From: Dechloromonas sp.
GTDB taxonomy: Bacteria > Pseudomonadota > Gammaproteobacteria > Burkholderiales > Rhodocyclaceae
Assembly: GCA_011391255.1 (NCBI GenBank)
Contig: JAABQV010000002.1
Coordinates: 1-64,000 of the forward strand
Length of the DNA: 64,000 nucleotides
Direction: 5' to 3'
Positions 1 to 64,000 of the stretch are shown one piece after another (the first letter of the stretch is position 1; each line of letters starts with the position of its first letter). The notes under the pieces are model-generated. The model was not told the DNA's origin, searched no databases, and saw nothing but the letters and a program-made list of their open reading frames with translations. The translations under genes and the position numbers were made by a program.

Positions 1-100
<100 letters not shown>

Positions 101-125
101 TCAAATATTCCACGATCCAAATCGG

Positions 126-200
<75 letters not shown>

Positions 201-230
201 CTACCTTTAAAACCACTGCCAAACTGCGGA

Positions 231-304
231 TGGAGCGGGTGAAGGGAATCGAACCCTCGTCTTAAGCTTGGAAGGCTTCAGCTCTACCATTAAGCTACAC
301 CCGC
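231..304 (-). tRNA. tRNA-Gly (anticodon TCC)
   Basis: The reverse complement has a GCGGGTG/CACCCGC acceptor stem, a CTTCCAA anticodon loop, a GGTTCGATTCC T-arm and an encoded CCA. It is the middle tRNA of the Tyr-Gly-Thr-tuf operon. Confidence 0.97.
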
Positions 305-342
305 TTAACCAACGACCCACAACATGACGCATTAACAAATTC

Positions 343-427
<85 letters not shown>

Positions 428-440
428 GGAAGAACGCAAG

Positions 441-469
441 ATTATCCAGCCTTACGCTTAGCCTGTCAA
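441..469 (-). promoter_or_regulatory. Sigma-70 promoter of the tRNA-tuf operon
   Basis: On the minus strand TTGACA (464-469) is followed after exactly 17 nt by GATAAT (441-446), nearly the perfect sigma-70 consensus. The start of transcription would fall a few bases before tRNA-Tyr. The strength fits a tRNA/EF-Tu operon. Confidence 0.85.
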
Positions 470-482
470 CAATGATGAGCAT

Positions 483-508
483 AAAAAAACCGGCACCCGG
501 CCGGTTTT
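483..508 (-). terminator. Rho-independent terminator of the cytochrome c gene
   Basis: AAAACCGGC, a 5-nt loop and GCCGGTTTT form a 9-bp hairpin followed on the minus strand by a T-tract. It lies 17 nt after the cytochrome stop codon and isolates that gene from the tRNA operon promoter. Confidence 0.88.
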
Positions 509-524
509 GAGGAATCAGCTTAGA

Positions 525-833
525 TTACTTCTGAGACAGAACCCAAGCAACCAATTTCTTGGCTTCGTCAGGCGTAACAGTAGCGTTCGGCGGCATCGGG
601 ACGGCACCCCAGGTACCGGAACCACCCTTGATTACTTTTTCAGCCAGCATGGCCGGCGCCTTCGCATCGCCCTTGTACTTGGCGGCAACTTCTTTGTAGG
701 CCGGGCCAACGACTTTTTTGTCAACCTGGTGGCAAGCCATACAGTTCTTGGCTTTGGCCAGCGCTTCGTCGGCTTGAGCCTGACCAGCCATGACGAGGCC
801 GGCGGCGATCATTGCAACATAAACAGCTTTCAT
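525..833 (-). CDS. Periplasmic c-type cytochrome, c551/c552 type
   Basis: 102 aa, the size of small class I cytochromes (NirM/c551 type). Residues 1-21 look like a Sec signal peptide ending QAQA. The single haem site CMACH is at residues 31-35 and the VPMPPN segment probably supplies the axial methionine. It should carry electrons in the periplasm between the bc1 complex and a terminal reductase or oxidase. The ATG has a GGAG binding site. An FNR-like box lies about 150 bp upstream and a terminator follows, so it is probably a monocistronic, oxygen-regulated gene. The partner enzyme is not in the window. Confidence 0.9.
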   Translation of the reverse strand: MKAVYVAMIAAGLVMAGQAQADEALAKAKNCMACHQVDKKVVGPAYKEVAAKYKGDAKAPAMLAEKVIKGGSGTWGAVPMPPNATVTPDEAKKLVAWVLSQK

Positions 834-978
834 TATCTCGCTCCATTTGCGGGTTTATGGGTACATCAGCATTGCATGATAAAACCCTTTTCCGTCGCTT
901 GCAAACCGAAACGGAAAGGCAGGTTTTCGGAAGCAAATCTCCTTGGCCTGAGAAAATAACGCGGCGGGGTATCCTACG

Positions 979-992
979 TTGACATGAATCAA
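979..992. promoter_or_regulatory. FNR/Anr-like box upstream of cytochrome c
   Basis: TTGACATGAATCAA differs from the FNR consensus TTGAT-N4-ATCAA at one position when read on the minus strand. A TATTTT -10 candidate lies at 953-958 on the minus strand, so the box would be centred near -40 of a transcript reading toward the cytochrome gene, the usual class II activator position. Confidence 0.5.
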
Positions 993-1001
993 CGGGAAGA
1001 C

Positions 1002-2855
1002 CTACTTTCTTCGTATCTGCCCGACATCGCGAACCGCGCCCTTATCTGCCGAAGTGGCCATCAGCGCGTAAGCCTGAAGTGCTGCGGAGACAATACGCTC
1101 GCGGCCAACCGGCTGCCAGGCAGCATCTCCACGGGCATCCATTCCCACCCGCCGGGCATTGAGCGCCTCGTCGGAGATCATCAACTGAATGCGGCGGGCA
1201 AAAATGTCGATTTCGATGGTGTCGCCTTCTTCGACCAAGCCAATCGCGCCACCATCGGCTGCTTCCGGCGAGGCGTGACCAATCGAAAGGCCGGAAGTGC
1301 CGCCGGAAAAACGGCCATCGGTGAGCAAAGCACACTCTTTACCAAGACCCATCGATTTGAGATAAGAGGTCGGGTAGAGCATTTCCTGCATACCAGGGCC
1401 GCCCTTGGGGCCTTCGTAACGAATCACGACGACATCGCCGGCAACAATTTTGCCGGCCAAAATGGCGTCGACCGCAGCATCCTGACTCTCGAAAACGCGG
1501 GCGCGGCCGGTGAATTTCAGAATGGAATCATCGACCCCGGCGGTTTTGACGATACATCCATCAAGCGCAATGTTGCCGTAGAGCACGGCGAGACCGCCAT
1601 CCTGCGAGTAGGCATTGGACTTGTTGCGGATACAACCATTGGTACGATCCAGATCGAGTTCGTTAAAGCGGCGATTCTGTGAAAATGCCGTTTGCGTCGG
1701 CACGCCACCGGGTGCCGCCTTGAAGAATTCGTGCACCTTGAGATCGTGTTCGCGCACAATATCCCAGCGATCAATCGCTTCGCCGAGATTTTTGGAATAT
1801 ACGGTCGGCACATTACGCTGGATCAGCCCGGCACGATCGAGCTCACCGAGAATCCCCATAATGCCGCCGGCGCGATGGACGTCTTCGATGTGATACTGCT
1901 GCGTCGCTGGCGCAACTTTGGCCAGACAGGGCACCTTACGCGAAATACGGTCGATGTCACTCATCGTGAAGTCGACGCCGGCTTCCTGCGCGGCGGCAAG
2001 AATGTGCAACACGGTATTGGTCGAACCACCCATCGAGACGTCGAGTGTCATCGCGTTTTCAAAAGCCGCCTTGGTCGCGATAGCGCGCGGCAAGACGCTG
2101 ACATCATCCTGCTCGTAATAGCGCTTGCAGAGATCGACAACAACGCGGCCTGCCTTGAGGAAGAGCTCCTTACGGTCGGCGTGCGTTGCCAGCATCGTGC
2201 CGTTGCCGGGCAAGCTGAGGCCGAGCGCTTCGGTCAGGCAGTTCATCGAGTTGGCGGTGAACATGCCGGAACACGACCCGCAGGTCGGGCAGGCGGAACG
2301 CTCAAAGCTCTCGACTTCGGCATCGCTGACTGACTTGTCACCTGCCTTGATCATCGCGTCGATGAGGTCAATCTTGATCGTCTGATCCTTCCAGCTAACC
2401 TTGCCGGCTTCCATCGGGCCGCCGGAAACAAAAATCACCGGAATATTGACGCGCATCGCCGCCATCAGCATGCCTGGGGTGATTTTGTCGCAATTGGAGA
2501 TACAGACCATGGCGTCGGCGCAATGGGCATTGACCATGTATTCGACCGAATCGGCGATCAAGTCGCGACTTGGCAGCGAATAGAGCATGCCGCTGTGTCC
2601 CATGGCGATGCCGTCGTCGATGGCGATGGTGTTGAATTCCTTGGCGATGCCGCCGGCCGCTTCAATTTCACGCGCCACCAGTTGCCCCATATCCTTAAGG
2701 TGCACGTGACCGGGAACGAACTGCGTGAACGAATTAACCACGGCGATGATTGGCTTGCCGAAATCACCATCCTTCATGCCGGTTGCGCGCCACAGGGCGC
2801 GGGCGCCGGCCATGTTGCGGCCGTGCGTGGAGGTGCGTGAGCGATATTGTGGCAT
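1002..2855 (-). CDS. ilvD: Dihydroxy-acid dehydratase
   Basis: 617 aa, full length for the E. coli-type IlvD. It dehydrates 2,3-dihydroxy-isovalerate and 2,3-dihydroxy-3-methylvalerate to the 2-keto acids of valine and isoleucine synthesis. The N-terminus [20 protein letters not shown] is characteristic, and the family cysteines are visible in [12 protein letters not shown] and [16 protein letters not shown]. The C-terminal [19 protein letters not shown] block is also conserved. It is transcribed divergently from lgt across 88 bp and no other ilv gene is nearby. Confidence 0.98.
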
Positions 2856-2907
2856 CTAAATCTCCGTCAAAACTGTGCGCCGTCGTCTTCTCAGATTCGG
2901 CGCGAAC

Positions 2908-2913
2908 TATAAT
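2908..2913 (+). promoter_or_regulatory. Candidate -10 element for lgt
   Basis: A perfect TATAAT lies 30 bp upstream of the lgt start in the ilvD-lgt divergent gap. No good -35 is visible at the usual spacing. Confidence 0.45.
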
Positions 2914-2943
2914 CTACGAATTCTAGCTGACTCTGAATCCGCA

Positions 2944-3741
2944 ATGCTTTTTCACCCGCAGTTCGACCCGATTGCTTTTTCGCTTGGCCCGCTATCCGTG
3001 CGCTGGTACGGTTTGATGTATCTATTGGCCTTCGTTCAATTTATCTGGCTCGGGCGCCTGCGGATCAAGCGCGGCAATACCCTGCTCAGCGTCGAGCAGC
3101 TCGACGACCTGCTTTTTTACGGCATGCTCGGGGTAATCATCGGCGGGCGCCTGGGGCAAGTTATTTTCTACGAACCGGCCTACTTTCTCAGTCATCCGCT
3201 GGAAATTTTTGCCATCTGGAAAGGCGGCATGAGCTTTCACGGCGGCTTTCTCGGCGTGCTGTTCGCAATGATGCTTTGGGCGCGCAAAGCGCGATTTAAC
3301 TGGCTCGACATCACCGATTTCATTGTGCCGCTGGTGCCACTCGGGCTGGCGGCCGGGCGCGTTGGCAATTTCATCAATGGCGAATTGTGGGGCCGGGTTG
3401 CCGACGCAACCCTGCCGTGGGCGATGATTTTTCCGCAGGCAGGCGACCTGCAGCCGCGTCATCCGTCGCAGCTTTACCATGTCGCGCTGGAGGGTATCGC
3501 CCTCTTCGTAATTTTGTGGCTTTTCAGCCGTCGACCGCGACCACGGCGCGCCGTCTCCGGGCTTTTCCTGATCGGCTACGGCACGTTTCGCTTTATCACC
3601 GAATTTTTCCGCGAACCGGATCATGGTATTTTCGGCCAATCATACGCCATCAGCATGGGTCAATGGCTATCGCTACCAATGATCGTTATCGGCATCGCGC
3701 TTATCATTCACGCTTATCGAACAGAGGAGAATTCAGCATGA
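2944..3741 (+). CDS. lgt: Phosphatidylglycerol-prolipoprotein diacylglyceryl transferase
   Basis: 265 aa inner-membrane enzyme that transfers diacylglycerol from phosphatidylglycerol to the lipobox cysteine of prolipoproteins. The start [16 protein letters not shown] was preferred over the upstream in-frame ATG at 2875, because family members begin here and the earlier start would overlap the promoter. The Lgt signature is visible as [14 protein letters not shown], with the upstream GGRLG and HGGFLG motifs and several hydrophobic segments. The 3' end overlaps the next gene by ATGA. Confidence 0.97.
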
Positions 3742-4217
3742 ACCAACGTCCATTCAAAGTGCTCGGGATTCAGCAAATCGCCATCGGCGGGCCGTCCAAG
3801 GAAAAGCTGCGCACGCTGTGGGTCGAAAAATTCGGCCTCGAAATAACCAGCACCTTCGTCTCCGAGCGCGAAAATGTCGACGAAGATATCTGCGCCATGG
3901 GTGTCGGCCCGTTCAAGGTCGAGGTTGATTTGATGCAGCCACTCGACCCGGAAAAAAAACCAGCAGTGCACACCACGCCGCTCAATCACGTCGGCCTCTG
4001 GATCGACGATCTACCCAAGGCCGTTGAATGGCTCTCGGCCAATGGCGTGCGCTTTGCGCCGGGCGGCATCCGCAAGGGCGCTGCCGGCTTCGACATTACC
4101 TTCCTGCACCCCAAGGGCAATGAGGAGTTCCCGATTGGCGGCGAAGGCGTTCTGATCGAACTGGTTCAGGCACCACCTGAAGTGGTCAGCGCCTTTGCCC
4201 GACTGGCCAGCCAATAA
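3738..4217 (+). CDS. VOC (glyoxalase/bleomycin-resistance fold) family protein
   Basis: 159 aa single protein with the paired beta-alpha-beta-beta-beta modules of the vicinal oxygen chelate superfamily: IQQIAIGG near the start and [18 protein letters not shown] in the middle. The late [14 protein letters not shown] resembles the C-terminal metal-ligand Glu strand of lactoylglutathione lyase and methylmalonyl-CoA epimerase. Exact substrate unknown. It starts within the lgt stop codon (ATGA), so its translation is probably coupled to lgt. Confidence 0.75.
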
Positions 4218-4225
4218 GCGCAAGC

Positions 4226-4981
4226 ATGACCGACGAGGACGATCTCGCCGACAACGATTCAGCTACCGCTTCAGCGCTGGAAGCCACGGCAGCCATACTG
4301 CCGTGGCTGGCCAAGCCGCAGAAACTGCGCTTTGCGCCGGCACTCAATCAGCGCTGGGTGAGCTCCTGCCAGCGCCTGAGCAGCGCCTGGGCCGGGCGCC
4401 ACGCCGAGGGCCTGAACGATCTCCGGCCGGCCATCTTTAGCCTCTATAGCCTCAGCCTGGAAACCGCCGATACTGACTGCCTGCGTCTTGGCGAGGCACT
4501 AGCCAGCGCCACCGACCGGCTTGATGAAGAGACGGCGCCACCGCGCGTCATCGCCGCCTTAAGCGCTTGCATCGAGTGCCTGGTTGAGGCTGACGGACTT
4601 GAACATCCTTCGTTCATTGAGCGCGCGCGACACTTCTCCAAACGTTTGGAGGACTGCGCAGCCTGTGCGCAGGGGGACAACGAACGATCAGCTGTCATCG
4701 ACCGTCTTTTTGTTGCCGAAACCGGGGAAAGACTGGAGCGCATGCATGACGCACTTGCCGCTTTGCCGCCAGACGGCGAAACCCTGCTGATTGAAACCGA
4801 TGAGCTGATCCAGCATGCCGAGCACATAGCTTTGTTCGGCATCGTTCACGCCGCGCGGCAGTTGATGAAAACCCTGAATCAGGCCAACCTGCATCACAGC
4901 CTTGAGAGCGAAACCATCCGCGCCCACGTCTTGCGGCAGTTGGAAGCCTTAAACCAGTTGAATGTTGCGGTCGACCGCTGA
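4226..4981 (+). CDS. Hypothetical helical protein, possibly a degenerate HPt-like domain
   Basis: 251 aa, rich in Ala, Leu and Glu, with no signal peptide or membrane segment. I do not recognise a defined family. Near residues 185-215, TDELIQHAEHIALFGIVHAARQL resembles the helix of HPt/CheA P1 domains, but the phospho-accepting His position appears to be Asp. If it is an HPt relative it would be a non-phosphorylated scaffold. It starts 8 nt after the VOC gene, so it probably belongs to the lgt operon. Its 3' end overlaps the convergent GAF gene by 33 bp. Confidence 0.6.
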   Translation: MTDEDDLADNDSATASALEATAAILPWLAKPQKLRFAPALNQRWVSSCQRLSSAWAGRHAEGLNDLRPAIFSLYSLSLETADTDCLRLGEALASATDRLDEETAPPRVIAALSACIECLVEADGLEHPSFIERARHFSKRLEDCAACAQGDNERSAVIDRLFVAETGERLERMHDALAALPPDGETLLIETDELIQHAEHIALFGIVHAARQLMKTLNQANLHHSLESETIRAHVLRQLEALNQLNVAVDR

Positions 4982-5599
4982 AACGGGCAGATTTTTCAGC
5001 ACATCGCGCAAACGCTCCTGCGCCATTTCATTCTGCCGTCGCGCTTCCTCAGCCTCATATTCAACCAGCGCCAAAGCCACCAGATTGGCGACGGCATGGG
5101 CAAACAGCCGGTGCGTGGCAGTCCATGGCAGATGGGTAGCGACCTGCTCGAGACAAAGCACACCCTCAAGGCCGCCGCGTATGTGAATCGGTGTATCGAG
5201 CAGCGCGGTAATGCCGTTCTCTGCCAGATAGTTGCCGACAAACTCCCGAGTTGCCGGATGCAGGCTGGCATCGTCGGCAGCAATACATTCTTCACTGCGC
5301 AAAGCGCGAAAATAATGCGGGTAGTCCTTGGCGTGCAAGCTCATGCCCTTACGGTGATGCGCACCGGCAAGTTCATAAAGATCAAGGCAGCGCAACTCTG
5401 CCTGTGAGTCACACAACGCCCAGATACTGACGCGACCGATACCGGACATCTGTGCCGCCGATTCGGTCAGGATGCTGAGCGTCACATCAAGCGTCGCCTC
5501 CTTGAAATAGGCGCCGCGCGAGAGGCGGGCAACACCTTCCTGCAAATCGGTGGGCGACATCAAGGTGAGGTTGATACCGGGATTACGCGTTAAATCCAT
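4949..5599 (-). CDS. GAF-domain protein
   Basis: 216 aa. Residues about 30-185 form a GAF domain (SQMSGIGRVSIWAL, LDTPIHIRGGLEGVLCLEQ, HAVANLVALAL) followed by a short acidic coiled coil (EYEAEEARRQNEMAQERLRDVL). In histidine kinases and diguanylate cyclases such a coil leads to an output domain, but here the protein stops about 15 residues later. It may be a free-standing sensor module or a truncated kinase. The 3' end overlaps the convergent upstream gene by 33 bp. The ligand is unknown. Confidence 0.75.
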   Translation of the reverse strand: MDLTRNPGINLTLMSPTDLQEGVARLSRGAYFKEATLDVTLSILTESAAQMSGIGRVSIWALCDSQAELRCLDLYELAGAHHRKGMSLHAKDYPHYFRALRSEECIAADDASLHPATREFVGNYLAENGITALLDTPIHIRGGLEGVLCLEQVATHLPWTATHRLFAHAVANLVALALVEYEAEEARRQNEMAQERLRDVLKNLPVSAVDRNIQLV

Positions 5600-5709
5600 A
5601 TTGGCTGATGATCTTGATCGCCATAGCGACCTGTTAGAACACCAGTAAGTTTATGGGCGGCGCGCTAAATCAACCGTGAAATTCTCCTCAAAAGATAAAA
5701 GTTAAATTT

Positions 5710-6048
5710 TTAATCGGGCTGCCCCGGCGTTGTCTTGAAAACGAAGGCCGCCTGCTCCACGTCAGTGATCCAGACCAAACCATCACCATAATGACCGGTT
5801 TGCGCGACTTTCATGATGCAGTCAAAAATAGACTGCGCCGCATCGTCCGGCGCAATAACTTCGATTCGCACCTTGGGCGTGTAGTCAGTCAGTTGTTCCT
5901 TGATTTTGTGTTGCACTAGGCGCCGGTTTGGCGCACTACAGCCCTCAACCTTGCTGACAGTCATGCCGGGAAAATCTGGCAGGGCAACCAATGCGTCGCG
6001 CAAGGAAGCCAATTTATTGGGGCGAATAACCGCCTTTATCTCTTTCAT
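5710..6048 (-). CDS. PII-family protein of the metal-efflux-associated group
   Basis: 112 aa with the GlnB fold: MKEIKAVIRPNKLASLRDALV at the N-terminus, PKVRIEVIAPDD after the T-loop, and GDGLVWITDVEQA near the C-terminus. The T-loop lacks the YRGAEY uridylylation motif, so GlnD-type uridylylation is not expected. A PII subgroup linked to heavy-metal RND pumps (called PII-NG) is known, and this protein fits it. Its ATG overlaps the stop of the RND pump gene by 4 nt, so pump and PII are co-translated. It may sense nucleotides or metal and modulate the pump. Confidence 0.85.
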   Translation of the reverse strand: MKEIKAVIRPNKLASLRDALVALPDFPGMTVSKVEGCSAPNRRLVQHKIKEQLTDYTPKVRIEVIAPDDAAQSIFDCIMKVAQTGHYGDGLVWITDVEQAAFVFKTTPGQPD

Positions 6049-9000
6049 GCTTCAATTTTCTCCTCATCAAACCAGCGATAAATTGTTGGCAAAACTAGCA
6101 AGGTGAGCAGCGTGCAGGTTATCAACCCGCCAATGACCACAATCGCCAACGGCCGTTGCACTTCTGAACCGGGCCCATCCGAAAACAGGAAAGGGACAAG
6201 ACCGAGCATGGCGACTGTGGCGGTCATCATCACCGGCCTGAAGCGTAGCGTTGCACCTTCGATCACGGCTTGCTCCACGGTTCGCCCTTCTTCTCGAAGA
6301 CTGCGAATATAGGACACTAGAACCACCCCGTTGAGCACAGCAATGCCCCATAGCGCAATGAAACCGACCGAGGCCGGCACCGAAAGGTATTCACCAGAAA
6401 CAAAGAGCCCGATGATGCCGCCGACTGAAGCGAACGGCAGCACCGTGATGATCAGCGTCGCAAAACGTAGTGAGTTAAAGAGAACAAAAAGCAGGAAGAA
6501 AATCGCCGCGACAGTAATCGGAACAATCACCATCAGGTGCCCCAAGGCGCGCTCCATATTCTGGAACTGGCCGCCCCACTCGAGGTAGTAACCCTCTGGC
6601 AACTTGACCTGAGACTCAACTTTCTTCTGCAGCTCGGCCACAAAGCCCCCAAGGTCACGATCTTTGACGTTGACTCCGACCACAATGCGCCGCTTGCCAA
6701 GCTCCCTGGATATCTGCGCCGGGCCATCCATAACGCTAATTTTCGCTACGTCAGCCAAGCGCACCTGAGCGCCATTCGGTGAGGTAATCAACACACTGGA
6801 AATGGCTTCAACATTGTTACGGAAGTTTTCGGGTAAGCGAACGCTGGCGGGAAACCGTTTCGCGCCCTCAAAGATCTCCGTTGCCACTTTGCCGCCAATC
6901 GCTGTTTCCAGAACGTCATTAACATCGGAGACGTTCAAACCAAGACGGGCGATAGCCTGACGATCAATTTCGATCGACAAATACTGCTGTCCGCTGATTC
7001 TCTGGACTCGCATATCCCTTGCCCCGTCGAGGCTTTGAGCCACCTTGCCAATCTCGCCGGCAACGCGCTTCAGCTCCTCCAGATCATCGCCAAAAACCTT
7101 AACGGCAATATCTGATCGAACCCCAGTCACCATCTCGGCCACCCGGGCCGAAATCGGCTGCGCCATGACCACCTGTACGCCGGGCAAGACCTTGAGCTTC
7201 TCGCGCATGGCTTCCTGAATGGTGTCCTGAGTCCAGCCATCCGGCCATTCGGCGCGCGGCTTCAGGCTGACGATGGGTGTCGACTCATTCGGCCCTTGCG
7301 GATCAGCTGGAGACTCACCGCGACCAACGCCAGAAACGGCAGACTTAACCCCTGGCACTTGCATGACCAGGCGCATCGCCTCCATTTCCATCTTGATCGA
7401 CTCTTCAAGCGAAATATTCGGTACCCGGTTGATACCCGGCACGACAGAGCCTTCATTCATTTCCGGGATAAATGCCGTTCCAAGGAAAGGTACGGTAGCT
7501 GCCGTCATGCAAAAAATAAGAACCGAAGCGCCCACTGTCTTTTTCTGGTTCGTCATCGTCCAGTGCAGCATTTTTAGATATCGCTGCTTCATGATGGCGA
7601 TCAGGCGGGTATCGTGATCGCCATCATGCGCCGGTGCCTTGAGCAGATAGGTTGCCATAACCGGGGTCAGCGTCAAGGAGAGCACCAGAGAAATAGCCAG
7701 CGCAATGGCAATCGTGTAAGCCAGCGGCGCGAACATTTTGCCTTCCATGCCCTGCAAGGTCATCAGCGGCAAGAAAACAAGAATGATGATGCCCACCCCG
7801 AAAATCACTGGCGTGGCGACCTCAACCACGGCGTGCAGGATGATCCGCAACTGACTTTCGCCGGATTTGGCTTTGCGCCCCAACTGCAGAAACGCATTTT
7901 CAACCACCACGACGGAACCATCGACCATAAGTCCAATCGCGATCGCCAAGCCACCCAGCGACATCAGGTTGGCAGAAATCCCCAGCTTGTTCATCGCAAC
8001 GAAGGTTAGCAACGGCGTTAACACCAGTGTCGCAACCACAATCAGCGAAGAGCGAACGTCACCCAAAAAGAGGAAGAGCACAACAACAACCAGCAAAACA
8101 CCTTCAAGCAGCACCTTGGTCACGGTCCACAACGCCGCATCAACCAATTCCGAGCGGTCGTAATAAGGCACAATTTTCAAGCCGTCCGGCAGCATGTTCT
8201 TGCTGTTGATCTCGTCAACCCTCGTCTTGATTTTGCTGACTACCGATTTCGCATTACCCCCCGCGAGCATCATGACGACGCCACCCACCGCCTCGGTCGT
8301 ACCATTTTTGACGACGGCACCAGCGCGCACCTCGTGGCCGATCTGAACTTCAGCGACATCGCGCACGAAGACCGGTACTCCGTCTTTTTCTTTGAGGACG
8401 ATCACCCGTAGGTCGTCGAGATCTTTGACCAGTCCAACGCCTCTGATCAGGTACTGCTCCGCATAGTGCGGCAAAATACCGCCCGCCGAATTGGCATTGT
8501 TACGCCCGACCGCCTTATAAACATCAGTAATATTCAAACCAAAGTGGCGTAACCGATCAGGATTGACCAGGACCTGATATTGCTTCGAAAAGCCACCCTG
8601 CGAGTTGATTTCTGCCACCCCCGGAATCGAACGCAGCAAGGGCCGCGCCACCCAATCCTGAGCGGTTCGGCGTTGCATCAATTCTTCCTCAGTTAGCGCC
8701 CGGTCACCATCATCCGCTCGCTCCAAAGTGTATTGATAAACCTCACCCAAACCGGTCGAAACCGGCCCGAGTGTTGGGGTAATGCCTTCGGGCAGTCGCG
8801 AGCCAACCTCCAACAGCCTTTCCATGACCAACTGCCGGGCGAAATAAACGTTTGTCTTGTCAGTGAATACCAGCGTAATCAAGGAGAGGCCTGGCCGGTT
8901 CAACGAGCGCATCTCTTCGAGGCCCGGCAAGCCGGTCATCGCGATTTCCAAAGGCACGGTGGCGGAGCGCTCGACCTCCTCAGGCGAACGGCCCGGCGCC

Positions 9001-9155
9001 TCGGTAGCAATCTGAACCTGAATATTGGTAACATCAGGGAAGGCATCGACCGATAGCTTGCGTGCGGCATCAAGGCCAAACAAAAGCATTACAGCGGCGA
9101 TCACCGCAACAATGAGGCGCTGCGCCAGCGCGCCGCGTACTAGGGATTCAATCAC
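6045..9155 (-). CDS. czcA: Heavy-metal RND efflux pump, CzcA/CusA family
   Basis: 1036 aa, full length for an HME-RND proton antiporter of the inner membrane. It begins MIESLVRGALAQRLIV and has the TM4 segment IAIGLMVDGSVVVVENAF. The first acidic residue of the CzcA DFG motif is Ala here, as in CusA, but the following VDGSVVVVEN differs from the CusA VDAAIVMIEN, so substrate prediction between divalent and monovalent metals is unsafe. It pairs with the adaptor and outer-membrane genes upstream (overlap of 4 nt with the adaptor) and with the PII gene downstream. Confidence 0.95.
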   Translation of the reverse strand: MIESLVRGALAQRLIVAVIAAVMLLFGLDAARKLSVDAFPDVTNIQVQIATEAPGRSPEEVERSATVPLEIAMTGLPGLEEMRSLNRPGLSLITLVFTDKTNVYFARQLVMERLLEVGSRLPEGITPTLGPVSTGLGEVYQYTLERADDGDRALTEEELMQRRTAQDWVARPLLRSIPGVAEINSQGGFSKQYQVLVNPDRLRHFGLNITDVYKAVGRNNANSAGGILPHYAEQYLIRGVGLVKDLDDLRVIVLKEKDGVPVFVRDVAEVQIGHEVRAGAVVKNGTTEAVGGVVMMLAGGNAKSVVSKIKTRVDEINSKNMLPDGLKIVPYYDRSELVDAALWTVTKVLLEGVLLVVVVLFLFLGDVRSSLIVVATLVLTPLLTFVAMNKLGISANLMSLGGLAIAIGLMVDGSVVVVENAFLQLGRKAKSGESQLRIILHAVVEVATPVIFGVGIIILVFLPLMTLQGMEGKMFAPLAYTIAIALAISLVLSLTLTPVMATYLLKAPAHDGDHDTRLIAIMKQRYLKMLHWTMTNQKKTVGASVLIFCMTAATVPFLGTAFIPEMNEGSVVPGINRVPNISLEESIKMEMEAMRLVMQVPGVKSAVSGVGRGESPADPQGPNESTPIVSLKPRAEWPDGWTQDTIQEAMREKLKVLPGVQVVMAQPISARVAEMVTGVRSDIAVKVFGDDLEELKRVAGEIGKVAQSLDGARDMRVQRISGQQYLSIEIDRQAIARLGLNVSDVNDVLETAIGGKVATEIFEGAKRFPASVRLPENFRNNVEAISSVLITSPNGAQVRLADVAKISVMDGPAQISRELGKRRIVVGVNVKDRDLGGFVAELQKKVESQVKLPEGYYLEWGGQFQNMERALGHLMVIVPITVAAIFFLLFVLFNSLRFATLIITVLPFASVGGIIGLFVSGEYLSVPASVGFIALWGIAVLNGVVLVSYIRSLREEGRTVEQAVIEGATLRFRPVMMTATVAMLGLVPFLFSDGPGSEVQRPLAIVVIGGLITCTLLTLLVLPTIYRWFDEEKIEA

Positions 9156-10291
9156 GAGCCCTCCGCTAATTTACGGTTGCGTTCATTATTCAGATGAAAT
9201 GCTCCCTCAACGACGATTCGCTCATCACCTTTGAGTCCAGTGAGAACCACTCTTTGTCCACCCTGCTCAACGCCAAGCTTTACCTTGACCAAACGAAACG
9301 CGCCTGAGACCTCAGCGACAAAAACGTGATCTATATCGTTCTCACGAACGACTGCGGCAGCAGGCACCACCAATCGATCTACTGGTTTGGCCTCGATCAA
9401 AACTGACGCCAACATCGCTGGCTTCAAACGGCCATCGCGATTGTCCAAAGCGGTACGAACCAACACTGTTCGAGTATCCGGATCAACGGTCTGGCCGACA
9501 AAGACCAGTTTTCCCCATAATTTTTCGTTTCCTAGTGCCGGTACTTCAATGACGACTGACTGGCCCTCCTGGACTCGACTGATCTGTTGTTCAGGGACTT
9601 GTGCCACAGCCCACAAACTGGAAAGGTCAGCAACCACGAATAAGGAATCCGCCGGCTGAACAACCTGCCCCTGAGCAAGTTTTCGTTCAACCACAACACC
9701 ACTCAAAGTCGACACAACGGACATAAGAGAATTTACAGCCCCTTCTCTGCCCAAGCGTTCGATAGCTGCGGGGGTCACGCCAAGCAGCTGCAACTGGTCA
9801 GCTGCCGCCCGAGTTTCAGCGACAGAAATTTGGTACTCGCTCTGGCGGCGCTGCAACTCTGCCAAGGCAATAACATCTGCATCGAATAATGCTTTTGCCC
9901 GCTCAGCGTTACGCCGGTTCAACTCCAGTACAGATCTTGCCCTCAAATATGCAAGCTGTTGTGTAGATAGCTCACTGCTATTGAGCCGGGCCAGCACGTC
10001 ACCTTTTTTTACCGACTGGCCAAGCACTGCATCAATTTCGGTTACCCGGCCAGTGATGGTTGCACCAATGCGGGCCAAACGCTGTTTGTCAAAATCGATA
10101 CTACCCGGCACTCGCAGAGTTTCGGAGACAGGTTGGCTGGTGACGTTCGCCAGTTTGATCTGCGCGACCAGTTCAGCGGCCGGTGACACCAAAGCCGGGT
10201 CAGATAAGGTCGCAGCAACAGTTTTGGCCTCCTCCTTGCCGCATCCTGCGAGTATTGCTGCGGTCAACAGAATAAATGTGGCTTTTTTCAT
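9152..10291 (-). CDS. czcB: RND efflux periplasmic adaptor, CzcB/CusB family lipoprotein
   Basis: 379 aa. A lipoprotein signal ends in ILAGC with Cys17, so the adaptor is lipid-anchored in the periplasm. Central segments show the usual membrane-fusion order: beta-barrel/lipoyl half (GRVTEIDAVLGQSVKKGDVLARL), alpha-hairpin (RARSVLELNRRNAERAKALF), second lipoyl half, and C-terminal beta-barrel. It links the inner-membrane pump to the outer-membrane factor. No long His/Met-rich metal-binding N-terminus is visible. The start overlaps the upstream gene stop by one base (TAATG). Confidence 0.93.
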   Translation of the reverse strand: MKKATFILLTAAILAGCGKEEAKTVAATLSDPALVSPAAELVAQIKLANVTSQPVSETLRVPGSIDFDKQRLARIGATITGRVTEIDAVLGQSVKKGDVLARLNSSELSTQQLAYLRARSVLELNRRNAERAKALFDADVIALAELQRRQSEYQISVAETRAAADQLQLLGVTPAAIERLGREGAVNSLMSVVSTLSGVVVERKLAQGQVVQPADSLFVVADLSSLWAVAQVPEQQISRVQEGQSVVIEVPALGNEKLWGKLVFVGQTVDPDTRTVLVRTALDNRDGRLKPAMLASVLIEAKPVDRLVVPAAAVVRENDIDHVFVAEVSGAFRLVKVKLGVEQGGQRVVLTGLKGDERIVVEGAFHLNNERNRKLAEGS

Positions 10292-11526
10292 TAATTGCTC
10301 CCTCCGGGCAGGGCCCGTAATCTTTCAATTTCAACCCAGGCACTGGCCAGTTCAAAGCGTGCAGCGATCAATTCAGAGCGCGCTGCACGAAATACGCGCT
10401 GCGCATCCAGCACCTCAAGGAAACCTCGCTCACCAAAGCGGTATGCTGCTTCAGCGACCTTCAGAGCCGCTTCGGCACTCCGAACTATTCCTGACTCCAG
10501 CGCCTGCGCCTGCGACTGCGCAATTTCATACTGCTGGTAAGCAACCTCAAGCGCCTTGGTCAATGAAAATTCTTGCGACTCCAGTTCGTTCCTCGCCCGC
10601 GACAATTGGGCCACAGCCGAGCCAACCGGCCCGGTTCGCCGGTCCCACAGCGGTACCGAAAGAACAACACCAAATTGCGAGTTGCGCATATCCGGGTCCT
10701 CTTGCATGCCAGCTTTCAACGCAAAATTGGGCCAGCGGAGACTCCGCTCAAGTTCAAGTTGCCGCTCGGCTCGCACAGTCTCGGCCCTGGCTCTAGTCAG
10801 ATTTGGACTACCGGCCATGACTTCGCCACGCACCTGATTGAGTGGCGTTAATGCCGGCACATCGCGGAATCGGCTAGTCAAAGCGAACTCTGCTGGCAGC
10901 GCACTGCCAACGGCCTGACGCAACGCAGATCGCGCCTGCTCAACCCGGAAGCTCGCCGCCTTGGCTGAATTTCTGGCGTTCAACATTTCAGCTTCAGACT
11001 TGATCAATTCGAAACGCGGCGTCTCACCCTTTTCTACCCGTAAAGAAATGCGATCACGCACACTTTCCAATAGCTTTGCATCTTCGTTAGCGTTAATCAG
11101 TTCCGCCTCGCGACGCAAAACCGAAAAATAGCGCACCCGCAATTGCGCGAGAATATCGGCTTCAAAGGCGCGCGCCCCCGCCCCAGCAGATTCAAGGCCT
11201 GCCTCAGCAGCACCAATACGCGCCGTTCGCCGCCAAGGCAAATCCAGCGGCTGGGTAACCGTAGCACTGCGGGAATCGCCAGAATTGCCAGCCGGACCGC
11301 GGGAACGCGCCGTACCGCTCAAATACTCAATCTCGGGGTTGGGAAATGCCGATGCCGTATCCACACCAAAGCGAGCCGCTGTAACCTGATCTCGTGCCGC
11401 AAGAACAGAGCGGTTTGACGCTAGAGCAAGCGACTCAAGGCTGGCCAAGTCGTATTCCTGCACAGCAAAAGCCATTGAGGCACTGAAGCTGCAGCCTAAA
11501 ATAAAAATTTTTACCGGATTTTTCAT
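10291..11526 (-). CDS. czcC: RND efflux outer-membrane protein, CzcC/TolC family
   Basis: 411 aa from the MKNPVKIF start, chosen because a GGAA site lies 7 nt upstream. The track's longer start adds only four residues. Residues 1-22 form a signal peptide ending MAFA. Two OEP repeats of long amphipathic helices follow (ARDQVTAARFGVD and QEFSLTKALEVAYQQYEIAQSQAQALE). It provides the outer-membrane channel of the tripartite pump and is the first gene of a czcCBA-PII operon. Confidence 0.93.
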   Translation of the reverse strand: MKNPVKIFILGCSFSASMAFAVQEYDLASLESLALASNRSVLAARDQVTAARFGVDTASAFPNPEIEYLSGTARSRGPAGNSGDSRSATVTQPLDLPWRRTARIGAAEAGLESAGAGARAFEADILAQLRVRYFSVLRREAELINANEDAKLLESVRDRISLRVEKGETPRFELIKSEAEMLNARNSAKAASFRVEQARSALRQAVGSALPAEFALTSRFRDVPALTPLNQVRGEVMAGSPNLTRARAETVRAERQLELERSLRWPNFALKAGMQEDPDMRNSQFGVVLSVPLWDRRTGPVGSAVAQLSRARNELESQEFSLTKALEVAYQQYEIAQSQAQALESGIVRSAEAALKVAEAAYRFGERGFLEVLDAQRVFRAARSELIAARFELASAWVEIERLRALPGGSN

Positions 11527-11596
11527 CAATAATTCCATGCAAAATGTAATTTCAAGCAGTCATTTGACCTGCACAATGAATCTTGATTTGTACCGT

Positions 11597-12472
11597 TCAT
11601 TTAACTTCTAGAGCAGCAATGCGCTCTTCCAGCGGCGGGTGGCTTGAGAACAGCGCCATCCAGGAGGCTTTACCGCCGGCAATCCCGGAAGCAGCCATAC
11701 TTTGTGGCAGCGATTCGGTATGCAGGCCGCCAAGACGACGCAGGGCGTTCTGCATCGGCATCGCGCTACCCATCAGATGCGCTGCACCGGCATCGGCGCG
11801 GAACTCACGCTGACGCGAGAAGTAGGCGACGATGACACTGGCGAGAATGCCGAAGACAATTTCGCAAACAATGCTGGTCGCCATATAGACCATCCCCGGC
11901 CCGCTGTTTTCCTCACCCTTGCGCAGGAAGGAATCGACGGCGTAAGCAATGACGCGCGAGATGAAGACGACGAAGGTATTAACCACACCCTGAATCAGCG
12001 TCAGCGTCACCATGTCGCCGTTGGCAATATGCGCCACTTCGTGTGCCAGTACCGCCTCAACCTCCTCGCGGGTCATCCCTTGCAACAAACCGGTCGACAC
12101 GGCGACCAGCGAACTGTTTTTGCTCGCGCCCGTTGCGAAGGCATTTGGCTCACCGTCGTAAATGGCGACTTCCGGCATCGGCAAACCGGCGCGTTGTGCG
12201 AGGCGGCCGACCGTATCAACCAGCCAGACTTCCGTCGAGTTACTTGGTGACTCGATGACGCGGGCACCGGTGCTCCACTTCGCCATCATTTTCGACATCA
12301 TCAGCGAAATCAGCGAACCGCCGAAGCCGATGACGGCAGCGAAGGCGAGCAGCATGCCAAGGTTCAAGCCGTTGGCCGTGAGGAACTTATTGACGCCGAG
12401 CAGGCTGGTGACCAGGCTGAGCACCAGCATGACGGCCAGGTTGGTAGCGAGAAATAGAACAACACGTTTCAT
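11597..12472 (-). CDS. htpX: Inner-membrane zinc metalloprotease HtpX
   Basis: 291 aa from [11 protein letters not shown], which has a GGAG site. The longer in-frame start at 12514 lacks one. Two N-terminal TM helices are followed by the M48 zinc site [10 protein letters not shown] and the third ligand in the [10 protein letters not shown] region, then two more hydrophobic segments. HtpX degrades misfolded membrane proteins under envelope stress. It is 70 bp upstream of czcC on the same strand, with no terminator obvious between them. Confidence 0.97.
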
Positions 12473-12577
12473 GATCAACTCCGGTTTTAAGATTACGAAC
12501 GAATAATACCGCATTGCACAAAACGGTTAACCCGTAGGAAAATTGACCAACACTTCGGTTTTATCGGACAAAAACAA

Positions 12578-13486
12578 ATGAACAATCTTAACTTCAAGCA
12601 CCTTTACTACTTCTGGGTGGTCGCCCAGGAAGGCAGTATGACGCGTGCAGCCGAACGTCTCGACCTCGCCATCCAGACTATTAGCGGGCAACTCAGCCTG
12701 CTTGAGCGGCAACTTGGCAAATCCCTGTTTGCCGCCCAGGGGCGCGGGCTGGCACTGACCGAGGCGGGACGACAAGCACTTGGGTACGCCGACCAGATTT
12801 TCCAACTGGGCGACGCGCTGGTTGAGGCATTAAACAGCAGCGACAATGAAAACACCCTGCGCCTGCGCGTTGGCATTTCGGACGGCATCCCCAAGTTGCT
12901 CGCCTATCGCCTGCTCTCTTCAGTCTACAAAATGCCGCTCGATGTCCGCCTGATCTGCGATGAAGGTGAATTCGAGACCCTGCTCGCCGATCTCGCCCTG
13001 CATCGCCTCGATGTCGTCCTGACTGACCGCCCGGCGCCCATCGGTGGCAATCTCAAGGTTTTCAGCAAGCGCCTCGGCGATTTCGCGACCGGCATTTTTG
13101 GCAGCGTTTCCCTCGTTGACCGCACCAAGGCCGGCTTTCCGCAATCGCTGGACGGTGCGCCGATGCTGCTGCCGACCCGCCACAATGCTTTGCGTTCGCG
13201 GATCGATCGCTGGCTGGAACAAAATGGCGTCCGCCCGCGCATCGTTGGCGAATTTGAAGACAGCGCCCTGCTCAACACCTTCGGCCGCGAAGGGCTGGGT
13301 CTATTCACCGCCCCGCTGGCGCTGGCTGAACAAATCGCCGAACAACTCGGCGCACAGGCATTGGGCGCGATGAACGGCGTCAGCGAGCACATTTACGCGA
13401 TCTCCAACGAGCGGCGCATTCGCCACCCGGCGGTCGAGGTGCTGTGCGCCGCCTCACCGCAGGACGAAACGCCGGCAGCGGTATAA
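12578..13486 (+). CDS. nhaR: LysR-type regulator, NhaR-like
   Basis: 302 aa. The N-terminal winged helix (NNLNFKHLYYFWVVAQEGSM, then TRAAERLDLAIQTISGQLSLLE) is the form seen in NhaR, activator of the Na+/H+ antiporter gene nhaA in enterics. The effector domain follows from about residue 90. No antiporter gene is adjacent, so its target here is unknown. Divergent from htpX across 105 bp, it may share regulatory DNA with that stress gene. Confidence 0.85.
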   Translation: MNNLNFKHLYYFWVVAQEGSMTRAAERLDLAIQTISGQLSLLERQLGKSLFAAQGRGLALTEAGRQALGYADQIFQLGDALVEALNSSDNENTLRLRVGISDGIPKLLAYRLLSSVYKMPLDVRLICDEGEFETLLADLALHRLDVVLTDRPAPIGGNLKVFSKRLGDFATGIFGSVSLVDRTKAGFPQSLDGAPMLLPTRHNALRSRIDRWLEQNGVRPRIVGEFEDSALLNTFGREGLGLFTAPLALAEQIAEQLGAQALGAMNGVSEHIYAISNERRIRHPAVEVLCAASPQDETPAAV

Positions 13487-13525
13487 TTCATCCCCCCCAA
13501 CGCAAGAACCTTAAATAAGAGTGCC

Positions 13526-14662
13526 ATGCAGCTTCGCAAATTTTCACTGATTCTCCTGACCCTGATCGCCACTAACCAGACCCTCGCCCAGCAGGCACCG
13601 GTACCGCCGGAACTCGCCGCCAAATCCTGGCTGCTGATGGATTTGAGTGCCAATCAGCTGTTGACCGCAGAAAAGCCCGACCAGCGCCTCGAGCCGGCTT
13701 CGCTGACCAAGCTGATGACCGCTTACCTGAGCTTTTCGGCACTCCACAAGAAAACCCTGAGCATCGATCAAGCCCTTCCGGTTTCCGAAAAAGCCTGGCG
13801 TACCGGCGGCTCGAAAATGTTCATTCACGTCGACACGCAAGTTGCTGTTGATGATCTGCTCAAGGGCATGATCGTCCAGTCCGGCAACGACGCCTGCGTG
13901 GCGCTGGCTGAAGGCATTGCCGGCAGCGAAGAGAATTTCGCGCAAATGATGAATCGCGAAGCCAAGCGCCTCGGCATGAATAGCAGCAACTTCACGAACG
14001 CCACCGGCCTGCCTGACCCACAGCTCTACACCACCGCCAGCGACCTCGCCCTGCTCGCCGGCGCGCTGATCCGAGACTTCCCTGAAGAATACAAAAAGTA
14101 TTACTCGATCAAGGAGTTCCGCTACAACAACATCACCCAGCCCAACCGCAACCGCCTGCTCTTTATCGACCCAACGGTTGACGGCGTCAAGACCGGCCAC
14201 ACCGAAGCCGCCGGCTACTGCCTGATCTCGTCGGCCCAGCGCGACAAGCGCCGTCTGCTCTCGGTTGTTCTCGGTACCAAATCCGACTCAACACGCGCCA
14301 GCGAGTCGCACAAACTGCTCAACTGGGGTTTTGGCTCTTTTGACAACATTGCACTGTTCGCGCCCAATCAGCCAGTCGCCACCCTGCGCGTCTGGAAGGG
14401 GGCACAAAGCGAGGTCAAAGCCGGCTTTGCCGATGGTCTCAGCATGACCCTGCCGAAAGGCTACAGCGACAAGGTAAAGCACGAATTCGTCGGGGAACCG
14501 CGCCTGATCGCGCCGATCGAGCAAGGTCAGAAACTCGGCACCCTGAAAGTCACCATAGACGGCAAGCCGGCCAAGGAATATCCGGTGTTCGCTCTTGAAA
14601 ACGTCGCTTTGGGCAACATCTTCACCCGTATCTGGGACACCATTCGCCTCTGGTTCAACTAA
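13526..14662 (+). CDS. dacA: D-alanyl-D-alanine carboxypeptidase (PBP5/6 family)
   Basis: 378 aa. A signal peptide (1-22, ending TLAQ) precedes the peptidase S11 domain with all three penicillin-binding motifs: SLTK (SxxK nucleophile), SGN and KTG in VDGVKTGHTEAAGYC. The C-terminal PBP5 beta-domain is followed by an amphipathic anchor ending IFTRIWDTIRLWFN. It trims the terminal D-Ala from peptidoglycan pentapeptides in the periplasm. Which dac paralogue it is cannot be decided. It precedes the D-amino acid transaminase gene with one repeat element between. Confidence 0.95.
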   Translation: MQLRKFSLILLTLIATNQTLAQQAPVPPELAAKSWLLMDLSANQLLTAEKPDQRLEPASLTKLMTAYLSFSALHKKTLSIDQALPVSEKAWRTGGSKMFIHVDTQVAVDDLLKGMIVQSGNDACVALAEGIAGSEENFAQMMNREAKRLGMNSSNFTNATGLPDPQLYTTASDLALLAGALIRDFPEEYKKYYSIKEFRYNNITQPNRNRLLFIDPTVDGVKTGHTEAAGYCLISSAQRDKRRLLSVVLGTKSDSTRASESHKLLNWGFGSFDNIALFAPNQPVATLRVWKGAQSEVKAGFADGLSMTLPKGYSDKVKHEFVGEPRLIAPIEQGQKLGTLKVTIDGKPAKEYPVFALENVALGNIFTRIWDTIRLWFN

Positions 14663-14687
14663 TCGACACTGCTAAAACTCAATTTAT

Positions 14688-14754
14688 GTCACTCCCGCAA
14701 AAGCGGGAGTCCAGTTACTTCAATAGCCTGGATTCCCGCCTGCGCGGGAATGAC
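14688..14754. repeat. Composite palindromic repeat (GTCATTCCCGC..GCGGGAATGAC type)
   Basis: Two small hairpins, ACTCCCGC-AAAA-GCGGGAGT and ATTCCCGC-CTGC-GCGGGAAT, lie head to head and form a larger palindrome with GTCA/TGAC ends. This dispersed intergenic repeat type is common in beta- and gammaproteobacteria. It sits between dacA and dat and could act as a terminator or mRNA-stabilising structure. Confidence 0.85.
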
Positions 14755-14774
14755 GAATCTATAGAGGTTCCCGA

Positions 14775-15662
14775 ATGACCCCCTACGTCGCCGATCCGGT
14801 CTATCTAAATGGCCAGTTTCTGCCACTCGCTGACGCTGGCGTATCGCCGCTCGATCGGGGTTTTCTTTACGGCGACGGGGTTTATGAGCTGATCCCGGTC
14901 TATTCGCGGCGGCCATTTCGCCTTGACGAGCACTTGAAGCGCCAGCAAGCGACGCTCGATGGCATCCGCATGGCCAATCCGCTGGATCTTGCCGGCTGGA
15001 AAGCTGTGGTCGAAAAACTGATCGCAGGGGCGCCGTGGGATGACCAGTCGATCTACCTGCAAGTCACCCGTGGTGCCGACAACAAGCGCGACCACGCCTT
15101 TCCGCCGGCCAGCGTAACGCCGACCGCCTTTGCCTTTGCGGCGCCGCTGACCACCACGCCAGCCGAGGTGCGCGCCAAAGGCGTTGCGGCGATTACCGTC
15201 AGCGACCAGCGCTGGGCGCGTTGCGACCTCAAGGTGATTTCGCTACTGGCCAACATCCTCGCCCGCCAACAGGCGGTTGACGAAGGCTGCGCCGAGGCGC
15301 TGCTGATTCGCGACGGCTATATGAAGGAAGGTGCTGCCTCCAATATTTTCGTCGTCAAGGACGGCGTTTTGCTGGCGCCGCCGAAGACCCAGCTGATGTT
15401 GCCGGGCATTACCTACGATCTGGTCATCGAATTGGCCGAGCGTCACGGTCAACCGCTGAATGTGCGTGAAATTTCAGAAGCTGAACTTCACAGCGCCGAC
15501 GAGGTCTGGATGACATCCTCGACCAAGGAAGTGCTGGCGATCACGACACTCGACGGCAAGCCGGTCGGCAGTGGCGCCAATGCCGGCAAGCCCGGCCCGC
15601 TTGGCGAGCAGATGTATCAGTGGTATCAGGAGTTCAAAAATACCGTCATGCGCAAAGGCTGA
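14775..15662 (+). CDS. dat: D-amino-acid transaminase (class IV, PLP-dependent)
   Basis: 295 aa fold-type IV aminotransferase. The N-terminus (YLNGQFLPLADAGVSPLDRGF) and RCDLKVISLLANILARQ, with the candidate PLP-binding lysine, are typical. EGAASNIFVVKDGVLLAPP and LPGITYDLVIELA are conserved substrate and phosphate-binding segments. It interconverts D-alanine and D-glutamate with their keto acids. In betaproteobacteria this gene commonly precedes ybeD-lipB-lipA, as here, and only 1 nt separates it from ybeD. Confidence 0.92.
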   Translation: MTPYVADPVYLNGQFLPLADAGVSPLDRGFLYGDGVYELIPVYSRRPFRLDEHLKRQQATLDGIRMANPLDLAGWKAVVEKLIAGAPWDDQSIYLQVTRGADNKRDHAFPPASVTPTAFAFAAPLTTTPAEVRAKGVAAITVSDQRWARCDLKVISLLANILARQQAVDEGCAEALLIRDGYMKEGAASNIFVVKDGVLLAPPKTQLMLPGITYDLVIELAERHGQPLNVREISEAELHSADEVWMTSSTKEVLAITTLDGKPVGSGANAGKPGPLGEQMYQWYQEFKNTVMRKG

Positions 15663-15663
15663 A

Positions 15664-15933
15664 ATGGCTTCCTACAAAGACACCCTGCTCGAATTCCCGT
15701 GCAGTTTCCCGATCAAGATCATGGGCAAGGCACACGATGAATTCGCCGATGCAGTGGTCAGCATCGTCACCCGACACGCGCCCGATTTCGACACGACCTG
15801 CATGGAGTTGCGCGCCAGTTCCGGCGGCAATTACCTGAGCGTTACCTGCACCATCATCGCCACCTCAAAGCCGCAGCTCGACGCCATTTACATGGATCTG
15901 ACGGCACACCCGATGGTCAAAGTCGCCCTGTGA
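15664..15933 (+). CDS. ybeD: YbeD/DUF493 family protein
   Basis: 89 aa from [20 protein letters not shown]. The longer ORF in the track extends back into dat. Family members are small ferredoxin-like alpha-beta proteins, usually found just upstream of lipB. The biochemical role is unknown, and a regulatory role in lipoate metabolism has been suggested from context. The stop codon overlaps the GTG start of lipB. Confidence 0.93.
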
Positions 15934-16547
15934 ATTTGCAGGTCAAAAATCTCGGCCGGGTTGATTACGAACCGACCTGGAAGGCAATGCTCGATTTCAC
16001 CGTCACCCGCACGCCGGAAACGCCGGATGAAATCTGGATCGTCGAGCACCCGCCGGTTTTTACGCTCGGGCAGGCTGGCAAGCCTGAGCATTTGTTGGTC
16101 GACGTCGGCATCCCCGTCGTCAAAATTGATCGCGGCGGGCAGATCACCTACCACGGCCCCGGTCAGGTCGTTTTGTATCTGCTGCTCGATCTCACCCGGC
16201 TGAAAATCAAGGTGCGCGAAATGGTCACCGCCATCGAACAGGCAGTGATCGACTTTCTCGCTGCTTATGGCGTCAAGGCTGACCGCCTGGCCGGAGCGCC
16301 CGGCGTTTATGTCGGCGACGCCAAGATCGCCGCCCTTGGCCTGAAAATCAAGAATGGCTGCAGCTACCACGGCTTGTCGCTCAATGTCGATATGGACATG
16401 TCCCCATTTACGGCGATCAACCCCTGCGGCTATGCTGGCCTCAAAGTCGTGCAAACCAGCGACTACAACATTCCGCTCGACGTGGCGCAAGCCGGCGAGC
16501 AACTTACCCAACACTTGCTGCGGCAACTGGATAGAAAAAATGGCTGA
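15930..16547 (+). CDS. lipB: Octanoyl-ACP:protein N-octanoyltransferase
   Basis: 205 aa, GTG start overlapping the ybeD stop (GTGA). LipB moves the octanoyl group from ACP to the lipoyl domains of 2-oxoacid dehydrogenases and the glycine cleavage H protein. Conserved features are [31 protein letters not shown] with the catalytic-site His, and the late [17 protein letters not shown] with the catalytic Cys. Its 3' end overlaps lipA by 8 nt. Confidence 0.97.
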
Positions 16548-17484
16548 AAAAGGCGTCAAACAAAAAGGCGAGCTGAAAACCGCGCGCATCCCGATCAAGA
16601 TCGTCCCGGTCGATACGCCGCTGCGCAAGCCGGACTGGATCCGCGTCAAGGCCGGCAACAGCGCCGGGCGCTTCGGCGAAATCAAGACCATGCTGCGCGA
16701 GCGAAAACTGCACACCGTCTGCGAAGAAGCCACCTGCCCCAATATCGGCGAATGCTTCGGGCGCGGCACCGCCACCTTCATGATCCTCGGCGACATCTGC
16801 ACCCGCCGCTGCCCCTTCTGTGACGTCGGCCACGGCCAGCCGCTGCCGCCCAATGTCGACGAACCGCGCGAACTTGCCGAATCAGTCGCTGCGCTCAAAC
16901 TCAAATATGTGGTGATTACCAGCGTTGACCGCGACGATCTGCGTGACGGTGGCGCCCAGCACTTTGTCGACGTGATCCGCAACACGCGCGAACTCTCGCC
17001 GACGACGACCATTGAAACGCTGGTGCCCGACTTTCGTGGCCGCATGGAAATCGCGCTGGAAATCCTCGGTGGCGCCCTACCCGATGTGCTCAATCACAAC
17101 ATGGAGACCATCCCGCGCCTCTACAAACAGTCACGCCCGGGTGCCGACTACCAGCACTCACTGGATTTCCTCAAGCAGTTCAAGGCGCGCTATCCGCAGG
17201 TCTCGACCAAATCCGGCCTGATGGTCGGCTTGGGCGAAACGGACGAAGAAATCCTCGAAGTGATGCGCGACCTGCGCGCCCACGATGTCGAGATGTTGAC
17301 CATCGGTCAATATCTGGCGCCCTCCGGCCACCACCTGCCGGTCACCCGCTACGTCCATCCCGATATTTTCAAAATGTACGAAGAGGAAGCGAAAAAAATG
17401 GGCTTCACCGGCGCCGCCTGCGCACCGATGGTTCGTTCAAGCTATTGGGCCGACCAGCAGGCGCACAGCGCCGGCGTAGCCTGA
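16540..17484 (+). CDS. lipA: Lipoyl synthase
   Basis: 314 aa from [11 protein letters not shown]. The track's longer ORF reads back through lipB. Both iron-sulfur cluster motifs are present: the auxiliary cluster [12 protein letters not shown] and the radical SAM cluster CTRRCPFC. The C-terminal family serine is probably in APMVRSSY. It inserts two sulfur atoms into the octanoyl chain delivered by LipB. Last gene of dat-ybeD-lipB-lipA, convergent with hflX with 8 bp between. Confidence 0.98.
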
Positions 17485-17492
17485 TGATCTAG

Positions 17493-18827
17493 TTATTGAT
17501 TTTCAGCAGGCGCTGCAACGGCGCCTGCTTTGGCAAACTGACTGCGTAATTCGTCAAGCGCCCGCGGGTCGCCACGCACGGTGAAATACGCACCCGCTTC
17601 ATCGGCTCGCTCTTCAATGATTTCGCAATTGGCGTAAATTTCCTTGCGCAACTGCTGCGCCGACCAGGGCAGGAATAACTCGGCCTCGACCAGATCGCGC
17701 TGGAAAAACGTCACAATTTTTTGCCGCAGCCGTGCCACCTCATCGGGGCGGCGGGCACTCATCACCACGCAATCAGGATATTGCGCGCGCAACGCCGCTT
17801 CGCACTCGGCTTGTGCCTCTTCGTCGCCGACATGGTCAATTTTGTTGAAGACGCGGATGCGCGGCACGCCATCGGCAGCAATCTCGGCCAGCACCTTGTC
17901 GGTGACTTCAAGCTGGCGCTCGAAACCGGGGTCGCTGGCGTCAATCACATGCAGCAGCAAGGAGGCATCAAGCGCTTCGTCGAGCGTGGACTTGAACGAA
18001 GCGACCAGGCCGTGCGGCAGATTCTTGATGAAGCCAACGGTATCGCTGACCAGAATACGCGGCACGCTCTCCGGGTGAAGGGCCCGCACGGTGGTATCGA
18101 GGGTGGCGAAAAGCTTGTTGGCAACCAGCACTTCACTGCCGGTCAAGGCTCGCATCAGGGTCGATTTACCGGCATTGGTGTAGCCGACCAGCGCCACCCC
18201 GGCGATTTCCTGACGCCCCTGACGGCGGGCGCGCTGGGTCTGGCGCTCGGCGTCCATGGCGATGATTTCGAGTTGCAACTCGGCGATCCGGTCGCGGATC
18301 TTGCGCTTGTCCAGTTCGGTGTGCGACTCGCCGGCCCCGCGGCCGCCAACACCACTGCGCTGGCGCCCCTGCGGCCCGGCGAGTTTGGCGGCTTCACGCA
18401 GACGCGGCGCCATGTAGCCGAGGCGGGCAATTTCCACCTGGGCGCGGGCGGCGCGCGAGCGCGCGTTGTTGTGGAATATCTCAAGAATGACCATGGTGCG
18501 ATCCATCACCTCGCAGCCGACCGCGATTTCAAGATTGCGCGCTTGTGATGGCGATATTTCGTGGTCAACAAGAATGGCCTCGATATCAACGTCAGCTTCG
18601 TGGCTGACGAAATGCTCGATTTCCTGACACTTGCCGGTGCCCAGGTAGGCGGTCGAATCGAAACCCGAGCGCTTCTGGGTAAAGGTGTGGACGATTTTGT
18701 AACCGAGCGTTTTCGCCAGTTCGCGCAACTCGTTCAGCGATGCCTCAAACTCATGATCGCTGACACTCGGCAGTTGAACAGACGCCACAACGGCGAAACG
18801 GGGATTTTCTTTAACTTCCTGACTCAT
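17493..18827 (-). CDS. hflX: Ribosome-associated GTPase HflX
   Basis: About 444 aa from MSQEVKENPRF. The track start at 18872 adds 15 residues with no binding site and no family match, though this choice is not certain. An N-terminal HflX domain (YLGTGKCQEIEHFV) is followed by the GxGGRGAGE linker and an Obg-like G domain with GYTNAGKSTL, DTVGF and NKIDHV. HflX splits stalled 70S ribosomes after heat stress. In many proteobacteria it sits beside hfq and hflKC, but not here. Confidence 0.94.
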   Translation of the reverse strand: MSQEVKENPRFAVVASVQLPSVSDHEFEASLNELRELAKTLGYKIVHTFTQKRSGFDSTAYLGTGKCQEIEHFVSHEADVDIEAILVDHEISPSQARNLEIAVGCEVMDRTMVILEIFHNNARSRAARAQVEIARLGYMAPRLREAAKLAGPQGRQRSGVGGRGAGESHTELDKRKIRDRIAELQLEIIAMDAERQTQRARRQGRQEIAGVALVGYTNAGKSTLMRALTGSEVLVANKLFATLDTTVRALHPESVPRILVSDTVGFIKNLPHGLVASFKSTLDEALDASLLLHVIDASDPGFERQLEVTDKVLAEIAADGVPRIRVFNKIDHVGDEEAQAECEAALRAQYPDCVVMSARRPDEVARLRQKIVTFFQRDLVEAELFLPWSAQQLRKEIYANCEIIEERADEAGAYFTVRGDPRALDELRSQFAKAGAVAAPAENQ

Positions 18828-18970
18828 GCCTGAATAGATTCTCTCGACGGAAAGGGCGACAGTATCCGCCAATGCCGGGTGCGCAATCGAAACATTTTTA
18901 GATCAAGCGCCGGCGTCGCCCGAAAAAAGAGCTGGCATTGCGAAGACCAATAAAATTCAGGGCAAATTCG

Positions 18971-18987
18971 CGGTTGACCGCAACAAG
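18971..18987. repeat. Dispersed 17-mer motif, copy 1
   Basis: CGGTTGACCGCAACAAG occurs here, 9 bp beyond the stop of the downstream lipoprotein gene, and again identically at 33049-33065. Shorter versions recur elsewhere in the window (see findings). Function unknown. Confidence 0.6.
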
Positions 18988-18996
18988 CCGAAAATC

Positions 18997-19581
18997 CTAC
19001 TTTTTGGCCGGCGGGGGCGGCGGGGGTGAGCCCGGAGGAGGAGGCGGGGTAGAAACTGCGCCCGGCGGCGGTGGCGGAGACCCTGGTGGTGGTGGCGGTA
19101 TGCCGACATCGGCCGCTTTGACCGGCCGCGAATAGCTAACGTTGCCAGGCACCGGTACTCGATGCCCTTTGGCGTACATGCACTGAATATAGGCGTTGTC
19201 GTATTGACGCTGGCTGCCGTAGCCGGAGGCCCGCGCGTTGTCCGAGCCAACCGCACCGCCGACCAGCAAACCGGCGCCGGCACCAACAGCGGCGCCCTGA
19301 TTGCCGCCGATCGCCGCACCGGCGAGCGCACCAACTGCGGTTCCAACGGCAGCACTGGCGGCGGCTGACTGATTTGCCGCCTGCTGCGCGCTGCGCCCGC
19401 CAATCTGCCCGTGGGAAAAATCACGGCAGACATAATCATCCGTGCGAAAGCGCTCTATCGACGAGCCGGTGCCCGGCAACACCATCACGTTCGGGCCGTT
19501 TGGCATTACCGTACAGGCACCGAGCAAAACGCTAGTGGCGACGAGGGCCATTCGCGTGCGCAAAACTTGAGGCTGCTTCAT
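18997..19581 (-). CDS. Glycine-zipper lipoprotein with proline-rich tail
   Basis: 194 aa. The lipobox LLGAC places the lipidated cysteine at 23. Residues about 70-112 are a Gly/Ala-rich zipper (AVGTAVGALAGAAIGG and repeats), a membrane-inserting motif found in outer-membrane lipoproteins such as SlyB and TMEM-type Gly-zipper proteins. The last 40 residues are runs of 5-6 prolines separated by Gly-Ser, ending in Lys-Lys, perhaps spanning peptidoglycan. The exact role is unknown. It is 3 nt downstream of the next gene and probably co-transcribed. Confidence 0.8.
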   Translation of the reverse strand: MKQPQVLRTRMALVATSVLLGACTVMPNGPNVMVLPGTGSSIERFRTDDYVCRDFSHGQIGGRSAQQAANQSAAASAAVGTAVGALAGAAIGGNQGAAVGAGAGLLVGGAVGSDNARASGYGSQRQYDNAYIQCMYAKGHRVPVPGNVSYSRPVKAADVGIPPPPPGSPPPPPGAVSTPPPPPGSPPPPPPAKK

Positions 19582-19584
19582 CGC

Positions 19585-19971
19585 TTATCTCTCCGGTGTC
19601 GGCAAAACTTTTTGCCACTCGCTTTTGCAGTCTTTGACGTAGGGGTAGTAGCTCTTTGAGTCCCGGCAGTAGTACCAGTAATTGGTCGCTTCCTGCACCT
19701 GCTCGGTGATCACGTTGCTTTGTTCGATATAAACCGGTGGCGGCGAAGGCCTGATGATGATCGGTGCCGGCTGGTAGAACGGATCCGGATAGTAATAAGG
19801 GCGCGGATAATACGGGCGATAAACGGGCGGCCCCCAAAAGAAACCGGGGCCGACGTAAACACCGACACTACCCCCGCCACGAGGATGGTGACGCCAATCG
19901 GCCCAGGCGCCGCTCGCCGCCATCAGCAGCGTAGCGCCAACAAGCAATATCCATTTACTGATTTTCATCAT
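19585..19971 (-). CDS. Secreted Tyr/Pro-rich envelope protein
   Basis: 128 aa. Signal peptide 1-24 ends in GAWA. The mature part opens with a Gly-rich stretch (GGGSVGVYVGPGFFWG), continues with a Tyr-Pro-rich segment (YYPRPYYYPDPFYQP), and ends with a compact domain carrying NYWYYCRDSKSYYPYVKDC. The two cysteines there probably form a disulfide. That C-terminal motif recurs in small hypothetical periplasmic proteins of proteobacteria. No function is known. It has a GGGAG site and leads a two-gene unit with the Gly-zipper lipoprotein. Confidence 0.8.
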   Translation of the reverse strand: MMKISKWILLVGATLLMAASGAWADWRHHPRGGGSVGVYVGPGFFWGPPVYRPYYPRPYYYPDPFYQPAPIIIRPSPPPVYIEQSNVITEQVQEATNYWYYCRDSKSYYPYVKDCKSEWQKVLPTPER

Positions 19972-20078
19972 CGCAAACTCCCTGCAACATCCATTAACTC
20001 ACACTGCAAGATAACGGATATCCAGACGCTTGACTGAAACCGTTTGCGATGAAATTGTAAGCAAGGGTAAAAGCCGGA

Positions 20079-21374
20079 TTAAAGCAGATGAAGTTGCCTG
20101 GCCGCCTCGCGCAGTTCATCACGGAATTTCGGATGGGCGATGCCGATCAGTTCCGTGCACCGCTGTTTGGCCGACTTGCCACGCAACTGGGCAACGCCAT
20201 ATTCGGTCACCACATAATTAATGTCATTTTTGCCGGTGCTGACATGGGTTCCTGCCGAAAGTGCCGGAACGATGCGCGAAACGCTGTCATCCTTGGCCGT
20301 CGACGGTAGCACGATGAAGGCCTTGCCGCCGTTGGAACGGTTGGCGGCGCGAACAAAATCGGCTTGCCCGCCGGTCGCCGAATAGGGCTTGAAGCCGAGG
20401 CTTTCGGAACCGCACTGGCCGAGAAAATCAATCTGCAAGGTGGCATTGATAGCATGCAGATTGTCATTCTGCGCGGCGAGAAACGGATCATTGGTGAAAT
20501 CAACCGGATGGATTTCGAGCGTCGGGTTGCGGTGCATGAAGTCGTAGAGCTTCTTTGAACCGAGGCCAAAGGTGGCGATCATTTTGCCCGGGAGATAGTT
20601 TTTCTTGCGGTTGGTGACGACACCGGCCGCGACCAGCGACATGATGCCGTCGCCGATCATTTCGGTGTGAATTCCGAGGTCGCGCTTGTTGGTCAATTGC
20701 ATGACCACCGCGTCGGGAATGCCGCCGTAGCCGATCTGCAAAGTGGCGCCATCGGGGATCATCTCAGCAACGTATTGCCCGATCGCTTCCTGCACCGGGC
20801 CGATTTTCGGCAGGGCTACTTCGAGGATCGGCTCCTCGCTTTCGGTCAGCGCGGCAACTTGCGAAATATGGATGTGGCAGTTGCCATTGGCAAACGGCAC
20901 ATTGGGGTTAACTTCGAGTACCACGGCATGCGCCTTTTCGATCGCCGCCATGGTGTAGTCGGCGCCCAGCCCCAGCGAGAAATAGCCGTATTCGTCCATC
21001 GGCGAAGCAAGGCTGAAAACAACATCGGCAGCCATCAGGTTCTGGCGGATCAGCGTCGGCATTTCGGAAAAATAGGACGGGATGTAGTCGATCCAGCCGG
21101 CTTGACCGCCGGGGCGGGTTGCACCGCTGAAGAAATAGGCGGTATGGCGAACGTGTTCGATAGTTTCCTGATCAACATAGGCGTAATTGCGCACCGGCAG
21201 GATTTGCGAGACCTGTACATCGCGAAAATCGCGGCGGGCCTCGGAAAGGGCGTGCAGCAAAGCCGGCGGCTCGGCAACGGCGGTCGGCACGACAATGGTG
21301 TCGCCATTTTTGACGACGCGTATGGCGTCTGCTGCACTCATGCGTTTTTGTTGATACAAAGCTTTTACTGACAT
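20079..21374 (-). CDS. Acetyl-CoA hydrolase/transferase family protein
   Basis: 431 aa from MSVKALYQQ, chosen for its GAGGAG site. The GTG two codons earlier is less likely. Two-domain class I CoA-transferase architecture with LQIGYGGIPDAVV and HTEMIGDGIM, where the Glu is the expected nucleophile for the acyl-CoA intermediate. The C-terminal VVTEYGVAQLRGKS is conserved in acetate, butyrate and 4-hydroxybutyrate CoA-transferases. The donor and acceptor acids cannot be read from sequence. It could exchange CoA between acetate and a C4 acid during polyhydroxyalkanoate turnover or fermentation. Confidence 0.88.
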   Translation of the reverse strand: MSVKALYQQKRMSAADAIRVVKNGDTIVVPTAVAEPPALLHALSEARRDFRDVQVSQILPVRNYAYVDQETIEHVRHTAYFFSGATRPGGQAGWIDYIPSYFSEMPTLIRQNLMAADVVFSLASPMDEYGYFSLGLGADYTMAAIEKAHAVVLEVNPNVPFANGNCHIHISQVAALTESEEPILEVALPKIGPVQEAIGQYVAEMIPDGATLQIGYGGIPDAVVMQLTNKRDLGIHTEMIGDGIMSLVAAGVVTNRKKNYLPGKMIATFGLGSKKLYDFMHRNPTLEIHPVDFTNDPFLAAQNDNLHAINATLQIDFLGQCGSESLGFKPYSATGGQADFVRAANRSNGGKAFIVLPSTAKDDSVSRIVPALSAGTHVSTGKNDINYVVTEYGVAQLRGKSAKQRCTELIGIAHPKFRDELREAARQLHLL

Positions 21375-21400
21375 GCTCACTCCTCAAATTATCGAAAGGT

Positions 21401-22543
21401 TCAAGCCGGGCGATTACTGCCCGCGACCATGCGTATTTCAAACACGCGGCACTCTAACGGGCCGTTGAATAAAGGAGTTTTGCGACTGGGCTTGAGGCCG
21501 AGGCCTTTCGGCAGGCGCATGTCGGCGGTGAAGAAAAAGCAGTTCCAGCCGGCCCAGTGCTTTTTCAGGGCTGATCCCAGTTGCGGGTAGAAGCTTGCGA
21601 GCTCCTCCGTTTCACCGATTCGCTCACCATAAGGCGGATTGGCGACCATGATGCCGTGCTCGGTCAGCGGCTCAATTTCGAGCACATTTTGGCAGTCGAC
21701 CGTAACCATGCCGCCAAAACCGGCTTCCTGAAGATTGCGCCGGGTTGCCCGTACCGCTTTTTCGTCGAGATCGTAGCCGCGTATCTCCAGCGGCTCGGGG
21801 TCTTTGCAGCGCGCTTCGGCGGCCTGGCGCAGGCCACCCCAGGTTTGCGCGTCAAAATCGGAGAGCATTTCAAAGGCAAAGGCACGGTCAAGACCGGGGG
21901 CGCGATCGAGAGCGATCTGAATCGCTTCAAGCAAAAAGGTACCGCTGCCACACATCGGGTCGACCAGCGCCATGCCCGGCTGCCAGCCAGTCATTTTCAG
22001 AATGCCGGCGGCGAGGTTTTCCTTGAGCGGCGCGTCCACGCTGGCTTTGCGCAAGCCGCGCTGCCATAACGGCTGGCCGGAGGTGTCGAGGTAGAGCGTG
22101 CATTCGTTTTCGGTCAAGAAGACATGGACGCGGACATCGGGATTGCGCGTTTCGATATTGGGCCGCTCATCGCACGCTTCGCGGAAGCCGTCGCAAACCG
22201 CATCCTTGACGCGCAAGGTGACGAAATCGAGCGACTTGAGCGGGCACTTGATGGCGGTCGTCACGACACGCATGGTGCGCGTTACGGCAAAGTGATCCGG
22301 CCATTTTTGCTTGCGCGCCAGACGGTAGATGTCATCCTCGCTGCGATAACCGCCCTGAGCGATAAACCACAGGATGCGCGTGGCGATGCGCGACTCGAGG
22401 TTGGCGCGATAACAGAGTGTCCAGTCGCCGGAAAAATGCACGCCGCCGTGCGTCTCGCGCATGAACTGCGCGCCGAGGGCACGCAACTCTTCGCTGAGAA
22501 AAGGCTCCAGCCCGCGCGGGCAAATTGCAAAATATTTATTCAT
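21401..22543 (-). CDS. rlmL: 23S rRNA (guanine-N2)-methyltransferase, RlmL type
   Basis: 380 aa with an N-terminal ferredoxin-like/THUMP region (residues about 1-150) and a class I SAM methyltransferase domain. The latter shows DPMCGSGTFLLEA (SAM binding) and the catalytic MVANPPYGERIG. It corresponds to the RlmL half of E. coli RlmKL, which makes m2G2445; the RlmK half is absent, as in many betaproteobacteria. It begins at the end of hemJ with a 1-nt overlap. Confidence 0.9.
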   Translation of the reverse strand: MNKYFAICPRGLEPFLSEELRALGAQFMRETHGGVHFSGDWTLCYRANLESRIATRILWFIAQGGYRSEDDIYRLARKQKWPDHFAVTRTMRVVTTAIKCPLKSLDFVTLRVKDAVCDGFREACDERPNIETRNPDVRVHVFLTENECTLYLDTSGQPLWQRGLRKASVDAPLKENLAAGILKMTGWQPGMALVDPMCGSGTFLLEAIQIALDRAPGLDRAFAFEMLSDFDAQTWGGLRQAAEARCKDPEPLEIRGYDLDEKAVRATRRNLQEAGFGGMVTVDCQNVLEIEPLTEHGIMVANPPYGERIGETEELASFYPQLGSALKKHWAGWNCFFFTADMRLPKGLGLKPSRKTPLFNGPLECRVFEIRMVAGSNRPA

Positions 22544-22959
22544 CAGAAGGGCTTCAGAACGACAAGAAAAATTACGGCAAACATTACCAGCACCGGCATT
22601 TCATTGTAAAAACGAAACCACACGTGCGACTTGGCGTTGCTGCCATTTTGGAAGGATTTAAGCAGTTGACCGCAATGCCAGTGATAACCGATCAGCAAGA
22701 CGACCAGCGTTGTTTTGAGATGCAGCCAGCCACCGGAAAAGCCGTAACCGAGCCACAACCACAGGCCAAAGACCACGGCCAGCACACCGAGCGGCGTCAT
22801 GAAGCGATAGAGCTTGCCGGCCATCAAGAGCAAGCGATCACGTTCTGCAACGCTGTCGGCCGGCACCATGGCGAGATTGACGTAAATTCGCGGCAGATAA
22901 AAAAGGCCGGCAAACCAGGCGGTGACCAGCGAAATATGAAGGGCTTTAACTATGAGCAT
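22543..22959 (-). CDS. hemJ: Protoporphyrinogen IX oxidase HemJ
   Basis: 138 aa with four predicted TM helices. The N-terminal KALHISLVTAWFAGLFYLPR carries the conserved haem-ligand His, and LHLKTTLVVLLIGYH contains the conserved Lys. The terminal FYNEMPVLVMFAVIFLVVLKPF is also typical of HemJ. The enzyme oxidises protoporphyrinogen IX in the inner membrane, using the respiratory chain. The start overlaps the SDR gene by 10 nt. Confidence 0.9.
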   Translation of the reverse strand: MLIVKALHISLVTAWFAGLFYLPRIYVNLAMVPADSVAERDRLLLMAGKLYRFMTPLGVLAVVFGLWLWLGYGFSGGWLHLKTTLVVLLIGYHWHCGQLLKSFQNGSNAKSHVWFRFYNEMPVLVMFAVIFLVVLKPF

Positions 22960-23837
22960 GAGGCGCTTCCTTTAAGGGCATCGGCAATTCCGTCCACGGT
23001 AGCGGGGAAGGCGAGACGCAGTTTCAATTCTTTTTTGAGTCGCTGATTGCCGATGCGCCGAGATTCACGCATGAACGACAGTTGCATCGGCGACAAAACT
23101 TCCGCAGCCTGCACCCGGCTCAGGCGCGGCGGATGCGGCAAGCCGAAGGCATCGGCAACTTGTACAAAGTAATCGGCCATCTTGAGGTCGCTGTCATCGA
23201 CCACGTTATAGGTCCGGTTGGCGCGCCCGTGGCGGATTGCCGCGACGCATGCAGCCGCGAGATCGTCGGCATGGATGTGGTTGGTATAAACATCATCGGC
23301 ATCGAGCAGCATCGGCAGGCCATTTTTCAGGCGCTCAAGCGGCAGCCGATCAGCCGCATAAATGCCCGGCGCCCGCAAAATGGAAACGGTAACGCCGGTG
23401 CGCCGCCCCCAGTCACGCAAGGTTTGTTCGGCATCAACCCGACGACCAGCGCGCGGGCTTTCAACATTGAGGCGCCGCGTTTCGTCAATTTCAGCACCGC
23501 CGCAGTCGCCATAAACCCCCGTCGTGCTAACGTAAATCAGGCGCCGTGGTAGACTTTTGCTCGCTCCAAGGGCAGCCAGCAAATGCCGGGTTCGCGTATC
23601 ACGCGTGCCCTGCGCAGGCGGTGGCGCCAGGTGCAGGATGATATCGGCAAGGCCGCCCAGCCGCTTGAGGCTGCCGCGTTGATCGAGATCACCAAGAACA
23701 GGGAGAGCGCCGGCATTCCGCCAGTCAGCCAGCTTGCTTGCATTGCGCAGCAGGGCAAAGACACGGAAGCGTCCGGCAAGATAGGGAAGTATGCGGCGGG
23801 CAACGTCTCCGCTACCGACGATGAGTATTTTGTGCAC
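22950..23837 (-). CDS. NAD(P)-dependent epimerase/SDR family protein, YeeZ-like
   Basis: 295 aa Rossmann protein. It opens HKILIVGSGDVARRILPYL (dinucleotide-binding turn), has LIYVSTTGVYGDCGG in place of the classical active-site segment and TYNVVDDSDLKMADYF near the substrate domain. This is the extended/atypical SDR type (YeeZ, SDR_a5-like), often next to tetrapyrrole or sulfur genes. The substrate is unknown. It is the first gene of an SDR-hemJ-rlmL operon and diverges from the flavin reductase gene. Confidence 0.8.
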   Translation of the reverse strand: MHKILIVGSGDVARRILPYLAGRFRVFALLRNASKLADWRNAGALPVLGDLDQRGSLKRLGGLADIILHLAPPPAQGTRDTRTRHLLAALGASKSLPRRLIYVSTTGVYGDCGGAEIDETRRLNVESPRAGRRVDAEQTLRDWGRRTGVTVSILRAPGIYAADRLPLERLKNGLPMLLDADDVYTNHIHADDLAAACVAAIRHGRANRTYNVVDDSDLKMADYFVQVADAFGLPHPPRLSRVQAAEVLSPMQLSFMRESRRIGNQRLKKELKLRLAFPATVDGIADALKGSASCS

Positions 23838-23868
23838 GGCAGCATTGTAGCCGACCAGGGGAAAACAG

Positions 23869-24876
23869 ATGAGCTATCAGATCACCGTCTCGCCAAGCGG
23901 ACACCAATTTACCGCCGAAGCCGACGAAACCTTACTTGATGCCGCGCTGCGCCAGGGCTTGACACTCCCCTACGGCTGCCGCGACGGCGCCTGTGGTGCC
24001 TGCAAGGGCAAAGTGCTGTCCGGCAGCGTCGATCACGGCAAGGCGCAGGCGCTAACCGATGACGAGAAAGCCACTGGCCTCGCGCTCTACTGCTGCGCCA
24101 AGCCACTTAGCGATCTCAATATCGAGTCAAGACAAGCCGGGCTGGCAACCGACATTCCGGTCAAGACCCTGCCTTCGCGTATTGAAAAAATGAATCGCCT
24201 GGCGCCCGATGTCATGGAAATTTATCTCAAGCTACCGGCCAACGAGCGTCTGCAGTTCCTCGCCGGGCAATACATCGACATCCTGCTCAAGGACGGCAAG
24301 AAGCGCAGCTTCTCGCTGGCCAATGCGCCGCACGACGACGCTTTTTTGCAATTGCACATTCGGCATGTGCCGGGCGGCCTGTTCACCGAGCAGGTTTTCT
24401 CGACCATGAAGGCGCGCGACATCCTGCGTTTCAACGGCCCGCATGGCACTTTCTACCTGCGTGAAGAATCTACCAAGCCGATGATCCTGCTCGCTGGCGG
24501 CACCGGCTTTGCGCCGATCAAGGGGCTGATTGAACACGCCATCGCCGAAAAATGCGAGCGTCCGATTTACATCTATTGGGGCGCCAAGGCCGGCATTGAT
24601 CTCTACCTGCCGGAACTCGGCCAACAATGGGGGGCGGCGCACGCCAACATCAAATACATCCCGGTACTCTCCGAGCCAGCGACGGCGGACAACTGGACGG
24701 GGCGCACCGGCTTCGCTCATCTGGCGGTTACGGTCGACCACCCAAACCTGGCCGATTTTCAAGTCTATGCCTGCGGCTCGCCGGGCATGATCGACGCCGC
24801 CAAACGCGACTTTTTGGCCGCCGGTCTGCCCGAAGAAGAGTTCTTCGCCGACGCCTTTTCCTTCGCCGCCAGCTAG
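23869..24876 (+). CDS. NAD(P)H-flavin/ferredoxin reductase with N-terminal [2Fe-2S] domain
   Basis: 335 aa. Residues about 1-90 form a plant-type ferredoxin with CRDGACGAC and a later CC pair supplying the last ligand. Residues 95-330 form an FNR-type module: RSFSLANAP (FAD binding), LLAGGTGFAPIKG and YACGSPGMID (NAD(P)H binding). It resembles the reductase subunits of CDP-6-deoxy-glucoseen reductase, phenol hydroxylase and methane monooxygenase. No oxygenase or deoxysugar gene is adjacent, so the electron acceptor is unknown. It lies 1 nt before the RlmN-like gene. Confidence 0.88.
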   Translation: MSYQITVSPSGHQFTAEADETLLDAALRQGLTLPYGCRDGACGACKGKVLSGSVDHGKAQALTDDEKATGLALYCCAKPLSDLNIESRQAGLATDIPVKTLPSRIEKMNRLAPDVMEIYLKLPANERLQFLAGQYIDILLKDGKKRSFSLANAPHDDAFLQLHIRHVPGGLFTEQVFSTMKARDILRFNGPHGTFYLREESTKPMILLAGGTGFAPIKGLIEHAIAEKCERPIYIYWGAKAGIDLYLPELGQQWGAAHANIKYIPVLSEPATADNWTGRTGFAHLAVTVDHPNLADFQVYACGSPGMIDAAKRDFLAAGLPEEEFFADAFSFAAS

Positions 24877-24877
24877 T

Positions 24878-25936
24878 TTGCGCATCGAGCAGATCCGCCA
24901 GCGCTTACAGGCGCTGGGCGCCTTGCCTTGCCACGAGCAGCGCGTCTTGCGCGCATGGACGCAAACTTGCTCACTCGACACGCGCCATCGCAAGGCCGAG
25001 AACTTCCTGCCGCTGGCGCTGCGCAATGCCTTGCCGGAAATCACCGCTGACCTCGAAGGCCTTGCCCGCATCCGCTCGCAACACCCCGGCGAAGACGGCT
25101 CGGCGCGCCTGCTGATCGAGCTGGCCGACCGGCAAACCGTCGAAAGCGTCCTGCTGCCGCGTGACGGCCTTTGTGTTTCGAGTCAGGTTGGCTGCGCCGT
25201 TGGCTGCGTGTTTTGCATGACCGGCCGCGACGGCCTGCTGCGCCAGCTCGGCAGCGCCGAAATCGTCGCTCAGGTGGTGCTTGCCCGCCGCCTGCGCCCG
25301 GTCAAGAAGGTGGTTTTTATGGGTATGGGCGAGCCGGCGCACAATCTCGACAACGTCATGGAAGCCATCGAACTGCTCGGCATTGAAGGCGGCATCGGTC
25401 ACAAGAGCCTGGTTTTTTCGACGGTTGGCGATTACCGCGTTTTCGAGCAATTGCCGCTCGCCAAAGTCGTTCCCGCCCTCGCCCTCTCGCTGCACACCAC
25501 CCGCGCCGATCTCCGCGAACAACTGCTACCGCGCGCACCGCGCATCACGCCGGAAGAACTGGTCGAACTCGGCGAACGCTACGCACGCACTACCGGCTAC
25601 CCGATCCAGTATCAATGGACGTTGCTCGACGGCATCAACGATACCCAGGAAGAGCTCGACGGCATCGTCCGCCTGCTCACCGGCAAGTACGCGATCATGA
25701 ATCTGATCCCCTACAACGCCGTCGACGAACTCGATTTCAAACGCCCGGATGTCGAGAAAGCGCGCAACATCGCCCGCCACCTGCACACCCGGCGCATCCT
25801 GACCAAACTACGCAATTCAGCCGGTCAGGATATTGATGGCGGCTGCGGGCAATTGCGAGCGCGGGAGAGCGTTAAAAAGATTCGAATACATCCTGCAAGA
25901 TGCAAGGTCACGCCGCCTTCGCTGCCCGATCAGTGA
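24878..25936 (+). CDS. RlmN-family radical SAM methyltransferase
   Basis: 352 aa, TTG start 1 nt after the reductase stop. It keeps the catalytic set of RlmN: the radical SAM motif CAVGCVFC, the cysteine in LCVSSQVGC, and the second methyl-carrying cysteine in DIDGGCGQL. RlmN makes 2-methyladenosine at 23S A2503 and in some tRNAs. The N-terminus is shorter and more divergent than the housekeeping RlmN, so this may be a paralogue rather than the main enzyme. Pairing with a ferredoxin-type reductase could supply electrons for cluster reduction (inference). Confidence 0.82.
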   Translation: MRIEQIRQRLQALGALPCHEQRVLRAWTQTCSLDTRHRKAENFLPLALRNALPEITADLEGLARIRSQHPGEDGSARLLIELADRQTVESVLLPRDGLCVSSQVGCAVGCVFCMTGRDGLLRQLGSAEIVAQVVLARRLRPVKKVVFMGMGEPAHNLDNVMEAIELLGIEGGIGHKSLVFSTVGDYRVFEQLPLAKVVPALALSLHTTRADLREQLLPRAPRITPEELVELGERYARTTGYPIQYQWTLLDGINDTQEELDGIVRLLTGKYAIMNLIPYNAVDELDFKRPDVEKARNIARHLHTRRILTKLRNSAGQDIDGGCGQLRARESVKKIRIHPARCKVTPPSLPDQ

Positions 25937-25939
25937 CTC

Positions 25940-26248
25940 CTAGAACTTCTCCGGCCGCAACACGAGAACGTCGGAGAGAAAACTCACCATACCAAAATTC
26001 GCGTAATAGGATTCCTGCAAGCGAGCGAGGATATCGAGAGCCGCTTCTTCTGCACACAAGATCTCGATCCGTATATTCGCGCTAGCCGGCCAGATTGCAT
26101 CACGTCGACCATGAGTGCCGCTGCCGCGCGCATCGGTAATGGTGTAGCCATGCCCCCCTGACTGAAGCAAATCGGCGGCAATCGCCTCTTCAAGACTGGC
26201 CTCGCAAATAATTGTCAGCAACTTGCGTGGAGAAAGCTGCACACCCAT
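25940..26248 (-). CDS. sbtB: PII-like protein SbtB, regulator of the bicarbonate transporter
   Basis: 102 aa with a PII-like ferredoxin fold: RKLLTIICEASLEEAIAADLL at the N-terminus, GHGYTITDARGSGTHG preceding the T-loop and IRIEILCAEEAALDIL after it. SbtB trimers bind SbtA and adenine nucleotides in cyanobacteria. No C-terminal CGPxGC redox hairpin is present. The gene follows sbtA with a 1-nt overlap, so the pair should be made together. It is convergent with the RlmN-like gene with a 3-bp gap. Confidence 0.88.
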   Translation of the reverse strand: MGVQLSPRKLLTIICEASLEEAIAADLLQSGGHGYTITDARGSGTHGRRDAIWPASANIRIEILCAEEAALDILARLQESYYANFGMVSFLSDVLVLRPEKF

Positions 26249-27189
26249 TAAAAAGCTCCTTCGAAACTAACTGCCATCCAGTAATAGAGCGGAATACCAA
26301 TCACCAGGTTGAATGGAAAGGTAATCCCCAACGCGGCGCCAATCGACAATGCCGGATTAGCCTCTGGAATCGCGATACGCATGGCCGCCGGAGCGGCAAT
26401 ATACGAAGCGCTGGCGTAAAGCGTGGCGAGCATAGCAGCGCCTCCCACGGATAAGCCAATAACATTGGCAGTGACTACGCCCAACCCGCCTGCAAAAACC
26501 GGCATAAGCACTGCGAAGCCAATCAGGAAGAAACCGGCTCGCCGCAGATCAGCTAGACGGCTCGCCACAACCAATCCCATTTCAAGCAGGAAGAAGGCCA
26601 ACATACCCTTGAACAAATCCATGAAAAGCAAATCCAGTGGTTTGATGCCGTCTGCCCCGGCAATCCAGCCAATCAGCAAGCCTCCGACCAGCAGGACAAT
26701 GCTTTTGCCGGAGAATACCTCATGTAACAGGTGCCCCCAGCGAGTATCTCCACCGGCGCGGCGGGCCAGAATAACCCCCAAGACCAGCGCAGGGAACTCG
26801 AGTAAAACGAGGAAGACTACCATGTAGCCTTCATACGACTCATCCAGCCTCAGTAGGTAACTTGCCGCCACGGCAAAGGTCACCACACTGACCGAACCGT
26901 AATGCGCGGCAATCGACGCGGCATCGGCGCGCGCCAGCCGGCCGACGTTGTGCAGTACAGCAAAAGCCAGAAAAGGAATAATCGCCGCCACGAGCACAAC
27001 GATCAACGCCGGCCCGGCTAGGCTGGCCACCGGCACCTTGGCCAGTTCTATCCCGCCTTTGAGGCCGATCGCCAGTAGCAGAAAGATGCTGATCGACTCA
27101 TAGAGGACACCGGGGATTTTTAGATCCGAACGGATGATGCCGGCCAGCAAGCCAAGAATGAAAAACAGGATAACAGGCTCGAATGGCAT
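26248..27189 (-). CDS. sbtA: Sodium-dependent bicarbonate transporter SbtA family
   Basis: 313 aa, about ten hydrophobic helices in two inverted five-helix repeats. PFEPVILFFILGLLAGIIRSDLKIP is the characteristic start, and AAHYGSVSVVTFAVA and YASASYIAAPAAMRIAIPEANPA are the two conserved ion-binding loops of the family. It should import bicarbonate with sodium across the inner membrane. Together with SbtB and the divergent CbbR-like regulator it suggests inorganic-carbon uptake for CO2 fixation or anaplerosis. No Rubisco or carboxysome gene is in the window. Confidence 0.9.
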   Translation of the reverse strand: MPFEPVILFFILGLLAGIIRSDLKIPGVLYESISIFLLLAIGLKGGIELAKVPVASLAGPALIVVLVAAIIPFLAFAVLHNVGRLARADAASIAAHYGSVSVVTFAVAASYLLRLDESYEGYMVVFLVLLEFPALVLGVILARRAGGDTRWGHLLHEVFSGKSIVLLVGGLLIGWIAGADGIKPLDLLFMDLFKGMLAFFLLEMGLVVASRLADLRRAGFFLIGFAVLMPVFAGGLGVVTANVIGLSVGGAAMLATLYASASYIAAPAAMRIAIPEANPALSIGAALGITFPFNLVIGIPLYYWMAVSFEGAF

Positions 27190-27231
27190 AGATCTTTCTC
27201 AGGCTTTTTCGAATATCAAGATCAACAGCAA

Positions 27232-27651
27232 TTAATGAGCAGTCGGTCGCTCAGCCACCTCGTAGAGGTCAATCGCCCAAAACTTCATCGCTTCGGCAAC
27301 CAGAACCGCTTCGCCACCTGAGAGCCGGCGATCCGCATTGACGATATCGAGCATGATGCGCAAGACCTGGCGCTGAAGAAGCGGGTGCTGGACTTCTCTG
27401 AGCAGAAGATCAATGCTCTCCGTATCGAGTTCCAGTTGCCCCGAACCATTACGGTACGCGCTCATTAGCATGTCATCGCATAACTCATGGACAAGCTTGT
27501 CAAAGCTGGCATGATTGAGGCCAAGACGGCGTATGGTGTCCTTTTGATCAAGCAGCTTCAACTCGCTGGAGTCGATGGCGCCGTCCGCCATCAAGGTCAA
27601 TGCAACGAGACGGCCCATGGATTCTGGACTATTGGAAGGGTAGTTGCGCAT
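27232..27651 (-). CDS. TerB-like protein 1
   Basis: 139 aa from MRNYPSNSPESMGRLV, chosen for its AAGGAG site. The track start lies 22 codons upstream. All-helical TerB/DUF533-like sequence with LTLMADGAIDSSELKLLDQ, the metal-binding-like acidic motif of the TerB fold, and a second AD-rich helix (NADRRLSGGEAVLVAEA). It is 42 nt upstream of sbtA on the same strand, so it should be the first gene of a terB1-sbtA-sbtB operon. It is paralogous to the 28101-28592 gene (same MRNY...SP..M.R N-terminus). Function unknown. Confidence 0.82.
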   Translation of the reverse strand: MRNYPSNSPESMGRLVALTLMADGAIDSSELKLLDQKDTIRRLGLNHASFDKLVHELCDDMLMSAYRNGSGQLELDTESIDLLLREVQHPLLQRQVLRIMLDIVNADRRLSGGEAVLVAEAMKFWAIDLYEVAERPTAH

Positions 27652-27727
27652 GAAAAACTCCTTGAAAATTGAATAGAGGGCTTGAAGCCCATACCGCTTT
27701 CGGCGGCACACAATCACTATGCCTGCC

Positions 27728-27759
27728 GTTAAACATTAAATCCAATTAAACATTTTAAC
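27728..27759. promoter_or_regulatory. Candidate LysR operator upstream of the sbt operon
   Basis: GTTAAACATTAAATCCAATT continues into AAACATTTTAAC. The ends GTTAAA and TTTAAC are an inverted repeat and the interior has two ATTAAA steps. A similar AAATTAAACAAATT and a GTTAA-N10-TTAAC lie in front of the LysR gene at 28660-28700. The AT-richness is unusual for this genome. Confidence 0.4.
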
Positions 27760-27838
27760 TACTTGCATTTGCCATGGCTTATACATTGGCCGGAAAAAAT
27801 CTAATCATGACTCTCGGATCGGCGTCAGATAGCGCACC

Positions 27839-28114
27839 TCATAAACGCGAGGTTTTCGCGTAGAGACTCAAACCGCCTCCGAACACGGCCTCCTCGCCGG
27901 GTGAAAAAGCTCTCTGCAAAACATCACGCCCGCCATCAGCGGAAGCGGCGAGCGCCTCATCGCTGAAATTGACGCGATAGGACTCCTGAATCTCGGGCAG
28001 GTCGACACGTTCACTGAGCGGCACCCTGTCCTGGCGCACCGCGAATTCCCGGAAAATGCTGCCACGCTGAGTAAGCGACAGCGAACCTTGGAGTGGCTTG
28101 TCAAGTATAAACAT
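27839..28114 (-). CDS. Hypothetical small soluble protein
   Basis: 91 aa from MFILDKPLQGSLSL. The track start at 28126 adds four residues and neither start has a clear binding site. No signal peptide, membrane helix or known domain is visible. It contains SYRVNFSDEALAASADGG and ends with GGGLSLYAKTSRL. Its 5' end overlaps the TerB-like gene 2 by 14 nt, suggesting translational coupling and a shared role with that protein. I do not recognise the family. Confidence 0.6.
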   Translation of the reverse strand: MFILDKPLQGSLSLTQRGSIFREFAVRQDRVPLSERVDLPEIQESYRVNFSDEALAASADGGRDVLQRAFSPGEEAVFGGGLSLYAKTSRL

Positions 28115-28592
28115 ATGAGCTTTCAACTATTCGGGCGTCGCTCAGCGAGGGCTGCCCGGCATCATTTCTGCATGGGGAAGGGATCGCCGCATCGGAACAC
28201 TCTAAAAGATCAATTTTCCAGTGCTTCTGCGCTTGAGCGATAAGCCCGGCCTCGTCAGCAGTCAGACAGCGATCAGCATTAACAATGGCAAGAATCAGGC
28301 GTAGCGCCTTTTGTTGCAACGCAGAATCTCGAACACCCTCAAGAACGCTTGCAACAATTTCAGCGGTCAGCACAAATTGCCCTGAATCATGCCGCTGGCC
28401 GTGTCCCAGCAGGTCCTCGAAAAATTCATAGGAGATGCTATCGAATTGCTCGGGCGAGAGGCCAAGCCGGCGGATAATTTCTTGCCTTTTCAATAGATTT
28501 AGCTCACTTCTATCAACGGTGCCGTCAGCCATCAACGCGAGGACGACGACACGTGCCATGGCTTGCGGACTATCGGTAGCGTAATTGCGCAT
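28101..28592 (-). CDS. TerB-like protein 2
   Basis: 163 aa from MRNYATDSPQAMARVV (GGAGATATTT binding site). It shares the pattern LALMADGxxDxSELxLLxxxxxIRRLGL with the paralogue next to sbtA, and likewise ends its second helix pair with VNADRCLTADEAGLIAQAQKHW. A 30-residue tail unlike the paralogue follows. It diverges from the CbbR-like gene. The duplication on both sides of the same promoter region points to a role in the bicarbonate-uptake regulon. Confidence 0.8.
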   Translation of the reverse strand: MRNYATDSPQAMARVVVLALMADGTVDRSELNLLKRQEIIRRLGLSPEQFDSISYEFFEDLLGHGQRHDSGQFVLTAEIVASVLEGVRDSALQQKALRLILAIVNADRCLTADEAGLIAQAQKHWKIDLLECSDAAIPSPCRNDAGQPSLSDARIVESSYVYT

Positions 28593-28680
28593 AAATATCT
28601 CCTGATTAATTGGAAGGTCAAATTTGGCCTCCACTACCAATTTGGACGCAAACATGTATAAAATCAAATTAAACAAATTC

Positions 28681-28700
28681 GTTAATTGATATAACTTAAC
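28681..28700. promoter_or_regulatory. Palindromic LysR-type site in front of the CbbR-like gene
   Basis: GTTAATTGATATAACTTAAC contains GTTAA-N10-TTAAC, a T-N-A type LysR operator shape. It ends 6 nt before the start codon of the regulator gene and lies in the gap to TerB-like gene 2, so it could serve autoregulation and divergent control. Confidence 0.45.
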
Positions 28701-28706
28701 TTATAC

Positions 28707-29615
28707 ATGCCACGCAGAAGAATTACGTTTCGCCAATTGGAGACTTTCGCCACGGTCGCTCGCCTAGGTAGCTTTACCAAGGCAGCCGATGCCCTGCATC
28801 TGACCCAGCCGGCGATTTCCATTCAGATGAAACAGCTTTCGGAAACCATAGGCCTGCCGATTTTCGAGCACGCCGGGCGCGACCTTTCCCTATCCTCGGC
28901 CGGAGACGAGTTGCTCGAAACAGTCCGCAGCCTCGATGATGTATGGAATCGATTTGAGTCAGCCATTGATGAATTGAAAGGCTTGAAGCGCGGCAAGCTG
29001 CGTGTCGCACTGGTGACTACGGCCAAATATTTTTTACCTCGCATGCTGGGTAGTTTCTGCCAGCGTTATCCCGATATTGATATCGAACTTGAGATTACCA
29101 ACCGCGAGAAAGTCATTGAGCGCCTGAGCAATAATCAGGATGATCTTTACGTGATGTCCTATCCACCTGACGACATGGATATTGTCCGCTACCCGTTCCT
29201 TGACAACGAATACGTGGTCATTGCGCCGCCGGGGCATTGGGGTGTCGGCAAAAAACTGGCGCTGAAGGATCTGGCGGAAGAATGGTTTCTGCTCCGTGAG
29301 CAGGGTTCCGGCTCACGGCATGTCATCGAGCAGCACACCCAAGCCCAAGGCATTCAACTTAAGGTTCGACTCTCTCTGGCCAGTAATGAGGCGATACGGG
29401 AGTTGGTGGCCAGTGGCATGGGCCTGTCCGTCCTGTCGCGTCATGCACTGGGTAGCCCATCCGAGCAAAACGACCTTGCTCTGCTTGAGGTTGAAGGCTT
29501 TCCACTTCGGAACGCCTGGAATGTGGTGCACCTGAGCAGCAAAATCATTTCGCTGCCGGCACAGGCTTTTCTCGATGAATTGTTGCGCAGCAGCGGCGCT
29601 CACTCGCCCAAATAG
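28707..29615 (+). CDS. LysR-type regulator, CbbR/CmpR-like
   Basis: 302 aa. Winged-helix N-terminus (TFRQLETFATVARLGSFTKA followed by ADALHLTQPAISIQMKQL) in the style of CbbR and CmpR, regulators of CO2 fixation and bicarbonate uptake. The effector domain starts near residue 92 (GKLRVALVTTAKYFLPRML). The closeness to sbtAB supports an inorganic-carbon role. No ribosome binding site is visible before the ATG, since the upstream bases are an AT-rich palindrome. The 3' end overlaps livF by 16 bp. Confidence 0.85.
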   Translation: MPRRRITFRQLETFATVARLGSFTKAADALHLTQPAISIQMKQLSETIGLPIFEHAGRDLSLSSAGDELLETVRSLDDVWNRFESAIDELKGLKRGKLRVALVTTAKYFLPRMLGSFCQRYPDIDIELEITNREKVIERLSNNQDDLYVMSYPPDDMDIVRYPFLDNEYVVIAPPGHWGVGKKLALKDLAEEWFLLREQGSGSRHVIEQHTQAQGIQLKVRLSLASNEAIRELVASGMGLSVLSRHALGSPSEQNDLALLEVEGFPLRNAWNVVHLSSKIISLPAQAFLDELLRSSGAHSPK

Positions 29616-30304
29616 GCCGCGCGCACTTTCGGGTCGTCAAGCAATTTCGCCGACTCGCCAGTCAGGGTGATTTCACCACTTTCCATAACATAGCCGCGCT
29701 GGCTGGATTGCAGGGCGAGCTTGGCGTTTTGTTCGATCAGCAGGATGGTCATGCCTTCGGCCGCAACGGCCTTGATCACCTCGAATATCTTTTGCACCAT
29801 CAGCGGCGCCAGACCCATCGACGGCTCGTCGAGCAGCAGCATTTTCGGCCGGCTCATCAGCGCCCGGCCAATCGCCAGCATTTGCTGCTCACCGCCGGAA
29901 AGCGTACCGGCGAGCTGGGTTTCGCGCTCTTTCAAGCGCGGAAAATAGCCGTACATGCGTTCCAGATCATCGGCAATCGCTGCCTTGTCGTCACGGACAA
30001 AAGCGCCCATGGCGAGATTTTCTGCCACAGAAAGGCGCGGGAAGACGCCACGGCCTTCCGGCACCAGGGCGATGCCTTTGCTGATCATCAGGTGCGGCGC
30101 AATGCGCGTCACCTTCTCGCCACAGAAATGCACATCACCACCGGCGGCATCAAGGACGCGGGCAATTGCCTTCAGTGTGCTGGTCTTGCCGGCGCCATTG
30201 GCACCGATCAGGGCGACCATTTCGCCTTGGTTAACGTGAAAGGTGATGCTGCGCACCGCCTGGATGCCGCCGTAGGCGACGCGGAGTCCGGTAACTTCAA
30301 GCAC
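29600..30304 (-). CDS. livF: Branched-chain amino-acid ABC transporter ATP-binding protein LivF
   Basis: 234 aa ABC ATPase with Walker A GANGAGKTST, signature LSGGEQQML, Walker B LLLDEPSMGLAP and the H-loop replaced by the family-typical LLIEQN. LivF-type proteins lack the extended domain seen in LivG. It powers uptake of leucine, isoleucine and valine or related amides with LivG and the permeases. Last gene of the livKHMGF operon and overlaps livG by 8 nt. Confidence 0.93.
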   Translation of the reverse strand: MLEVTGLRVAYGGIQAVRSITFHVNQGEMVALIGANGAGKTSTLKAIARVLDAAGGDVHFCGEKVTRIAPHLMISKGIALVPEGRGVFPRLSVAENLAMGAFVRDDKAAIADDLERMYGYFPRLKERETQLAGTLSGGEQQMLAIGRALMSRPKMLLLDEPSMGLAPLMVQKIFEVIKAVAAEGMTILLIEQNAKLALQSSQRGYVMESGEITLTGESAKLLDDPKVRAAYLGE

Positions 30305-31058
30305 CTAAATAAGCCTCAATAACGCGTTGATCCTTTTGTACAACAGCCGGCACGTCCTCGATCACCAGCGCACCGTAATCGAGCACGGCGACGCGATCAC
30401 AAAGCCCCATGACCAGTTTGACATCGTGCTCGATGAGCAGCACCGTCGTGCCATCGCGGCGGATGCCGTCGATCAGCTCGCGCAACTCGTCGGTTTCGGT
30501 GTGATTCATGCCGGCCGCCGGTTCGTCAAGACACAATAATTTTGGCTCGGTGGCGAGGGCGCGGGCGATTTCAAGGCGGCGTTGATCGCCATAGGAGAGA
30601 TTCCTGGCGAGATCGTCGGCGCGATCTTCGATTCGCACGTAGTGCAGCAAGTCAATCGCGCGCTGCTTGATCGCCGCCTCTTCAGCACGCGTTGCGGCGT
30701 TTTGCAGGATTGCCCCGAGAACGCCGGCGCCGGTGCGCACATGGCGGCCGACCATGACATTTTCGAGCGCCGTCATGTTGCCGAACAGACGGATATTCTG
30801 AAAGGTGCGGGCGATACCGCGCTCAGCCGCCTGATGCGGCGCATCGGCGAGCAGGGGCTGGCCGTCGAAGACAAAACCGCCGCCATCTGGAATGTAAAGC
30901 CCGGTCAGGCAATTGAAAAAAGTGGTTTTACCGGCGCCGTTGGGGCCGATCAGGCCATAGATTTCACCGCTCCGGATGCTCAGCGAAACATCGCGCAGCG
31001 CCTGGACGCCGCCGAAGTGCTTGGCGACATTGTTCGCTTGCAGCAGGAGTTCAGCCAT
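30297..31058 (-). CDS. livG: Branched-chain amino-acid ABC transporter ATP-binding protein LivG
   Basis: 253 aa from MAELLLQANNVAKHFGG. The track start five codons earlier is less likely. It has Walker A GPNGAGKTTF, the signature LSYGDQRRLEIARALA, Walker B LLCLDEPAAGMN and IEHDVKLVM (H-loop). The inserted segment between Walker A and the signature and the C-terminal VIEAYLGA are LivG hallmarks. The start overlaps livM by 8 nt. Confidence 0.93.
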   Translation of the reverse strand: MAELLLQANNVAKHFGGVQALRDVSLSIRSGEIYGLIGPNGAGKTTFFNCLTGLYIPDGGGFVFDGQPLLADAPHQAAERGIARTFQNIRLFGNMTALENVMVGRHVRTGAGVLGAILQNAATRAEEAAIKQRAIDLLHYVRIEDRADDLARNLSYGDQRRLEIARALATEPKLLCLDEPAAGMNHTETDELRELIDGIRRDGTTVLLIEHDVKLVMGLCDRVAVLDYGALVIEDVPAVVQKDQRVIEAYLGA

Positions 31059-32121
31059 TGCCCGCCCCCGCATCGCTTAATTCCCGCTTGCGTTCCGGCG
31101 ACGGCCACAAGCCGGCCGGCTTGAAGCGCATGACGAGCACCAGCGCGAGGCCGAAAATCAGCATGCGCAGGCTTTCCGGATCGACCAGCATTTTGCCGAA
31201 AACCGCCATCTGGATCGGCCCGACGCCGTAGCGCAGCGCCTCAGGCAGGATACTGAGCAGCACCGCGCCGAGAATGACACCGGGAATATGGCCCATCCCG
31301 CCAAGGACGACCATGGCGAGAATCATGATTGATTCGATCAGCGAGAAACTTTCCGGCGAGACAAAGCCCTGCATCGCCGAAAAAACGCCGCCGGCAACAC
31401 CACCGAAACTGGCACCCATGGCAAAAGCCAGCAACTTCAGATTACGCGTATTGATACCGACCGCCTTGGCGGCGATTTCATCCTCGCGGATCGCCTGCCA
31501 GGCACGCCCGACGCGCGAGTTTTGCAGGCGCAGGTTGATGATGATGACCAAAATCACGAGTGCCAGCAGCAGGTAGTAATACTTCTGCGGTCCACTCATG
31601 GAAATGCCCAAAATTTGGCTCGTCGTTGAAAACTTGAAATCACCAATCGCCACCGGGTCGATCAGCGTAATGCCCTGGGCGCCATTGGTGATGTTGATCG
31701 GCGCATTGAGATTGTTCATGAAAATACGGACGATTTCGCCGAAGCCGAGCGTCACTATCGCCAGATAATCGCCGCGCAGCTTGAGGGTTGGCGAACCAAG
31801 GATGACGCCGAAGAAGCAGGCGACCAGCGCACCAATCGGCAAAATCACCCAGAACGGCCAATGCAGGCCAAAGTGCGGACTGGCAAGCAAGGCGTAGGTA
31901 TAGGCACCGACGGCGTAGAAGGCGATGTAGCCGAGGTCAAGCAGGCCGGCATAGCCGACGACGATATTCAAGCCAAGCGCCAGAAAAACATAAAGGATGG
32001 CGAAGTTGAGAATCCGTACCCAGGCCTGACCACCCATCGCGGCAACAAAAGGCAGGGCAAGCAACGCCACGACAATCAGGGTGATGCCAAAGGCGGAGCG
32101 TGGATTGAGCCATTTGCTCAT
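31051..32121 (-). CDS. livM: Branched-chain amino-acid ABC transporter permease LivM
   Basis: 356 aa with about ten hydrophobic segments. The LivM pattern is clear: NIVVGYAGLLDLGYIAFYAVGAY, LRGDYLAIVTLGFGEI and the coupling-helix region RAWQAIREDEIAAKAVGIN. The tail after the last helix is charged and Gly-rich. It forms the inner-membrane channel with LivH and overlaps livH by 4 nt. Confidence 0.94.
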   Translation of the reverse strand: MSKWLNPRSAFGITLIVVALLALPFVAAMGGQAWVRILNFAILYVFLALGLNIVVGYAGLLDLGYIAFYAVGAYTYALLASPHFGLHWPFWVILPIGALVACFFGVILGSPTLKLRGDYLAIVTLGFGEIVRIFMNNLNAPINITNGAQGITLIDPVAIGDFKFSTTSQILGISMSGPQKYYYLLLALVILVIIINLRLQNSRVGRAWQAIREDEIAAKAVGINTRNLKLLAFAMGASFGGVAGGVFSAMQGFVSPESFSLIESIMILAMVVLGGMGHIPGVILGAVLLSILPEALRYGVGPIQMAVFGKMLVDPESLRMLIFGLALVLVMRFKPAGLWPSPERKRELSDAGAGNG

Positions 32122-33041
32122 GCTCTGTCCCCCGTTTTTTCACCGAACAGGCCGGATGGTTTGAACATCAGCACGACGATCAACACCAGAAAGGCGAAGA
32201 TGTCCTGATAGTGGCTACCGAGGAAGCCGCCAGTCAGATCACCGATATAGCCGGCGCCGAGCGCTTCGATCAAGCCAAGCAAAATGCCGCCGAGCATCGC
32301 CCCGGCAAGATTGCCGATGCCACCCAAGACCGCCGCCGTGAAGGCCTTGAGGCCGAGCATGAAGCCCATCTGGTAATGGGCGATTTCGTAATAGGTGCCG
32401 ACCATGATGCCGGCCAGCGCGCCGAGTGCTGAGCCAATGATGAAGGCAGCGGCAATCACGCGATTGATATTGACGCCCATCAGACTGGCCACCGCCGGAT
32501 TCTGCGAGGTGGCACGCATCGCCATGCCAAGCTTGGTGCGATAGACGAGGAAAAGCAGGCCGCCCATGGTCAACGCCGAAACCAGCACAATAATTACCTG
32601 CACAGCAGTAAAGTGGGCGCCGCCGAATTCAAAGGCAACACTCGGCAGCAGCGGCGGAAAGGTCAGGTAATTGCGCCCCCAGATAATCATCGCAACGTTT
32701 TGCAGGACGATCGACATGCCGATTGCCGTAATCAACGGCGTCAAGCGCGGCGCGTTGCGCAGCGGGCGATAGGCGACGCGCTCCAGTCCCCAGCCGAGCG
32801 CCATGCAGACCAGTACCGAAACCGTCAGCCCGGCGAGGCCGGCGAATATCACCGGCATCCCGGCCTTGATCAGAAACCCGGCGACCGAAATGGTGACCAG
32901 CGTGCCGATCATCACCACTTCGCCATGGGCAAAGTTGATCAGCCCCATGATGCCGTACACCATCGTGTACCCCAGCGCGACCAGAGCATAGATGCTGCCC
33001 TGCACCAGGCCATTGATGATCTGCTGGAGAAAAATGTCCAT
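32118..33041 (-). CDS. livH: Branched-chain amino-acid ABC transporter permease LivH
   Basis: 307 aa. Starts with FLQQIINGLVQGSIYALVALGYTMVYGI, has INFAHGEVVMIG and the EAA-type loop RATSQNPAVASLMGVNINRV. These are diagnostic of LivH. It sits 69 bp downstream of livK, a gap holding a stable hairpin and the 17-mer motif, so it may be expressed at a lower level than the binding protein. Confidence 0.94.
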   Translation of the reverse strand: MDIFLQQIINGLVQGSIYALVALGYTMVYGIMGLINFAHGEVVMIGTLVTISVAGFLIKAGMPVIFAGLAGLTVSVLVCMALGWGLERVAYRPLRNAPRLTPLITAIGMSIVLQNVAMIIWGRNYLTFPPLLPSVAFEFGGAHFTAVQVIIVLVSALTMGGLLFLVYRTKLGMAMRATSQNPAVASLMGVNINRVIAAAFIIGSALGALAGIMVGTYYEIAHYQMGFMLGLKAFTAAVLGGIGNLAGAMLGGILLGLIEALGAGYIGDLTGGFLGSHYQDIFAFLVLIVVLMFKPSGLFGEKTGDRA

Positions 33042-33048
33042 GTTTTAC

Positions 33049-33065
33049 CGGTTGACCGCAACAAG
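33049..33065. repeat. Dispersed 17-mer motif, copy 2
   Basis: CGGTTGACCGCAACAAG, identical to 18971-18987, lies between livK and livH. See findings for related shorter copies. Confidence 0.6.
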
Positions 33066-33066
33066 T

Positions 33067-33094
33067 GAGAACGGCACCTTGCGGTGCCGTTCTC
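33067..33094 (-). promoter_or_regulatory. Strong hairpin between livK and livH
   Basis: GAGAACGGCACC pairs perfectly with GGTGCCGTTCTC across a 4-nt loop. No T-tract follows on the minus strand, so it is more likely a partial terminator or an mRNA-stabilising stem that raises livK relative to livHMGF, as is usual for binding-protein operons. Confidence 0.65.
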
Positions 33095-33110
33095 TTAGCC
33101 AATATTGGCT

Positions 33111-34472
33111 TTACTTCTTTTCGACTGCAGCTTTGGCAGCATCAGCGCCAGCCTTGACCGCCTCGGCACCGGCAACAACAGCACCTTTACCAGCTTCGGT
33201 CGCGGCACCGGCAACCGCCATGGCGGCATCCTTCACTTCTGCAACCGCCTGAGCGACTTCCGCCTTGGCCACTTCGACCGGAGCGCCTACCGTCGTAACG
33301 TACTCAAGCTTGCCGCCCTTGTACTGATAGATGGAAATCGCGCCGCTCATCAGGTCACCGAACTCATCAAAGGTGATCTTGGCGGTGACGCCGTCGTAGC
33401 TGGTCTTGCCGATTTCCGGCAGGAACTTGACCGGATCAACCGAGTTGGCGCGCTTCATCGAGTCTGCCATGACCATTACGGCGTCGTAAACATATGGTGC
33501 GTAAAGCTGAATCTCGCCATTGAACTTCTTGACGAACTTGTCCTTGAATTCCGGCCCCTTGGCCAGTTTTTCAAGCGGCATGCCCGGCAGTGAGCAGTAA
33601 TGACCCTCGGTCGCCGGGCCACCCAGCTTCATGAACTCGGGCGTACAAACGCCGTCGCCACCAAGGAACTTGGCCTTGATGCCGAGATCGGCCATTTGCT
33701 TGGCCATCGGGCCACCCTGGGCATCCATGCCGCCGTAGAAAACGAGGTCAGCTTTCTTGGATTTGATCTTGGTCAGAATCGCCTTGAAATCGGTTGCCTT
33801 GTCGTTGGTGTACTCGGTGGCGACAACTTTCAGGCCATTGGCCTCGGCGCCCTTCTTGAACTCGTCGGCCAGACCCTGACCGTAAGCGGTCCGGTCGTCG
33901 ATGATGGCAACCGTCTTGACGCCCTGCTTGGCAGCAAATTCACCCAGCGCCTTGCCCTGCTGAACGTCGTTGGCCATCACGCGGAAAGCCGTTTTGAAAC
34001 CTTGCTGAGTGTATTTCGGGTTGGTAGCCGAACCGGAAATCTGCGGAATACCGGCATCCGAATACAGCTTGGAGGCAGGAATCGTCGTACCGGAATTGAG
34101 GTGGCCGATAACGCCGGTTACTTTGGCATCAACCAGCTTCTGGGCAACGATGGTGCCCTGCTTCGGGTCAGCCTGGTCGTCCTCGGCGAGCAGTTCAAAT
34201 TTGATCTTGGCGCCGCCGATTTCGATAGCTTGTGCGTTGAGTTCCTCAATGGCGAGTACTGCACCATTTTCATTGTCCTTGCCAAGATGAGCCTGCGGGC
34301 CGGTCATCGGTGCAACGTGGCCGAGCTTGACAGTCACTTCCGGCTTCGGTGGCGGGGCGACAGGCGCAGCAACCGGCGCTTCAACCGGCTTTGGCGCTTC
34401 TTTTTCACCACAGGCGCCGAGCGCAAAGACGGACGCAATGGAGAGGGCAACTACGGAAAGCTTGGCTTGCAT
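33111..34472 (-). CDS. livK: Branched-chain amino-acid binding lipoprotein LivK-like, with unusual tails
   Basis: 453 aa, about 80 longer than usual LivK/J. Instead of a simple signal peptide it has a lipobox (ALGAC, Cys21) and a Pro/Ala/Val spacer (residues 22-46), so it should be lipid-anchored. The Leu/Ile/Val-binding fold follows (VTVKLGHVAPMTGPQAHLGK, ASKLYSDAGIPQISGSATNP). After about residue 400 an Ala/Lys/Glu-rich amphipathic tail is added (AKAEVAQAVAEVKDAAMAV...). First gene of livKHMGF. Confidence 0.88.
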   Translation of the reverse strand: MQAKLSVVALSIASVFALGACGEKEAPKPVEAPVAAPVAPPPKPEVTVKLGHVAPMTGPQAHLGKDNENGAVLAIEELNAQAIEIGGAKIKFELLAEDDQADPKQGTIVAQKLVDAKVTGVIGHLNSGTTIPASKLYSDAGIPQISGSATNPKYTQQGFKTAFRVMANDVQQGKALGEFAAKQGVKTVAIIDDRTAYGQGLADEFKKGAEANGLKVVATEYTNDKATDFKAILTKIKSKKADLVFYGGMDAQGGPMAKQMADLGIKAKFLGGDGVCTPEFMKLGGPATEGHYCSLPGMPLEKLAKGPEFKDKFVKKFNGEIQLYAPYVYDAVMVMADSMKRANSVDPVKFLPEIGKTSYDGVTAKITFDEFGDLMSGAISIYQYKGGKLEYVTTVGAPVEVAKAEVAQAVAEVKDAAMAVAGAATEAGKGAVVAGAEAVKAGADAAKAAVEKK

Positions 34473-34591
34473 CGATGGTTCTCCTGAACATATGGGGTGG
34501 GATTAAAACAACGCCTGATTGTCCGTAGCACTAACCGGCCTGTCAATAACAAACGTCCTGATCCTTGGCCGATTTCACTTAAAATCTGCGC

Positions 34592-35341
34592 ATGAACTCA
34601 ACGCCTATGCGCCAGTTTGCCCTGCAAGGGGCTGCCGTCATTCTGGTTTTATCGCTTGCCTGGCCGTATTTTGGCTGGACGGCAGAAGCTTTGCCATGGC
34701 TCCAGACCAGCCTGGCGATTGGCCTCGTCGCGCTGGTTTTTGCGACGCTAACGCGCCAGCCCTGGTGGTGGCGCGCCATCCACGCCGGCTTCATGCCGCT
34801 GATCTGGTTTACTCAAAGCCTGGCGATTGAGCCGGCTTGGTTCCTTGTCGCTTTTGTGCTGCTTTTACTGGTTTACCGTGGCGCCTTGAGCGGGCAAGTG
34901 CCGCTCTATCTCTCAAACAAGGAAACCGTCGCCGCGCTTGCAGATCTGCTTGCTGAACGCGGCAACAGTCGCTTTCTCGATCTTGGTGCCGGCCTCGGCA
35001 GCACCGCCGTGCCCCTCGCCGACGCACTGCCCGAAAGCCAATTCACCGGTTATGAAAACGCGCCACTAACCTGGCTGGTCGGCCGTTTTTTTGCGCTGGG
35101 CAGACCGAATATTCGCTGGCGCTGGGACGACTTGTGGCAGGCCAATCTTGGCGAGTACGACGTGGTTTACGCTTTTTTATCACCGGCGCCGATGGCAAAA
35201 TTATGGGCCAAGGTTGAGGCTGAAATGTCGCCCGGCAGCCTCTTCATCAGCAACAGTTTTCCGGTTCCCGGCGCAGCGCCCAGCCACATCATTGAAGTGG
35301 ATTGCACCCCGGCGCGGCCGCTTTACTGCTACGAGCGATGA
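34592..35341 (+). CDS. Membrane-anchored class I SAM methyltransferase
   Basis: 249 aa. Three hydrophobic helices occupy residues about 10-100 and a small methyltransferase domain follows, with motif I FLDLGAGLGSTAVPLADAL and a post-I acidic residue in FTGYENAP. Substrate unknown. Similar proteins are annotated only as class I SAM-dependent methyltransferases. The stop codon overlaps the histidine kinase start (ATGA), so both are probably translated from one message and may respond to a common signal. Confidence 0.75.
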   Translation: MNSTPMRQFALQGAAVILVLSLAWPYFGWTAEALPWLQTSLAIGLVALVFATLTRQPWWWRAIHAGFMPLIWFTQSLAIEPAWFLVAFVLLLLVYRGALSGQVPLYLSNKETVAALADLLAERGNSRFLDLGAGLGSTAVPLADALPESQFTGYENAPLTWLVGRFFALGRPNIRWRWDDLWQANLGEYDVVYAFLSPAPMAKLWAKVEAEMSPGSLFISNSFPVPGAAPSHIIEVDCTPARPLYCYER

Positions 35342-37440
35342 AGTTCAGTTTGCGGCGCAAGCCGGAAGCTCTCGCCCTGATTGTTGCACTGCTCAGCACC
35401 GTTCTCGTGTTGACCATTTTTCTGATTGATGCCTACCAGTCGCGAACCCACGAATTCGAGGTCGGCAAACGACGCACCGAGTTGTTCAGCATCATGCTCG
35501 CAGAACACACTGCACGGACGCTGGAGGCAGTCGATATACTGCTGCGCGAGATGGCCACCGACCTTGGCAAAAACCATGACTGGCACCCCTGGGAAGCCAA
35601 TCGCGGATGGGAGTATGTCACCGATCATCATTCACGTGCTCTGCCGCAACTGCGCGATCTGGCCATTTTCGACGACACGGGTGAGCAGCGCTTCATCTCC
35701 ACCCACTTTCCAACACCGCCCCTAAATCTTAGCGCGCAGCCGTATTTCAAGACCCTGAAAGAGAGCAGCAGCGGCATCTCCCTGGGTTCTATCGCCGAAC
35801 GCAATTCCGGCCAATATGCCTACGCACTGGCGCGCCGCATTGAAGACAAGCGGAAAAATTTTTCCGGTTTTACATTCGCCACCATAGAGTCGAGCTATCT
35901 GCAGGAATTCTGCTGGCCGAACCGCCTGGCCGATGATTTCGAGACCGTGGTGATCGATACCCGGGGGGAAATCGTGGCCTCCTGTCGCCCGAGCGACCTC
36001 AGCACCAAGTCGGGGATCATCGGCAAGCGGGCAACCGATATCCTCTATGAAGGACGCCTGCGCGACGCACTTCCGGAAAAGGGTTTCCGGCGCAGTGACG
36101 GCCTGCTTGTTTCGCTGGCGCCGGTGCCCGGATTTACCGGCTTGCGTGTTTTGACCGTGCTCCCGGAATCCGGTTTGCTCGTTGAGTGGCACAGGCACAT
36201 GCTCGAGCTGAGTATCTTATCGGCACTACTCACCGGCCTGCTGCTCGTTGGCGGGCTACTGGTCAAGCGTCAGGTGCATGAGCTCGGCGAAATCACCGCA
36301 CAATTAACAGCCAGCCATGGAACTCTGGAAGCTCGAGTGGCGAAAGCCACGGCCGATCTTTCCGAACAAAAGGAAGCTGCCGAACTCGCAAATACCGCAA
36401 AAAGCCGCTTTCTGGCTGCAGCCAGCCACGATTTGCGGCAACCATTGCACGCCTTGTCACTATTTGCTGCTGACCTGCAGCGTAAATCCCAGAGCATGCA
36501 AAACCCCGATCTACCCGTCCTTGCCGAACAAATTGCCGTGTCGACCAGCACATTGGGTGAATTGCTCAATTCGCTGCTCGACATTTCCCGCCTTGACGTT
36601 GCCGGCATCTCACCACAATACCAGCGTTTCGCCGTCAATACTCTGTTTGAACAGTTACAGATTTTTTTCAGGCGTACTGCGGTCGACCGCAATATTGCCC
36701 TGATTTTTCGCCCCACCCGCCTGTGGAGCGAAACCGATCCGGCGCTGCTGGAGCGCATTCTCGCCAACCTGATCTCAAACGCCCTGCGCTACACGCAAAC
36801 CGGCGGCAGCATCCTCGTCGCAGCGCGCAAGCGCGGCAAAAACATTCACATTGAAGTACGCGACAACGGACCGGGCATTTCCGCTGAACATCAGAGCGCG
36901 ATTTTTACCGAGTTTTATCAGGTAGGGAATCAGGCGCGTGAGCATCAAAAAGGCTTGGGGTTGGGTCTGTCGATCGTCGATCGCCTGGCGCGCTCACTCA
37001 ACGTCGCCATCGCCCTGCGTTCGGCGCCCAATCACGGCAGTTGTTTTTCGGTGACTATTCCCTTGATCAAGGAGCAGCTCCGGACAGCATCCGAACACCC
37101 GGAACGTGTCGAGCCAAGTATCCATTTCATCGGCAATTCCTCCGACATCACCAGCGCCCTGGAACTGGTCATCAACTGGAACATTGGCTACAGCCAAGAC
37201 CCGGCGCGCAAAAACATCATCGGGCCAGTGCCACGCGACACGCTAATCATTACCGAGTATTCCTTGCTGAACACGCTTCGGGAGCAAAACCTCGACGGCG
37301 CTCAAATCATCGTTCTCGGCTGCCTGCCGGGCAGCATGCCGGCAGCCGGCCAACATCCGCTACAAAGCCCGATCCGTCCGGCCAAACTGCGGGCGCTGAT
37401 CGGGCAACTTCAAAAAACGTTGGAAAAGTCGATGCCGTAG
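35338..37440 (+). CDS. Sensor histidine kinase with CACHE-type sensor and degenerate receiver tail
   Basis: 700 aa from MKFSLRRKPEAL, overlapping the methyltransferase stop by 4 nt. The layout is TM1 (about 11-33), a periplasmic dCACHE-like sensor (35-280), TM2 (285-305), coiled coil, then HisKA with the phospho-accepting His364 in AAASHDLRQPLHALSLFA. The HATPase domain has NLISNALRYTQ, DNGPGIS and GLGLGLSIV. Related kinases of this ASHDLRQP type end in a receiver. Here residues about 585-700 have a receiver-like shape but LIITEYSL where LLLDxxMP is expected, so phosphate acceptance is unlikely. Overlaps the convergent response regulator by 31 bp. Confidence 0.88.
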   Translation: MKFSLRRKPEALALIVALLSTVLVLTIFLIDAYQSRTHEFEVGKRRTELFSIMLAEHTARTLEAVDILLREMATDLGKNHDWHPWEANRGWEYVTDHHSRALPQLRDLAIFDDTGEQRFISTHFPTPPLNLSAQPYFKTLKESSSGISLGSIAERNSGQYAYALARRIEDKRKNFSGFTFATIESSYLQEFCWPNRLADDFETVVIDTRGEIVASCRPSDLSTKSGIIGKRATDILYEGRLRDALPEKGFRRSDGLLVSLAPVPGFTGLRVLTVLPESGLLVEWHRHMLELSILSALLTGLLLVGGLLVKRQVHELGEITAQLTASHGTLEARVAKATADLSEQKEAAELANTAKSRFLAAASHDLRQPLHALSLFAADLQRKSQSMQNPDLPVLAEQIAVSTSTLGELLNSLLDISRLDVAGISPQYQRFAVNTLFEQLQIFFRRTAVDRNIALIFRPTRLWSETDPALLERILANLISNALRYTQTGGSILVAARKRGKNIHIEVRDNGPGISAEHQSAIFTEFYQVGNQAREHQKGLGLGLSIVDRLARSLNVAIALRSAPNHGSCFSVTIPLIKEQLRTASEHPERVEPSIHFIGNSSDITSALELVINWNIGYSQDPARKNIIGPVPRDTLIITEYSLLNTLREQNLDGAQIIVLGCLPGSMPAAGQHPLQSPIRPAKLRALIGQLQKTLEKSMP

Positions 37441-38072
37441 CGGGAGACTGTAACCAAGGCCTGCGTGCGGCTATTGACGCCGAGGGTCTTGAAAACTGCG
37501 GTCACATGGATTTTGACCGTTCCTTCAGAAAGCTCAAGCTGTTCGGCGATATCACGGTTCGACAGGCCGCGCACCATCAGCGCGAGAACTTGCGACTGGC
37601 GATCGGTCAAACCAATTTCTGCCGGCTGGACTGACATTTGCGAAGATGGAACCGGCTTCACCGAATCAAGGCAGGCGCCGTTCGACTCACCAGGAACAAA
37701 AATATTGCCGTCAAGCACTTCGCGCAACGCTGACAATAAGGCTTCGCCTGAATAAGCCTTGGGAATAAAACCGGAAGCGCCGAGATTCATGACACGCGTC
37801 ACCGTCGGCACGTCGTCGAAGGCAGAAACCACAACCACGGGCAGCGCCGGAAAGCGCTTGCGCAGGATATCGAGACCGGCAAAACCATCAATACCCGGCA
37901 TCGCAAGATCGAGCAGCAGGAGATCAACGTCATCTTCAGCATCGAGCAAACTCAGGGCCGACTCGAAATCTCCAACCCCTTTGAGCACCATATCTTTCTC
38001 AAGCTGGGTCAACAATCCGAGCAATCCCTCGCGAACCAGCGCGTGATCTTCAACCACCAGAAGCTTCAGCAT
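37410..38072 (-). CDS. Response regulator, NarL/FixJ (LuxR-type HTH) family
   Basis: 220 aa. Receiver residues 1-120 carry the acidic pair VVEDH, the phospho-acceptor Asp in DLLLLDLAMPG and the conserved Lys in GFIPKAYSGEAL. A GerE/LuxR helix-turn-helix follows (LTDRQSQVLALMVRGLSNRD, then GTVKIHVTAVFKTLGV). It is most likely the partner of the adjacent convergent kinase. Target genes are not evident. Confidence 0.92.
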   Translation of the reverse strand: MLKLLVVEDHALVREGLLGLLTQLEKDMVLKGVGDFESALSLLDAEDDVDLLLLDLAMPGIDGFAGLDILRKRFPALPVVVVSAFDDVPTVTRVMNLGASGFIPKAYSGEALLSALREVLDGNIFVPGESNGACLDSVKPVPSSQMSVQPAEIGLTDRQSQVLALMVRGLSNRDIAEQLELSEGTVKIHVTAVFKTLGVNSRTQALVTVSRYGIDFSNVF

Positions 38073-38166
38073 CGTCTTAACCCATCTTGTTAAATCGGCA
38101 ATGCTTATATTTTACGTCGGCAAGTGGTTTAAGATAGAGCAATAATCACACGCGTGGAGAAAAAAT

Positions 38167-38661
38167 ATGTCAAATGACCAGAACAACATGAATGACCCGC
38201 TGGGTTTCATGCGCAACATGTGGGGGCAAATGGGCTTCAACCTGCCTGGCATGGTGACCCCGACTTTTGATGTCGAAGAGCTCGACAAACGGATCAAAGA
38301 CATGAAAGCAGTCGAAGGCTGGCTGCGGATGAACCTCTCGATGCTGCAAATGACCATACAGGGTCTTGAAATGCAGCGCTCAACCGTAACCGCCGTCAAG
38401 ACCATGGGGCAGATGGCGAGTGATGCCGCCAAATCAATGACGCCCGAAGCCAAGGAGGCTGCTCCCGAGCCGGTTTCGCCGATCGCCAACTTTATGCAAG
38501 GCGCTGCAGCCCCCGAAGCCGGTGCGATGACCGGCGGTGCGATGTGGCCTTGGCAGATGATGGAACAGATGCGCGAGCAAATGCAGCAGCACGCGGAAAC
38601 CTCTGCTCAGGCAGCGGCCGCTGAGCAAGCCGCGAAGCCGAAAAGCCGCGCCAAAAAGTAA
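38167..38661 (+). CDS. phaM: PHA-granule regulatory protein PhaM
   Basis: 164 aa. The first 90 residues match PhaM/PHA-granule proteins (DPLGFMRNMWGQMGFNLPGM, then FDVEELDKRIKDMKAVEGWL, LQMTIQGLEMQRSTV). The middle is Ala-rich and the C-terminus AAKPKSRAKK is a basic DNA-binding-like tail. In Cupriavidus PhaM activates PHA synthase and tethers granules to the nucleoid. It indicates that this organism stores polyhydroxyalkanoate. It has its own upstream gap after the regulator gene and ends 1 bp before the convergent AEC gene. Confidence 0.87.
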   Translation: MSNDQNNMNDPLGFMRNMWGQMGFNLPGMVTPTFDVEELDKRIKDMKAVEGWLRMNLSMLQMTIQGLEMQRSTVTAVKTMGQMASDAAKSMTPEAKEAAPEPVSPIANFMQGAAAPEAGAMTGGAMWPWQMMEQMREQMQQHAETSAQAAAAEQAAKPKSRAKK

Positions 38662-38662
38662 C

Positions 38663-39559
38663 TCAGTGACTCAGCCACGCTGCCCACACGGGTAGCGTGA
38701 GCATTGAGGCCAGCGTCGTCGCCGAGATCAGCCAGGCAACACTGCGCCCATCGCCCCCCATCCGCATTGCCAGAATGTAGGCCGAAGATGCGGTTGGCAG
38801 CGCGGCAAACAAAACGACGATCTGGTAATTCAGCCCCTGCAAGCCAAACGCATAGCCAACACTGGCAGCAATCAGCGGCAAGGCCAGCAGTTTGACCAGC
38901 ACCAGCCAGAGGGAAATGCCGCGCAGGCCGGGCGTACCATCGAGCCGCAATGCCGCGCCGACGGTAATCAAACCCAAAGCAATCGAGGCATCCGCAAGAC
39001 GCCCGAGGAAGGCTTGCAGTGCTTGCGGCGGATCGAAACCGGCAAGATTCAGAACAAAACCAGTCAAGGTTCCCCAGATCAGCGGGTTTCTTGCCACTTC
39101 ACGCCATAACCCGATCTCGCCGTGCCGCGCCAGCATCCAGACCGACACAAAATTAGCCAGCGGCACCGCTGCGCCGACAATCAAGCCCATGGTCGCAATG
39201 CCGGGCGAACCAAACAACATGCCGGCAACGGCCAATGCAATGTAGGAGTTAAAGCGGTAGGCGCACTGAAACACCGAGGCAAAAACCAGCGGCGGCAGTT
39301 TGACAACAAGTTTGGGTAACAGGCCAAGCAACATGCCGCCAAGCATCGCTGCGAATGCCGTACCGAGCAGCGGGAGCGCCGCCCCGAGATCAAGATTAGT
39401 CTTGACGATGGCGTTGATCAGCAGGGCCGGGAAGAGAATGAAGTAAACCAGCTTCTCGATGCCATTCCAGAAATGATCGCCGAGATGCATCCAGCGGCGG
39501 ATCGCCGCCCCAAGAAGGATAAGCGCAAAGTCAGGGAGGAGCAGGAGAGCGGTGTTCAT
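38663..39559 (-). CDS. AEC (auxin efflux carrier) family transporter
   Basis: 298 aa, ten hydrophobic helices in two five-helix halves. FNSYIALAVAGMLFGSPG and LPTASSAYILAMRMGGD are the conserved mid and C-terminal loops of bacterial AEC permeases. Family members move malate, malonate or other organic anions, but the substrate cannot be read here. It stands alone, convergent with phaM. Confidence 0.85.
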   Translation of the reverse strand: MNTALLLLPDFALILLGAAIRRWMHLGDHFWNGIEKLVYFILFPALLINAIVKTNLDLGAALPLLGTAFAAMLGGMLLGLLPKLVVKLPPLVFASVFQCAYRFNSYIALAVAGMLFGSPGIATMGLIVGAAVPLANFVSVWMLARHGEIGLWREVARNPLIWGTLTGFVLNLAGFDPPQALQAFLGRLADASIALGLITVGAALRLDGTPGLRGISLWLVLVKLLALPLIAASVGYAFGLQGLNYQIVVLFAALPTASSAYILAMRMGGDGRSVAWLISATTLASMLTLPVWAAWLSH

Positions 39560-39645
39560 CGCTACATTCTAGAGCGCCCGGCGGCGCTCCCCAACTGTGG
39601 AAAACCGCAACAAGGCCAAGCTTTGGGGAGACGCTGATGAATTAG

Positions 39646-39714
39646 GTAAGCACTGATTTATTCGATTTTTGTCATTCCCGCGCAGGCGGGAATGACAAAT
39701 TAATCAGTGCTTAC
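39646..39714. repeat. Nested palindrome (MITE/REP-like) at 39.7 kb
   Basis: Outer 13-bp perfect inverted repeats GTAAGCACTGATT/AATCAGTGCTTAC enclose GTCATTCCCGC-GCAG-GCGGGAATGAC, the same inner element type as the repeat at 14.7 kb. It lies between the AEC gene and the next minus-strand gene, ending 11 bp from that gene's stop. It could act as a transcription terminator. Confidence 0.85.
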
Positions 39715-39724
39715 TTAGGTGCGC

Positions 39725-40225
39725 TCAGCCTTCGCAGACTTTAAGCAGATCAGCTTCCAGATCGATTTCCATGCCCTGCTTCAAAGCCCGGTCAATAAAC
39801 ATGCCGCGATACAAGCGCCCGGCGTTGGCTGCCTTGCGCTCATGCGGAGTTTCCCAATCAGCAACCTGCAGACGAACCATGCCGATCTGCTCATCGCGCT
39901 CAGCCGCATCGGCCGGGACGCAAGGATAGGCCAGCGCGTGGCGATTGAATTCCTCACGCGAATACTGTTCGATACTTTTCCCCGGCACCACGGGGCAATG
40001 TCCCAGACGCCGCGTTTTCACCTCGGCAGCGATCACCTTCCCTCTGAGAAAAAAGCGCGGCTCACTGACTATCCAGCCGGCGCCTCCCTCTTCATAAATC
40101 ACACAACGCCCGGCCTGCAACATTTCCGGCTGCTTGAACAGCAAGCGCGCCGATGGTCGCAGCGCCGGCTCTGCGGCCAGCGCCGGCACCGCCAGCAAGG
40201 CCAGACAAAGCAGCCTGGTTTTCAT
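39725..40225 (-). CDS. Hypothetical secreted protein
   Basis: 166 aa. Signal peptide 1-18 (LLCLALLAVPALAAE). The mature part is mixed alpha-beta with three cysteines (GRCVIYEE, LGHCPVV, YPCVPAD) that could form a disulfide in the periplasm, and a fourth near the C-terminus (LLKVCEG). No known domain is recognised. It sits 12 nt downstream of the PaaK-like gene and may be co-transcribed. Confidence 0.65.
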   Translation of the reverse strand: MKTRLLCLALLAVPALAAEPALRPSARLLFKQPEMLQAGRCVIYEEGGAGWIVSEPRFFLRGKVIAAEVKTRRLGHCPVVPGKSIEQYSREEFNRHALAYPCVPADAAERDEQIGMVRLQVADWETPHERKAANAGRLYRGMFIDRALKQGMEIDLEADLLKVCEG

Positions 40226-40237
40226 AAAAATACCCGT

Positions 40238-41467
40238 TCAATAAACCCGGTTATCTTCAATCACTATGCCATCTTTGGGCAAGCCCCCCGGTGCAGAAAA
40301 GACTATCTCACCGCGCAATTTGGTGACTTCGTGCAAACTGCTCAGCAGCGCCTTGTCGAGCGCCTCGGCGCCGGCTTCAATTTCGCAATGCAACACCATG
40401 CGATCCCGCCCGTCGTGATTATCAACGACCAGGCGCATGCGGTGGATTTCGGGGTGACGTTTAGCGAGCTCGGCAACCTGCTCGGGATGAACGCTCACGC
40501 CCTTGATCCTGGTCGTTTGATCGGCGCGCCCCATCCAGCCTTTAAGACGTATATTGCTGCGCCCGCAGGGTGAGCGGCCGGGCATGATCGCCGATAAGTC
40601 GCCGGTCGCGAAACGGATCAGCGGGTAATCCGGGTTGAAGCTGGTGACGACGATCTCACCAACTTCGCCGGGCTCCACCGGATCGCCGGTGCCTGGGCGA
40701 ACGATCTCGACCAGCACATCCTCCTCAACCACCAAGCCCTCTTCGGCTTCGGTTTCATAGGCAATTGCGCCGATATCGGCGGTGACATAACACTGACGGA
40801 CAATGATGCCGCGCTCCTTTAGCCACTCGCGCGTAGCAGCGGGCAGTGCCTCGCCGGAGACACAGGCTTTTTTGAGCGAACTGATATCGGCGCCCATCTC
40901 TTCGGCCTTCTCGACGATGCTGCGCAGAAACGACGGCGAGCCAACGTAGCCCTCAGGCTTTAGATCAGCCATCGCCTGCACCTGCTGCTCGGTTTGCCCG
41001 ACACCACCGGGAAAAACCGAACAACCCAATTTGCGCGCGCCACCTTCAAAAATAAAGGCGTCGGGAGTGAAGTGATATGAAAAACAGTTGTGGATCAAAT
41101 CGCCATTCCGAAAACCGGCGGCATAGAGCACGCGCGCCATCCGCCAGGGATCAATATCCTTGCCCTGCAATTCGTAGATCGGCCCCGGCAACGAAAAAAC
41201 CCGCTTGGCCTTATGTCGTGGCAGTGAATTCAGGCCACCGAAAGGCGGCGTTTTCTGCTCCTGTTCGATGAGGTCGCGCTTTCGCGTCAGCGGCAGGCGC
41301 GCCAGCGCCACGCGGGTAACACACTCAAAAGGGTTGAAACCGGCCAGTGCATGAAAATAGTAAGTGGTGGTTTCCTTGGCGTGCGCCACTTGACGCGCCA
41401 GCTTGTCCATCAGATTATCCTCGCGCTCTGCGGGATCACGGGTTTCCAGTGGATCGTAATAACTCAT
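40238..41467 (-). CDS. Phenylacetate-CoA ligase family, AMP-forming (PaaK-like)
   Basis: 409 aa from MSYYDPLETRDPAERED, the classic PaaK N-terminus. The track start three codons upstream is less likely. The nucleotide-binding core has SFLRSIVEKAEEMGAD, AYETEAEEGLVVEEDV and FATGDLSAIMPGRSPCGR, and the C-terminal ligase domain has GWMGRADQTTRIKGVSVHPEQV. The usual PaaK glycine-rich SSGTTG loop is not evident in its normal place (LIHNCFSYHFTPDAFIFEGG), so activity and substrate differ or are uncertain. It activates an aryl acid to its CoA ester if functional. Confidence 0.83.
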   Translation of the reverse strand: MSYYDPLETRDPAEREDNLMDKLARQVAHAKETTTYYFHALAGFNPFECVTRVALARLPLTRKRDLIEQEQKTPPFGGLNSLPRHKAKRVFSLPGPIYELQGKDIDPWRMARVLYAAGFRNGDLIHNCFSYHFTPDAFIFEGGARKLGCSVFPGGVGQTEQQVQAMADLKPEGYVGSPSFLRSIVEKAEEMGADISSLKKACVSGEALPAATREWLKERGIIVRQCYVTADIGAIAYETEAEEGLVVEEDVLVEIVRPGTGDPVEPGEVGEIVVTSFNPDYPLIRFATGDLSAIMPGRSPCGRSNIRLKGWMGRADQTTRIKGVSVHPEQVAELAKRHPEIHRMRLVVDNHDGRDRMVLHCEIEAGAEALDKALLSSLHEVTKLRGEIVFSAPGGLPKDGIVIEDNRVY

Positions 41468-41528
41468 GACAACCAACGCTTTCTTCTACGGTAGTGTTTT
41501 ATATCACTGAAGGATTAACGGCAGGCTG

Positions 41529-41642
41529 ATGGCAACCCAAGAAAAATGCTCTGACATCTTCGTTCGTCCGCCAGGCTTCAGCTTCGCCTTTCATAACGAC
41601 CCGCACCGTTTCGACCAATTCATGAATAGTATGATTGAATAA
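41529..41642 (+). CDS. Possible small ORF, 37 codons
   Basis: An ATG-to-TAA ORF encoding a 37-residue peptide that starts MATQEKCSDIFVRPPG and ends MNSMIE. A loose AAGGATTAACGGCAGG lies upstream. Amino-acid composition looks protein-like. It could be a real small protein, a gene remnant or chance. I recognise no homologue. Confidence 0.3.
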   Translation: MATQEKCSDIFVRPPGFSFAFHNDPHRFDQFMNSMIE

Positions 41643-41754
41643 AACGCGCGGGTTTGTTTAACGCATTGTGTCCATTGCAGCGCGCTGCGTAAACCTTGCA
41701 GTGCACCATCGCTGACACGATTTGATGTCACAAAGCCTGAGCGCCGCATCGTTC

Positions 41755-41760
41755 TATAAT
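41755..41760 (+). promoter_or_regulatory. Candidate -10 of the ATP-grasp operon
   Basis: Perfect TATAAT about 90 bp upstream of the chosen ATP-grasp start. It falls inside the longer ORF in the track and supports the internal start. No good -35 is visible. Confidence 0.4.
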
Positions 41761-41850
41761 GCTTGCTTGACGGACATTCCGGAAAAGTTTTTCAGATCCC
41801 GGCGGCCTGTGCCACTTCGGCGACTAACTGTTACGGTCAACACCAAAAAA

Positions 41851-43200
41851 ATGGCTAAAAATCGTACCCTGCTGCTGTTCAATTTCGACTGGGATGCCGA
41901 GGGCTTTTCCCGCCACAATGGGCAGCACGATTTCGACAATGCCGGATTTGACCTCTTCAGTTTCCCGAGTAACGCCCACCTCCTGCACTTTCAGATGTCG
42001 CCGTTTGTTGAGCGACTGGCCAGGGTGGCGCTCAAAAAAGGGTGGCGGGCCGTCACCTCCTGCCACGAGCAATTTGGTGCCTTGGCTGCCGCGCTGCTCG
42101 CCGAACGCATGGGCTGGCCGGGCACCAAACCCGAAGCCGTGCTCGCCTGCCAGCACAAACTCTACGCCCGGCAGATTCTCGAGCAAGTTGCGCCCGAGGC
42201 CAATGTGGCGCACGGTCTGATCGATGCCCGATACGGTGCTCCGGTACCGGACGGCCTGCCCTACCCGCTTTTTGCCAAGCCGATCAAAGCCGCGTTCTCG
42301 GTACTCGCCAAGCACGTTGCCAATCACGACGAATTAACTGCCCACACGCGCTTTGGCTGGGGCGAACGCTGGGTTATCGAGCATCTGGTCGAGCCTTTCG
42401 AGCGCATCGCCCGCCAGCGCCTGCCATCAGCCAGCAGTGCCCACCGGCTGATGTGGGAAGCCCCGGTCAAGGCCGAACAATTTAATCTGGATGGCTACGT
42501 TTTCGAGGGCAAAGCGCACGCCATCGGTGTTGTTGATTCAATCATGTACCCCGGCACTCAAGCCTTCATGCGCTTCGACTACCCAAGTCTGTTGCCCGAT
42601 CCGATCCAGGCTCGCGCCCTCGATATTGCCGCTCGCTTCCTGAAAGCGGTTGGCTTTGATCACGGCCTGTTCAATATGGAATTTTTTTACGATGCGGCGA
42701 GCGGCCGGCTGACTGTCATCGAATTCAACCCACGCCTCGCTTCGCAGCTGGCTGATCTTTATCGCCGCGTCGAAGGCCTTGATCTCTACGCCATGGCGCT
42801 GAATCTGGCCTATGGCCAAGACCCTAGAACTGCGCCGCGTCTTGCCCCCAGCGCCGGTGCCGCGTCGAGTTTCGTTTTCAGGCATTTTGACCCGTTGACC
42901 GCAGCCAAGATGCCGACGCCAGCCCAACTCAGCGACTTCCAGAAACACTTTCCAGACAATCTGCTGCTGCGCTTCCCGAAAGACATCAAATCGCTGGCGC
43001 GCGACTACAAATGGCTGGGCAGCCACCGTTACGGCGTCATGCACCTCGGCGGGCGCGACGCCACTGACCTCGAGCAACGCTGTCGCGCCGCCAGCGCCCA
43101 ACTCGGCTGGCCGGCGCCCTATGCGGAACAAAGCGTTACAAACTGCCACCAAGCGCCATGCTATTTTGCCCGGCAATCCACCGCCGGAGTCGCCCCATGA
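41851..43200 (+). CDS. ATP-grasp domain protein
   Basis: 449 aa from MAKNRTLLLFNFDWDAEGF. The track's longer start at 41722 lies upstream of the -10. ATP-grasp features are LACQHKLYARQILEQ, PLFAKPIKAAFSVL (Lys of the ATP site), the acidic metal site in FNMEFFYDAASGRLTVIEFNPRLA and a terminal QLADLYRRVEG. It should form an amide or ester bond from ATP, but substrate and partner are unknown. It overlaps the YHS gene by ATGA and leads an ATP-grasp-YHS-YkgJ operon. Confidence 0.85.
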   Translation: MAKNRTLLLFNFDWDAEGFSRHNGQHDFDNAGFDLFSFPSNAHLLHFQMSPFVERLARVALKKGWRAVTSCHEQFGALAAALLAERMGWPGTKPEAVLACQHKLYARQILEQVAPEANVAHGLIDARYGAPVPDGLPYPLFAKPIKAAFSVLAKHVANHDELTAHTRFGWGERWVIEHLVEPFERIARQRLPSASSAHRLMWEAPVKAEQFNLDGYVFEGKAHAIGVVDSIMYPGTQAFMRFDYPSLLPDPIQARALDIAARFLKAVGFDHGLFNMEFFYDAASGRLTVIEFNPRLASQLADLYRRVEGLDLYAMALNLAYGQDPRTAPRLAPSAGAASSFVFRHFDPLTAAKMPTPAQLSDFQKHFPDNLLLRFPKDIKSLARDYKWLGSHRYGVMHLGGRDATDLEQRCRAASAQLGWPAPYAEQSVTNCHQAPCYFARQSTAGVAP

Positions 43201-43775
43201 AATCCCTGTTCGCTGCCATTATTCTTGTCTTGACTCTCAATGGCTGCGCGATGATCGCCCAGAATCCCGGCCAGAAATACAGCCCGGTCAACGCCACTGC
43301 CGAAGATGGCGCCCCGCACCTGATGCTCAAGGGGCACGATGTCGTTGCCTACTTCACGAAAAACACCCAGCTGATTGGCAAACCCGAATTCAGCAGCCGC
43401 TATCAGGATGTCGATTTCCGCTTTGCCAGCGCCGAACACAAAGCCCTATTCGATCAAGCGCCTGAAAAATACCTGCCGCAATTCGGCGGTTATTGCGCCA
43501 ACGGTATCGCCTACGGCATCCCCTGGGGTGGCGATGCCGATACCTGGCTGATGATTGATGGCAATCTCTACATTTTTGGCGGGCAAGGCTCCAAAGACGC
43601 CTTTGAGCTCGACCCCGCCGGCAATCTCGCCCTGGCCAATAAATACTGGACTGAAGAAATCGCCGGCAGCAACAGTTTCATTCAGCGCAGCAAGCGTCTG
43701 ATCTTCCGCGTTCCGCATTACAAGAGTGGCGATGATTTGAGCAAAGAAATCGCCGCCAAAAAGGCCAAAGGCTGA
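43197..43775 (+). CDS. YHS-domain lipoprotein
   Basis: 192 aa from MKSLFAAIILVLTLNGC, lipobox Cys17. Residues about 45-120 are a YHS-type metal-binding domain (GHDVVAYFTKNTQLIG, DVDFRFASAEHKALFDQAPEKYLPQFGGYCA). The C-terminus is ordinary. Free-standing YHS lipoproteins are probably periplasmic copper or iron binders, a guess here. The start overlaps the ATP-grasp stop and its own stop overlaps the CTG start of the next gene. Confidence 0.85.
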   Translation: MKSLFAAIILVLTLNGCAMIAQNPGQKYSPVNATAEDGAPHLMLKGHDVVAYFTKNTQLIGKPEFSSRYQDVDFRFASAEHKALFDQAPEKYLPQFGGYCANGIAYGIPWGGDADTWLMIDGNLYIFGGQGSKDAFELDPAGNLALANKYWTEEIAGSNSFIQRSKRLIFRVPHYKSGDDLSKEIAAKKAKG

Positions 43776-44113
43776 ACACCCCAGCGATCTCCTGCGAGAC
43801 CTGTGCCGCCAGCTGTTGTCAGCTTGAGGTGCTACTTATGGGCGATGACGAGGTGCCGCGTTATCTAACGCGCGAAGACGCCTGGGGCGGTACGGTAATG
43901 CGCCGCCTGGACGACGGCTGGTGCGCCGCCCTCGACCGAGAAACCCGTTTATGCACCATCTACCAGCGCCGCCCCGGCGTCTGTCGTGACTACGAAATGG
44001 GTATCGGCGATTGCCTGATTGAGTTCGTGCGTTTGTTACCAATGAAGGACAGCCTAAGCCAAAGTGCCATTTTGCTTAGTGGTTTGGTTTCACCAAAAAA
44101 AGCCAACGACTGA
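43772..44113 (+). CDS. YkgJ-family cysteine-cluster protein, probable CTG start
   Basis: 113 aa if translation begins at CTG 43772. The track GTG at 43829 would cut off the cluster SCETCAASCCQLEV that defines the family (Zn/Fe-S binding). Codons upstream of the cluster contain no ATG, GTG or TTG back to the in-frame stop at 43733. CTG 43772 lies 2 codons from AAAGG and forms a CTGA overlap with the YHS stop, matching the ATGA overlaps upstream. Other residues match YkgJ: DGWCAALDRETRLCTIYQRRPGVCRDYEMG. Function unknown. Confidence 0.75.
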   Translation: MNTPAISCETCAASCCQLEVLLMGDDEVPRYLTREDAWGGTVMRRLDDGWCAALDRETRLCTIYQRRPGVCRDYEMGIGDCLIEFVRLLPMKDSLSQSAILLSGLVSPKKAND

Positions 44114-44158
44114 AAGGCGGAGCTTTTTTGGGGAGGGGCAAAACAAGGAAGAGCGATT

Positions 44159-44212
44159 AAACCGTGGGTGTCCCCTGTTTTTCTTTGGAACAAATAGGGG
44201 ACGCCACGGTTT
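44159..44212. repeat. REP-like inverted repeat, copy A
   Basis: AAACCGTGGGTGTCCCCTGT and AAATAGGGGACGCCACGGTTT form imperfect inverted arms around a 10-nt centre. The same AAATAGGGGAC(AG)CCACGGTTT core recurs at 44865 and 58933-59000. It lies 5 bp from the stop of the antitoxin gene. Confidence 0.8.
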
Positions 44213-44216
44213 CTGA

Positions 44217-44495
44217 TCAAGCCGCCGCCTTGACCGCATCCGGGTTCTGCGACGCAATGCGCAGCAAGGTTTTTGCTGCACCTGAAGGCTCTCGCCGCCC
44301 CTGCTCCCAGTCCTGCAAAGTGCGTACTGAAACACCGAGCAAGTGGGCGAACTCGCTTTGCGACATGCCAACACGGTTGCGCGCTTCTGTTGCAGCAGAT
44401 ACTTCGACAGTCGTTATCCGCACCGCCTTACTTGTTTTCATCTGGCGAACAGAAGCCAGTAGATCGTTTTGAAATTCTTCCAGCTCTTTATCCAC
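44217..44495 (-). CDS. XRE/HTH antitoxin, NadS/HigA-like
   Basis: 92 aa. The C-terminal half holds a helix-turn-helix (GMSQSEFAHLLGVSVRTLQD followed by WEQGRREPSGAA) typical of NadS/HigA-type antitoxins. It should neutralise the RelE-like toxin encoded just upstream, which it overlaps by 8 nt, and autorepress from the palindrome before the toxin gene. Confidence 0.88.
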   Translation of the reverse strand: MDKELEEFQNDLLASVRQMKTSKAVRITTVEVSAATEARNRVGMSQSEFAHLLGVSVRTLQDWEQGRREPSGAAKTLLRIASQNPDAVKAAA

Positions 44496-44799
44496 GCACC
44501 ACCTCCGCTTTCAGTTTTGCCAGAAACTCGGCTGGCAGGTTATCGAACTTGGCTTTTGCGTAGGCAATCAGCAACCAGATTCGTCCATCCAGCACGTTGA
44601 AATAAATCACCCGAGCACCGCCACGCTTTCCCATACCAGAACGACTCCATCTGACTTTCCGGCAACCGCCCGATCCGGGAATTACATCACCCGCCAACGG
44701 ATTAGCAGCAATCCACTGGATAAATTCGAGACGTTCGCTTTCTGACCAGATGGATGTAGCGTAACGCTGGAATATCTCAGTTTCGGCAACGGTGTGCAT
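44488..44799 (-). CDS. RelE/HigB-like toxin
   Basis: 103 aa from MHTVAETEIFQRY. The six extra residues of the track ORF overlap the palindromic operator. RelE-superfamily features: LEFIQWIAANPLAGDVIPGSGGCRKVRWSRSGMGKRGGARVIYF. These are ribosome-dependent or free mRNA endonucleases. The toxin gene precedes the antitoxin gene, the HigBA order. Confidence 0.88.
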   Translation of the reverse strand: MHTVAETEIFQRYATSIWSESERLEFIQWIAANPLAGDVIPGSGGCRKVRWSRSGMGKRGGARVIYFNVLDGRIWLLIAYAKAKFDNLPAEFLAKLKAEVVRG

Positions 44800-44809
44800 G
44801 AGCAAATAA

Positions 44810-44824
44810 TACGGCAATGCCGTA
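44810..44824. promoter_or_regulatory. Palindromic operator of the RelE/XRE pair
   Basis: TACGGCAATGCCGTA is a 7-bp-arm palindrome 11 bp upstream of the toxin start, the expected place for autoregulation by the antitoxin. Confidence 0.6.
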
Positions 44825-44864
44825 CATTGTCAATCGACAAATAGCGAAGTGAAAAGCGAGCGGT

Positions 44865-44883
44865 AAATAGGGGACCACGGTTT
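44865..44883. repeat. REP-like half element, copy B
   Basis: AAATAGGGGACCACGGTTT matches one arm of the elements at 44159 and 58933. The inverted partner arm is missing here, so this is a solo arm between two toxin-antitoxin modules. Confidence 0.65.
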
Positions 44884-44905
44884 CAAGGTCGCCAGAGAAA
44901 GAGGA

Positions 44906-45121
44906 TTAGCCAGCGGCCTTTTCGAGCAGAGCAAGGCCGGTTTCGGTTTGAGCAGCACCACGAGCGGCACGAATCTGGAAACGGGTTTCTGCGTCGAACT
45001 CAGTGAGCATCAGGGTCGTCATTTCATCAATAAGACGATTTAGCGGCGTACCACGGCTTTTGGCAAGCGCCTTGAGACGGCGATGCTTTTCATCTGGTAA
45101 ACGAACGGTCAAGGCGGTCAT
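44906..45121 (-). CDS. RHH-type antitoxin partner of the PIN toxin
   Basis: 71 aa from MTALTVRLP with an AGGAG site. It has the CopG/Arc ribbon-helix-helix pattern (TVRLPDEKHRRLKALAKSRG followed by TPLNRLIDEMTTLML). It starts 2 nt after the PIN toxin stop, so toxin comes first, which is the reverse of the usual vapBC order. Expected to bind the PIN protein and its own promoter. Confidence 0.8.
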   Translation of the reverse strand: MTALTVRLPDEKHRRLKALAKSRGTPLNRLIDEMTTLMLTEFDAETRFQIRAARGAAQTETGLALLEKAAG

Positions 45122-45123
45122 GG

Positions 45124-45540
45124 TCAAAGCTCCTTCAAAAAATCTTCTGGCGAAACAACTCTCAGTTGCGGAAAGCGTAGTTCCATCCGCTGCAGGTCGC
45201 GCAGATTTCGCGTGACAATGAATTCAGCACCCCCGGCAATTGCCAGTTCGACCAAATGATTGCCGCCTTCGTCGGGCAAATTGGGTCGCCATGCGTAATA
45301 GACTCTCACCCACTCGGCTTTGGACAAGAAAACATCAAGCAAGGTTTGCTGCTCTTGTTCACTAAGCAGCGACTTGATCAACAAGGCATCGCGCCCGAGC
45401 ACATCTTCGTATTCAGCAAGTAATGCCGCGCCCATCAACGGTGTGAATTGCCCACGCAAACAGGCCGCTATCGTCTGATTTGCCGCGCCTTTGCCAAGGC
45501 AGGCACCGAGAAATATATTGGTATCAATCACTGCTCTCAT
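45124..45540 (-). CDS. PIN-domain toxin
   Basis: 138 aa from MRAVIDTNIFLGACLG. The longer track ORF runs through the IS30 relic. The acidic ribonuclease residues are visible: Asp in VIDTN, Glu in LLAEYEDVLG, Asp in NLPDEGG and the last TRNLRDL. The COG1569-like group are VapC-type nucleases cutting RNA. It should be neutralised by the RHH protein encoded next. Confidence 0.85.
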   Translation of the reverse strand: MRAVIDTNIFLGACLGKGAANQTIAACLRGQFTPLMGAALLAEYEDVLGRDALLIKSLLSEQEQQTLLDVFLSKAEWVRVYYAWRPNLPDEGGNHLVELAIAGGAEFIVTRNLRDLQRMELRFPQLRVVSPEDFLKEL

Positions 45541-45604
45541 AGTTTTTATGGTGTCAAAAACGCCACCTAAAACAAAGGCCATCAAGCACTGAATAATAGG
45601 GGGC

Positions 45605-45951
45605 GGCCTCAAATATGAAGTGCAACACGCACTGGGAAGTAAAGTGTTGCGATGGAAACGACCTACAAAAATTTGAGTTGTGAAGAACGAACGATGATCC
45701 AACTGAGTCTTGAGCAGGAAATGCTGCGATCTGAGCTCCTGCCTTACGTAGCAAGCGTCAAGATTGAGATCAAACCCGAAGGGTTGCCAGACATTCGTGA
45801 CGCTGATGACATTATTTCTTTGGCACTCGCTGCAGTTGGCCGTGCCGATGCACTGGTCAGGGGCGACGGTGACATTCTGGCAGTTAAAACGCAGTTTCAC
45901 ATTCCCACCCCAACCATCGTCAAGTTGCCTAACTGGCTTCAGGCGTACTGA
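45605..45951 (+). pseudogene. IS30 transposase N-terminal relic fused to a PIN-domain remnant
   Basis: The ORF at 45652-45951 begins METTYKNLSCEERTMIQLSL, the N-terminus of IS30-family transposases, preceded by an IS-end-like GCAACAC...GTGTTGC (45622-45650). After about 22 codons the reading frame continues as the C-terminal half of a PIN domain (PDIRDADDIISLALAAVG, then ADALVRGDGDILAVK). The transposase body and the PIN N-terminus are both missing. The chimera probably arose by an IS insertion and deletion in an older PIN gene. It is unlikely to be functional. Confidence 0.72.
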
Positions 45952-46057
45952 CGTACATCAGCCCGAAAAATATTTCTCATACACCCGGGCAAAAAGTTGG
46001 CATCATAGACACCCCATGCGCTGCAAGCCTTTTAGCGCCCAAATTCAAGGAAGCCTT

Positions 46058-46237
46058 GTGGCCAAACCCAATTACCAGTTTGAAAAGCGTCAGCGCGATC
46101 TCGCCAAGAAAAGCAAGCAGGAAGAAAAACGCCAGCAGAAGCTCGCCAACAAGGCCGCCACCGATGCCGACGGCAACCCGCTGAGCGAAGATACGGCTAG
46201 CCAGACGGGCATCACCGAAGCCATCAGCAACCCATAA
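46058..46237 (+). CDS. Small Lys/Gln-rich hypothetical protein
   Basis: 59 aa from the GTG at 46058, which has a good AAGGAAG site. The track ORF begins much further upstream and in the IS relic. The sequence MAKPNYQFEKRQRDLAKKSK then KQEEKRQQKLANKAA is highly charged and helical, the form seen in small conserved proteobacterial proteins of unknown function. An acidic tail follows. It probably binds nucleic acid or ribosomes, which is a guess. Confidence 0.7.
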   Translation: MAKPNYQFEKRQRDLAKKSKQEEKRQQKLANKAATDADGNPLSEDTASQTGITEAISNP

Positions 46238-46242
46238 GGCCG

Positions 46243-46503
46243 ATGCGTTCGACTCGCGCCAGCGCCGCTGTTGCCCGCCTGAATACACGCTGCCCGGAGG
46301 CGCATTACACGCTGGCGCTGACCGGCAACGGCTTGTTCAAGTTGCGCGAACGTAGTGCGGGCGCTGAAAAAGAAGTCTCTGAAGCACTGCCACTCGAGGA
46401 ATTCGTCAGCTTCGTTAACGCCCTTGGCCCGCAAGTCGTCCGCCGCGTAACCAAAAATGACGCCGCCTTTGCCGCCCAGCTGATCAAAAAACCCAAGCCT
46501 TAA
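46243..46503 (+). CDS. Hypothetical small protein
   Basis: 86 aa. No signal or membrane segment. It begins MRSTRASAAVARLNTRCPEA and includes HYTLALTGNGLFKLRE and VVRRVTKNDAAFAAQLIKK. I do not recognise the family. It starts 5 nt after the previous small gene and the two are probably one transcript. Confidence 0.6.
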   Translation: MRSTRASAAVARLNTRCPEAHYTLALTGNGLFKLRERSAGAEKEVSEALPLEEFVSFVNALGPQVVRRVTKNDAAFAAQLIKKPKP

Positions 46504-46581
46504 CCCCTGCCAGTTCTGGCGCTTCGCGCCTATACTTGAAAAATATTGCGCAACCGGCGCAACACTCAAAGGAGATACATC

Positions 46582-46707
46582 ATGGGCAAGGAACAACAGA
46601 GCAAGAAAGAAACCAAGAAACAACCGCTTTTGTCACCAAAAGAGAAAAAAGCGGCTAAAGATGCGAAGAAAACTGCCAAAACTTCGACGCCTTTAGGCTC
46701 CAAGTAA
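46582..46707 (+). CDS. Very small lysine-rich protein
   Basis: 41 aa, too short for the ORF track. The start MGKEQQSKKETKKQPLLSPK has a clear GGAG site (AAAGGAGATACATC-ATG). Nearly a third of the residues are lysine. Similar short Lys-rich proteins occur in many proteobacteria without assigned function. Confidence 0.65.
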   Translation: MGKEQQSKKETKKQPLLSPKEKKAAKDAKKTAKTSTPLGSK

Positions 46708-46724
46708 GGCCCTGTCAGCCGAAA

Positions 46725-46745
46725 CGCTCCCGCCAAACGGGAGCG
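46725..46745 (+). terminator. Hairpin after the small-gene cluster
   Basis: CGCTCCCG-CCAAA-CGGGAGCG is a perfect 8-bp stem 17 nt after the stop. It lacks a clear T-tract, so it may be a weak terminator. Confidence 0.5.
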
Positions 46746-46758
46746 AACTTAGCAGGAA

Positions 46759-46884
46759 TCAGCGCATCATCGCGCGGCGCGCAAGGCAACTCGCCAGATC
46801 GACAATCATCACCAGCGACAACATCGCCAGCAGGATGGTGGCTGCATTCGGCATGTGGAACAGCCGCATGTGAAACGCAAAATT
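46759..46884 (-). pseudogene. Possible C-terminal remnant of an ABC-transporter permease (PhnE-like)
   Basis: An open frame from 46884 to a stop at 46759 encodes NFAFHMRLFHMPNAATILLA followed by MLSLVMIVDLASCLARR. This looks like the last TM helix and cytoplasmic end of PhnE-type phosphonate permeases (a hydrophobic helix, VDxxS and a basic end). Nothing upstream extends it. An ATG-started version of 36 codons exists at 46759-46869. A gene of that length would be a single-helix peptide, so a remnant is more likely. Confidence 0.4.
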
Positions 46885-46915
46885 TCAAACCGTCGTCACC
46901 TCAGGATTGTTCCCT

Positions 46916-47875
46916 ATGGCAGCTAAGCGCCAACCTCGTCTGATCAATCGCAAAGCTGCCGAGGCTGCTGGGCAGCGCGACGAATTGGCCGCCGGGCTGC
47001 TGGCGCCAGCCGCGCATATTTCCCCCAAGTTCCTCTACGACTCGCTGGGTTCGCGACTATTTTCAGCAATCACCGAAGTCGAGGAGTACTACCCGACACG
47101 CACCGAAGCTGGAATTTTCATTAGCCACGCCGACCAGATCGCAGCCAGTATCGGCCCCGGCTGCACTTTGGTCGATCTCGGTGCCGGCGACTGCGCCAAA
47201 GCCCGCAAGCTGTTCCCGACTCTCAAGCCGGCGCGCTATGTGGCGGTCGACATTTCCGTCGATTTTCTCGCTGAGTCGCTCGATTACCTGCAATTTCGCC
47301 ACCCGGAGATGGACATCACCGGCCTCGGTTGCGATTTTTCCAGCCAGCTCGACTTGCCCGATGAAATTGGCGAAAGTCCGCGTGTGCTGTTTTACCCCGG
47401 CTCCAGCATTGGCAACTTCACCCCCGATCAGGCGCTGGATTTTTTGCGTCAGGCGCGCGCTGCCAGCCAGGGCGGCGGTCTGCTGATCGGCATTGATCTG
47501 GTCAAATCGCAAACCATCCTCGACGCCGCATACGATGACGCGCTGGGTATCACCGCGGCCTTCAATCTCAACCTGCTGAATGCGGTCAACCGGCAATTAG
47601 GCGCCAATTTTGAAGTTAGCAATTTCCGCCACATTGCCTTTTTCAATGCCGAACAAAGCCGGATTGAAATGCACCTCGAAGCCCGCCACACCAACACCGT
47701 GACCTGGCAGGGCGGCGAGCGCTGTTTTGTTGCTGGCGAGCGCATCCACACAGAAAATTCGTACAAATACACGGTTGACCGTGCGAATTCATTGCTCAAC
47801 GCCGCCGGCTTTCGCTTTACCCGCTGCTGGACGGATGAAAAAGGCTGGTTTGCGCTGTTTTGGGCAACGGACTAA
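46916..47875 (+). CDS. egtD: L-histidine N-alpha-methyltransferase EgtD
   Basis: 319 aa from MAAKRQPRLINRKAAE (AGGA site 9 nt upstream). EgtD-family layout: SPKFLYDSLGSRLFSAIT, LVDLGAGDCAKARKL (SAM motif), FYPGSSIGNFTPDQA and FRHIAFFNAEQSRIEMHLEA. It trimethylates histidine to hercynine, the shared precursor of ergothioneine and selenoneine. It is followed 13 bp later by a VTT membrane gene and then by the convergent senA, consistent with selenoneine synthesis. Confidence 0.95.
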   Translation: MAAKRQPRLINRKAAEAAGQRDELAAGLLAPAAHISPKFLYDSLGSRLFSAITEVEEYYPTRTEAGIFISHADQIAASIGPGCTLVDLGAGDCAKARKLFPTLKPARYVAVDISVDFLAESLDYLQFRHPEMDITGLGCDFSSQLDLPDEIGESPRVLFYPGSSIGNFTPDQALDFLRQARAASQGGGLLIGIDLVKSQTILDAAYDDALGITAAFNLNLLNAVNRQLGANFEVSNFRHIAFFNAEQSRIEMHLEARHTNTVTWQGGERCFVAGERIHTENSYKYTVDRANSLLNAAGFRFTRCWTDEKGWFALFWATD

Positions 47876-47888
47876 AGCGTAACGAATC

Positions 47889-48584
47889 GTGCCTAAAACC
47901 GTCCTTTTCCTTGCCATACTTGTCGCCGCCGCCACTGGCTGGTGGTTGCTGGATCTCGGCCAGATCGGTTGGCTAGCCGGTATTCAGCAAATGCAGTTGC
48001 AATTTTCCGAGATTTTCCAGCAGCACCCGATATCCGTTGTTTGCGCATTTTTCGGCATTTTTACACTCAGCGCGGCGTTAGCCATTCCGGGTGCTTCAAT
48101 TCTGATGCTGATCGCTGGCGCCAGTTTTGGCTTGTTTTGGGGCACCGCCCTGTCGCTCTTTGCATCAACCACCGGCGCGACGCTGAGCATGCTGGCCGCC
48201 CGCCATTTTTTACGCCCGCAAGTTGAGCGCAGCGTCGGCCATCGGCTGAGCGGCATCAATGCTGGCCTCGCCCGCGACGGCGCACTCTACCTTTTCAGTC
48301 TGCGTATGGCACCACTGATTCCATTCATCATCCTCAACCCGGCACTCGGCCTGACGCAATTGAAAACCTGGACATTTTTCTGGGTAAGCGCCATCGGCAT
48401 GCTGGCTGGCACTGCGGTTTACGTGAATGCCGGGCGTGAGTTGGCAATGCTCACCAGCCCGGCGGATATTCTCTCGCCCAGCCTGATCGCTGCGCTGGCA
48501 ATGATCGGGCTGCTGCCGCTGCTGGCGAGCAAACTGACTCGAAGCCTGCGGCCGGCAATGGCAACTAAAGCGAACAACTCCTGA
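47889..48584 (+). CDS. TVP38/TMEM64 (VTT-domain) membrane protein
   Basis: 231 aa, GTG start. It has the VTT fold: hydrophobic helices, IPGASILMLIAGASFGLFWG with the conserved G(x)G turn, and SLRMAPLIPFIILNPALG. The C-terminal WVSAIGMLAGTAVYVNAG is nearly the same as the N-terminal module of the flavin oxidoreductase at 52918, so the two are paralogues. VTT proteins move lipids or metalloid-related substrates, exact role unknown. The 3' end overlaps senA by 20 bp. Confidence 0.88.
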   Translation: MPKTVLFLAILVAAATGWWLLDLGQIGWLAGIQQMQLQFSEIFQQHPISVVCAFFGIFTLSAALAIPGASILMLIAGASFGLFWGTALSLFASTTGATLSMLAARHFLRPQVERSVGHRLSGINAGLARDGALYLFSLRMAPLIPFIILNPALGLTQLKTWTFFWVSAIGMLAGTAVYVNAGRELAMLTSPADILSPSLIAALAMIGLLPLLASKLTRSLRPAMATKANNS

Positions 48585-49770
48585 AACCAGCGAAAATATC
48601 GTTGCGCTCCGGCGTGAAGTAATTGCGATAACGCGGGTGGCACATGCGCGCTGTTGTCGCATGTGAGGCACCGCGCAAGACCGGGCGGCCATCGAACCAG
48701 GCGCGTGAATAGTCGCGATAGGGATGCGCGACAAAACCAACAAAAGGCGAAAAGGCACTCGCCGTCCATTCCCAGACCTGCCCCCAATTGAAAGCATCAT
48801 GGCAAGTCAGCGCTGCCATCTCCCATTCCGCTTCACTGGGCAAACGCCGCCCGGCCCAGCGGCACCAGGCTTCGGCTTCAAAATAGGTGAGGTGGGTTGC
48901 GGTTTGGTCGGCGGCCAAATCCTGACATTGACCAAAATATTGTTGCTGCCAGCCTGCCCCGGCTTTACGCAAATAACGCGGATGTGACTGAGCGTGGATT
49001 TGCCGCCAGGCCCAGCCGGCCTTTGACCAATAGCGCGCATCATCGTAACCGCCAGCCTCGACAAACGGCAGGTAACGCCGCCAACTGAGCGGCTGGCTGT
49101 CGATGGCGAATGGTGCAACGCGCACCGCATGCGCCGGCAATTCGTTGTCAAAGGAAAAGCCGGGTTCGCTGGCCCCGAGCTGCCATTCACCACCGGTTAC
49201 GGTCAACTCGTTATTTGCGGGCGAATTAGGCTGCACCGGGAGGCCGAGCGGAATGCTCAGGTTCTGCGCCATGTACACCCAGGCCTCGCTGTGCATGTCT
49301 TCGTGGACAATCGCCAGTTTGAAAAAGTAGAGGTCATCATCACCTTCGCCCGAGGCATCGAGCAGCTCCAGCGTCTGCGTCCGCACTGCCGCCAGATAGG
49401 CCAGCGTACCCTCGGCGTCCGGTAACGGCAGCGTCCAGCGGCGGTTGTGCGCCACTTGGCCAGAGTTATAAAAACTGTCCGCCCCCGGCAACCAGGAATC
49501 CGGACGTCCCGCCTCGGGGTCGGCGGTATTACCCAGCAAGCGTTGCGGATTGCGCGCCAGCCAGAATTCCTCAAACCAGCCGATGTGGCCGATTTCCCAC
49601 AAGGGCGTGTTGAGCTCCAGCGAATACGGCACCAGCAAACCCTCGCCCAAGGCCTGATGATAGGCCTTGAAACGTTCCATCATGGTTTGCCGGCTGTCCG
49701 CCAAGGCTGTTTTGAGTTCGCTCCGCCCGGCCTGACGGAAGTGCTTGTCGCCGCAAATTGTCGTGTCCAT
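48565..49770 (-). CDS. senA: Selenoneine synthase SenA (EgtB homologue)
   Basis: 401 aa from MDTTICGDKHFRQAG. The track GTG two codons earlier is possible. An N-terminal DinB-like iron-binding domain (WEIGHIGWFEEFWL and HEDMHSEAW supply His ligands) is followed by an FGE-sulfatase-like domain (VTGGEWQLGASEPGFSFDNE, and WTASAFSPF...RVLRGASHAT in spirit). EgtB and OvoA share this design. SenA rather than EgtB is indicated by the adjacent senB, divergent across only 23 bp. It should couple a selenosugar to hercynine. Confidence 0.85.
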   Translation of the reverse strand: MDTTICGDKHFRQAGRSELKTALADSRQTMMERFKAYHQALGEGLLVPYSLELNTPLWEIGHIGWFEEFWLARNPQRLLGNTADPEAGRPDSWLPGADSFYNSGQVAHNRRWTLPLPDAEGTLAYLAAVRTQTLELLDASGEGDDDLYFFKLAIVHEDMHSEAWVYMAQNLSIPLGLPVQPNSPANNELTVTGGEWQLGASEPGFSFDNELPAHAVRVAPFAIDSQPLSWRRYLPFVEAGGYDDARYWSKAGWAWRQIHAQSHPRYLRKAGAGWQQQYFGQCQDLAADQTATHLTYFEAEAWCRWAGRRLPSEAEWEMAALTCHDAFNWGQVWEWTASAFSPFVGFVAHPYRDYSRAWFDGRPVLRGASHATTARMCHPRYRNYFTPERNDIFAGFRSCSL

Positions 49771-49793
49771 TAGCACATGCTATAACACTCGCC

Positions 49794-50753
49794 ATGCCAA
49801 GTCAGCCCTCCCTTTGCCTAATTACGCCGGCACTCGCCGACGCCCGCAATGGCAACTGGCAGACCGCCAAACGTTGGGCCAAGATGCTCAGTGAGCATTT
49901 CACCGTGCGTCTGATGAAAACCTGGGATGGTGTTCCCGCTGATTTGATGATTGCCCTGCACGCCCGCCGCTCGGCCGATTCCATTGCCGCCTGGGCACAG
50001 GCGCTGCCGGATCGCCCGCTGATTGTTGCGTTGACCGGCACCGACCTTTACCGCGACATCATTACCGATGCCAGTGCTCAACACTCGCTGGAACTGGCAC
50101 ACCAGCTGATCGTCTTGCAGGAGTTAGGGCCCATGGCCTTGCCGGCGCACTTGCGGCACAAATGCGAGGTGTGTTTTCAGTCCACTTCTCGCCGTCGACC
50201 GCAACAAAAAACCGCGCGCCATTTGCGCGCGCTCGCCGTCGGCCATCTGCGCGATGAAAAATCACCGGAAACTTTTATCGGCGCCGCTCGCCAGCTTCAA
50301 CAATACCCGGATTTATGGTTTGACCATATCGGTGGCTGCCTGGAAACAGCGCTATGCGACGAAGCACAGCTACTCGCCGCTAGCAATCCACATTACCGCT
50401 GGCTAGGGAATTTGCCGCACCACATCGTCCGCCAGCGCATCAGCCGCGCGCACCTGCTGGTGCATCCCAGCCGCATGGAAGGTGGCGCGCATGTCGTCAT
50501 GGAGGCGATTGCCAGCGGCACGCCGGTGCTGGCCTCGCGCATTGATGGCAACATCGGAATGCTGGGCGCTGACTATGCGGGCTATTTTGAACATGGCAAG
50601 GTTGCTGAATTAGCTGATTTGATAAGTCGCTGCCGCCGCGAGCCGCGATTTCTGGCTCATCTAGAGGCCCAATGTGCCGCCCGCGCACATCTGTTTGAAC
50701 CAGAACACGAACGTAGCACTCTGATTCGTATTACGAATCAACAGTTTTCCTGA
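49794..50753 (+). CDS. senB: Selenosugar synthase SenB (TIGR04348-like glycosyltransferase)
   Basis: 319 aa from MPSQPSLCLITPALADARNG. It matches the GT-B family known as SenB: NGNWQTAKRWAKML, DLMIALHARRSADSI, VALTGTDLYRDI, VGHLRDEKSPETF and AHLLVHPSRMEGGAHVVMEA. In the established selenoneine pathway SenB uses selenophosphate and a UDP-sugar to make a 1-selenosugar. The selenophosphate source (SelD/SenC) is not in the window. It diverges from senA and runs into the arsS operon. Confidence 0.92.
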   Translation: MPSQPSLCLITPALADARNGNWQTAKRWAKMLSEHFTVRLMKTWDGVPADLMIALHARRSADSIAAWAQALPDRPLIVALTGTDLYRDIITDASAQHSLELAHQLIVLQELGPMALPAHLRHKCEVCFQSTSRRRPQQKTARHLRALAVGHLRDEKSPETFIGAARQLQQYPDLWFDHIGGCLETALCDEAQLLAASNPHYRWLGNLPHHIVRQRISRAHLLVHPSRMEGGAHVVMEAIASGTPVLASRIDGNIGMLGADYAGYFEHGKVAELADLISRCRREPRFLAHLEAQCAARAHLFEPEHERSTLIRITNQQFS

Positions 50754-50766
50754 AGCGTTGTAAGGA

Positions 50767-50800
50767 AAGTCCTGCCTGCTGCGACTAATCGGCAGGACTT
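50767..50800 (+). promoter_or_regulatory. Perfect 10-bp hairpin between senB and arsS
   Basis: AAGTCCTGCC pairs with GGCAGGACTT across 14 nt and ends 1 nt before the GGAGAAAG binding site of arsS. There is no T-tract. It may end the senB message or control arsS translation. Confidence 0.55.
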
Positions 50801-50812
50801 ATGGAGAAAGCA

Positions 50813-51871
50813 ATGTTAGATACTTTACCGCTGTTATTAAAAACTGATTTTCCGCCGCTTCGTCGAGCGCGCCTGACCACCCTCCAAGCCAACCTCGGCT
50901 ATCGTTGCAACCAGGCTTGCCTGCATTGCCATGTCGCCGCCAGCCCCAAGCGCACCGAGGAAATGTCGTGGGAAACCATGGCGCTGATGCTGGAATTCGC
51001 CGCGCATCAGGGCATCCGCCAATTTGACCTGACCGGCGGCGCGCCGGAACTCAACCCGAACTTTCGCCGCCTCACACTTGCTGCCCGTGCGCAAGGCATC
51101 GCCGTCATTGATCGTTGCAACCTGACCATCCTGAGCGAGCCGGGGCAGGAAGATTTAGCTGATTTTTTGGCTGAAAACCAGGTTGAGGTTGTTGCCTCAA
51201 TGCCTTGCTACCTCGAAGAAAACGTCAATCGCCAACGCGGCGACGGCGTGTTTGAACGCAGCATTTCCGGGCTCAAGAAACTCAACGCACTTGCTTATGG
51301 CTTGCCGGGTAGCGAACGGGTGCTGAATCTGGTCTACAACCCCGGCGGCTCCAGTCTGCCGCCCGACCAGATCAAGCTCGAAGCGGCCTACAAAACCGAA
51401 TTGGCGACGCGCTACGGCATTGTTTTCAACCACCTGTTCGCGCTGGCCAACATGCCGATTCAGCGTTTCGGTAGCCAACTGCTCTCCAGCGGCCAGTACG
51501 AACCTTACATGGCGCTACTCAAGGGCGCGCACCGTGATGACAATCTCGACGGTGTGATGTGCCGCTCGCTGATTTCAGTCGGCTGGCAGGGCGAGGTTTT
51601 TGACTGCGATTTCAACCAGATGCTGGGTTTGCCGCTCGGAGCAAGCCATTCACGCGCAAAACCACTCCCTCTCCACCAACTTGTTGGGGGAGAGGGCCGG
51701 GGAGAGGGGGCGCCTTTAAAACCGGTGCACCTACGCGAGCTTGTTACGGTCAACCTCGAAAATCGCCCTATTTTTATTGCCGACCATTGCTACGGCTGCA
51801 CCGCCGGGCAGGGCAGCAGCTGCGGTGGCGCGCTTGAAGCCTCGGCCATTGAGGAAAATACGCATGCATGA
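50813..51871 (+). CDS. arsS: Arsenosugar-type radical SAM protein ArsS
   Basis: 352 aa from MLDTLPLLLKTDFPP (GGAGA site). The radical SAM motif CNQACLHCH is preceded by LQANLGYR and followed by DLTGGAPELNP. The C-terminal cluster HCYGCTAGQGSSCGGAL is the Cys-rich family domain (DUF3641). ArsS acts after ArsM, adding 5'-deoxyadenosyl to methylated arsenic on the way to arsenosugars. Residues about 283-302 (KPLPLHQLVGGEGRGEGAPL) appear extra compared with the family and arise from an in-frame palindromic insertion. The stop overlaps arsM. Confidence 0.9.
   Translation: MLDTLPLLLKTDFPPLRRARLTTLQANLGYRCNQACLHCHVAASPKRTEEMSWETMALMLEFAAHQGIRQFDLTGGAPELNPNFRRLTLAARAQGIAVIDRCNLTILSEPGQEDLADFLAENQVEVVASMPCYLEENVNRQRGDGVFERSISGLKKLNALAYGLPGSERVLNLVYNPGGSSLPPDQIKLEAAYKTELATRYGIVFNHLFALANMPIQRFGSQLLSSGQYEPYMALLKGAHRDDNLDGVMCRSLISVGWQGEVFDCDFNQMLGLPLGASHSRAKPLPLHQLVGGEGRGEGAPLKPVHLRELVTVNLENRPIFIADHCYGCTAGQGSSCGGALEASAIEENTHA
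51667..51696 (+). repeat. In-frame palindromic repeat inside arsS
   Basis: CCCTCTCCACCAAC and GTTGGGGGAGAGGG pair over 14 bp with one mismatch and a 2-nt loop, followed by a second GGGGAGAGGGGG. This GA/CT-rich palindrome type is usually intergenic in proteobacteria. Here its length keeps the arsS frame open and adds a short low-complexity loop. Confidence 0.75.
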
Positions 51872-52910
51872 AATCGTCAAAGACTATTACGGCAACCAGT
51901 TGCAATCGAGTGACGACCTGCGCACTTCTGCCTGTTGCGATGTCGATGCCGTGCCGGCCTGGCTGAAAAAACTGCTGGCCCGCGTGCACCCCGAAGTGCT
52001 GGCGCGCTACTACGGCTGCGGCCTGGTCTGTCCGGAATTGCTTGAAGGCCTCCGAATTCTCGACCTCGGCTGCGGCTCGGGGCGCGATGTTTATGCGCTG
52101 GCGCAACTGGTCGGCCCGAATGGCCGGGTGGTCGGCGTCGACATGACGGAAGCCCAACTCGACGTGGCGCGCAATCACCGCGAACATCATCGCGATGCCT
52201 TCGGCCACGGCGAAAGCAATGTCGACTTCCACCTCGGCTACATTGAACGCCTGCACGAACTTGATCTGGAACCGGAGAGCTTCGATGTCATCGTCTCCAA
52301 TTGCGTGGTCAATCTCTCGCCTGACAAGGAAGCCGTACTGCGCGGCGTCTTTGGCCTGCTCAAACCGGGTGGCGAATTCTACTTTTCCGACGTTTATGCT
52401 GACCGTCGCGTGCCCGATGCAGTCAAAAACGACCCCGTGCTTTACGGCGAATGCCTCGGTGGCGCGCTTTACTGGAATGACTTTCTGAATCTTGCCAAAC
52501 AAGCCGGTTTCAGCGACCCGCGATTGGTTACTGACCGTCCGCTCGAGATCACCGATCCGGAACTGCTGCCGCGCGCCGGCGGCATTAATTTTCATTCGGC
52601 CACTTGGCGGCTATTCAAGCTCGACGGCCTAGAAAGTGCCTGCGAGGATTACGGCCAGGCGGTAATTTATCGCGGCAGTATTGCTGAACATCCGCATCGT
52701 TTTGTTTTCGACAAGCACCACACGATGGAAACCGGCAAGATCTTCCCGGTTTGCGGCAACACCTGGCGCATGCTGGCCGAGACGCGTTTGCGCGAACACT
52801 TTGAATTCATCGGCAATTTCGATCACCACTACGGCATTTTCGCCGGCTGTGGCAGCGACCTGCCTTTTGATCGCGAAAGCAGCGATCCCAAAGCCGGCTC
52901 TTGCTGCTGA
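51864..52910 (+). CDS. arsM: Arsenite methyltransferase ArsM
   Basis: 348 aa from MHEIVKDYYGNQ, overlapping arsS by 8 nt. Class I SAM methyltransferase with ILDLGCGSGRDVY (motif I) and VVGVDMTEAQLDV. The arsenic-binding cysteines of the family are present: SNCVVNLSP and GECLGGALYW, and the N-terminal SACCDVD pair. It methylates As(III) using SAM; in ArsM-ArsS pairs dimethylarsenite is the ArsS substrate. The C-terminus ends SCC. Confidence 0.9.
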   Translation: MHEIVKDYYGNQLQSSDDLRTSACCDVDAVPAWLKKLLARVHPEVLARYYGCGLVCPELLEGLRILDLGCGSGRDVYALAQLVGPNGRVVGVDMTEAQLDVARNHREHHRDAFGHGESNVDFHLGYIERLHELDLEPESFDVIVSNCVVNLSPDKEAVLRGVFGLLKPGGEFYFSDVYADRRVPDAVKNDPVLYGECLGGALYWNDFLNLAKQAGFSDPRLVTDRPLEITDPELLPRAGGINFHSATWRLFKLDGLESACEDYGQAVIYRGSIAEHPHRFVFDKHHTMETGKIFPVCGNTWRMLAETRLREHFEFIGNFDHHYGIFAGCGSDLPFDRESSDPKAGSCC

Positions 52911-52917
52911 GCGCGCC

Positions 52918-55062
52918 ATGAACCGTCAAAAACTGGGATTAGTCGGGCTGATTCTCGCCCTCATCATCGCCTACTTCGCCTTCGATCTTGGCCGTTACCT
53001 GAGCCTTGATTTCTTCAAGTCGCAACAAGCCGCCATTGAAGCTTACCGGGCGCAGCAACCATTGCTCGCAGCCGGCATTTTCTTCGTTATTTACGTCATC
53101 GCCACCGCCCTTTCGCTGCCTGGTGCTGCCTTGTTAACACTGGCAGGCGGTGCGGTTTTCGGGCTCTTCTGGGGGCTGATCATTGTTTCCTTCGCCTCGA
53201 CGATCGGCGCCACACTGGCCTTCCTGATGTCGCGCTTTTTGCTGCGCGACTGGGTACTCAAACGTTTCGGCCAGCGCCTGAAAACCATCGACGACGGCGT
53301 CCAGCGCGAAGGGGCGTTTTATCTGTTCACCCTGCGTCTGGTACCGGCCTTTCCCTTCTTTCTGATCAACCTGCTGATGGGTCTGACGGCGATGAAGGCG
53401 CGGACTTTTTACTGGGTCAGCCAACTCGGCATGCTGGCCGGCACGGTGGTCTATGTCAATGCCGGCACCCAGCTGGCGCAGCTTGATTCGCTGTCCGGCA
53501 TTGTCTCGCCCGGCCTGCTCGGCTCATTTGTGTTGCTCGGCATCTTCCCGCTGATCGCCAAAAAAATCGTCGATCTGGTCAAGGCGCGCAAGGTTTACGC
53601 GGCCTGGCAGAAGCCGGCCAAATTTGACCGCAATGTGGTCGTCATCGGTGCTGGGGCAGCAGGTTTGGTGACTTCCTACATCGCGGCAGCAGTCAAAGCC
53701 AAAGTCACGCTGGTGGAAAAACACAAGATGGGCGGCGACTGTCTGAACACCGGCTGCGTGCCCTCCAAAGCGCTGATTCGCTCGGCCAAGCTGCTGTCGC
53801 AGATGGCGCACAGCCAGCATTACGGCATCCACAGCGCCAAGGCCGAGTTCAATTTTGCCGAGGCAATGGAGCGCGTGCAACGGGTGATTCAGGATATTGC
53901 ACCGCACGACTCGGTCGAACGGTATACCGATTTGGGCGTTGAAGTCCTCGAAGCGACGGCCAAAATCGTCTCACCGTGGGAAGTGGACATCACCGACCAC
54001 AACGGCCAAACCCAGCGCCTGAGCACACGCAGCATCGTCATTGCCACTGGCGCGCGGCCTTTCGTGCCGCCGATTCCCGGGCTAAGCGAAGTCGGCTGCC
54101 TGACCTCCGACACTATTTGGAATCTGCGCGAATTGCCCAAGCGTCTGGTCGTGCTCGGTGGCGGGCCGATTGGCAGCGAGCTTTCGCAGACCTTCGCCCG
54201 CCTCGGCAGCCAGGTCACGCAAGTTGAAATGGCACCGCGCCTGCTGATGCGCGAAGACCCGGAAGTCTCCGAGCTGGTGATGCAGCGCTTCATCGCCGAC
54301 GGCGTCAAGGTGGCGGTCAATCATGCGGCGAAGCGTTTTGTCATTGAAAACGGCGAAAAAATCCTGATTGCCGAACACGCCGGGCAGGAAGTGCGCATTC
54401 CTTTCGACGAGGTGCTGGTCGCCGTTGGCCGCGCTGCCAATCTCAAAGGCTACGGGCTGGAAGAACTCGGCATTCCGGTCGGCAAAACGGTCGACACCAA
54501 CGAGTTCCTGCAAACCCGCTACCCCAACATCTACGCCGCCGGCGATGTCGCCGGGCCTTACCAATTCACCCACACCGCCGCCCATCAGGCCTGGTACGCG
54601 GCAGTCAATGCGCTGTTCGACCCGTTCAAGAAGTTCAAGGCCGATTACACGGTGATCCCCTGGGCGACCTTCACCGAGCCGGAAGTGGCGCGCGTCGGCC
54701 TGAACGAACTGGAAGCCAAGGAGAAAAACATCGCCTACGAAGCCAGCGTCTATGGCATCGACGATCTCGACCGCGCGATTGCCGATGGCGAGGCGCACGG
54801 TTTCATCAAGGTACTAACCGCCCCCGGCAGCGACCGCATCCTCGGCGTCACCATCGTCGGCGAGCACGCTGGCGACCTGATCGCCGAATACGTGCTGGCG
54901 ATGAAACAGGGCATCGGCCTTAACAAAATCTTGGGCACCATTCATATTTACCCGACGATGGCCGAGGCCAACAAATACGTCGCCGGGGTGTGGAAAAAGG
55001 CGAATGCGCCGAAGGGTCTGCTGGTCTGGGTTGAACGCTTTCACACTTGGCGGCGGGGTTGA
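52918..55062 (+). CDS. VTT membrane domain fused to a MerA-like flavin disulfide oxidoreductase
   Basis: 714 aa from MNRQKLGLVGLILALII. Residues 1-225 are a VTT membrane domain (SLPGAALLTLAGGAVFGLFWG, LRLVPAFPFFLINLLMG). Residues 235-714 are a pyridine-nucleotide disulfide oxidoreductase with VVVIGAGAAGLVT, the redox pair in GGDCLNTGCVPSKAL, VVLGGGPIGSEL and YAAGDVAG. Near the end IHIYPTMAEANK has Tyr where dihydrolipoamide dehydrogenase has the catalytic His before PT, similar to MerA. No vicinal C-terminal cysteines are seen. A metalloid or selenium reductase is plausible. The start is 7 nt after arsM. Confidence 0.88.
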   Translation: MNRQKLGLVGLILALIIAYFAFDLGRYLSLDFFKSQQAAIEAYRAQQPLLAAGIFFVIYVIATALSLPGAALLTLAGGAVFGLFWGLIIVSFASTIGATLAFLMSRFLLRDWVLKRFGQRLKTIDDGVQREGAFYLFTLRLVPAFPFFLINLLMGLTAMKARTFYWVSQLGMLAGTVVYVNAGTQLAQLDSLSGIVSPGLLGSFVLLGIFPLIAKKIVDLVKARKVYAAWQKPAKFDRNVVVIGAGAAGLVTSYIAAAVKAKVTLVEKHKMGGDCLNTGCVPSKALIRSAKLLSQMAHSQHYGIHSAKAEFNFAEAMERVQRVIQDIAPHDSVERYTDLGVEVLEATAKIVSPWEVDITDHNGQTQRLSTRSIVIATGARPFVPPIPGLSEVGCLTSDTIWNLRELPKRLVVLGGGPIGSELSQTFARLGSQVTQVEMAPRLLMREDPEVSELVMQRFIADGVKVAVNHAAKRFVIENGEKILIAEHAGQEVRIPFDEVLVAVGRAANLKGYGLEELGIPVGKTVDTNEFLQTRYPNIYAAGDVAGPYQFTHTAAHQAWYAAVNALFDPFKKFKADYTVIPWATFTEPEVARVGLNELEAKEKNIAYEASVYGIDDLDRAIADGEAHGFIKVLTAPGSDRILGVTIVGEHAGDLIAEYVLAMKQGIGLNKILGTIHIYPTMAEANKYVAGVWKKANAPKGLLVWVERFHTWRRG

Positions 55063-55064
55063 TC

Positions 55065-55799
55065 ATGAAACACGCACTAATTTTTGCCCTGTTTTCGGCG
55101 TTGACCGTAACCGTTAACGCCGAGCCGCTCTGGGTCGGCAAATTTGACGGCAAAACCGGCACCTTGCCGGCGGGCTGGAAATCGGAACGCCTCAGCGACA
55201 AATTCCCCGCCACCGAGTACAAGCAACGCAACTGGGATGGCGTCAATGCCATCGAAGCCACTGCCGTCAAAAGCATGGCGTTATTTGGCCGGACGCTGGA
55301 GGTCGATCTGGAGAAAACCCCCATTCTCTGCTGGCGCTGGCGTGTCGACGCGCCGCTGGTCAATGCCGATCTCAACACCAAAGCTGGCGATGACTACGCG
55401 GCTCGGGTTTACTTGACCTTCACCGTGCCACCCGAAGCGCTTGGTTTCGCCACCCGCACCAAACTCTCGCTGGCCCGCTCGATCTGGGGCCCGCAAGTGC
55501 CGGATGCGGCGCTCAACTACGTCTGGGACAACAAGCACCCGATCGGCACCCTTAAGCCCAATGCCTACACTGACCGCACACAAATGCTGGTGATCGAAAC
55601 CGGAGATGCCAAAGCCGGGCGCTGGGTCAACGCACGACGCAATATCGCCGAAGATTTCAAGCGTGCTTTCGCCGGCATCCCCGGCCGCCTGAGCGGCATG
55701 GCGCTGGCCAGCGACACCGACAATACCGGCGAAACAGCGCATGCCGGCTTTGCCGACTTCCACTTTGTCGCCGACAAGGAAGCCTGCGCGACGCCATGA
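55065..55799 (+). CDS. DUF3047 secreted protein
   Basis: 244 aa from MKHALIFALFSAL, signal peptide to about residue 20 (VNAE). The DUF3047 domain shows WRWRVDAPLVNADLNTKAGD, YAARVYLTF, LNYVWDNKHP and RWVNARRNIAEDFKRAF. These residues form a lectin-like periplasmic fold in this family, function unknown. The start is 2 nt after the oxidoreductase stop, and the gene ends overlapping the next by 4 nt, so it belongs to the same operon. Confidence 0.85.
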   Translation: MKHALIFALFSALTVTVNAEPLWVGKFDGKTGTLPAGWKSERLSDKFPATEYKQRNWDGVNAIEATAVKSMALFGRTLEVDLEKTPILCWRWRVDAPLVNADLNTKAGDDYAARVYLTFTVPPEALGFATRTKLSLARSIWGPQVPDAALNYVWDNKHPIGTLKPNAYTDRTQMLVIETGDAKAGRWVNARRNIAEDFKRAFAGIPGRLSGMALASDTDNTGETAHAGFADFHFVADKEACATP

Positions 55800-56476
55800 G
55801 TTTGAGCATCATCGTGCCGATGCTGAATGAGGAAGCCGGCATCGACGCAACGCTCGCCGCCGCCCGTGAACTGGAGGCCGAGATTATTGTGGTCGACGGC
55901 GGAAGCAGTGATAAATCTGTTGAAATTGCCAGCACCCTCGCCGATCAGATCGTGCCAGCCCCGCGTGGCCGGGCACGGCAAATGAATGCCGGAGCGGCAG
56001 TGGCACAAGGCGATGTTCTCCTTTTTTTGCACGCCGACACCCGTTTGCCAGCAACGGCAGATCGCCTGATTCTGGAGGCAATCAATGACGGGGCCGACTG
56101 GGGTCGATTCGATCTACGGATTAGCGGCAAATCCCGCTGGTTTCCCGTCATCGCAGCGTTTATGAACCAGCGCTCCCGACTAACCGGGATCGCCACCGGC
56201 GATCAGGCCATCTTCGTAAAATGCAGCGTCTTTGAGCAAATCGGCGGTTTTCCTGACTTGCCGCTGATGGAAGACATCGTCCTCTCGCAGCGCCTGAAGG
56301 CCGTGAGCCGCCCGGCCTGTCTGCGCGCCAAAGTCACCACCGCTGGCCGGCGCTGGGAGAAACACGGCATCCTGCGCACCATCCTCACCATGTGGTGGCT
56401 GCGCCTGCGCTTCTACTTTGGTGCCGACCCCCAACAACTCGCAATTGAATACGGCTATGCCCCAAACGCGCAGTAA
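55796..56476 (+). CDS. Arsenosugar-type glycosyltransferase, TIGR04283-like
   Basis: 226 aa GT2-type protein. LSIIVPMLNEEAGIDATL and IIVVDGGSSDKSVEIA form the nucleotide-sugar site, LFLHADTRLP contains the DxD-like metal motif, and GDQAIFVKCSVFEQIGGFPDLPLMED is the acceptor-site loop. This family travels with ArsM and ArsS in predicted arsenosugar clusters. It overlaps the next gene by 20 nt. Confidence 0.88.
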   Translation: MSLSIIVPMLNEEAGIDATLAAARELEAEIIVVDGGSSDKSVEIASTLADQIVPAPRGRARQMNAGAAVAQGDVLLFLHADTRLPATADRLILEAINDGADWGRFDLRISGKSRWFPVIAAFMNQRSRLTGIATGDQAIFVKCSVFEQIGGFPDLPLMEDIVLSQRLKAVSRPACLRAKVTTAGRRWEKHGILRTILTMWWLRLRFYFGADPQQLAIEYGYAPNAQ

Positions 56477-57086
56477 GCACTCGCCTATCAGCATCGCCAT
56501 CCTCTCCCGCGCCCCCGTTCCCGGCCAGACCAAGACGCGCCTGATTCCAGCGCTTGGCGCCGAGGGTGCCGCCGTTCTCCACCGCCGTTTTCTACACGCT
56601 GCGGTGCGCACCGCCCTGCAAGCCAATCTCGGCCCGGTAACCCTGTGGTGCACGCCCGATACCAGCCACCCTGAATTCGCTGCCTGCGCTGCACTCAGCC
56701 CGCTCACATTGCGCCAGCAAGCAGACGGCGATCTCGGTCAGCGCATGCTGGCCACAATTAACGGCCCCACCCTGATCATCGGCACTGACTGCCCCGCCCT
56801 CACCCCGCTTCATCTACAACAAGCCGCCAGCGCCCTTACCGAAAACGACGCCGTATTGATCCCCGCCGAAGATGGCGGCTATGTCCTGATCGGCCTGCGC
56901 CAGACTGAACCAGCCGTCTTTGCCGACATGACTTGGGGTTGCCCAACGGTGCTCGAACAAACCTTCCAGCGTCTGCGCAATACTGGCTTAAGCTGGCGCG
57001 AATTGCCGGTACTATGGGATGTAGACGAACCCGCCGACCTTACCCGCCTCTCCATCACCCACCCCGAATTGCTCAGATCAACATGA
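56457..57086 (+). CDS. Arsenosugar-type transferase, TIGR04282-like (DUF2064)
   Basis: 209 aa from MPQTRSKHSPIS. GT-A/nucleotidyltransferase-like fold: ISIAILSRAPVPGQTKTRLI (nucleotide loop), LIIGTDCPALTPLHLQQA and VLIPAEDGGYVLIGL. This DUF2064 protein usually pairs with the TIGR04283 protein in the same clusters and is thought to act on the sugar. Its product here is inferred. The stop overlaps the next gene start (ATGA). Confidence 0.88.
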   Translation: MPQTRSKHSPISIAILSRAPVPGQTKTRLIPALGAEGAAVLHRRFLHAAVRTALQANLGPVTLWCTPDTSHPEFAACAALSPLTLRQQADGDLGQRMLATINGPTLIIGTDCPALTPLHLQQAASALTENDAVLIPAEDGGYVLIGLRQTEPAVFADMTWGCPTVLEQTFQRLRNTGLSWRELPVLWDVDEPADLTRLSITHPELLRST

Positions 57087-58186
57087 AACGCCTCCTGCTC
57101 GCCGGTGCCGGCCACGCTCACCTTAACGTCATCCGTAATCTGGCCATGCAACCGTGGCCCGATGTCGAAGTCACGCTGATCTGCCCTTATCCGCGACAAA
57201 TCTACTCCGGCATGATCCCCGGCTGGATCGCCGGCCATTACACGCTAGACCAATGCGCCGCCCCGCTCGCCGGACTGGTTGAAAAAGCCGGCATTCGCTG
57301 GGTGCAGGACACCATCTGCGGCATGGCTGCCGAAACTGGTGCGGTCAACTGCCAAAATGCCGGGAAAATTGCCTACGACGTGATCTCCATCGATACCGGT
57401 GCACGTGTCGAAAGCAGTGCGCTGAGCCACAGCGGCGCCCCGCTCCTGCCGATTCGTCCGCTCGAGCAATTTGCCATTGGCTGGAAGAGTGCTGAGGCGG
57501 CGCTGATCGCTTCCGGTGCCGCACGCCTCGCCATCATCGGTGGCGGCGCCGCCGGCATTGAGCTGGCTTTGGCTATCGACTATGCGCTGCGTCGACATCT
57601 CCCAGCCGACAAAGTCTCTGTCGTTCTGGTCAGCAGCGGTGCGCTGCTCGGCGGCCATGCACCGGGGGTCATCAAGCGGGTGGAGAAATTGCTCAAATCG
57701 CGCGGCATCATCCAGCATGCCGGACGCGCCAGCGGTCACGAAGAAGGCCTGGTTCTCAACAGCGGCGAGCTGATCGCCTGCGATGGCATCATTGCTGCAA
57801 CCGGCGTCGCCCCACCAACCTGGCTCGCCACATCCGGCCTCGCCCTCTGCGAACGAGGCTTCATAGCCGTTGGTGATGGCCAGCAAAGCACCTCGCACAA
57901 AAACGTATTTGCCGCTGGCGATGTCTCTACACGCATCGATTCCCCACACGCCAAGTCCGGCGTCTACGCCGTTCGCGCCGGCCCGGTGCTGACCATGAAC
58001 TTGCAACAGGCGCTCAACGGACAAGAACCGACCAGCTATCAACCGCAAAAACGCAGCCTCTACCTGCTCGCCACTGGTCCTAAAGAAGCCATTCTTTCCT
58101 GGGGATCATTTGCAGCTGCTGGCGGCTGGGCGTGGACCCTCAAAGACTGGATCGACCGTCGTTTTATGGCGCAGTACCAGTCATAA
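57083..58186 (+). CDS. Free-standing FAD oxidoreductase of the N-terminal-to-SelD family
   Basis: 367 aa from MKRLLLAGAGHAHLNVIRNL. The typical GAGHAHLNVIR, SGMIPGWIAGHYTLDQC, AIIGGGAAGIELALAI and FAAGDVSTRIDSPHAKSGVYAVRAGP match TIGR03169, the domain often fused to the N-terminus of selenide,water dikinase. Here the protein ends after FMAQYQS with no SelD part. It resembles NDH-2-like quinone/NAD(P)H oxidoreductases. The selenium association plus its place at the end of the senB-arsS operon suggest it supplies or handles reduced selenium (inference). Confidence 0.85.
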   Translation: MKRLLLAGAGHAHLNVIRNLAMQPWPDVEVTLICPYPRQIYSGMIPGWIAGHYTLDQCAAPLAGLVEKAGIRWVQDTICGMAAETGAVNCQNAGKIAYDVISIDTGARVESSALSHSGAPLLPIRPLEQFAIGWKSAEAALIASGAARLAIIGGGAAGIELALAIDYALRRHLPADKVSVVLVSSGALLGGHAPGVIKRVEKLLKSRGIIQHAGRASGHEEGLVLNSGELIACDGIIAATGVAPPTWLATSGLALCERGFIAVGDGQQSTSHKNVFAAGDVSTRIDSPHAKSGVYAVRAGPVLTMNLQQALNGQEPTSYQPQKRSLYLLATGPKEAILSWGSFAAAGGWAWTLKDWIDRRFMAQYQS

Positions 58187-58301
58187 GCGCTGTATTAGTT
58201 ACGTCCACTAAATTACGCGTCTTTTCGCGCAGGCACGGCAGAATTGCGTTAGGCATTGCGTAATAGAACTATCACTAGCAAGATAAGTTTCTGCTTTTCA
58301 G

Positions 58302-58318
58302 ATTCCGTTATACGGAAT
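58302..58318. promoter_or_regulatory. Palindrome upstream of higBA, probable operator
   Basis: ATTCCG-TTATA-CGGAAT, 6-bp arms, 10 bp before the toxin start. The position fits autorepression by the HigA-like protein. Confidence 0.6.
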
Positions 58319-58328
58319 ATCATGACGC

Positions 58329-58604
58329 ATGATCCACTCTTTTTCATGCCTCGATACCGAGGCGCTTTTTCATAGTCAGGCAGTGCCGATGTTTCGGAAC
58401 ATCGAACGGGTGGCCCGACGCAAGTTACTGCAATTGCACGCGGCAATCGAACTGGCCAGCTTGAGGGTTCCAGGGAATCAGCTCGAAGCCCTCAAGGGAA
58501 ACCGCAAGGGGCAGCACAGTATCCGCGTCAACGACCAATGGCGCGTGTGCTTTGTCTGGCGGGAAGACGGCGCGCACCAAGTTGAAATTGTGGACTACCA
58601 CTAG
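58329..58604 (+). CDS. higB: HigB-like RelE-superfamily toxin
   Basis: 91 aa. The classical HigB pattern is visible: MIHSFSCLDTEALFHSQ, ARRKLLQLHAAIELASLRVPGNQLEALKG, and the C-terminal HSIRVNDQWRVCFVWREDGAHQVEIVDYH. HigB cuts ribosome-bound mRNA. The toxin gene precedes the antitoxin gene. The short leader carries the palindrome. Confidence 0.92.
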   Translation: MIHSFSCLDTEALFHSQAVPMFRNIERVARRKLLQLHAAIELASLRVPGNQLEALKGNRKGQHSIRVNDQWRVCFVWREDGAHQVEIVDYH

Positions 58605-58613
58605 GAGTTGAAT

Positions 58614-58919
58614 ATGGCTGAATTACTTGACGAAATCCATCCCGGCGAAATCCTGCTGGAGGACTTTATGAAGCCGATGGCTATCTCTGCCCGTCAGCTT
58701 GCGGCCGACATCGATGTATCGCCGAGCCGCATTAGCGAACTGGTGAACGGCCACCGCCCGGTTACGGCCGATACGGCGCTACGCCTCGGCTTGTTTTTCA
58801 GAATGGAACCACGTTTCTGGCTCAATCTGCAAACCGAGTACGACATACGGATCGCCGCTCGGACACTGCAAGATCGGATCGCGCCACGTATCCGTATTTT
58901 CCAACGGGTTGCAGCGTGA
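58614..58919 (+). CDS. higA: HigA-like XRE antitoxin
   Basis: 101 aa from MAELLDEIHPGEILLE, with AGGAG 6 nt upstream. The TTG two codons earlier is less likely. It has the VapI/HigA layout: HPGEILLEDFMKPMAISARQ, the HTH LAADIDVSPSRISELVNGHR and LGLFFRMEPRFWLNLQTEYD. It follows the toxin by 9 nt. Confidence 0.92.
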   Translation: MAELLDEIHPGEILLEDFMKPMAISARQLAADIDVSPSRISELVNGHRPVTADTALRLGLFFRMEPRFWLNLQTEYDIRIAARTLQDRIAPRIRIFQRVAA

Positions 58920-58932
58920 CGGCGACCGGCTG

Positions 58933-59000
58933 AGCAAATATGGGATAGACCACAGTTTTCGGAGCCAGGGAGACAAAAACCGTGGTCTGTCCCCTATTTG
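58933..59000. repeat. REP-like inverted repeat, copy C
   Basis: GCAAATATGGGATAGACCAC plus AGTTTT pairs with AAAACCGTGGTCTGTCCCCT plus ATTTGC over 26 bp with three mismatches across a 16-nt centre. It carries the same core as the elements at 44159 and 44865 and again lies right beside a toxin-antitoxin pair. Confidence 0.8.
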
Positions 59001-59068
59001 CGCTATTTACGTCAAGGCTGCGCAGTTGATGCCAGAGAAACAATGCCTGATCGCTTACAGATTTCACT

Positions 59069-59938
59069 CTAACGCCGCCGAAACGCCTCACGCCGCGCCA
59101 AACCAAGCTTTGACGAGCGCTCCATCTTCTGCACAAAGGCCGGGAAATCCAGCCCGTAATTGGCGCGCAGTTCCTTGGCAAAACTGTGCAGCCAGCGCCA
59201 ACGGGGTTCGAAGTAGTGCTCCTTGAAGGCATACAGAACGTGGTTGCCGTCATCCGGCACCGAAATGACAATCACCTGATCATCAAAGACGTGCATCGCC
59301 TCACCGATCAGCCCGGCATAGCTTTCCTTCTCGCCGGCCAGGTTGATTACCAGGACACCGTTGCCGGATAACTTGGCGTAGGCAGACTCGAAGAATTCCC
59401 GGTTGGCCAGACTGGGAGCGAAGCCGGTTTTGTCGAAGGCATCGACCAGTAAAGCATCGATACCTTTCTCGGCGGCCGCCAGATACTCCGCCCCGTCCGC
59501 TTCTATCACCTGCAAACGCGCGCCGTCCGGCGGCAGCATGAAGGCGTCGCGCCAGGCGATCACATCCGGGTTCAGCTCAATCGCTGTCAGTTGTGCACCG
59601 GGCAACCGCTGGTGGCAGAATTTGATCAATGATCCACCGCCCAGCCCGATCAGCGCAATGCGTTTGGGCCTTGGATGAAAAAGCAAAAATGCCATCATTT
59701 TCTGGGTGTACCGCAACTCAAGCGAATTCGGCGTGCGCAAAAGCATCTCGCTCTGCATCAGTCGCACGTTGAAGTACAGGTAACGCCGCTCGCCGTTATC
59801 AATGACAAAAGGCTTGGGATAAGTTTCATCGAGCAACTGCTGGCGCAACTCATTTTCCCGTGCCGATTTCGGCTCAAGTAACAGGACTGTGCCGGTTTCA
59901 ACGTCGAACGGGCTGGGAATCTGGAAATATTCGGACAT
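59069..59938 (-). CDS. Spermidine-synthase-like protein
   Basis: 289 aa from MSEYFQIPSPFDVETG. The track start is an upstream TTG that would include a dispersed motif. The Rossmann methyltransferase-like fold of SpeE is visible as IALIGLGGGSLIKF and LTAIELNPDVIAW, and the acidic ALLVDAFDKTG replaces the usual catalytic D-S-T-D-P loop. The role may differ from true polyamine aminopropyl transfer. No speD is nearby. Confidence 0.75.
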   Translation of the reverse strand: MSEYFQIPSPFDVETGTVLLLEPKSARENELRQQLLDETYPKPFVIDNGERRYLYFNVRLMQSEMLLRTPNSLELRYTQKMMAFLLFHPRPKRIALIGLGGGSLIKFCHQRLPGAQLTAIELNPDVIAWRDAFMLPPDGARLQVIEADGAEYLAAAEKGIDALLVDAFDKTGFAPSLANREFFESAYAKLSGNGVLVINLAGEKESYAGLIGEAMHVFDDQVIVISVPDDGNHVLYAFKEHYFEPRWRWLHSFAKELRANYGLDFPAFVQKMERSSKLGLARREAFRRR

Positions 59939-59996
59939 GGCAGATGCTAAATCGACAATCCTTGCGGTCAACGGCCAATTCAAGACAATTTATATG

Positions 59997-61325
59997 TCAC
60001 TTTAAATAGCCCCAGTTCTTCAAGCGGCTGTAAGAATATTCAGCGGCCTGCCCTTTGTTGCTCCGCCGCAGATAACTGGTGTACTCCTTCGCCGCCTCCT
60101 GACGCTTGCCCATGCCTTCGAGTGATACACCCTTGAGAAAAGTGATGCTGGCATCGCCCGGCATCAAGCGATCATATTGATCAAGGCTCGTGTAGGCCGA
60201 GGCCGGGTCGCGCTGAGCGAGGGCAAGTACGCCAACCATCTTGTGCGCCTGTGCTTCCTGCGGGTAAATCCTGCTCGCGGTGCGGGCATATTCGAGGGCC
60301 TGCGCATCCTTGTCCTGTATCGAGAGACACTTGGCCATCAATAGATTGGCGGAATAATCACGTGGCGTGGCTTTCAGGGCAAAACGAAACTGCTCTTCAG
60401 CCTTGCCGTAAGCTTTGCCGGCCATCGCCGTTTCGCCTTTCTGGCAGGCCTCAATGGTCGGCTTGAGTCGGCGCAAGGATGCGGTATTGTCCATGAAGCG
60501 CTCCTGGCCCGGATCGCGCGTATTGGTCGCCGCATATTTGCTTTCGGCCAATTTTTTCGCGGTATCGCGCCGCTCGCTGCTCATCGGATGCGTTGAGAAC
60601 ATTGTCTGCAACATGCCCGGCGACTCCTTCTGCTGATCAACCAGCAACTGTTGAAGTCCAATCATGCCGCTTGCCGGATAGCCGGCGCGCACCATGTACT
60701 CCTGCCCCAATTCATCCGCCTCGCGCTCGTTATCGCGTGAGTAGCTGGAGAGCAGAACACTGGCGCCGAGCTGGCTGCCAATATCGACCAGGCTGCCGAA
60801 GCCGGTACCGGCGGCAGCTATGTTGGCGCCGGCAATGGCCACCTGAGCGACCATCGACTGACCCTGACGCTGGGCGGCGTGACGGGCGTTGACATGCCCA
60901 AGCTCATGACCGAGCAACGCTGCCAGTTCCGCTTCGTTATCAAGATCGATCAGAATCCCGCGCGTCACGCCCATCGCGCCGCCGGGAAAGGTGTAAGCAT
61001 TGACGTAATTGGCGTTGAGCACACGATACGAATAGGGCATTTGTGGCCGATGCGCTTTGGCATCCAGCCGCTGGCCAACCGTCGTCAAATAATTATTGAT
61101 CGCCGCATCCTGTACCGGCCCGAAATCCTGGGAAAACTGCTGTGGGGCAACCTGCTGATCAACCCGTTTTTCCTCATCCTCGCTCATGCCGACCAGTATC
61201 GCCCCGCCACCGGTTGGTGAACTTGCACACCCCGACAAAGCGCCAGCCCCCAGTAGCCAGAGCACCTGGCGGCGGGAAATCCGATTGCGTTGCAGGCAGC
61301 GGGCTAGTTCGTCGTGGCTATTCAT
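59997..61325 (-). CDS. M48-family metalloprotease with TPR tail, lipoprotein
   Basis: 442 aa from MNSHDELARCLQRNR (GGAG site). The longer track ORF has no support. A twin-arginine-type signal SRRQVLWLLGAGALSGC gives a lipobox Cys at 33. The M48 zinc site is HELGHVNARHA with the third ligand in NEREADELGQ. TPR repeats fill the C-terminal third (about 300-440). The design is that of BepA, a periplasmic chaperone/protease for outer-membrane protein assembly. Confidence 0.9.
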   Translation of the reverse strand: MNSHDELARCLQRNRISRRQVLWLLGAGALSGCASSPTGGGAILVGMSEDEEKRVDQQVAPQQFSQDFGPVQDAAINNYLTTVGQRLDAKAHRPQMPYSYRVLNANYVNAYTFPGGAMGVTRGILIDLDNEAELAALLGHELGHVNARHAAQRQGQSMVAQVAIAGANIAAAGTGFGSLVDIGSQLGASVLLSSYSRDNEREADELGQEYMVRAGYPASGMIGLQQLLVDQQKESPGMLQTMFSTHPMSSERRDTAKKLAESKYAATNTRDPGQERFMDNTASLRRLKPTIEACQKGETAMAGKAYGKAEEQFRFALKATPRDYSANLLMAKCLSIQDKDAQALEYARTASRIYPQEAQAHKMVGVLALAQRDPASAYTSLDQYDRLMPGDASITFLKGVSLEGMGKRQEAAKEYTSYLRRSNKGQAAEYSYSRLKNWGYLK

Positions 61326-61615
61326 GGTCGGCTCCAAAATACGTACAAATTCATCGATAGCCGCATTCTGCATAAGAAAAGGGCGGGGTGCATAGCCGGG
61401 TGCAATCGAAAGTGTACGGAGTATCCGCTCCTGGTGAGCCTGTCGAACCACAGATTACTGCGCTGACAAGCCCTTCGACAGGGCTCAGGGCGAACGGATG
61501 GGCAAGCTTGACTCACACTTTGAATACACCCACTGGCGCACTCAAATCACCGCCCGACGCCGCAGGGGCGTAATATATTGGCTCGGTAAATTCTAAAAAG
61601 TTCAGGGAGAAAAAG
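61326..61615. other. Intergenic gap between M48 gene and fusA2
   Basis: 290 bp with no gene. It contains the GTGAGCCTGTCGAA-type repeat at 61425-61497 and an AT-richer leader with GGGAGA before fusA2. Confidence 0.6.
61425..61497. repeat. Dispersed inverted repeat (GAGCCTGTCGAA / TTCGACAGGGCTC)
   Basis: CCGCTCCTGGTGAGCCTGTC(GAA) and (TTC)GACAGGGCTCAGGGCGAACG(G) are imperfect inverted arms around a 20-nt centre. This repeat is widely scattered in beta- and gammaproteobacterial genomes. Confidence 0.75.
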
Positions 61616-63667
61616 ATGTCCAAGTACACCACCGAGGCACTTCGTTCTGTTGCGCTGGTTGGTCATGGCGCTGCCGGCAAAACCAGCCTGGCCGAAGCGC
61701 TGCTGTTCGCCTCCGGCGCCATTTCCGCCAAAGGCAGCGTTGAAAAAGGCAGTACCGTTTGTGACTTTGACGCACAGGAAAAAGACGCCGGCCACTCCCT
61801 GACCTCTGCCATCGTCAATTTTGGCCATGAAAACACCCACATCCATTTGATCGACACACCGGGCTACCCGGATTTTGCCGGACAGTCGATTGCCGCCCTG
61901 GCCGGGGTCGATACTGCGCTGGTTGTGGTCAACGCCCAAACCGGCATCGAATTGATGACCGAGCGCATGATGCGCCACGCCGCCGAGCGCAAGCTGTGCC
62001 GGATGATCGTCATCAACAAGATCGACGCCGACAACCTCGACTTGCCGGGGCTGGTTGCTGACATTCGCGAGCGTTTCGGCAAACAGTGCATGCTGCTCGA
62101 CCTGCCGGCGCATGGTGCGGCGGATGTTGTCGAAGTGCTTGAGCATGATGCCGGGGATGCCGACTTTGAGTCAGTCGCTGCCGCCCACCGCGCGCTGATT
62201 GACCAGATCGTCGAGGAAGACGAAGACCTGCTCGCCCAATATCTTGAAGACGGTGCTGATCCAAGCGCTGCCGCTTTGCATGCGCCTTTCGAGAAAGCCC
62301 TGCGCGAAGGGCATTTGATCCCGATTCTGTTTGTTTCCGCCAAAACCGGCGCCGGCATCAAGGAACTGCTGCACGCCCTGGCCTCGCTGGCACCGAACCC
62401 GCAGGAAGGCAACCCGCCACCGTTCTACAAGGGTGAGCCGGGCGACAAGACCGAGCCTTTCCTGGCCGTGCCGGATGCCGACAAACACGTGCTGGCACAT
62501 GTTTTCAAGGTGGTTGCCGATCCCTACATGGGCAAAATCGGCATTTTCCGCGTCCATCAGGGCACGGTGAAGAAGGACATGCAATTGTTTGTCGGCGACA
62601 GCAAGCGCCCGTTCAAGGTCGCCCATCTTTACCAGTTGCAGGGCAAGGAATCGGTCGAGGTCGATCAATTGCTGCCGGGCGATATTGGCGCCGTCGCCAA
62701 GGTCGACGAAATCGACTTTGATTGCGTGCTGCACGACTCGCATGATGAAGACCATATTCACCTCGTCCCGCTTGCTTTCCCGACGCCGATGGCCGGGCTG
62801 GCGGTGGAAACCAAAAAGAAAGGTGACGAGCAGCGCCTTTTCGACATTCTCAACAAGCTGGCGGTTGAGGACCCGACCTTTGTCGTCGAGCGTCACCCGA
62901 CCAGTAACGAAACGGTGATACGCGGTCTCGGCGAGATTCACCTCAAGGCCAAGCTGGAGAAGATGGTCAGCCAGTACAAACTGGAAGTCGATACCAAGCC
63001 GCCGCGCATTCCCTACCGCGAGACGATCACCGGCTCAGCCGAGGGCGTTCACCGGCACAAGAAGCAAAGCGGCGGCGCAGGGCAGTTCGGCGAGGTGCAT
63101 CTGCGCATAGAACCCAAGGAGCGCGGAGAAGGCTTCGAGTTTGTTGATGCAGTCAAGGGCGGCGTCATTCCCGGCGTCTTTATGGCGGCGGTCGAAAAAG
63201 GCGTGCGCCAGGGGCTGGAAGGCGGCGTTGTCGCGGGTTATGCGGTCGACGACCTGAAGGTCACGGTTTTTGATGGCAAGACGCACGCGGTGGACGGCAA
63301 GGAAGTCGCGTTTGTGGTTGCCGGGCGCAAGGCCGTCATCGACGCCATCCGCGCCGCCAAACCAATCGTGCTGGAGCCTATCGTCAATATCGAAATCGTC
63401 GTCCCCGAGAGCGCCATCGGCGATCTGGCCGGCGACCTTTCCAGCCGTCGCGGCCACATTACCGGCACCGACGGGCGCGGCCACGGGATGTCGGCGATCA
63501 ACGGCGAAGTGCCGCTGGCTGAACTCAACGACTACCAGTCACGCCTCAAATCCCTGACCGGTGGCCAGGGCAGCTACACCATCGAATTTGCCCGTTACTC
63601 GGCAGTACCACCCAACGTGCAACAGCAGATGGCGAGCAAGTTCCAGCTACACGACGAAGACGAGTAA
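61616..63667 (+). CDS. fusA2: Elongation factor G-like GTPase (EF-G2)
   Basis: 683 aa with EF-G domain order. The G domain has VALVGHGAAGKTSL (P-loop), IDTPGYPDF (G3), VINKID (G4) and the EF-G insert after about residue 150. Domains II-V follow, including HKKQSGGAGQFGEVHLRIEP and SSRRGHITGTDGRGHGMSAI. It is shorter than the housekeeping EF-G and lies outside any str operon, the pattern of the EF-G2 paralogue. Function in elongation is uncertain. GGGAGA binding site. Confidence 0.93.
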   Translation: MSKYTTEALRSVALVGHGAAGKTSLAEALLFASGAISAKGSVEKGSTVCDFDAQEKDAGHSLTSAIVNFGHENTHIHLIDTPGYPDFAGQSIAALAGVDTALVVVNAQTGIELMTERMMRHAAERKLCRMIVINKIDADNLDLPGLVADIRERFGKQCMLLDLPAHGAADVVEVLEHDAGDADFESVAAAHRALIDQIVEEDEDLLAQYLEDGADPSAAALHAPFEKALREGHLIPILFVSAKTGAGIKELLHALASLAPNPQEGNPPPFYKGEPGDKTEPFLAVPDADKHVLAHVFKVVADPYMGKIGIFRVHQGTVKKDMQLFVGDSKRPFKVAHLYQLQGKESVEVDQLLPGDIGAVAKVDEIDFDCVLHDSHDEDHIHLVPLAFPTPMAGLAVETKKKGDEQRLFDILNKLAVEDPTFVVERHPTSNETVIRGLGEIHLKAKLEKMVSQYKLEVDTKPPRIPYRETITGSAEGVHRHKKQSGGAGQFGEVHLRIEPKERGEGFEFVDAVKGGVIPGVFMAAVEKGVRQGLEGGVVAGYAVDDLKVTVFDGKTHAVDGKEVAFVVAGRKAVIDAIRAAKPIVLEPIVNIEIVVPESAIGDLAGDLSSRRGHITGTDGRGHGMSAINGEVPLAELNDYQSRLKSLTGGQGSYTIEFARYSAVPPNVQQQMASKFQLHDEDE

Positions 63668-63679
63668 TTGGCAGGCAAG

Positions 63680-63706
63680 GGCGGAACGATGTGTTCCGCC
63701 TTTTTT
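63680..63706 (+). terminator. Rho-independent terminator of fusA2
   Basis: GGCGGAAC-GATGT-GTTCCGCC followed by TTTTTT, starting 12 nt after the stop. Confidence 0.9.
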
Positions 63707-63808
63707 ATTTCGGAGTCGCGAATGGAAAATGCCATCCCGCGATTTTTTCGTAACCGAATTAAAAGAGTTCCTCGGAAACAAGTCTGCCTATGGCAGCCTA
63801 AAACCCAG

Positions 63809-64000
63809 CTACTGCTTGAACCCCAAGGAAATCGCCACCTGCTCGGTGATCAAGCCACGCCCATCGGTATGCCTAACCTTGGCCGGCAGATAATGCGATT
63901 CCGGCAGTAGCCACAACTCGATCATTTCACTGCCCTCATCCGCCGTAATAACAACCCTGACCGTGCGGAACTCGCCAAGCGAGCCAATGCGCAGTGACTC
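63809..64000 (-). CDS. DUF3108-like protein, C-terminal fragment (cut by window edge)
   Basis: 64 codons on the minus strand ending ITEQVAISLGFKQ before a TAG at 63809. The text ESLRIGSLGEFRTVRVVITA continues into a WLLPESHYLPAKVRHTD region that matches the end of DUF3108 proteins, small periplasmic or outer-membrane proteins of unknown function. The start lies beyond the window. Confidence 0.65.
   Translation of the reverse strand, partial: ESLRIGSLGEFRTVRVVITADEGSEMIELWLLPESHYLPAKVRHTDGRGLITEQVAISLGFKQ

Follow-up and report, generated by a model that had tools for sequence, protein, structure and literature searches.

A YkgJ-family gene of Dechloromonas lacking a canonical start codon, and a candidate CTG start on the stop codon of the gene upstream

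Where does translation of a YkgJ-family protein begin when no ATG, GTG or TTG codon precedes the cysteines that define the family? The question was raised by a stretch of 64,000 nucleotides of Dechloromonas sp. (contig JAABQV010000002.1), hereafter the window. The open frame at 43736-44113 (+), preceded in frame by TGA at 43733-43735, matched the Pfam family PF03692 (CxxCxxCC, "YkgJ family") with an E value of 2.3e-10 and 41.5 bits, the curated cut-off being 23. Like other members it has the C-x2-C-x3-CC cluster (CETCAASCC, 43793-43819, +), which was kept in orthologs, and the C-terminal CTIYxRRPxxCR region, but it differs from them in having no canonical start codon and a replaced C-terminus. 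The presence of the cluster cysteines is that of a metal-binding-type protein, the binding itself being putative; among the titles and abstracts searched, the literature held nothing useful on the function of YkgJ. An earlier note on this DNA had stated that all canonical start codons lie after the cluster, and this held: from 43736 to the first cluster codon at 43793 there was no ATG, GTG or TTG in the ykgJ frame, and the earliest ones were GTG at 43829-43831 (+) and ATG at 43838, both 3' of the cluster. A start at this GTG would drop all four cluster cysteines.

Two genes precede ykgJ. A gene for an ATP-grasp-like protein (41722-43200, +; an open reading frame with weak Pfam ATP-grasp matches) is joined by an ATGA stop/start overlap (43197-43200, +), shared by the closest relative, to a YHS-domain lipoprotein-like gene of 192 aa (43197-43775, +; NCBIfam NF041384, E 4.5e-31, with PF04945 just below its cut-off), the upstream partner of ykgJ. 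At the end of the YHS gene the sequence reads CTGA (43772-43775, +), so that a CTG (43772-43774) overlaps the TGA stop (43773-43775) just as ATGA does one gene upstream, which is how the earlier note had described the junction. With this CTG as start, the YHS and ykgJ genes would overlap by the four nucleotides of NTGA pairs, and the proposed ykgJ-family coding sequence would comprise 113 aa (43772-44113, +).

The closest relative (G017, its locus also found as L026) carries an ortholog with 92% amino-acid identity to the window gene, and was used for comparison. From the CTG on, the two genes showed 26 synonymous and six replacement differences (dN/dS 0.051). The stretch from the cluster to the internal GTG held four synonymous changes and no replacement, which indicated that the cysteine cluster is translated as part of a protein. 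Upstream of the CTG, changes in the ykgJ frame were 0 synonymous and 3 replacement and those in the YHS frame 2 and 1, respectively; although these counts are tiny, the pattern is the one expected if YHS alone is read there, and only the YHS frame appears to be decoded in this part. The earlier note had proposed to look at the same junction in close relatives. The relative kept CTGA and likewise had no canonical start before the cluster, and this makes a sequencing error confined to a single assembly less likely. Canonical starts fail to account for the conserved coding region of the window gene, as is required of bacterial CTG-start genes. Relatives with an upstream ATG, named in the note as evidence that would count against a CTG start, were found only where the upstream neighbour differs, as in G097, with an ATG at -11 behind another gene.

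At the 3' end of ykgJ, positions 44032-44113 (+) had no match in relatives and form a replaced tail at the edge of an insertion. About 2 kb (44032-46046) were missing from G097 (L108), in which homology stopped within the 3' end of ykgJ at 44031 and resumed at 46047; the insert, which replaced the last codons of the window ykgJ, holds an HTH antitoxin-like gene and a RelE-like gene (44217-44817, -) and further small genes. Of the 77 genomes of the genus, just two had the YHS gene (G000, which is the window genome, and G017), and the search of the genus gave no further YHS locus; this suggests that it is a recent arrival.

How much the CTGA itself says depends on what chance predicts. The ykgJ frame is -1 relative to the upstream gene, and an NTG in it needs a Cys, Trp or stop TGA codon of that gene at the same place, so that few NTG codons are expected upstream. 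Every TGA stop of the upstream gene yields NTGA in the ykgJ frame, and as C is the commonest wobble base (GCC in 50 of 79 Ala codons of iscX), CTGA is the default junction. On its own it is not above chance and is weak evidence; consequently, the case rests on a coding region that needs a start and on comparison. A synonymous change of GGC to GGA at the end of the YHS gene would turn the junction into ATGA; it was found at neither YHS locus, which counts against a CTG start.

A Shine-Dalgarno motif before the downstream start of NTGA pairs is usual, not universal. The AAAGG that the earlier note had placed before the CTG is literally there (43767-43771), but it abuts the CTG with a spacing of 0 and lends weak support as a Shine-Dalgarno sequence. 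The sole match with usable spacing (7 nt) is AAGG at 43761-43764 (+), whose duplex energy with the 16S tail, -3.2 kcal/mol, was equalled by 31% of window positions; in the closest relative AAGG was missing and the equivalent energy was -0.1 kcal/mol. Shine-Dalgarno support for the window CTG was weak, the match being at background level and not conserved. Among the CTGA junctions, two behind moeA and five behind iscX had stronger matches (-6.4 to -6.8 kcal/mol). RNA structure at the YHS/ykgJ junction was not unusual (z -0.71).

The comparison was extended to the whole genus, where 45 of 77 genomes carried a ykgJ ortholog. Fourteen of these orthologs had no ATG, GTG or TTG within 25 codons of the cluster, and 11 of the 14 had none anywhere in the open frame. 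Where orthologs start with ATG, their reading frames take in the cluster. In 12 of the 14 start-less orthologs the upstream stop formed part of a CTGA, in four unrelated neighbourhoods: behind the YHS gene in two (G000 and G017), behind iscX at the end of the isc operon in five (G010, G012, G036, G091, and G096), behind moeA in four (G026, G029, G082, and G089), and behind hslO/Hsp33 in one (G079). The identity of the upstream genes rests on a Pfam search of one member per neighbourhood and on shared C-termini. In G079 and G029, no other codon than this CTG, over a span of 25 codons, differed from ATG by a single base. At sister loci the same position held GTGA (G027) or TTGA (G067) behind moeA, and TTGA (G090) behind iscX. 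The recurrence of CTGA in four unrelated neighbourhoods, together with GTG and TTG at sister junctions, favours termination-coupled reinitiation at CTG. On a tree of the 45 ortholog proteins the start-less label was scattered, with 11 changes, seven of them forced by starred branches, and clustered no more than in shuffles; a single origin of the start-less state is not supported by this tree of short proteins and low support.

The iscX neighbourhood offers a further view of the junction. The ykgJ-family gene lay directly 3' of iscX in 14 genomes of the genus (L003, L012, L159, L164, and other loci), and elsewhere behind moeA or hslO; the placement after iscX suggests a link with iron-sulfur assembly. 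In all 14 isc operons the fdx-iscX junction was ATGA, which indicated that the ykgJ junction is the one marked by the near-cognate state. In two members (G071 and G077) iscX ends in TAA (GTAATC and GTAATT, respectively) without NTGA, and the start there must therefore be something other than CTG. GTG or TTG codons at -14/-17 in six members of the iscX group were considered as starts and rejected, since these positions are Ala-Trp codons of iscX. G071 and G085, identical at the junction and over the part of ykgJ that entered the tree, differed exactly at this site (CTG vs. GTG), and for both reasons these codons look like synonymous drift in iscX, incidental to ykgJ. A conserved small protein (MTYEEHLDEVTTLI...) with no Pfam match was encoded directly 3' of ykgJ in two neighbourhoods (L003, 1262-1459, -; L120, about 1277-1474, -).

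Other near-cognate codons could serve in place of CTG. In 13 of the 14 iscX-linked orthologs an ATT or ATC has the final base of the stop as its first, be the stop TGA or TAA (TGATT, TAATT; a -1 overlap), with GAGG 7 nt before it and diverging codons after it; the exception, G090, has the canonical TTG at the stop. ATT, which works well in mycobacterial reporters (PMC4633059), or ATC may thus be the start in the iscX group. In the window and its closest relative, on the contrary, the CTG is followed by AAC or ACC and not by ATT. The window candidates would be AGG at 43769 or ATC at 43787, two codons before the cluster; the nearest AAAGG is, however, 15 nt from this ATC, and half of the start-less orthologs (seven of 14) had GTC or GTT at -2, so that the position is not a shared start. 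A near-cognate start other than CTG is on this evidence unlikely. A separate start would be unneeded if ribosomes shifted by -1 at AAAAAG (43758-43763), shortly before the YHS gene ends, and so produced a YHS-YkgJ fusion. The -1 frame of ykgJ and a run of five to six A at both YHS loci agree with this, but no such run occurred at the iscX, moeA, and hslO junctions, and the fusion would join YkgJ to a lipoprotein-like exported protein. Moreover, outside the genus a YHS homolog (G741) that is not followed by ykgJ stops at nearly the same position. We regard frameshifting as quite improbable.

The two remaining explanations dispense with a translated cluster or with a translated gene. GTG 43829, as the first canonical codon, would be the choice of a gene finder, and a product starting there would lack the cluster; the purifying selection on the cluster codons described above and the cluster within ATG-started orthologs both argue against it, no Shine-Dalgarno match precedes this GTG (0.4 kcal/mol), and such a start is hardly credible. 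Gene loss would account for the absent start if ykgJ were untranslated or decaying in the window, as the replacement of its 3' end at the insertion edge might suggest. The low dN/dS, a frame intact in two genomes, and a start-less state common to many orthologs make decay very improbable, if slightly less so than the GTG start.

A YkgJ-family protein made from CTG 43772 by reinitiation after termination of YHS is the explanation that we consider probable. Ribosomes terminating at the TGA of the YHS gene would remain on the mRNA and slip back one base to the overlapping CTG, where initiator tRNA would reinitiate, reading the codon as fMet, to give the 113-aa protein. Judging from the codon, YkgJ would be made in small amounts relative to YHS. 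Overlaps of this type, in which a near-cognate start sits on the upstream stop, would recur in the orthologs of the genus behind iscX, moeA, and hslO. Initiation at CTG, its coupling to upstream termination, and the low output are all three inferred from sequence. The reading of the earlier note stands to the extent that a non-canonical start at the stop overlap best explains the data across four neighbourhoods; its Shine-Dalgarno argument proved weak, and support for the CTG start rests on comparison instead. More speculatively, and with considerable doubt, a small gene for a metal-binding-type protein may have been attached repeatedly, in one betaproteobacterial genus, downstream of genes for iron-sulfur, molybdenum-cofactor, and redox functions by way of a near-cognate start on their stops; such a setting would hold its product at a small, constant share of the upstream protein.

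For annotation, gene finders limited to ATG, GTG, and TTG would miss or truncate ykgJ, with loss of the defining cysteines, in about one third of the members of the genus that carry it. Orthologous junctions with CTG, GTG, TTG, and possibly ATT also form a natural series for gauging near-cognate codons at sites to which termination has already brought a ribosome.

Termination-reinitiation at NTGA overlaps of -4 nt is established (PMC6728339, PMC10666635, PMC12548453). As in those pairs, the stop and the proposed start of the YHS/ykgJ junction share T and G, and the downstream start lies in the -1 frame; these papers, in contrast, deal with ATGA and GTGA or give the overlap as NTGA, whereas the start proposed here is CTG. 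When their texts were searched by word, CUG was absent from all three and CTG from PMC6728339 and PMC10666635. The earlier note had called coupled starts other than AUG, GUG, and UUG rarely documented, and in the literature searched this was true of CTG at coupled junctions; CTG starts as such are known, and by ribosome profiling they make up 0.7% of the CDS start codons of C. crescentus (PMC4117421). In mycobacterial reporters CTG was a poor start (PMC4633059). The near-cognate CTG is common to the C. crescentus genes and to ykgJ, in which, unlike the former, it is read from sequence alone and recurs, within one gene family, where it overlaps a stop. The infC gene of the same genome as the window (L182, contig C4) provided a positive control for calling a gene start-less: no ATG, GTG or TTG precedes its conserved start, and it probably begins with ATA. 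Genes of the infC type, with an ATA or ATT start, resemble ykgJ in being conserved and without a canonical start. The non-canonical start of infC serves autoregulation through IF3, and herein lies the difference, as nothing suggests such a loop for ykgJ. The proposed CTG of ykgJ belongs to a rare kind of start that has been described before; what is unusual is its recurrence in one gene family.

Follow-up and report, generated by a model that had tools for sequence, protein, structure and literature searches.

A selenoneine-type gene module and an arsenosugar-type operon joined end to end in a Dechloromonas lineage

In the senA-senB-senC cluster described from Variovorax paradoxus, the selenosugar synthase SenB takes UDP-sugars as its substrates (PMC10891094), whereas ArsS, the radical SAM enzyme of the arsM-arsS arsenosugar genes, adenosylates arsenic using SAM (PMC12159101); its biochemical characterization is reported in work cited by the latter source. 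Among promoters, that of Caulobacter sigma-F has the two-block form GTAACC-N16-CGAA (PMC3511200). A literature search returned no paper on joint selenoneine and arsenosugar gene clusters, and no answer to how arsenosugar-type operons are switched on. The stretch of DNA analysed here (the window, 64,000 nucleotides of a Dechloromonas genome, G000) carries genes of both kinds in the following order:

41851-43200, + strand: ATP-grasp-like gene (weak Pfam ATP-grasp matches, under the PF13535 cut-off)
43197-43775, + strand: gene of the YHS domain (seleno)protein family, here the Cys version (NF041384, 107 bits, cut-off 70)
46916-47875, + strand: egtD, histidine N-alpha-methyltransferase (TIGR03438, 375 bits, cut-off 291)
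47889-48584, + strand: VTT (DedA-like) membrane protein (PF09335)
48565-49770, - strand: senA, selenoneine synthase (NF041186, 506 bits, cut-off 420)
49794-50753, + strand: senB, selenosugar synthase (TIGR04348, 453 bits, cut-off 300)
50759-50788, + strand: ECF-sigma-type promoter motif TGTAAG-N17-CGACTAA, 5' of arsS (exact copy)
50813-51871 (listed ORF start 50801), + strand: arsS, radical SAM enzyme (TIGR04167, 427 bits, cut-off 300)
51864-52910, + strand: arsM, arsenite methyltransferase (solved ArsM 5evj, E=1.9e-102; NCBIfam cut-offs missed)
52918-55062, + strand: fusion of a VTT domain and a pyridine nucleotide-disulfide oxidoreductase with CxxxxC (PF09335, PF07992, PF02852)
55065-55799, + strand: DUF3047 protein (PF11249)
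55796-56476, + strand: TIGR04283 family glycosyltransferase (274 bits, cut-off 182)
56457-57086, + strand: TIGR04282 family (DUF2064, CofC-like) transferase (195 bits, cut-off 134)
57083-58186, + strand: TIGR03169 (Nterm_to_SelD) FAD oxidoreductase (349 bits, cut-off 310)

All of the genes named by the first-pass annotation are present at approximately the positions it gave, as judged by profile cut-offs, Pfam models and solved structures, and the gene set lies far beyond a chance gathering. Gene identities, like the promoter motif and the block of a congener described below, are read from the sequences themselves, and the enzyme activities of both modules are putative, assigned by family membership.

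The predicted SenA aligns over nearly its full length with the solved SenA 8k5i (E=2.5e-120) and keeps HxxxHxE; SenB aligns to a similar extent with the solved SenB 8k5u (E=3.4e-102) and retains the catalytic lysine (K158-equivalent) and EGGAHV. The genome encodes both a hercynine source (EgtD, in the block) and a selenophosphate source (SelD, outside the block at G000:C2, 426 bits in a profile search), and since selD is present elsewhere in the genome the selenoneine route can be complete. EgtD would make hercynine, SelD (unlinked in the window, linked in the congener G700) would supply selenophosphate, and SenB would form a selenosugar that SenA would then couple to hercynine. The selenium module begins 5' of the interval first annotated, with the ATP-grasp-like and YHS genes (41851-43775), which are placed in it because they recur beside sen genes in relatives. 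Of 77 family loci, 20 have an ATP-grasp gene no more than approximately 10 kb from senB and five have a YHS gene adjoining sen genes, and the two would be recurrent accessories of the selenoneine module. In the window, approximately 3 kb with toxin-antitoxin-like genes separates this pair from egtD. The single-sequence structure model of the ATP-grasp-like protein has a pLDDT of only 36; the gene may encode an extra step in selenoneine metabolism or lead to a product beyond selenoneine. An ATP-grasp-like gene, often with a YHS gene, stands by senA/senB in, for example, L223, L225, L236, L258 and L269, and further such loci are L274, L275, L276 and others.

In the arsenic module, ArsS carries the CxxxCxxC motif. 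ArsM scores under both NCBIfam cut-offs (169 versus 263 for NF008823; 88 versus 400 for NF038099, AsSugarArsM) and aligns with the solved ArsM structures 5evj and 4fr0, with three cysteines placed as expected; by these structures it is assigned to the general type, not to the curated arsenosugar type (NF038099). Its orthologues adjoin arsS in relatives, and the VTT-oxidoreductase fusion is recurrent in arsS loci. ArsM would methylate As(III), ArsS would attach a SAM-derived 5'-deoxyadenosyl group, and the TIGR04283, TIGR04282, VTT-oxidoreductase, DUF3047 and TIGR03169 proteins may serve later steps or redox and transport steps. In one genome with no arsS (G049, L224), the VTT fusion, DUF3047 and TIGR03169 genes adjoin senB-selD, a case suggesting that these three families may not be specific to arsenosugars. 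The arsS gene of the window also has an in-frame insert of approximately 24 codons (51647-51718), a short GGGGAGAGGG-type repeat (HQLVGGEGRGEGAPLKP), which sits between two profile-matched parts; the family profile does not have it.

The arsS and arsM genes overlap by 8 nt, the next two gaps are of 7 and 2 nt, and the remaining genes overlap by 4, 20 and 4 nt. The annotation had described linkage by overlaps or gaps of 2-13 nt from arsS onward; the overlaps and the 2- and 7-nt gaps hold, but the 13-nt gap belongs to egtD and its VTT neighbour. Counted from the end of senB, the listed ATG of arsS (50801) is 47 nt away, and position 50813, the likelier start (MLDTLP, with a Shine-Dalgarno-like GGAG, and also the start in G700), is 59 nt away. 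No clear terminator was found between senB and arsS, and with so short a gap on the same strand some read-through from senB into arsS is likely. The senA gene is transcribed away from the ars genes, and thus the block contains at least three transcription units. Toxin-antitoxin-like genes (RelE-like, PIN, and a HigA antitoxin with a small ORF preceding) are located at 44488-45900, in the sen part, and at 58329-58919, just past the ars operon.

Comparison of the window with G700, from the preceding gene to arsS, revealed two conserved blocks, TGTAAG-N17-CGACTAA, the only exact copy of which in the window is directly before arsS. Defined as TGTAAG, a 16- or 17-base spacer and CGAC or CGTC, the motif gives 55 matches in the upstream regions of 146 distinct arsS genes, and each other spacing gives 0-3; with near-duplicates more strictly removed, 53 of 143 distinct arsS genes have it upstream (shuffled controls approximately 0.04 or less). 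It also precedes accessory genes of the ars operon (VTT fusion, 10 of 75; DUF3047, 3 of 21), but almost never the sen-side genes (senB, 0 of 82; senA, 0 of 33; selD, 0 of 27; ATP-grasp, 0 of 14; egtD, 1 of 32), which points to separate control. Membership of the sen genes in the ars regulon was rejected on the absence of the motif before senA, senB, selD and the ATP-grasp gene. Sigma-70 promoters and terminators were also discarded as signals, their counts being no different from those of shuffles, as was the idea of an RNA element in the senB-arsS gap (fold z of -1.6 and no match in Rfam), the conservation there being explained by the two-block promoter.

The geometry of the motif resembles that of ECF sigma promoters, and a promoter of the ECF-sigma type, just past senB, probably drives the ars operon. 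A TIGR02943-family ECF gene (261 bits, cut-off 162) is found 3' of the ars genes in G700; genes of this type are linked to ars genes in G700, G020 and G813, and occur near arsS in 16 of 60 loci with full flanks. No ECF sigma gene was found in the block of the window. Because the motif and the linked TIGR02943 gene do not co-vary (no locus-by-locus association, OR 1.3), a sigma factor of this type is only hypothesized to read the motif. Going by the motif, bacterial arsenosugar-type operons would be turned on from an ECF-type promoter across many proteobacteria. The motif was absent from the first-pass annotation and, with the sen-linked ATP-grasp gene, is a new lead. The regulon is probably wider than arsenic: the motif also precedes a DUF692/DUF2063 gene pair in G020 (L210, 324 and 607-2357), and several copies lie between the sen and ars genes of G310, alongside MsrB and DUF692/DUF2063 genes (copies between sen and ars are at L236 15427-16903 and L237 10269-17221). 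In G049, egtD and the VTT fusion each have the motif upstream.

The annotation had offered, as one option, a single route drawing on the same sugar donors for selenium and arsenic. Common donors are argued against by the use of UDP-sugars by SenB (PMC10891094) and of SAM by ArsS (PMC12159101). A merged pathway with shared donors or products draws on gene order and on the TIGR03169 protein, which is found beside senB-selD in some genomes as well as in the ars operon. The TIGR03169 protein of the window, however, is of the ars type (49-61% identity versus approximately 37%), the two core pathways share no gene of the block, the motif points to separate control, and each module occurs alone in many genomes: ars genes co-occur without sen genes in the 80 closest ArsS loci, and sen genes occur without ars genes in nearly all family loci. 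A merged pathway is therefore hardly credible. Of the options raised, two pathways side by side is the one supported, by the occurrence of each module alone elsewhere and by the ars operon having a motif of its own; in a further option, a thiol or selenol derived from EgtD might aid arsenic methylation.

How often the two modules meet was estimated from genome samples. Among 250 genomes of the order, senB was over the cut-off in 70, arsS in 80 and both in 45, and senB genomes have arsS more often than expected (OR 7.5, kinship ignored); among 151 genomes of the family, both genes were found in 11 (odds ratio 2.1, P=0.10), and among 299 genomes of the phylum the window genome alone had both. 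A larger family sample of 384 genomes added 49 senB genomes, 34 of them with arsS, and overturned the impression from the first samples that the block is unique to the window genome. Altogether, senB and arsS are within 15 kb of each other in three of 89 distinct genomes having both, namely the window genome, G700 and G813, these close-pair counts being lower bounds since draft contigs hide some pairs; in G310 and G181 the distance is 31-32 kb. The joint block is thus as unusual as had been proposed. Random placement predicts 0.7 pairs closer than 15 kb in the 88 other genomes, where two were seen (P~0.15; P=0.05 for the family only), so that adjacency alone exceeds chance weakly. No senB was found near any of the 80 closest ArsS loci (0 of 80, within up to 10 kb per side). 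A plasmid origin was rejected, with senB on only three plasmids and arsS on 51.

The congener G700 has the order senA (divergent)-senB-selD-arsS-arsM-VTT fusion-DUF3047-TIGR04283-TIGR04282-TIGR03169-ECF sigma-ATP-grasp, its terminal ATP-grasp gene being 74% identical to that of the window. The proteins of the two blocks are 55-80% identical, the GC content is 72% in G700 versus 59% in the window, and the flanks differ, the flanking genes of the window being absent from the 50 kb read in G700. In phylogenetic trees the window and G700 are sisters for SenA (SH-aLRT 91) and ArsS (96), and fall within a clade of three for SenB (SH-aLRT 90). In G813, which belongs to another genus, the arrangement differs: arsS, an ECF gene, egtD, senA and senB lie inside 9 kb. 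Thus other genomes do keep sen and ars genes together, one colinear with the window and one rearranged. Elsewhere, ars-type accessory genes adjoin sen-selD in G728 and G049, and arsM does so in G257. Three other congeners (G111, G218 and G390) have neither senB nor arsS; in G218, other genes occupy the approximately 8 kb between the two conserved flanking genes, and thus the block occupies a variable site.

That variability among congeners, together with a close-pair count near the random expectation and the toxin-antitoxin-like genes within and beside the block, would suit a neutral juxtaposition, in which two horizontally mobile modules landed together with no functional link. The colinear block of G700, at 55-80% protein identity and with other flanks, and the sister positions in the trees argue instead that the joined block was inherited and not assembled by chance; by these sequence comparisons it appears old and kept as a unit in the lineage of the window and G700, and neutral juxtaposition is very improbable.

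The preferred reading, to which we give a probability of approximately three in four, is that two complete modules lie end to end, each under its own control, and that the pair has been kept in one lineage. Counted against it are the 47-59 nt gap, the lack of a sigma gene in the block, the absence of co-variation between the motif and a linked sigma gene, and the co-occurrence of senB and arsS (OR 7.5). A rival is one coordinated selenium-arsenic stress response, in which both the senB promoter and the ECF promoter would drive the ars genes, and the cell would produce selenoneine along with arsenosugar to withstand metalloid or oxidative stress. Such a response would agree with the short same-strand gap, with the contiguous, in-line senB-selD-arsS of G700, with the motif on both egtD and the VTT fusion of G049, and with the sen pair inside a metal-resistance region of a Hydrogenophaga plasmid; it is judged unlikely, given that the ars promoter motif is missing from sen genes almost everywhere and that adjacency is rare (three of 89 genomes). 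On that plasmid (Hydrogenophaga sp. BPS33, L337), the one of the three senB plasmids whose record was read, the senA-like/senB pair lies among genes for ArsR, an arsenic resistance protein, ChrA, MerRTP and copper, with no annotated arsS within 10 kb; such surroundings, in which arsenic, mercury, copper and chromate genes accompany senB, are in keeping with metal stress as a shared setting. About as unlikely is the idea that the genus has a true selenium-arsenic co-response locus, in which an ECF sigma factor, together with transcription running on from senB, would switch on both syntheses, selenoneine would protect the cell during radical-SAM and arsenic chemistry, and the ATP-grasp enzyme would tailor one product. 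The two adjacent modules may also bring the cell a common advantage when metalloids or oxidants stress it. The block is a defined place at which the natural-product pathways of selenium and arsenic come together.

Compared with known systems, the window resembles the Variovorax paradoxus cluster (PMC10891094) in its divergent senA and senB, full-length matches and conserved key residues, but its selD (senC) is unlinked, egtD, VTT, ATP-grasp and YHS genes are nearby, and an ars operon follows senB. Like the arsM-arsS arsenosugar genes, it has an ArsS over the cut-off, an adjoining ArsM, and TIGR04283 and TIGR04282 proteins, in an ars gene order common to many proteobacterial loci; unlike them, its ArsM falls outside the NCBIfam arsenosugar-ArsM type and sen genes are immediately upstream. 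The motif before arsS resembles the Caulobacter sigma-F regulon in its two-block promoter geometry and, in G020, in its position before a DUF692/DUF2063 pair, but the letters of its -35 and -10 blocks differ and the ars-linked sigma factor is of the TIGR02943 type. The locus combines two kinds already known, in a composite that one lineage has conserved.
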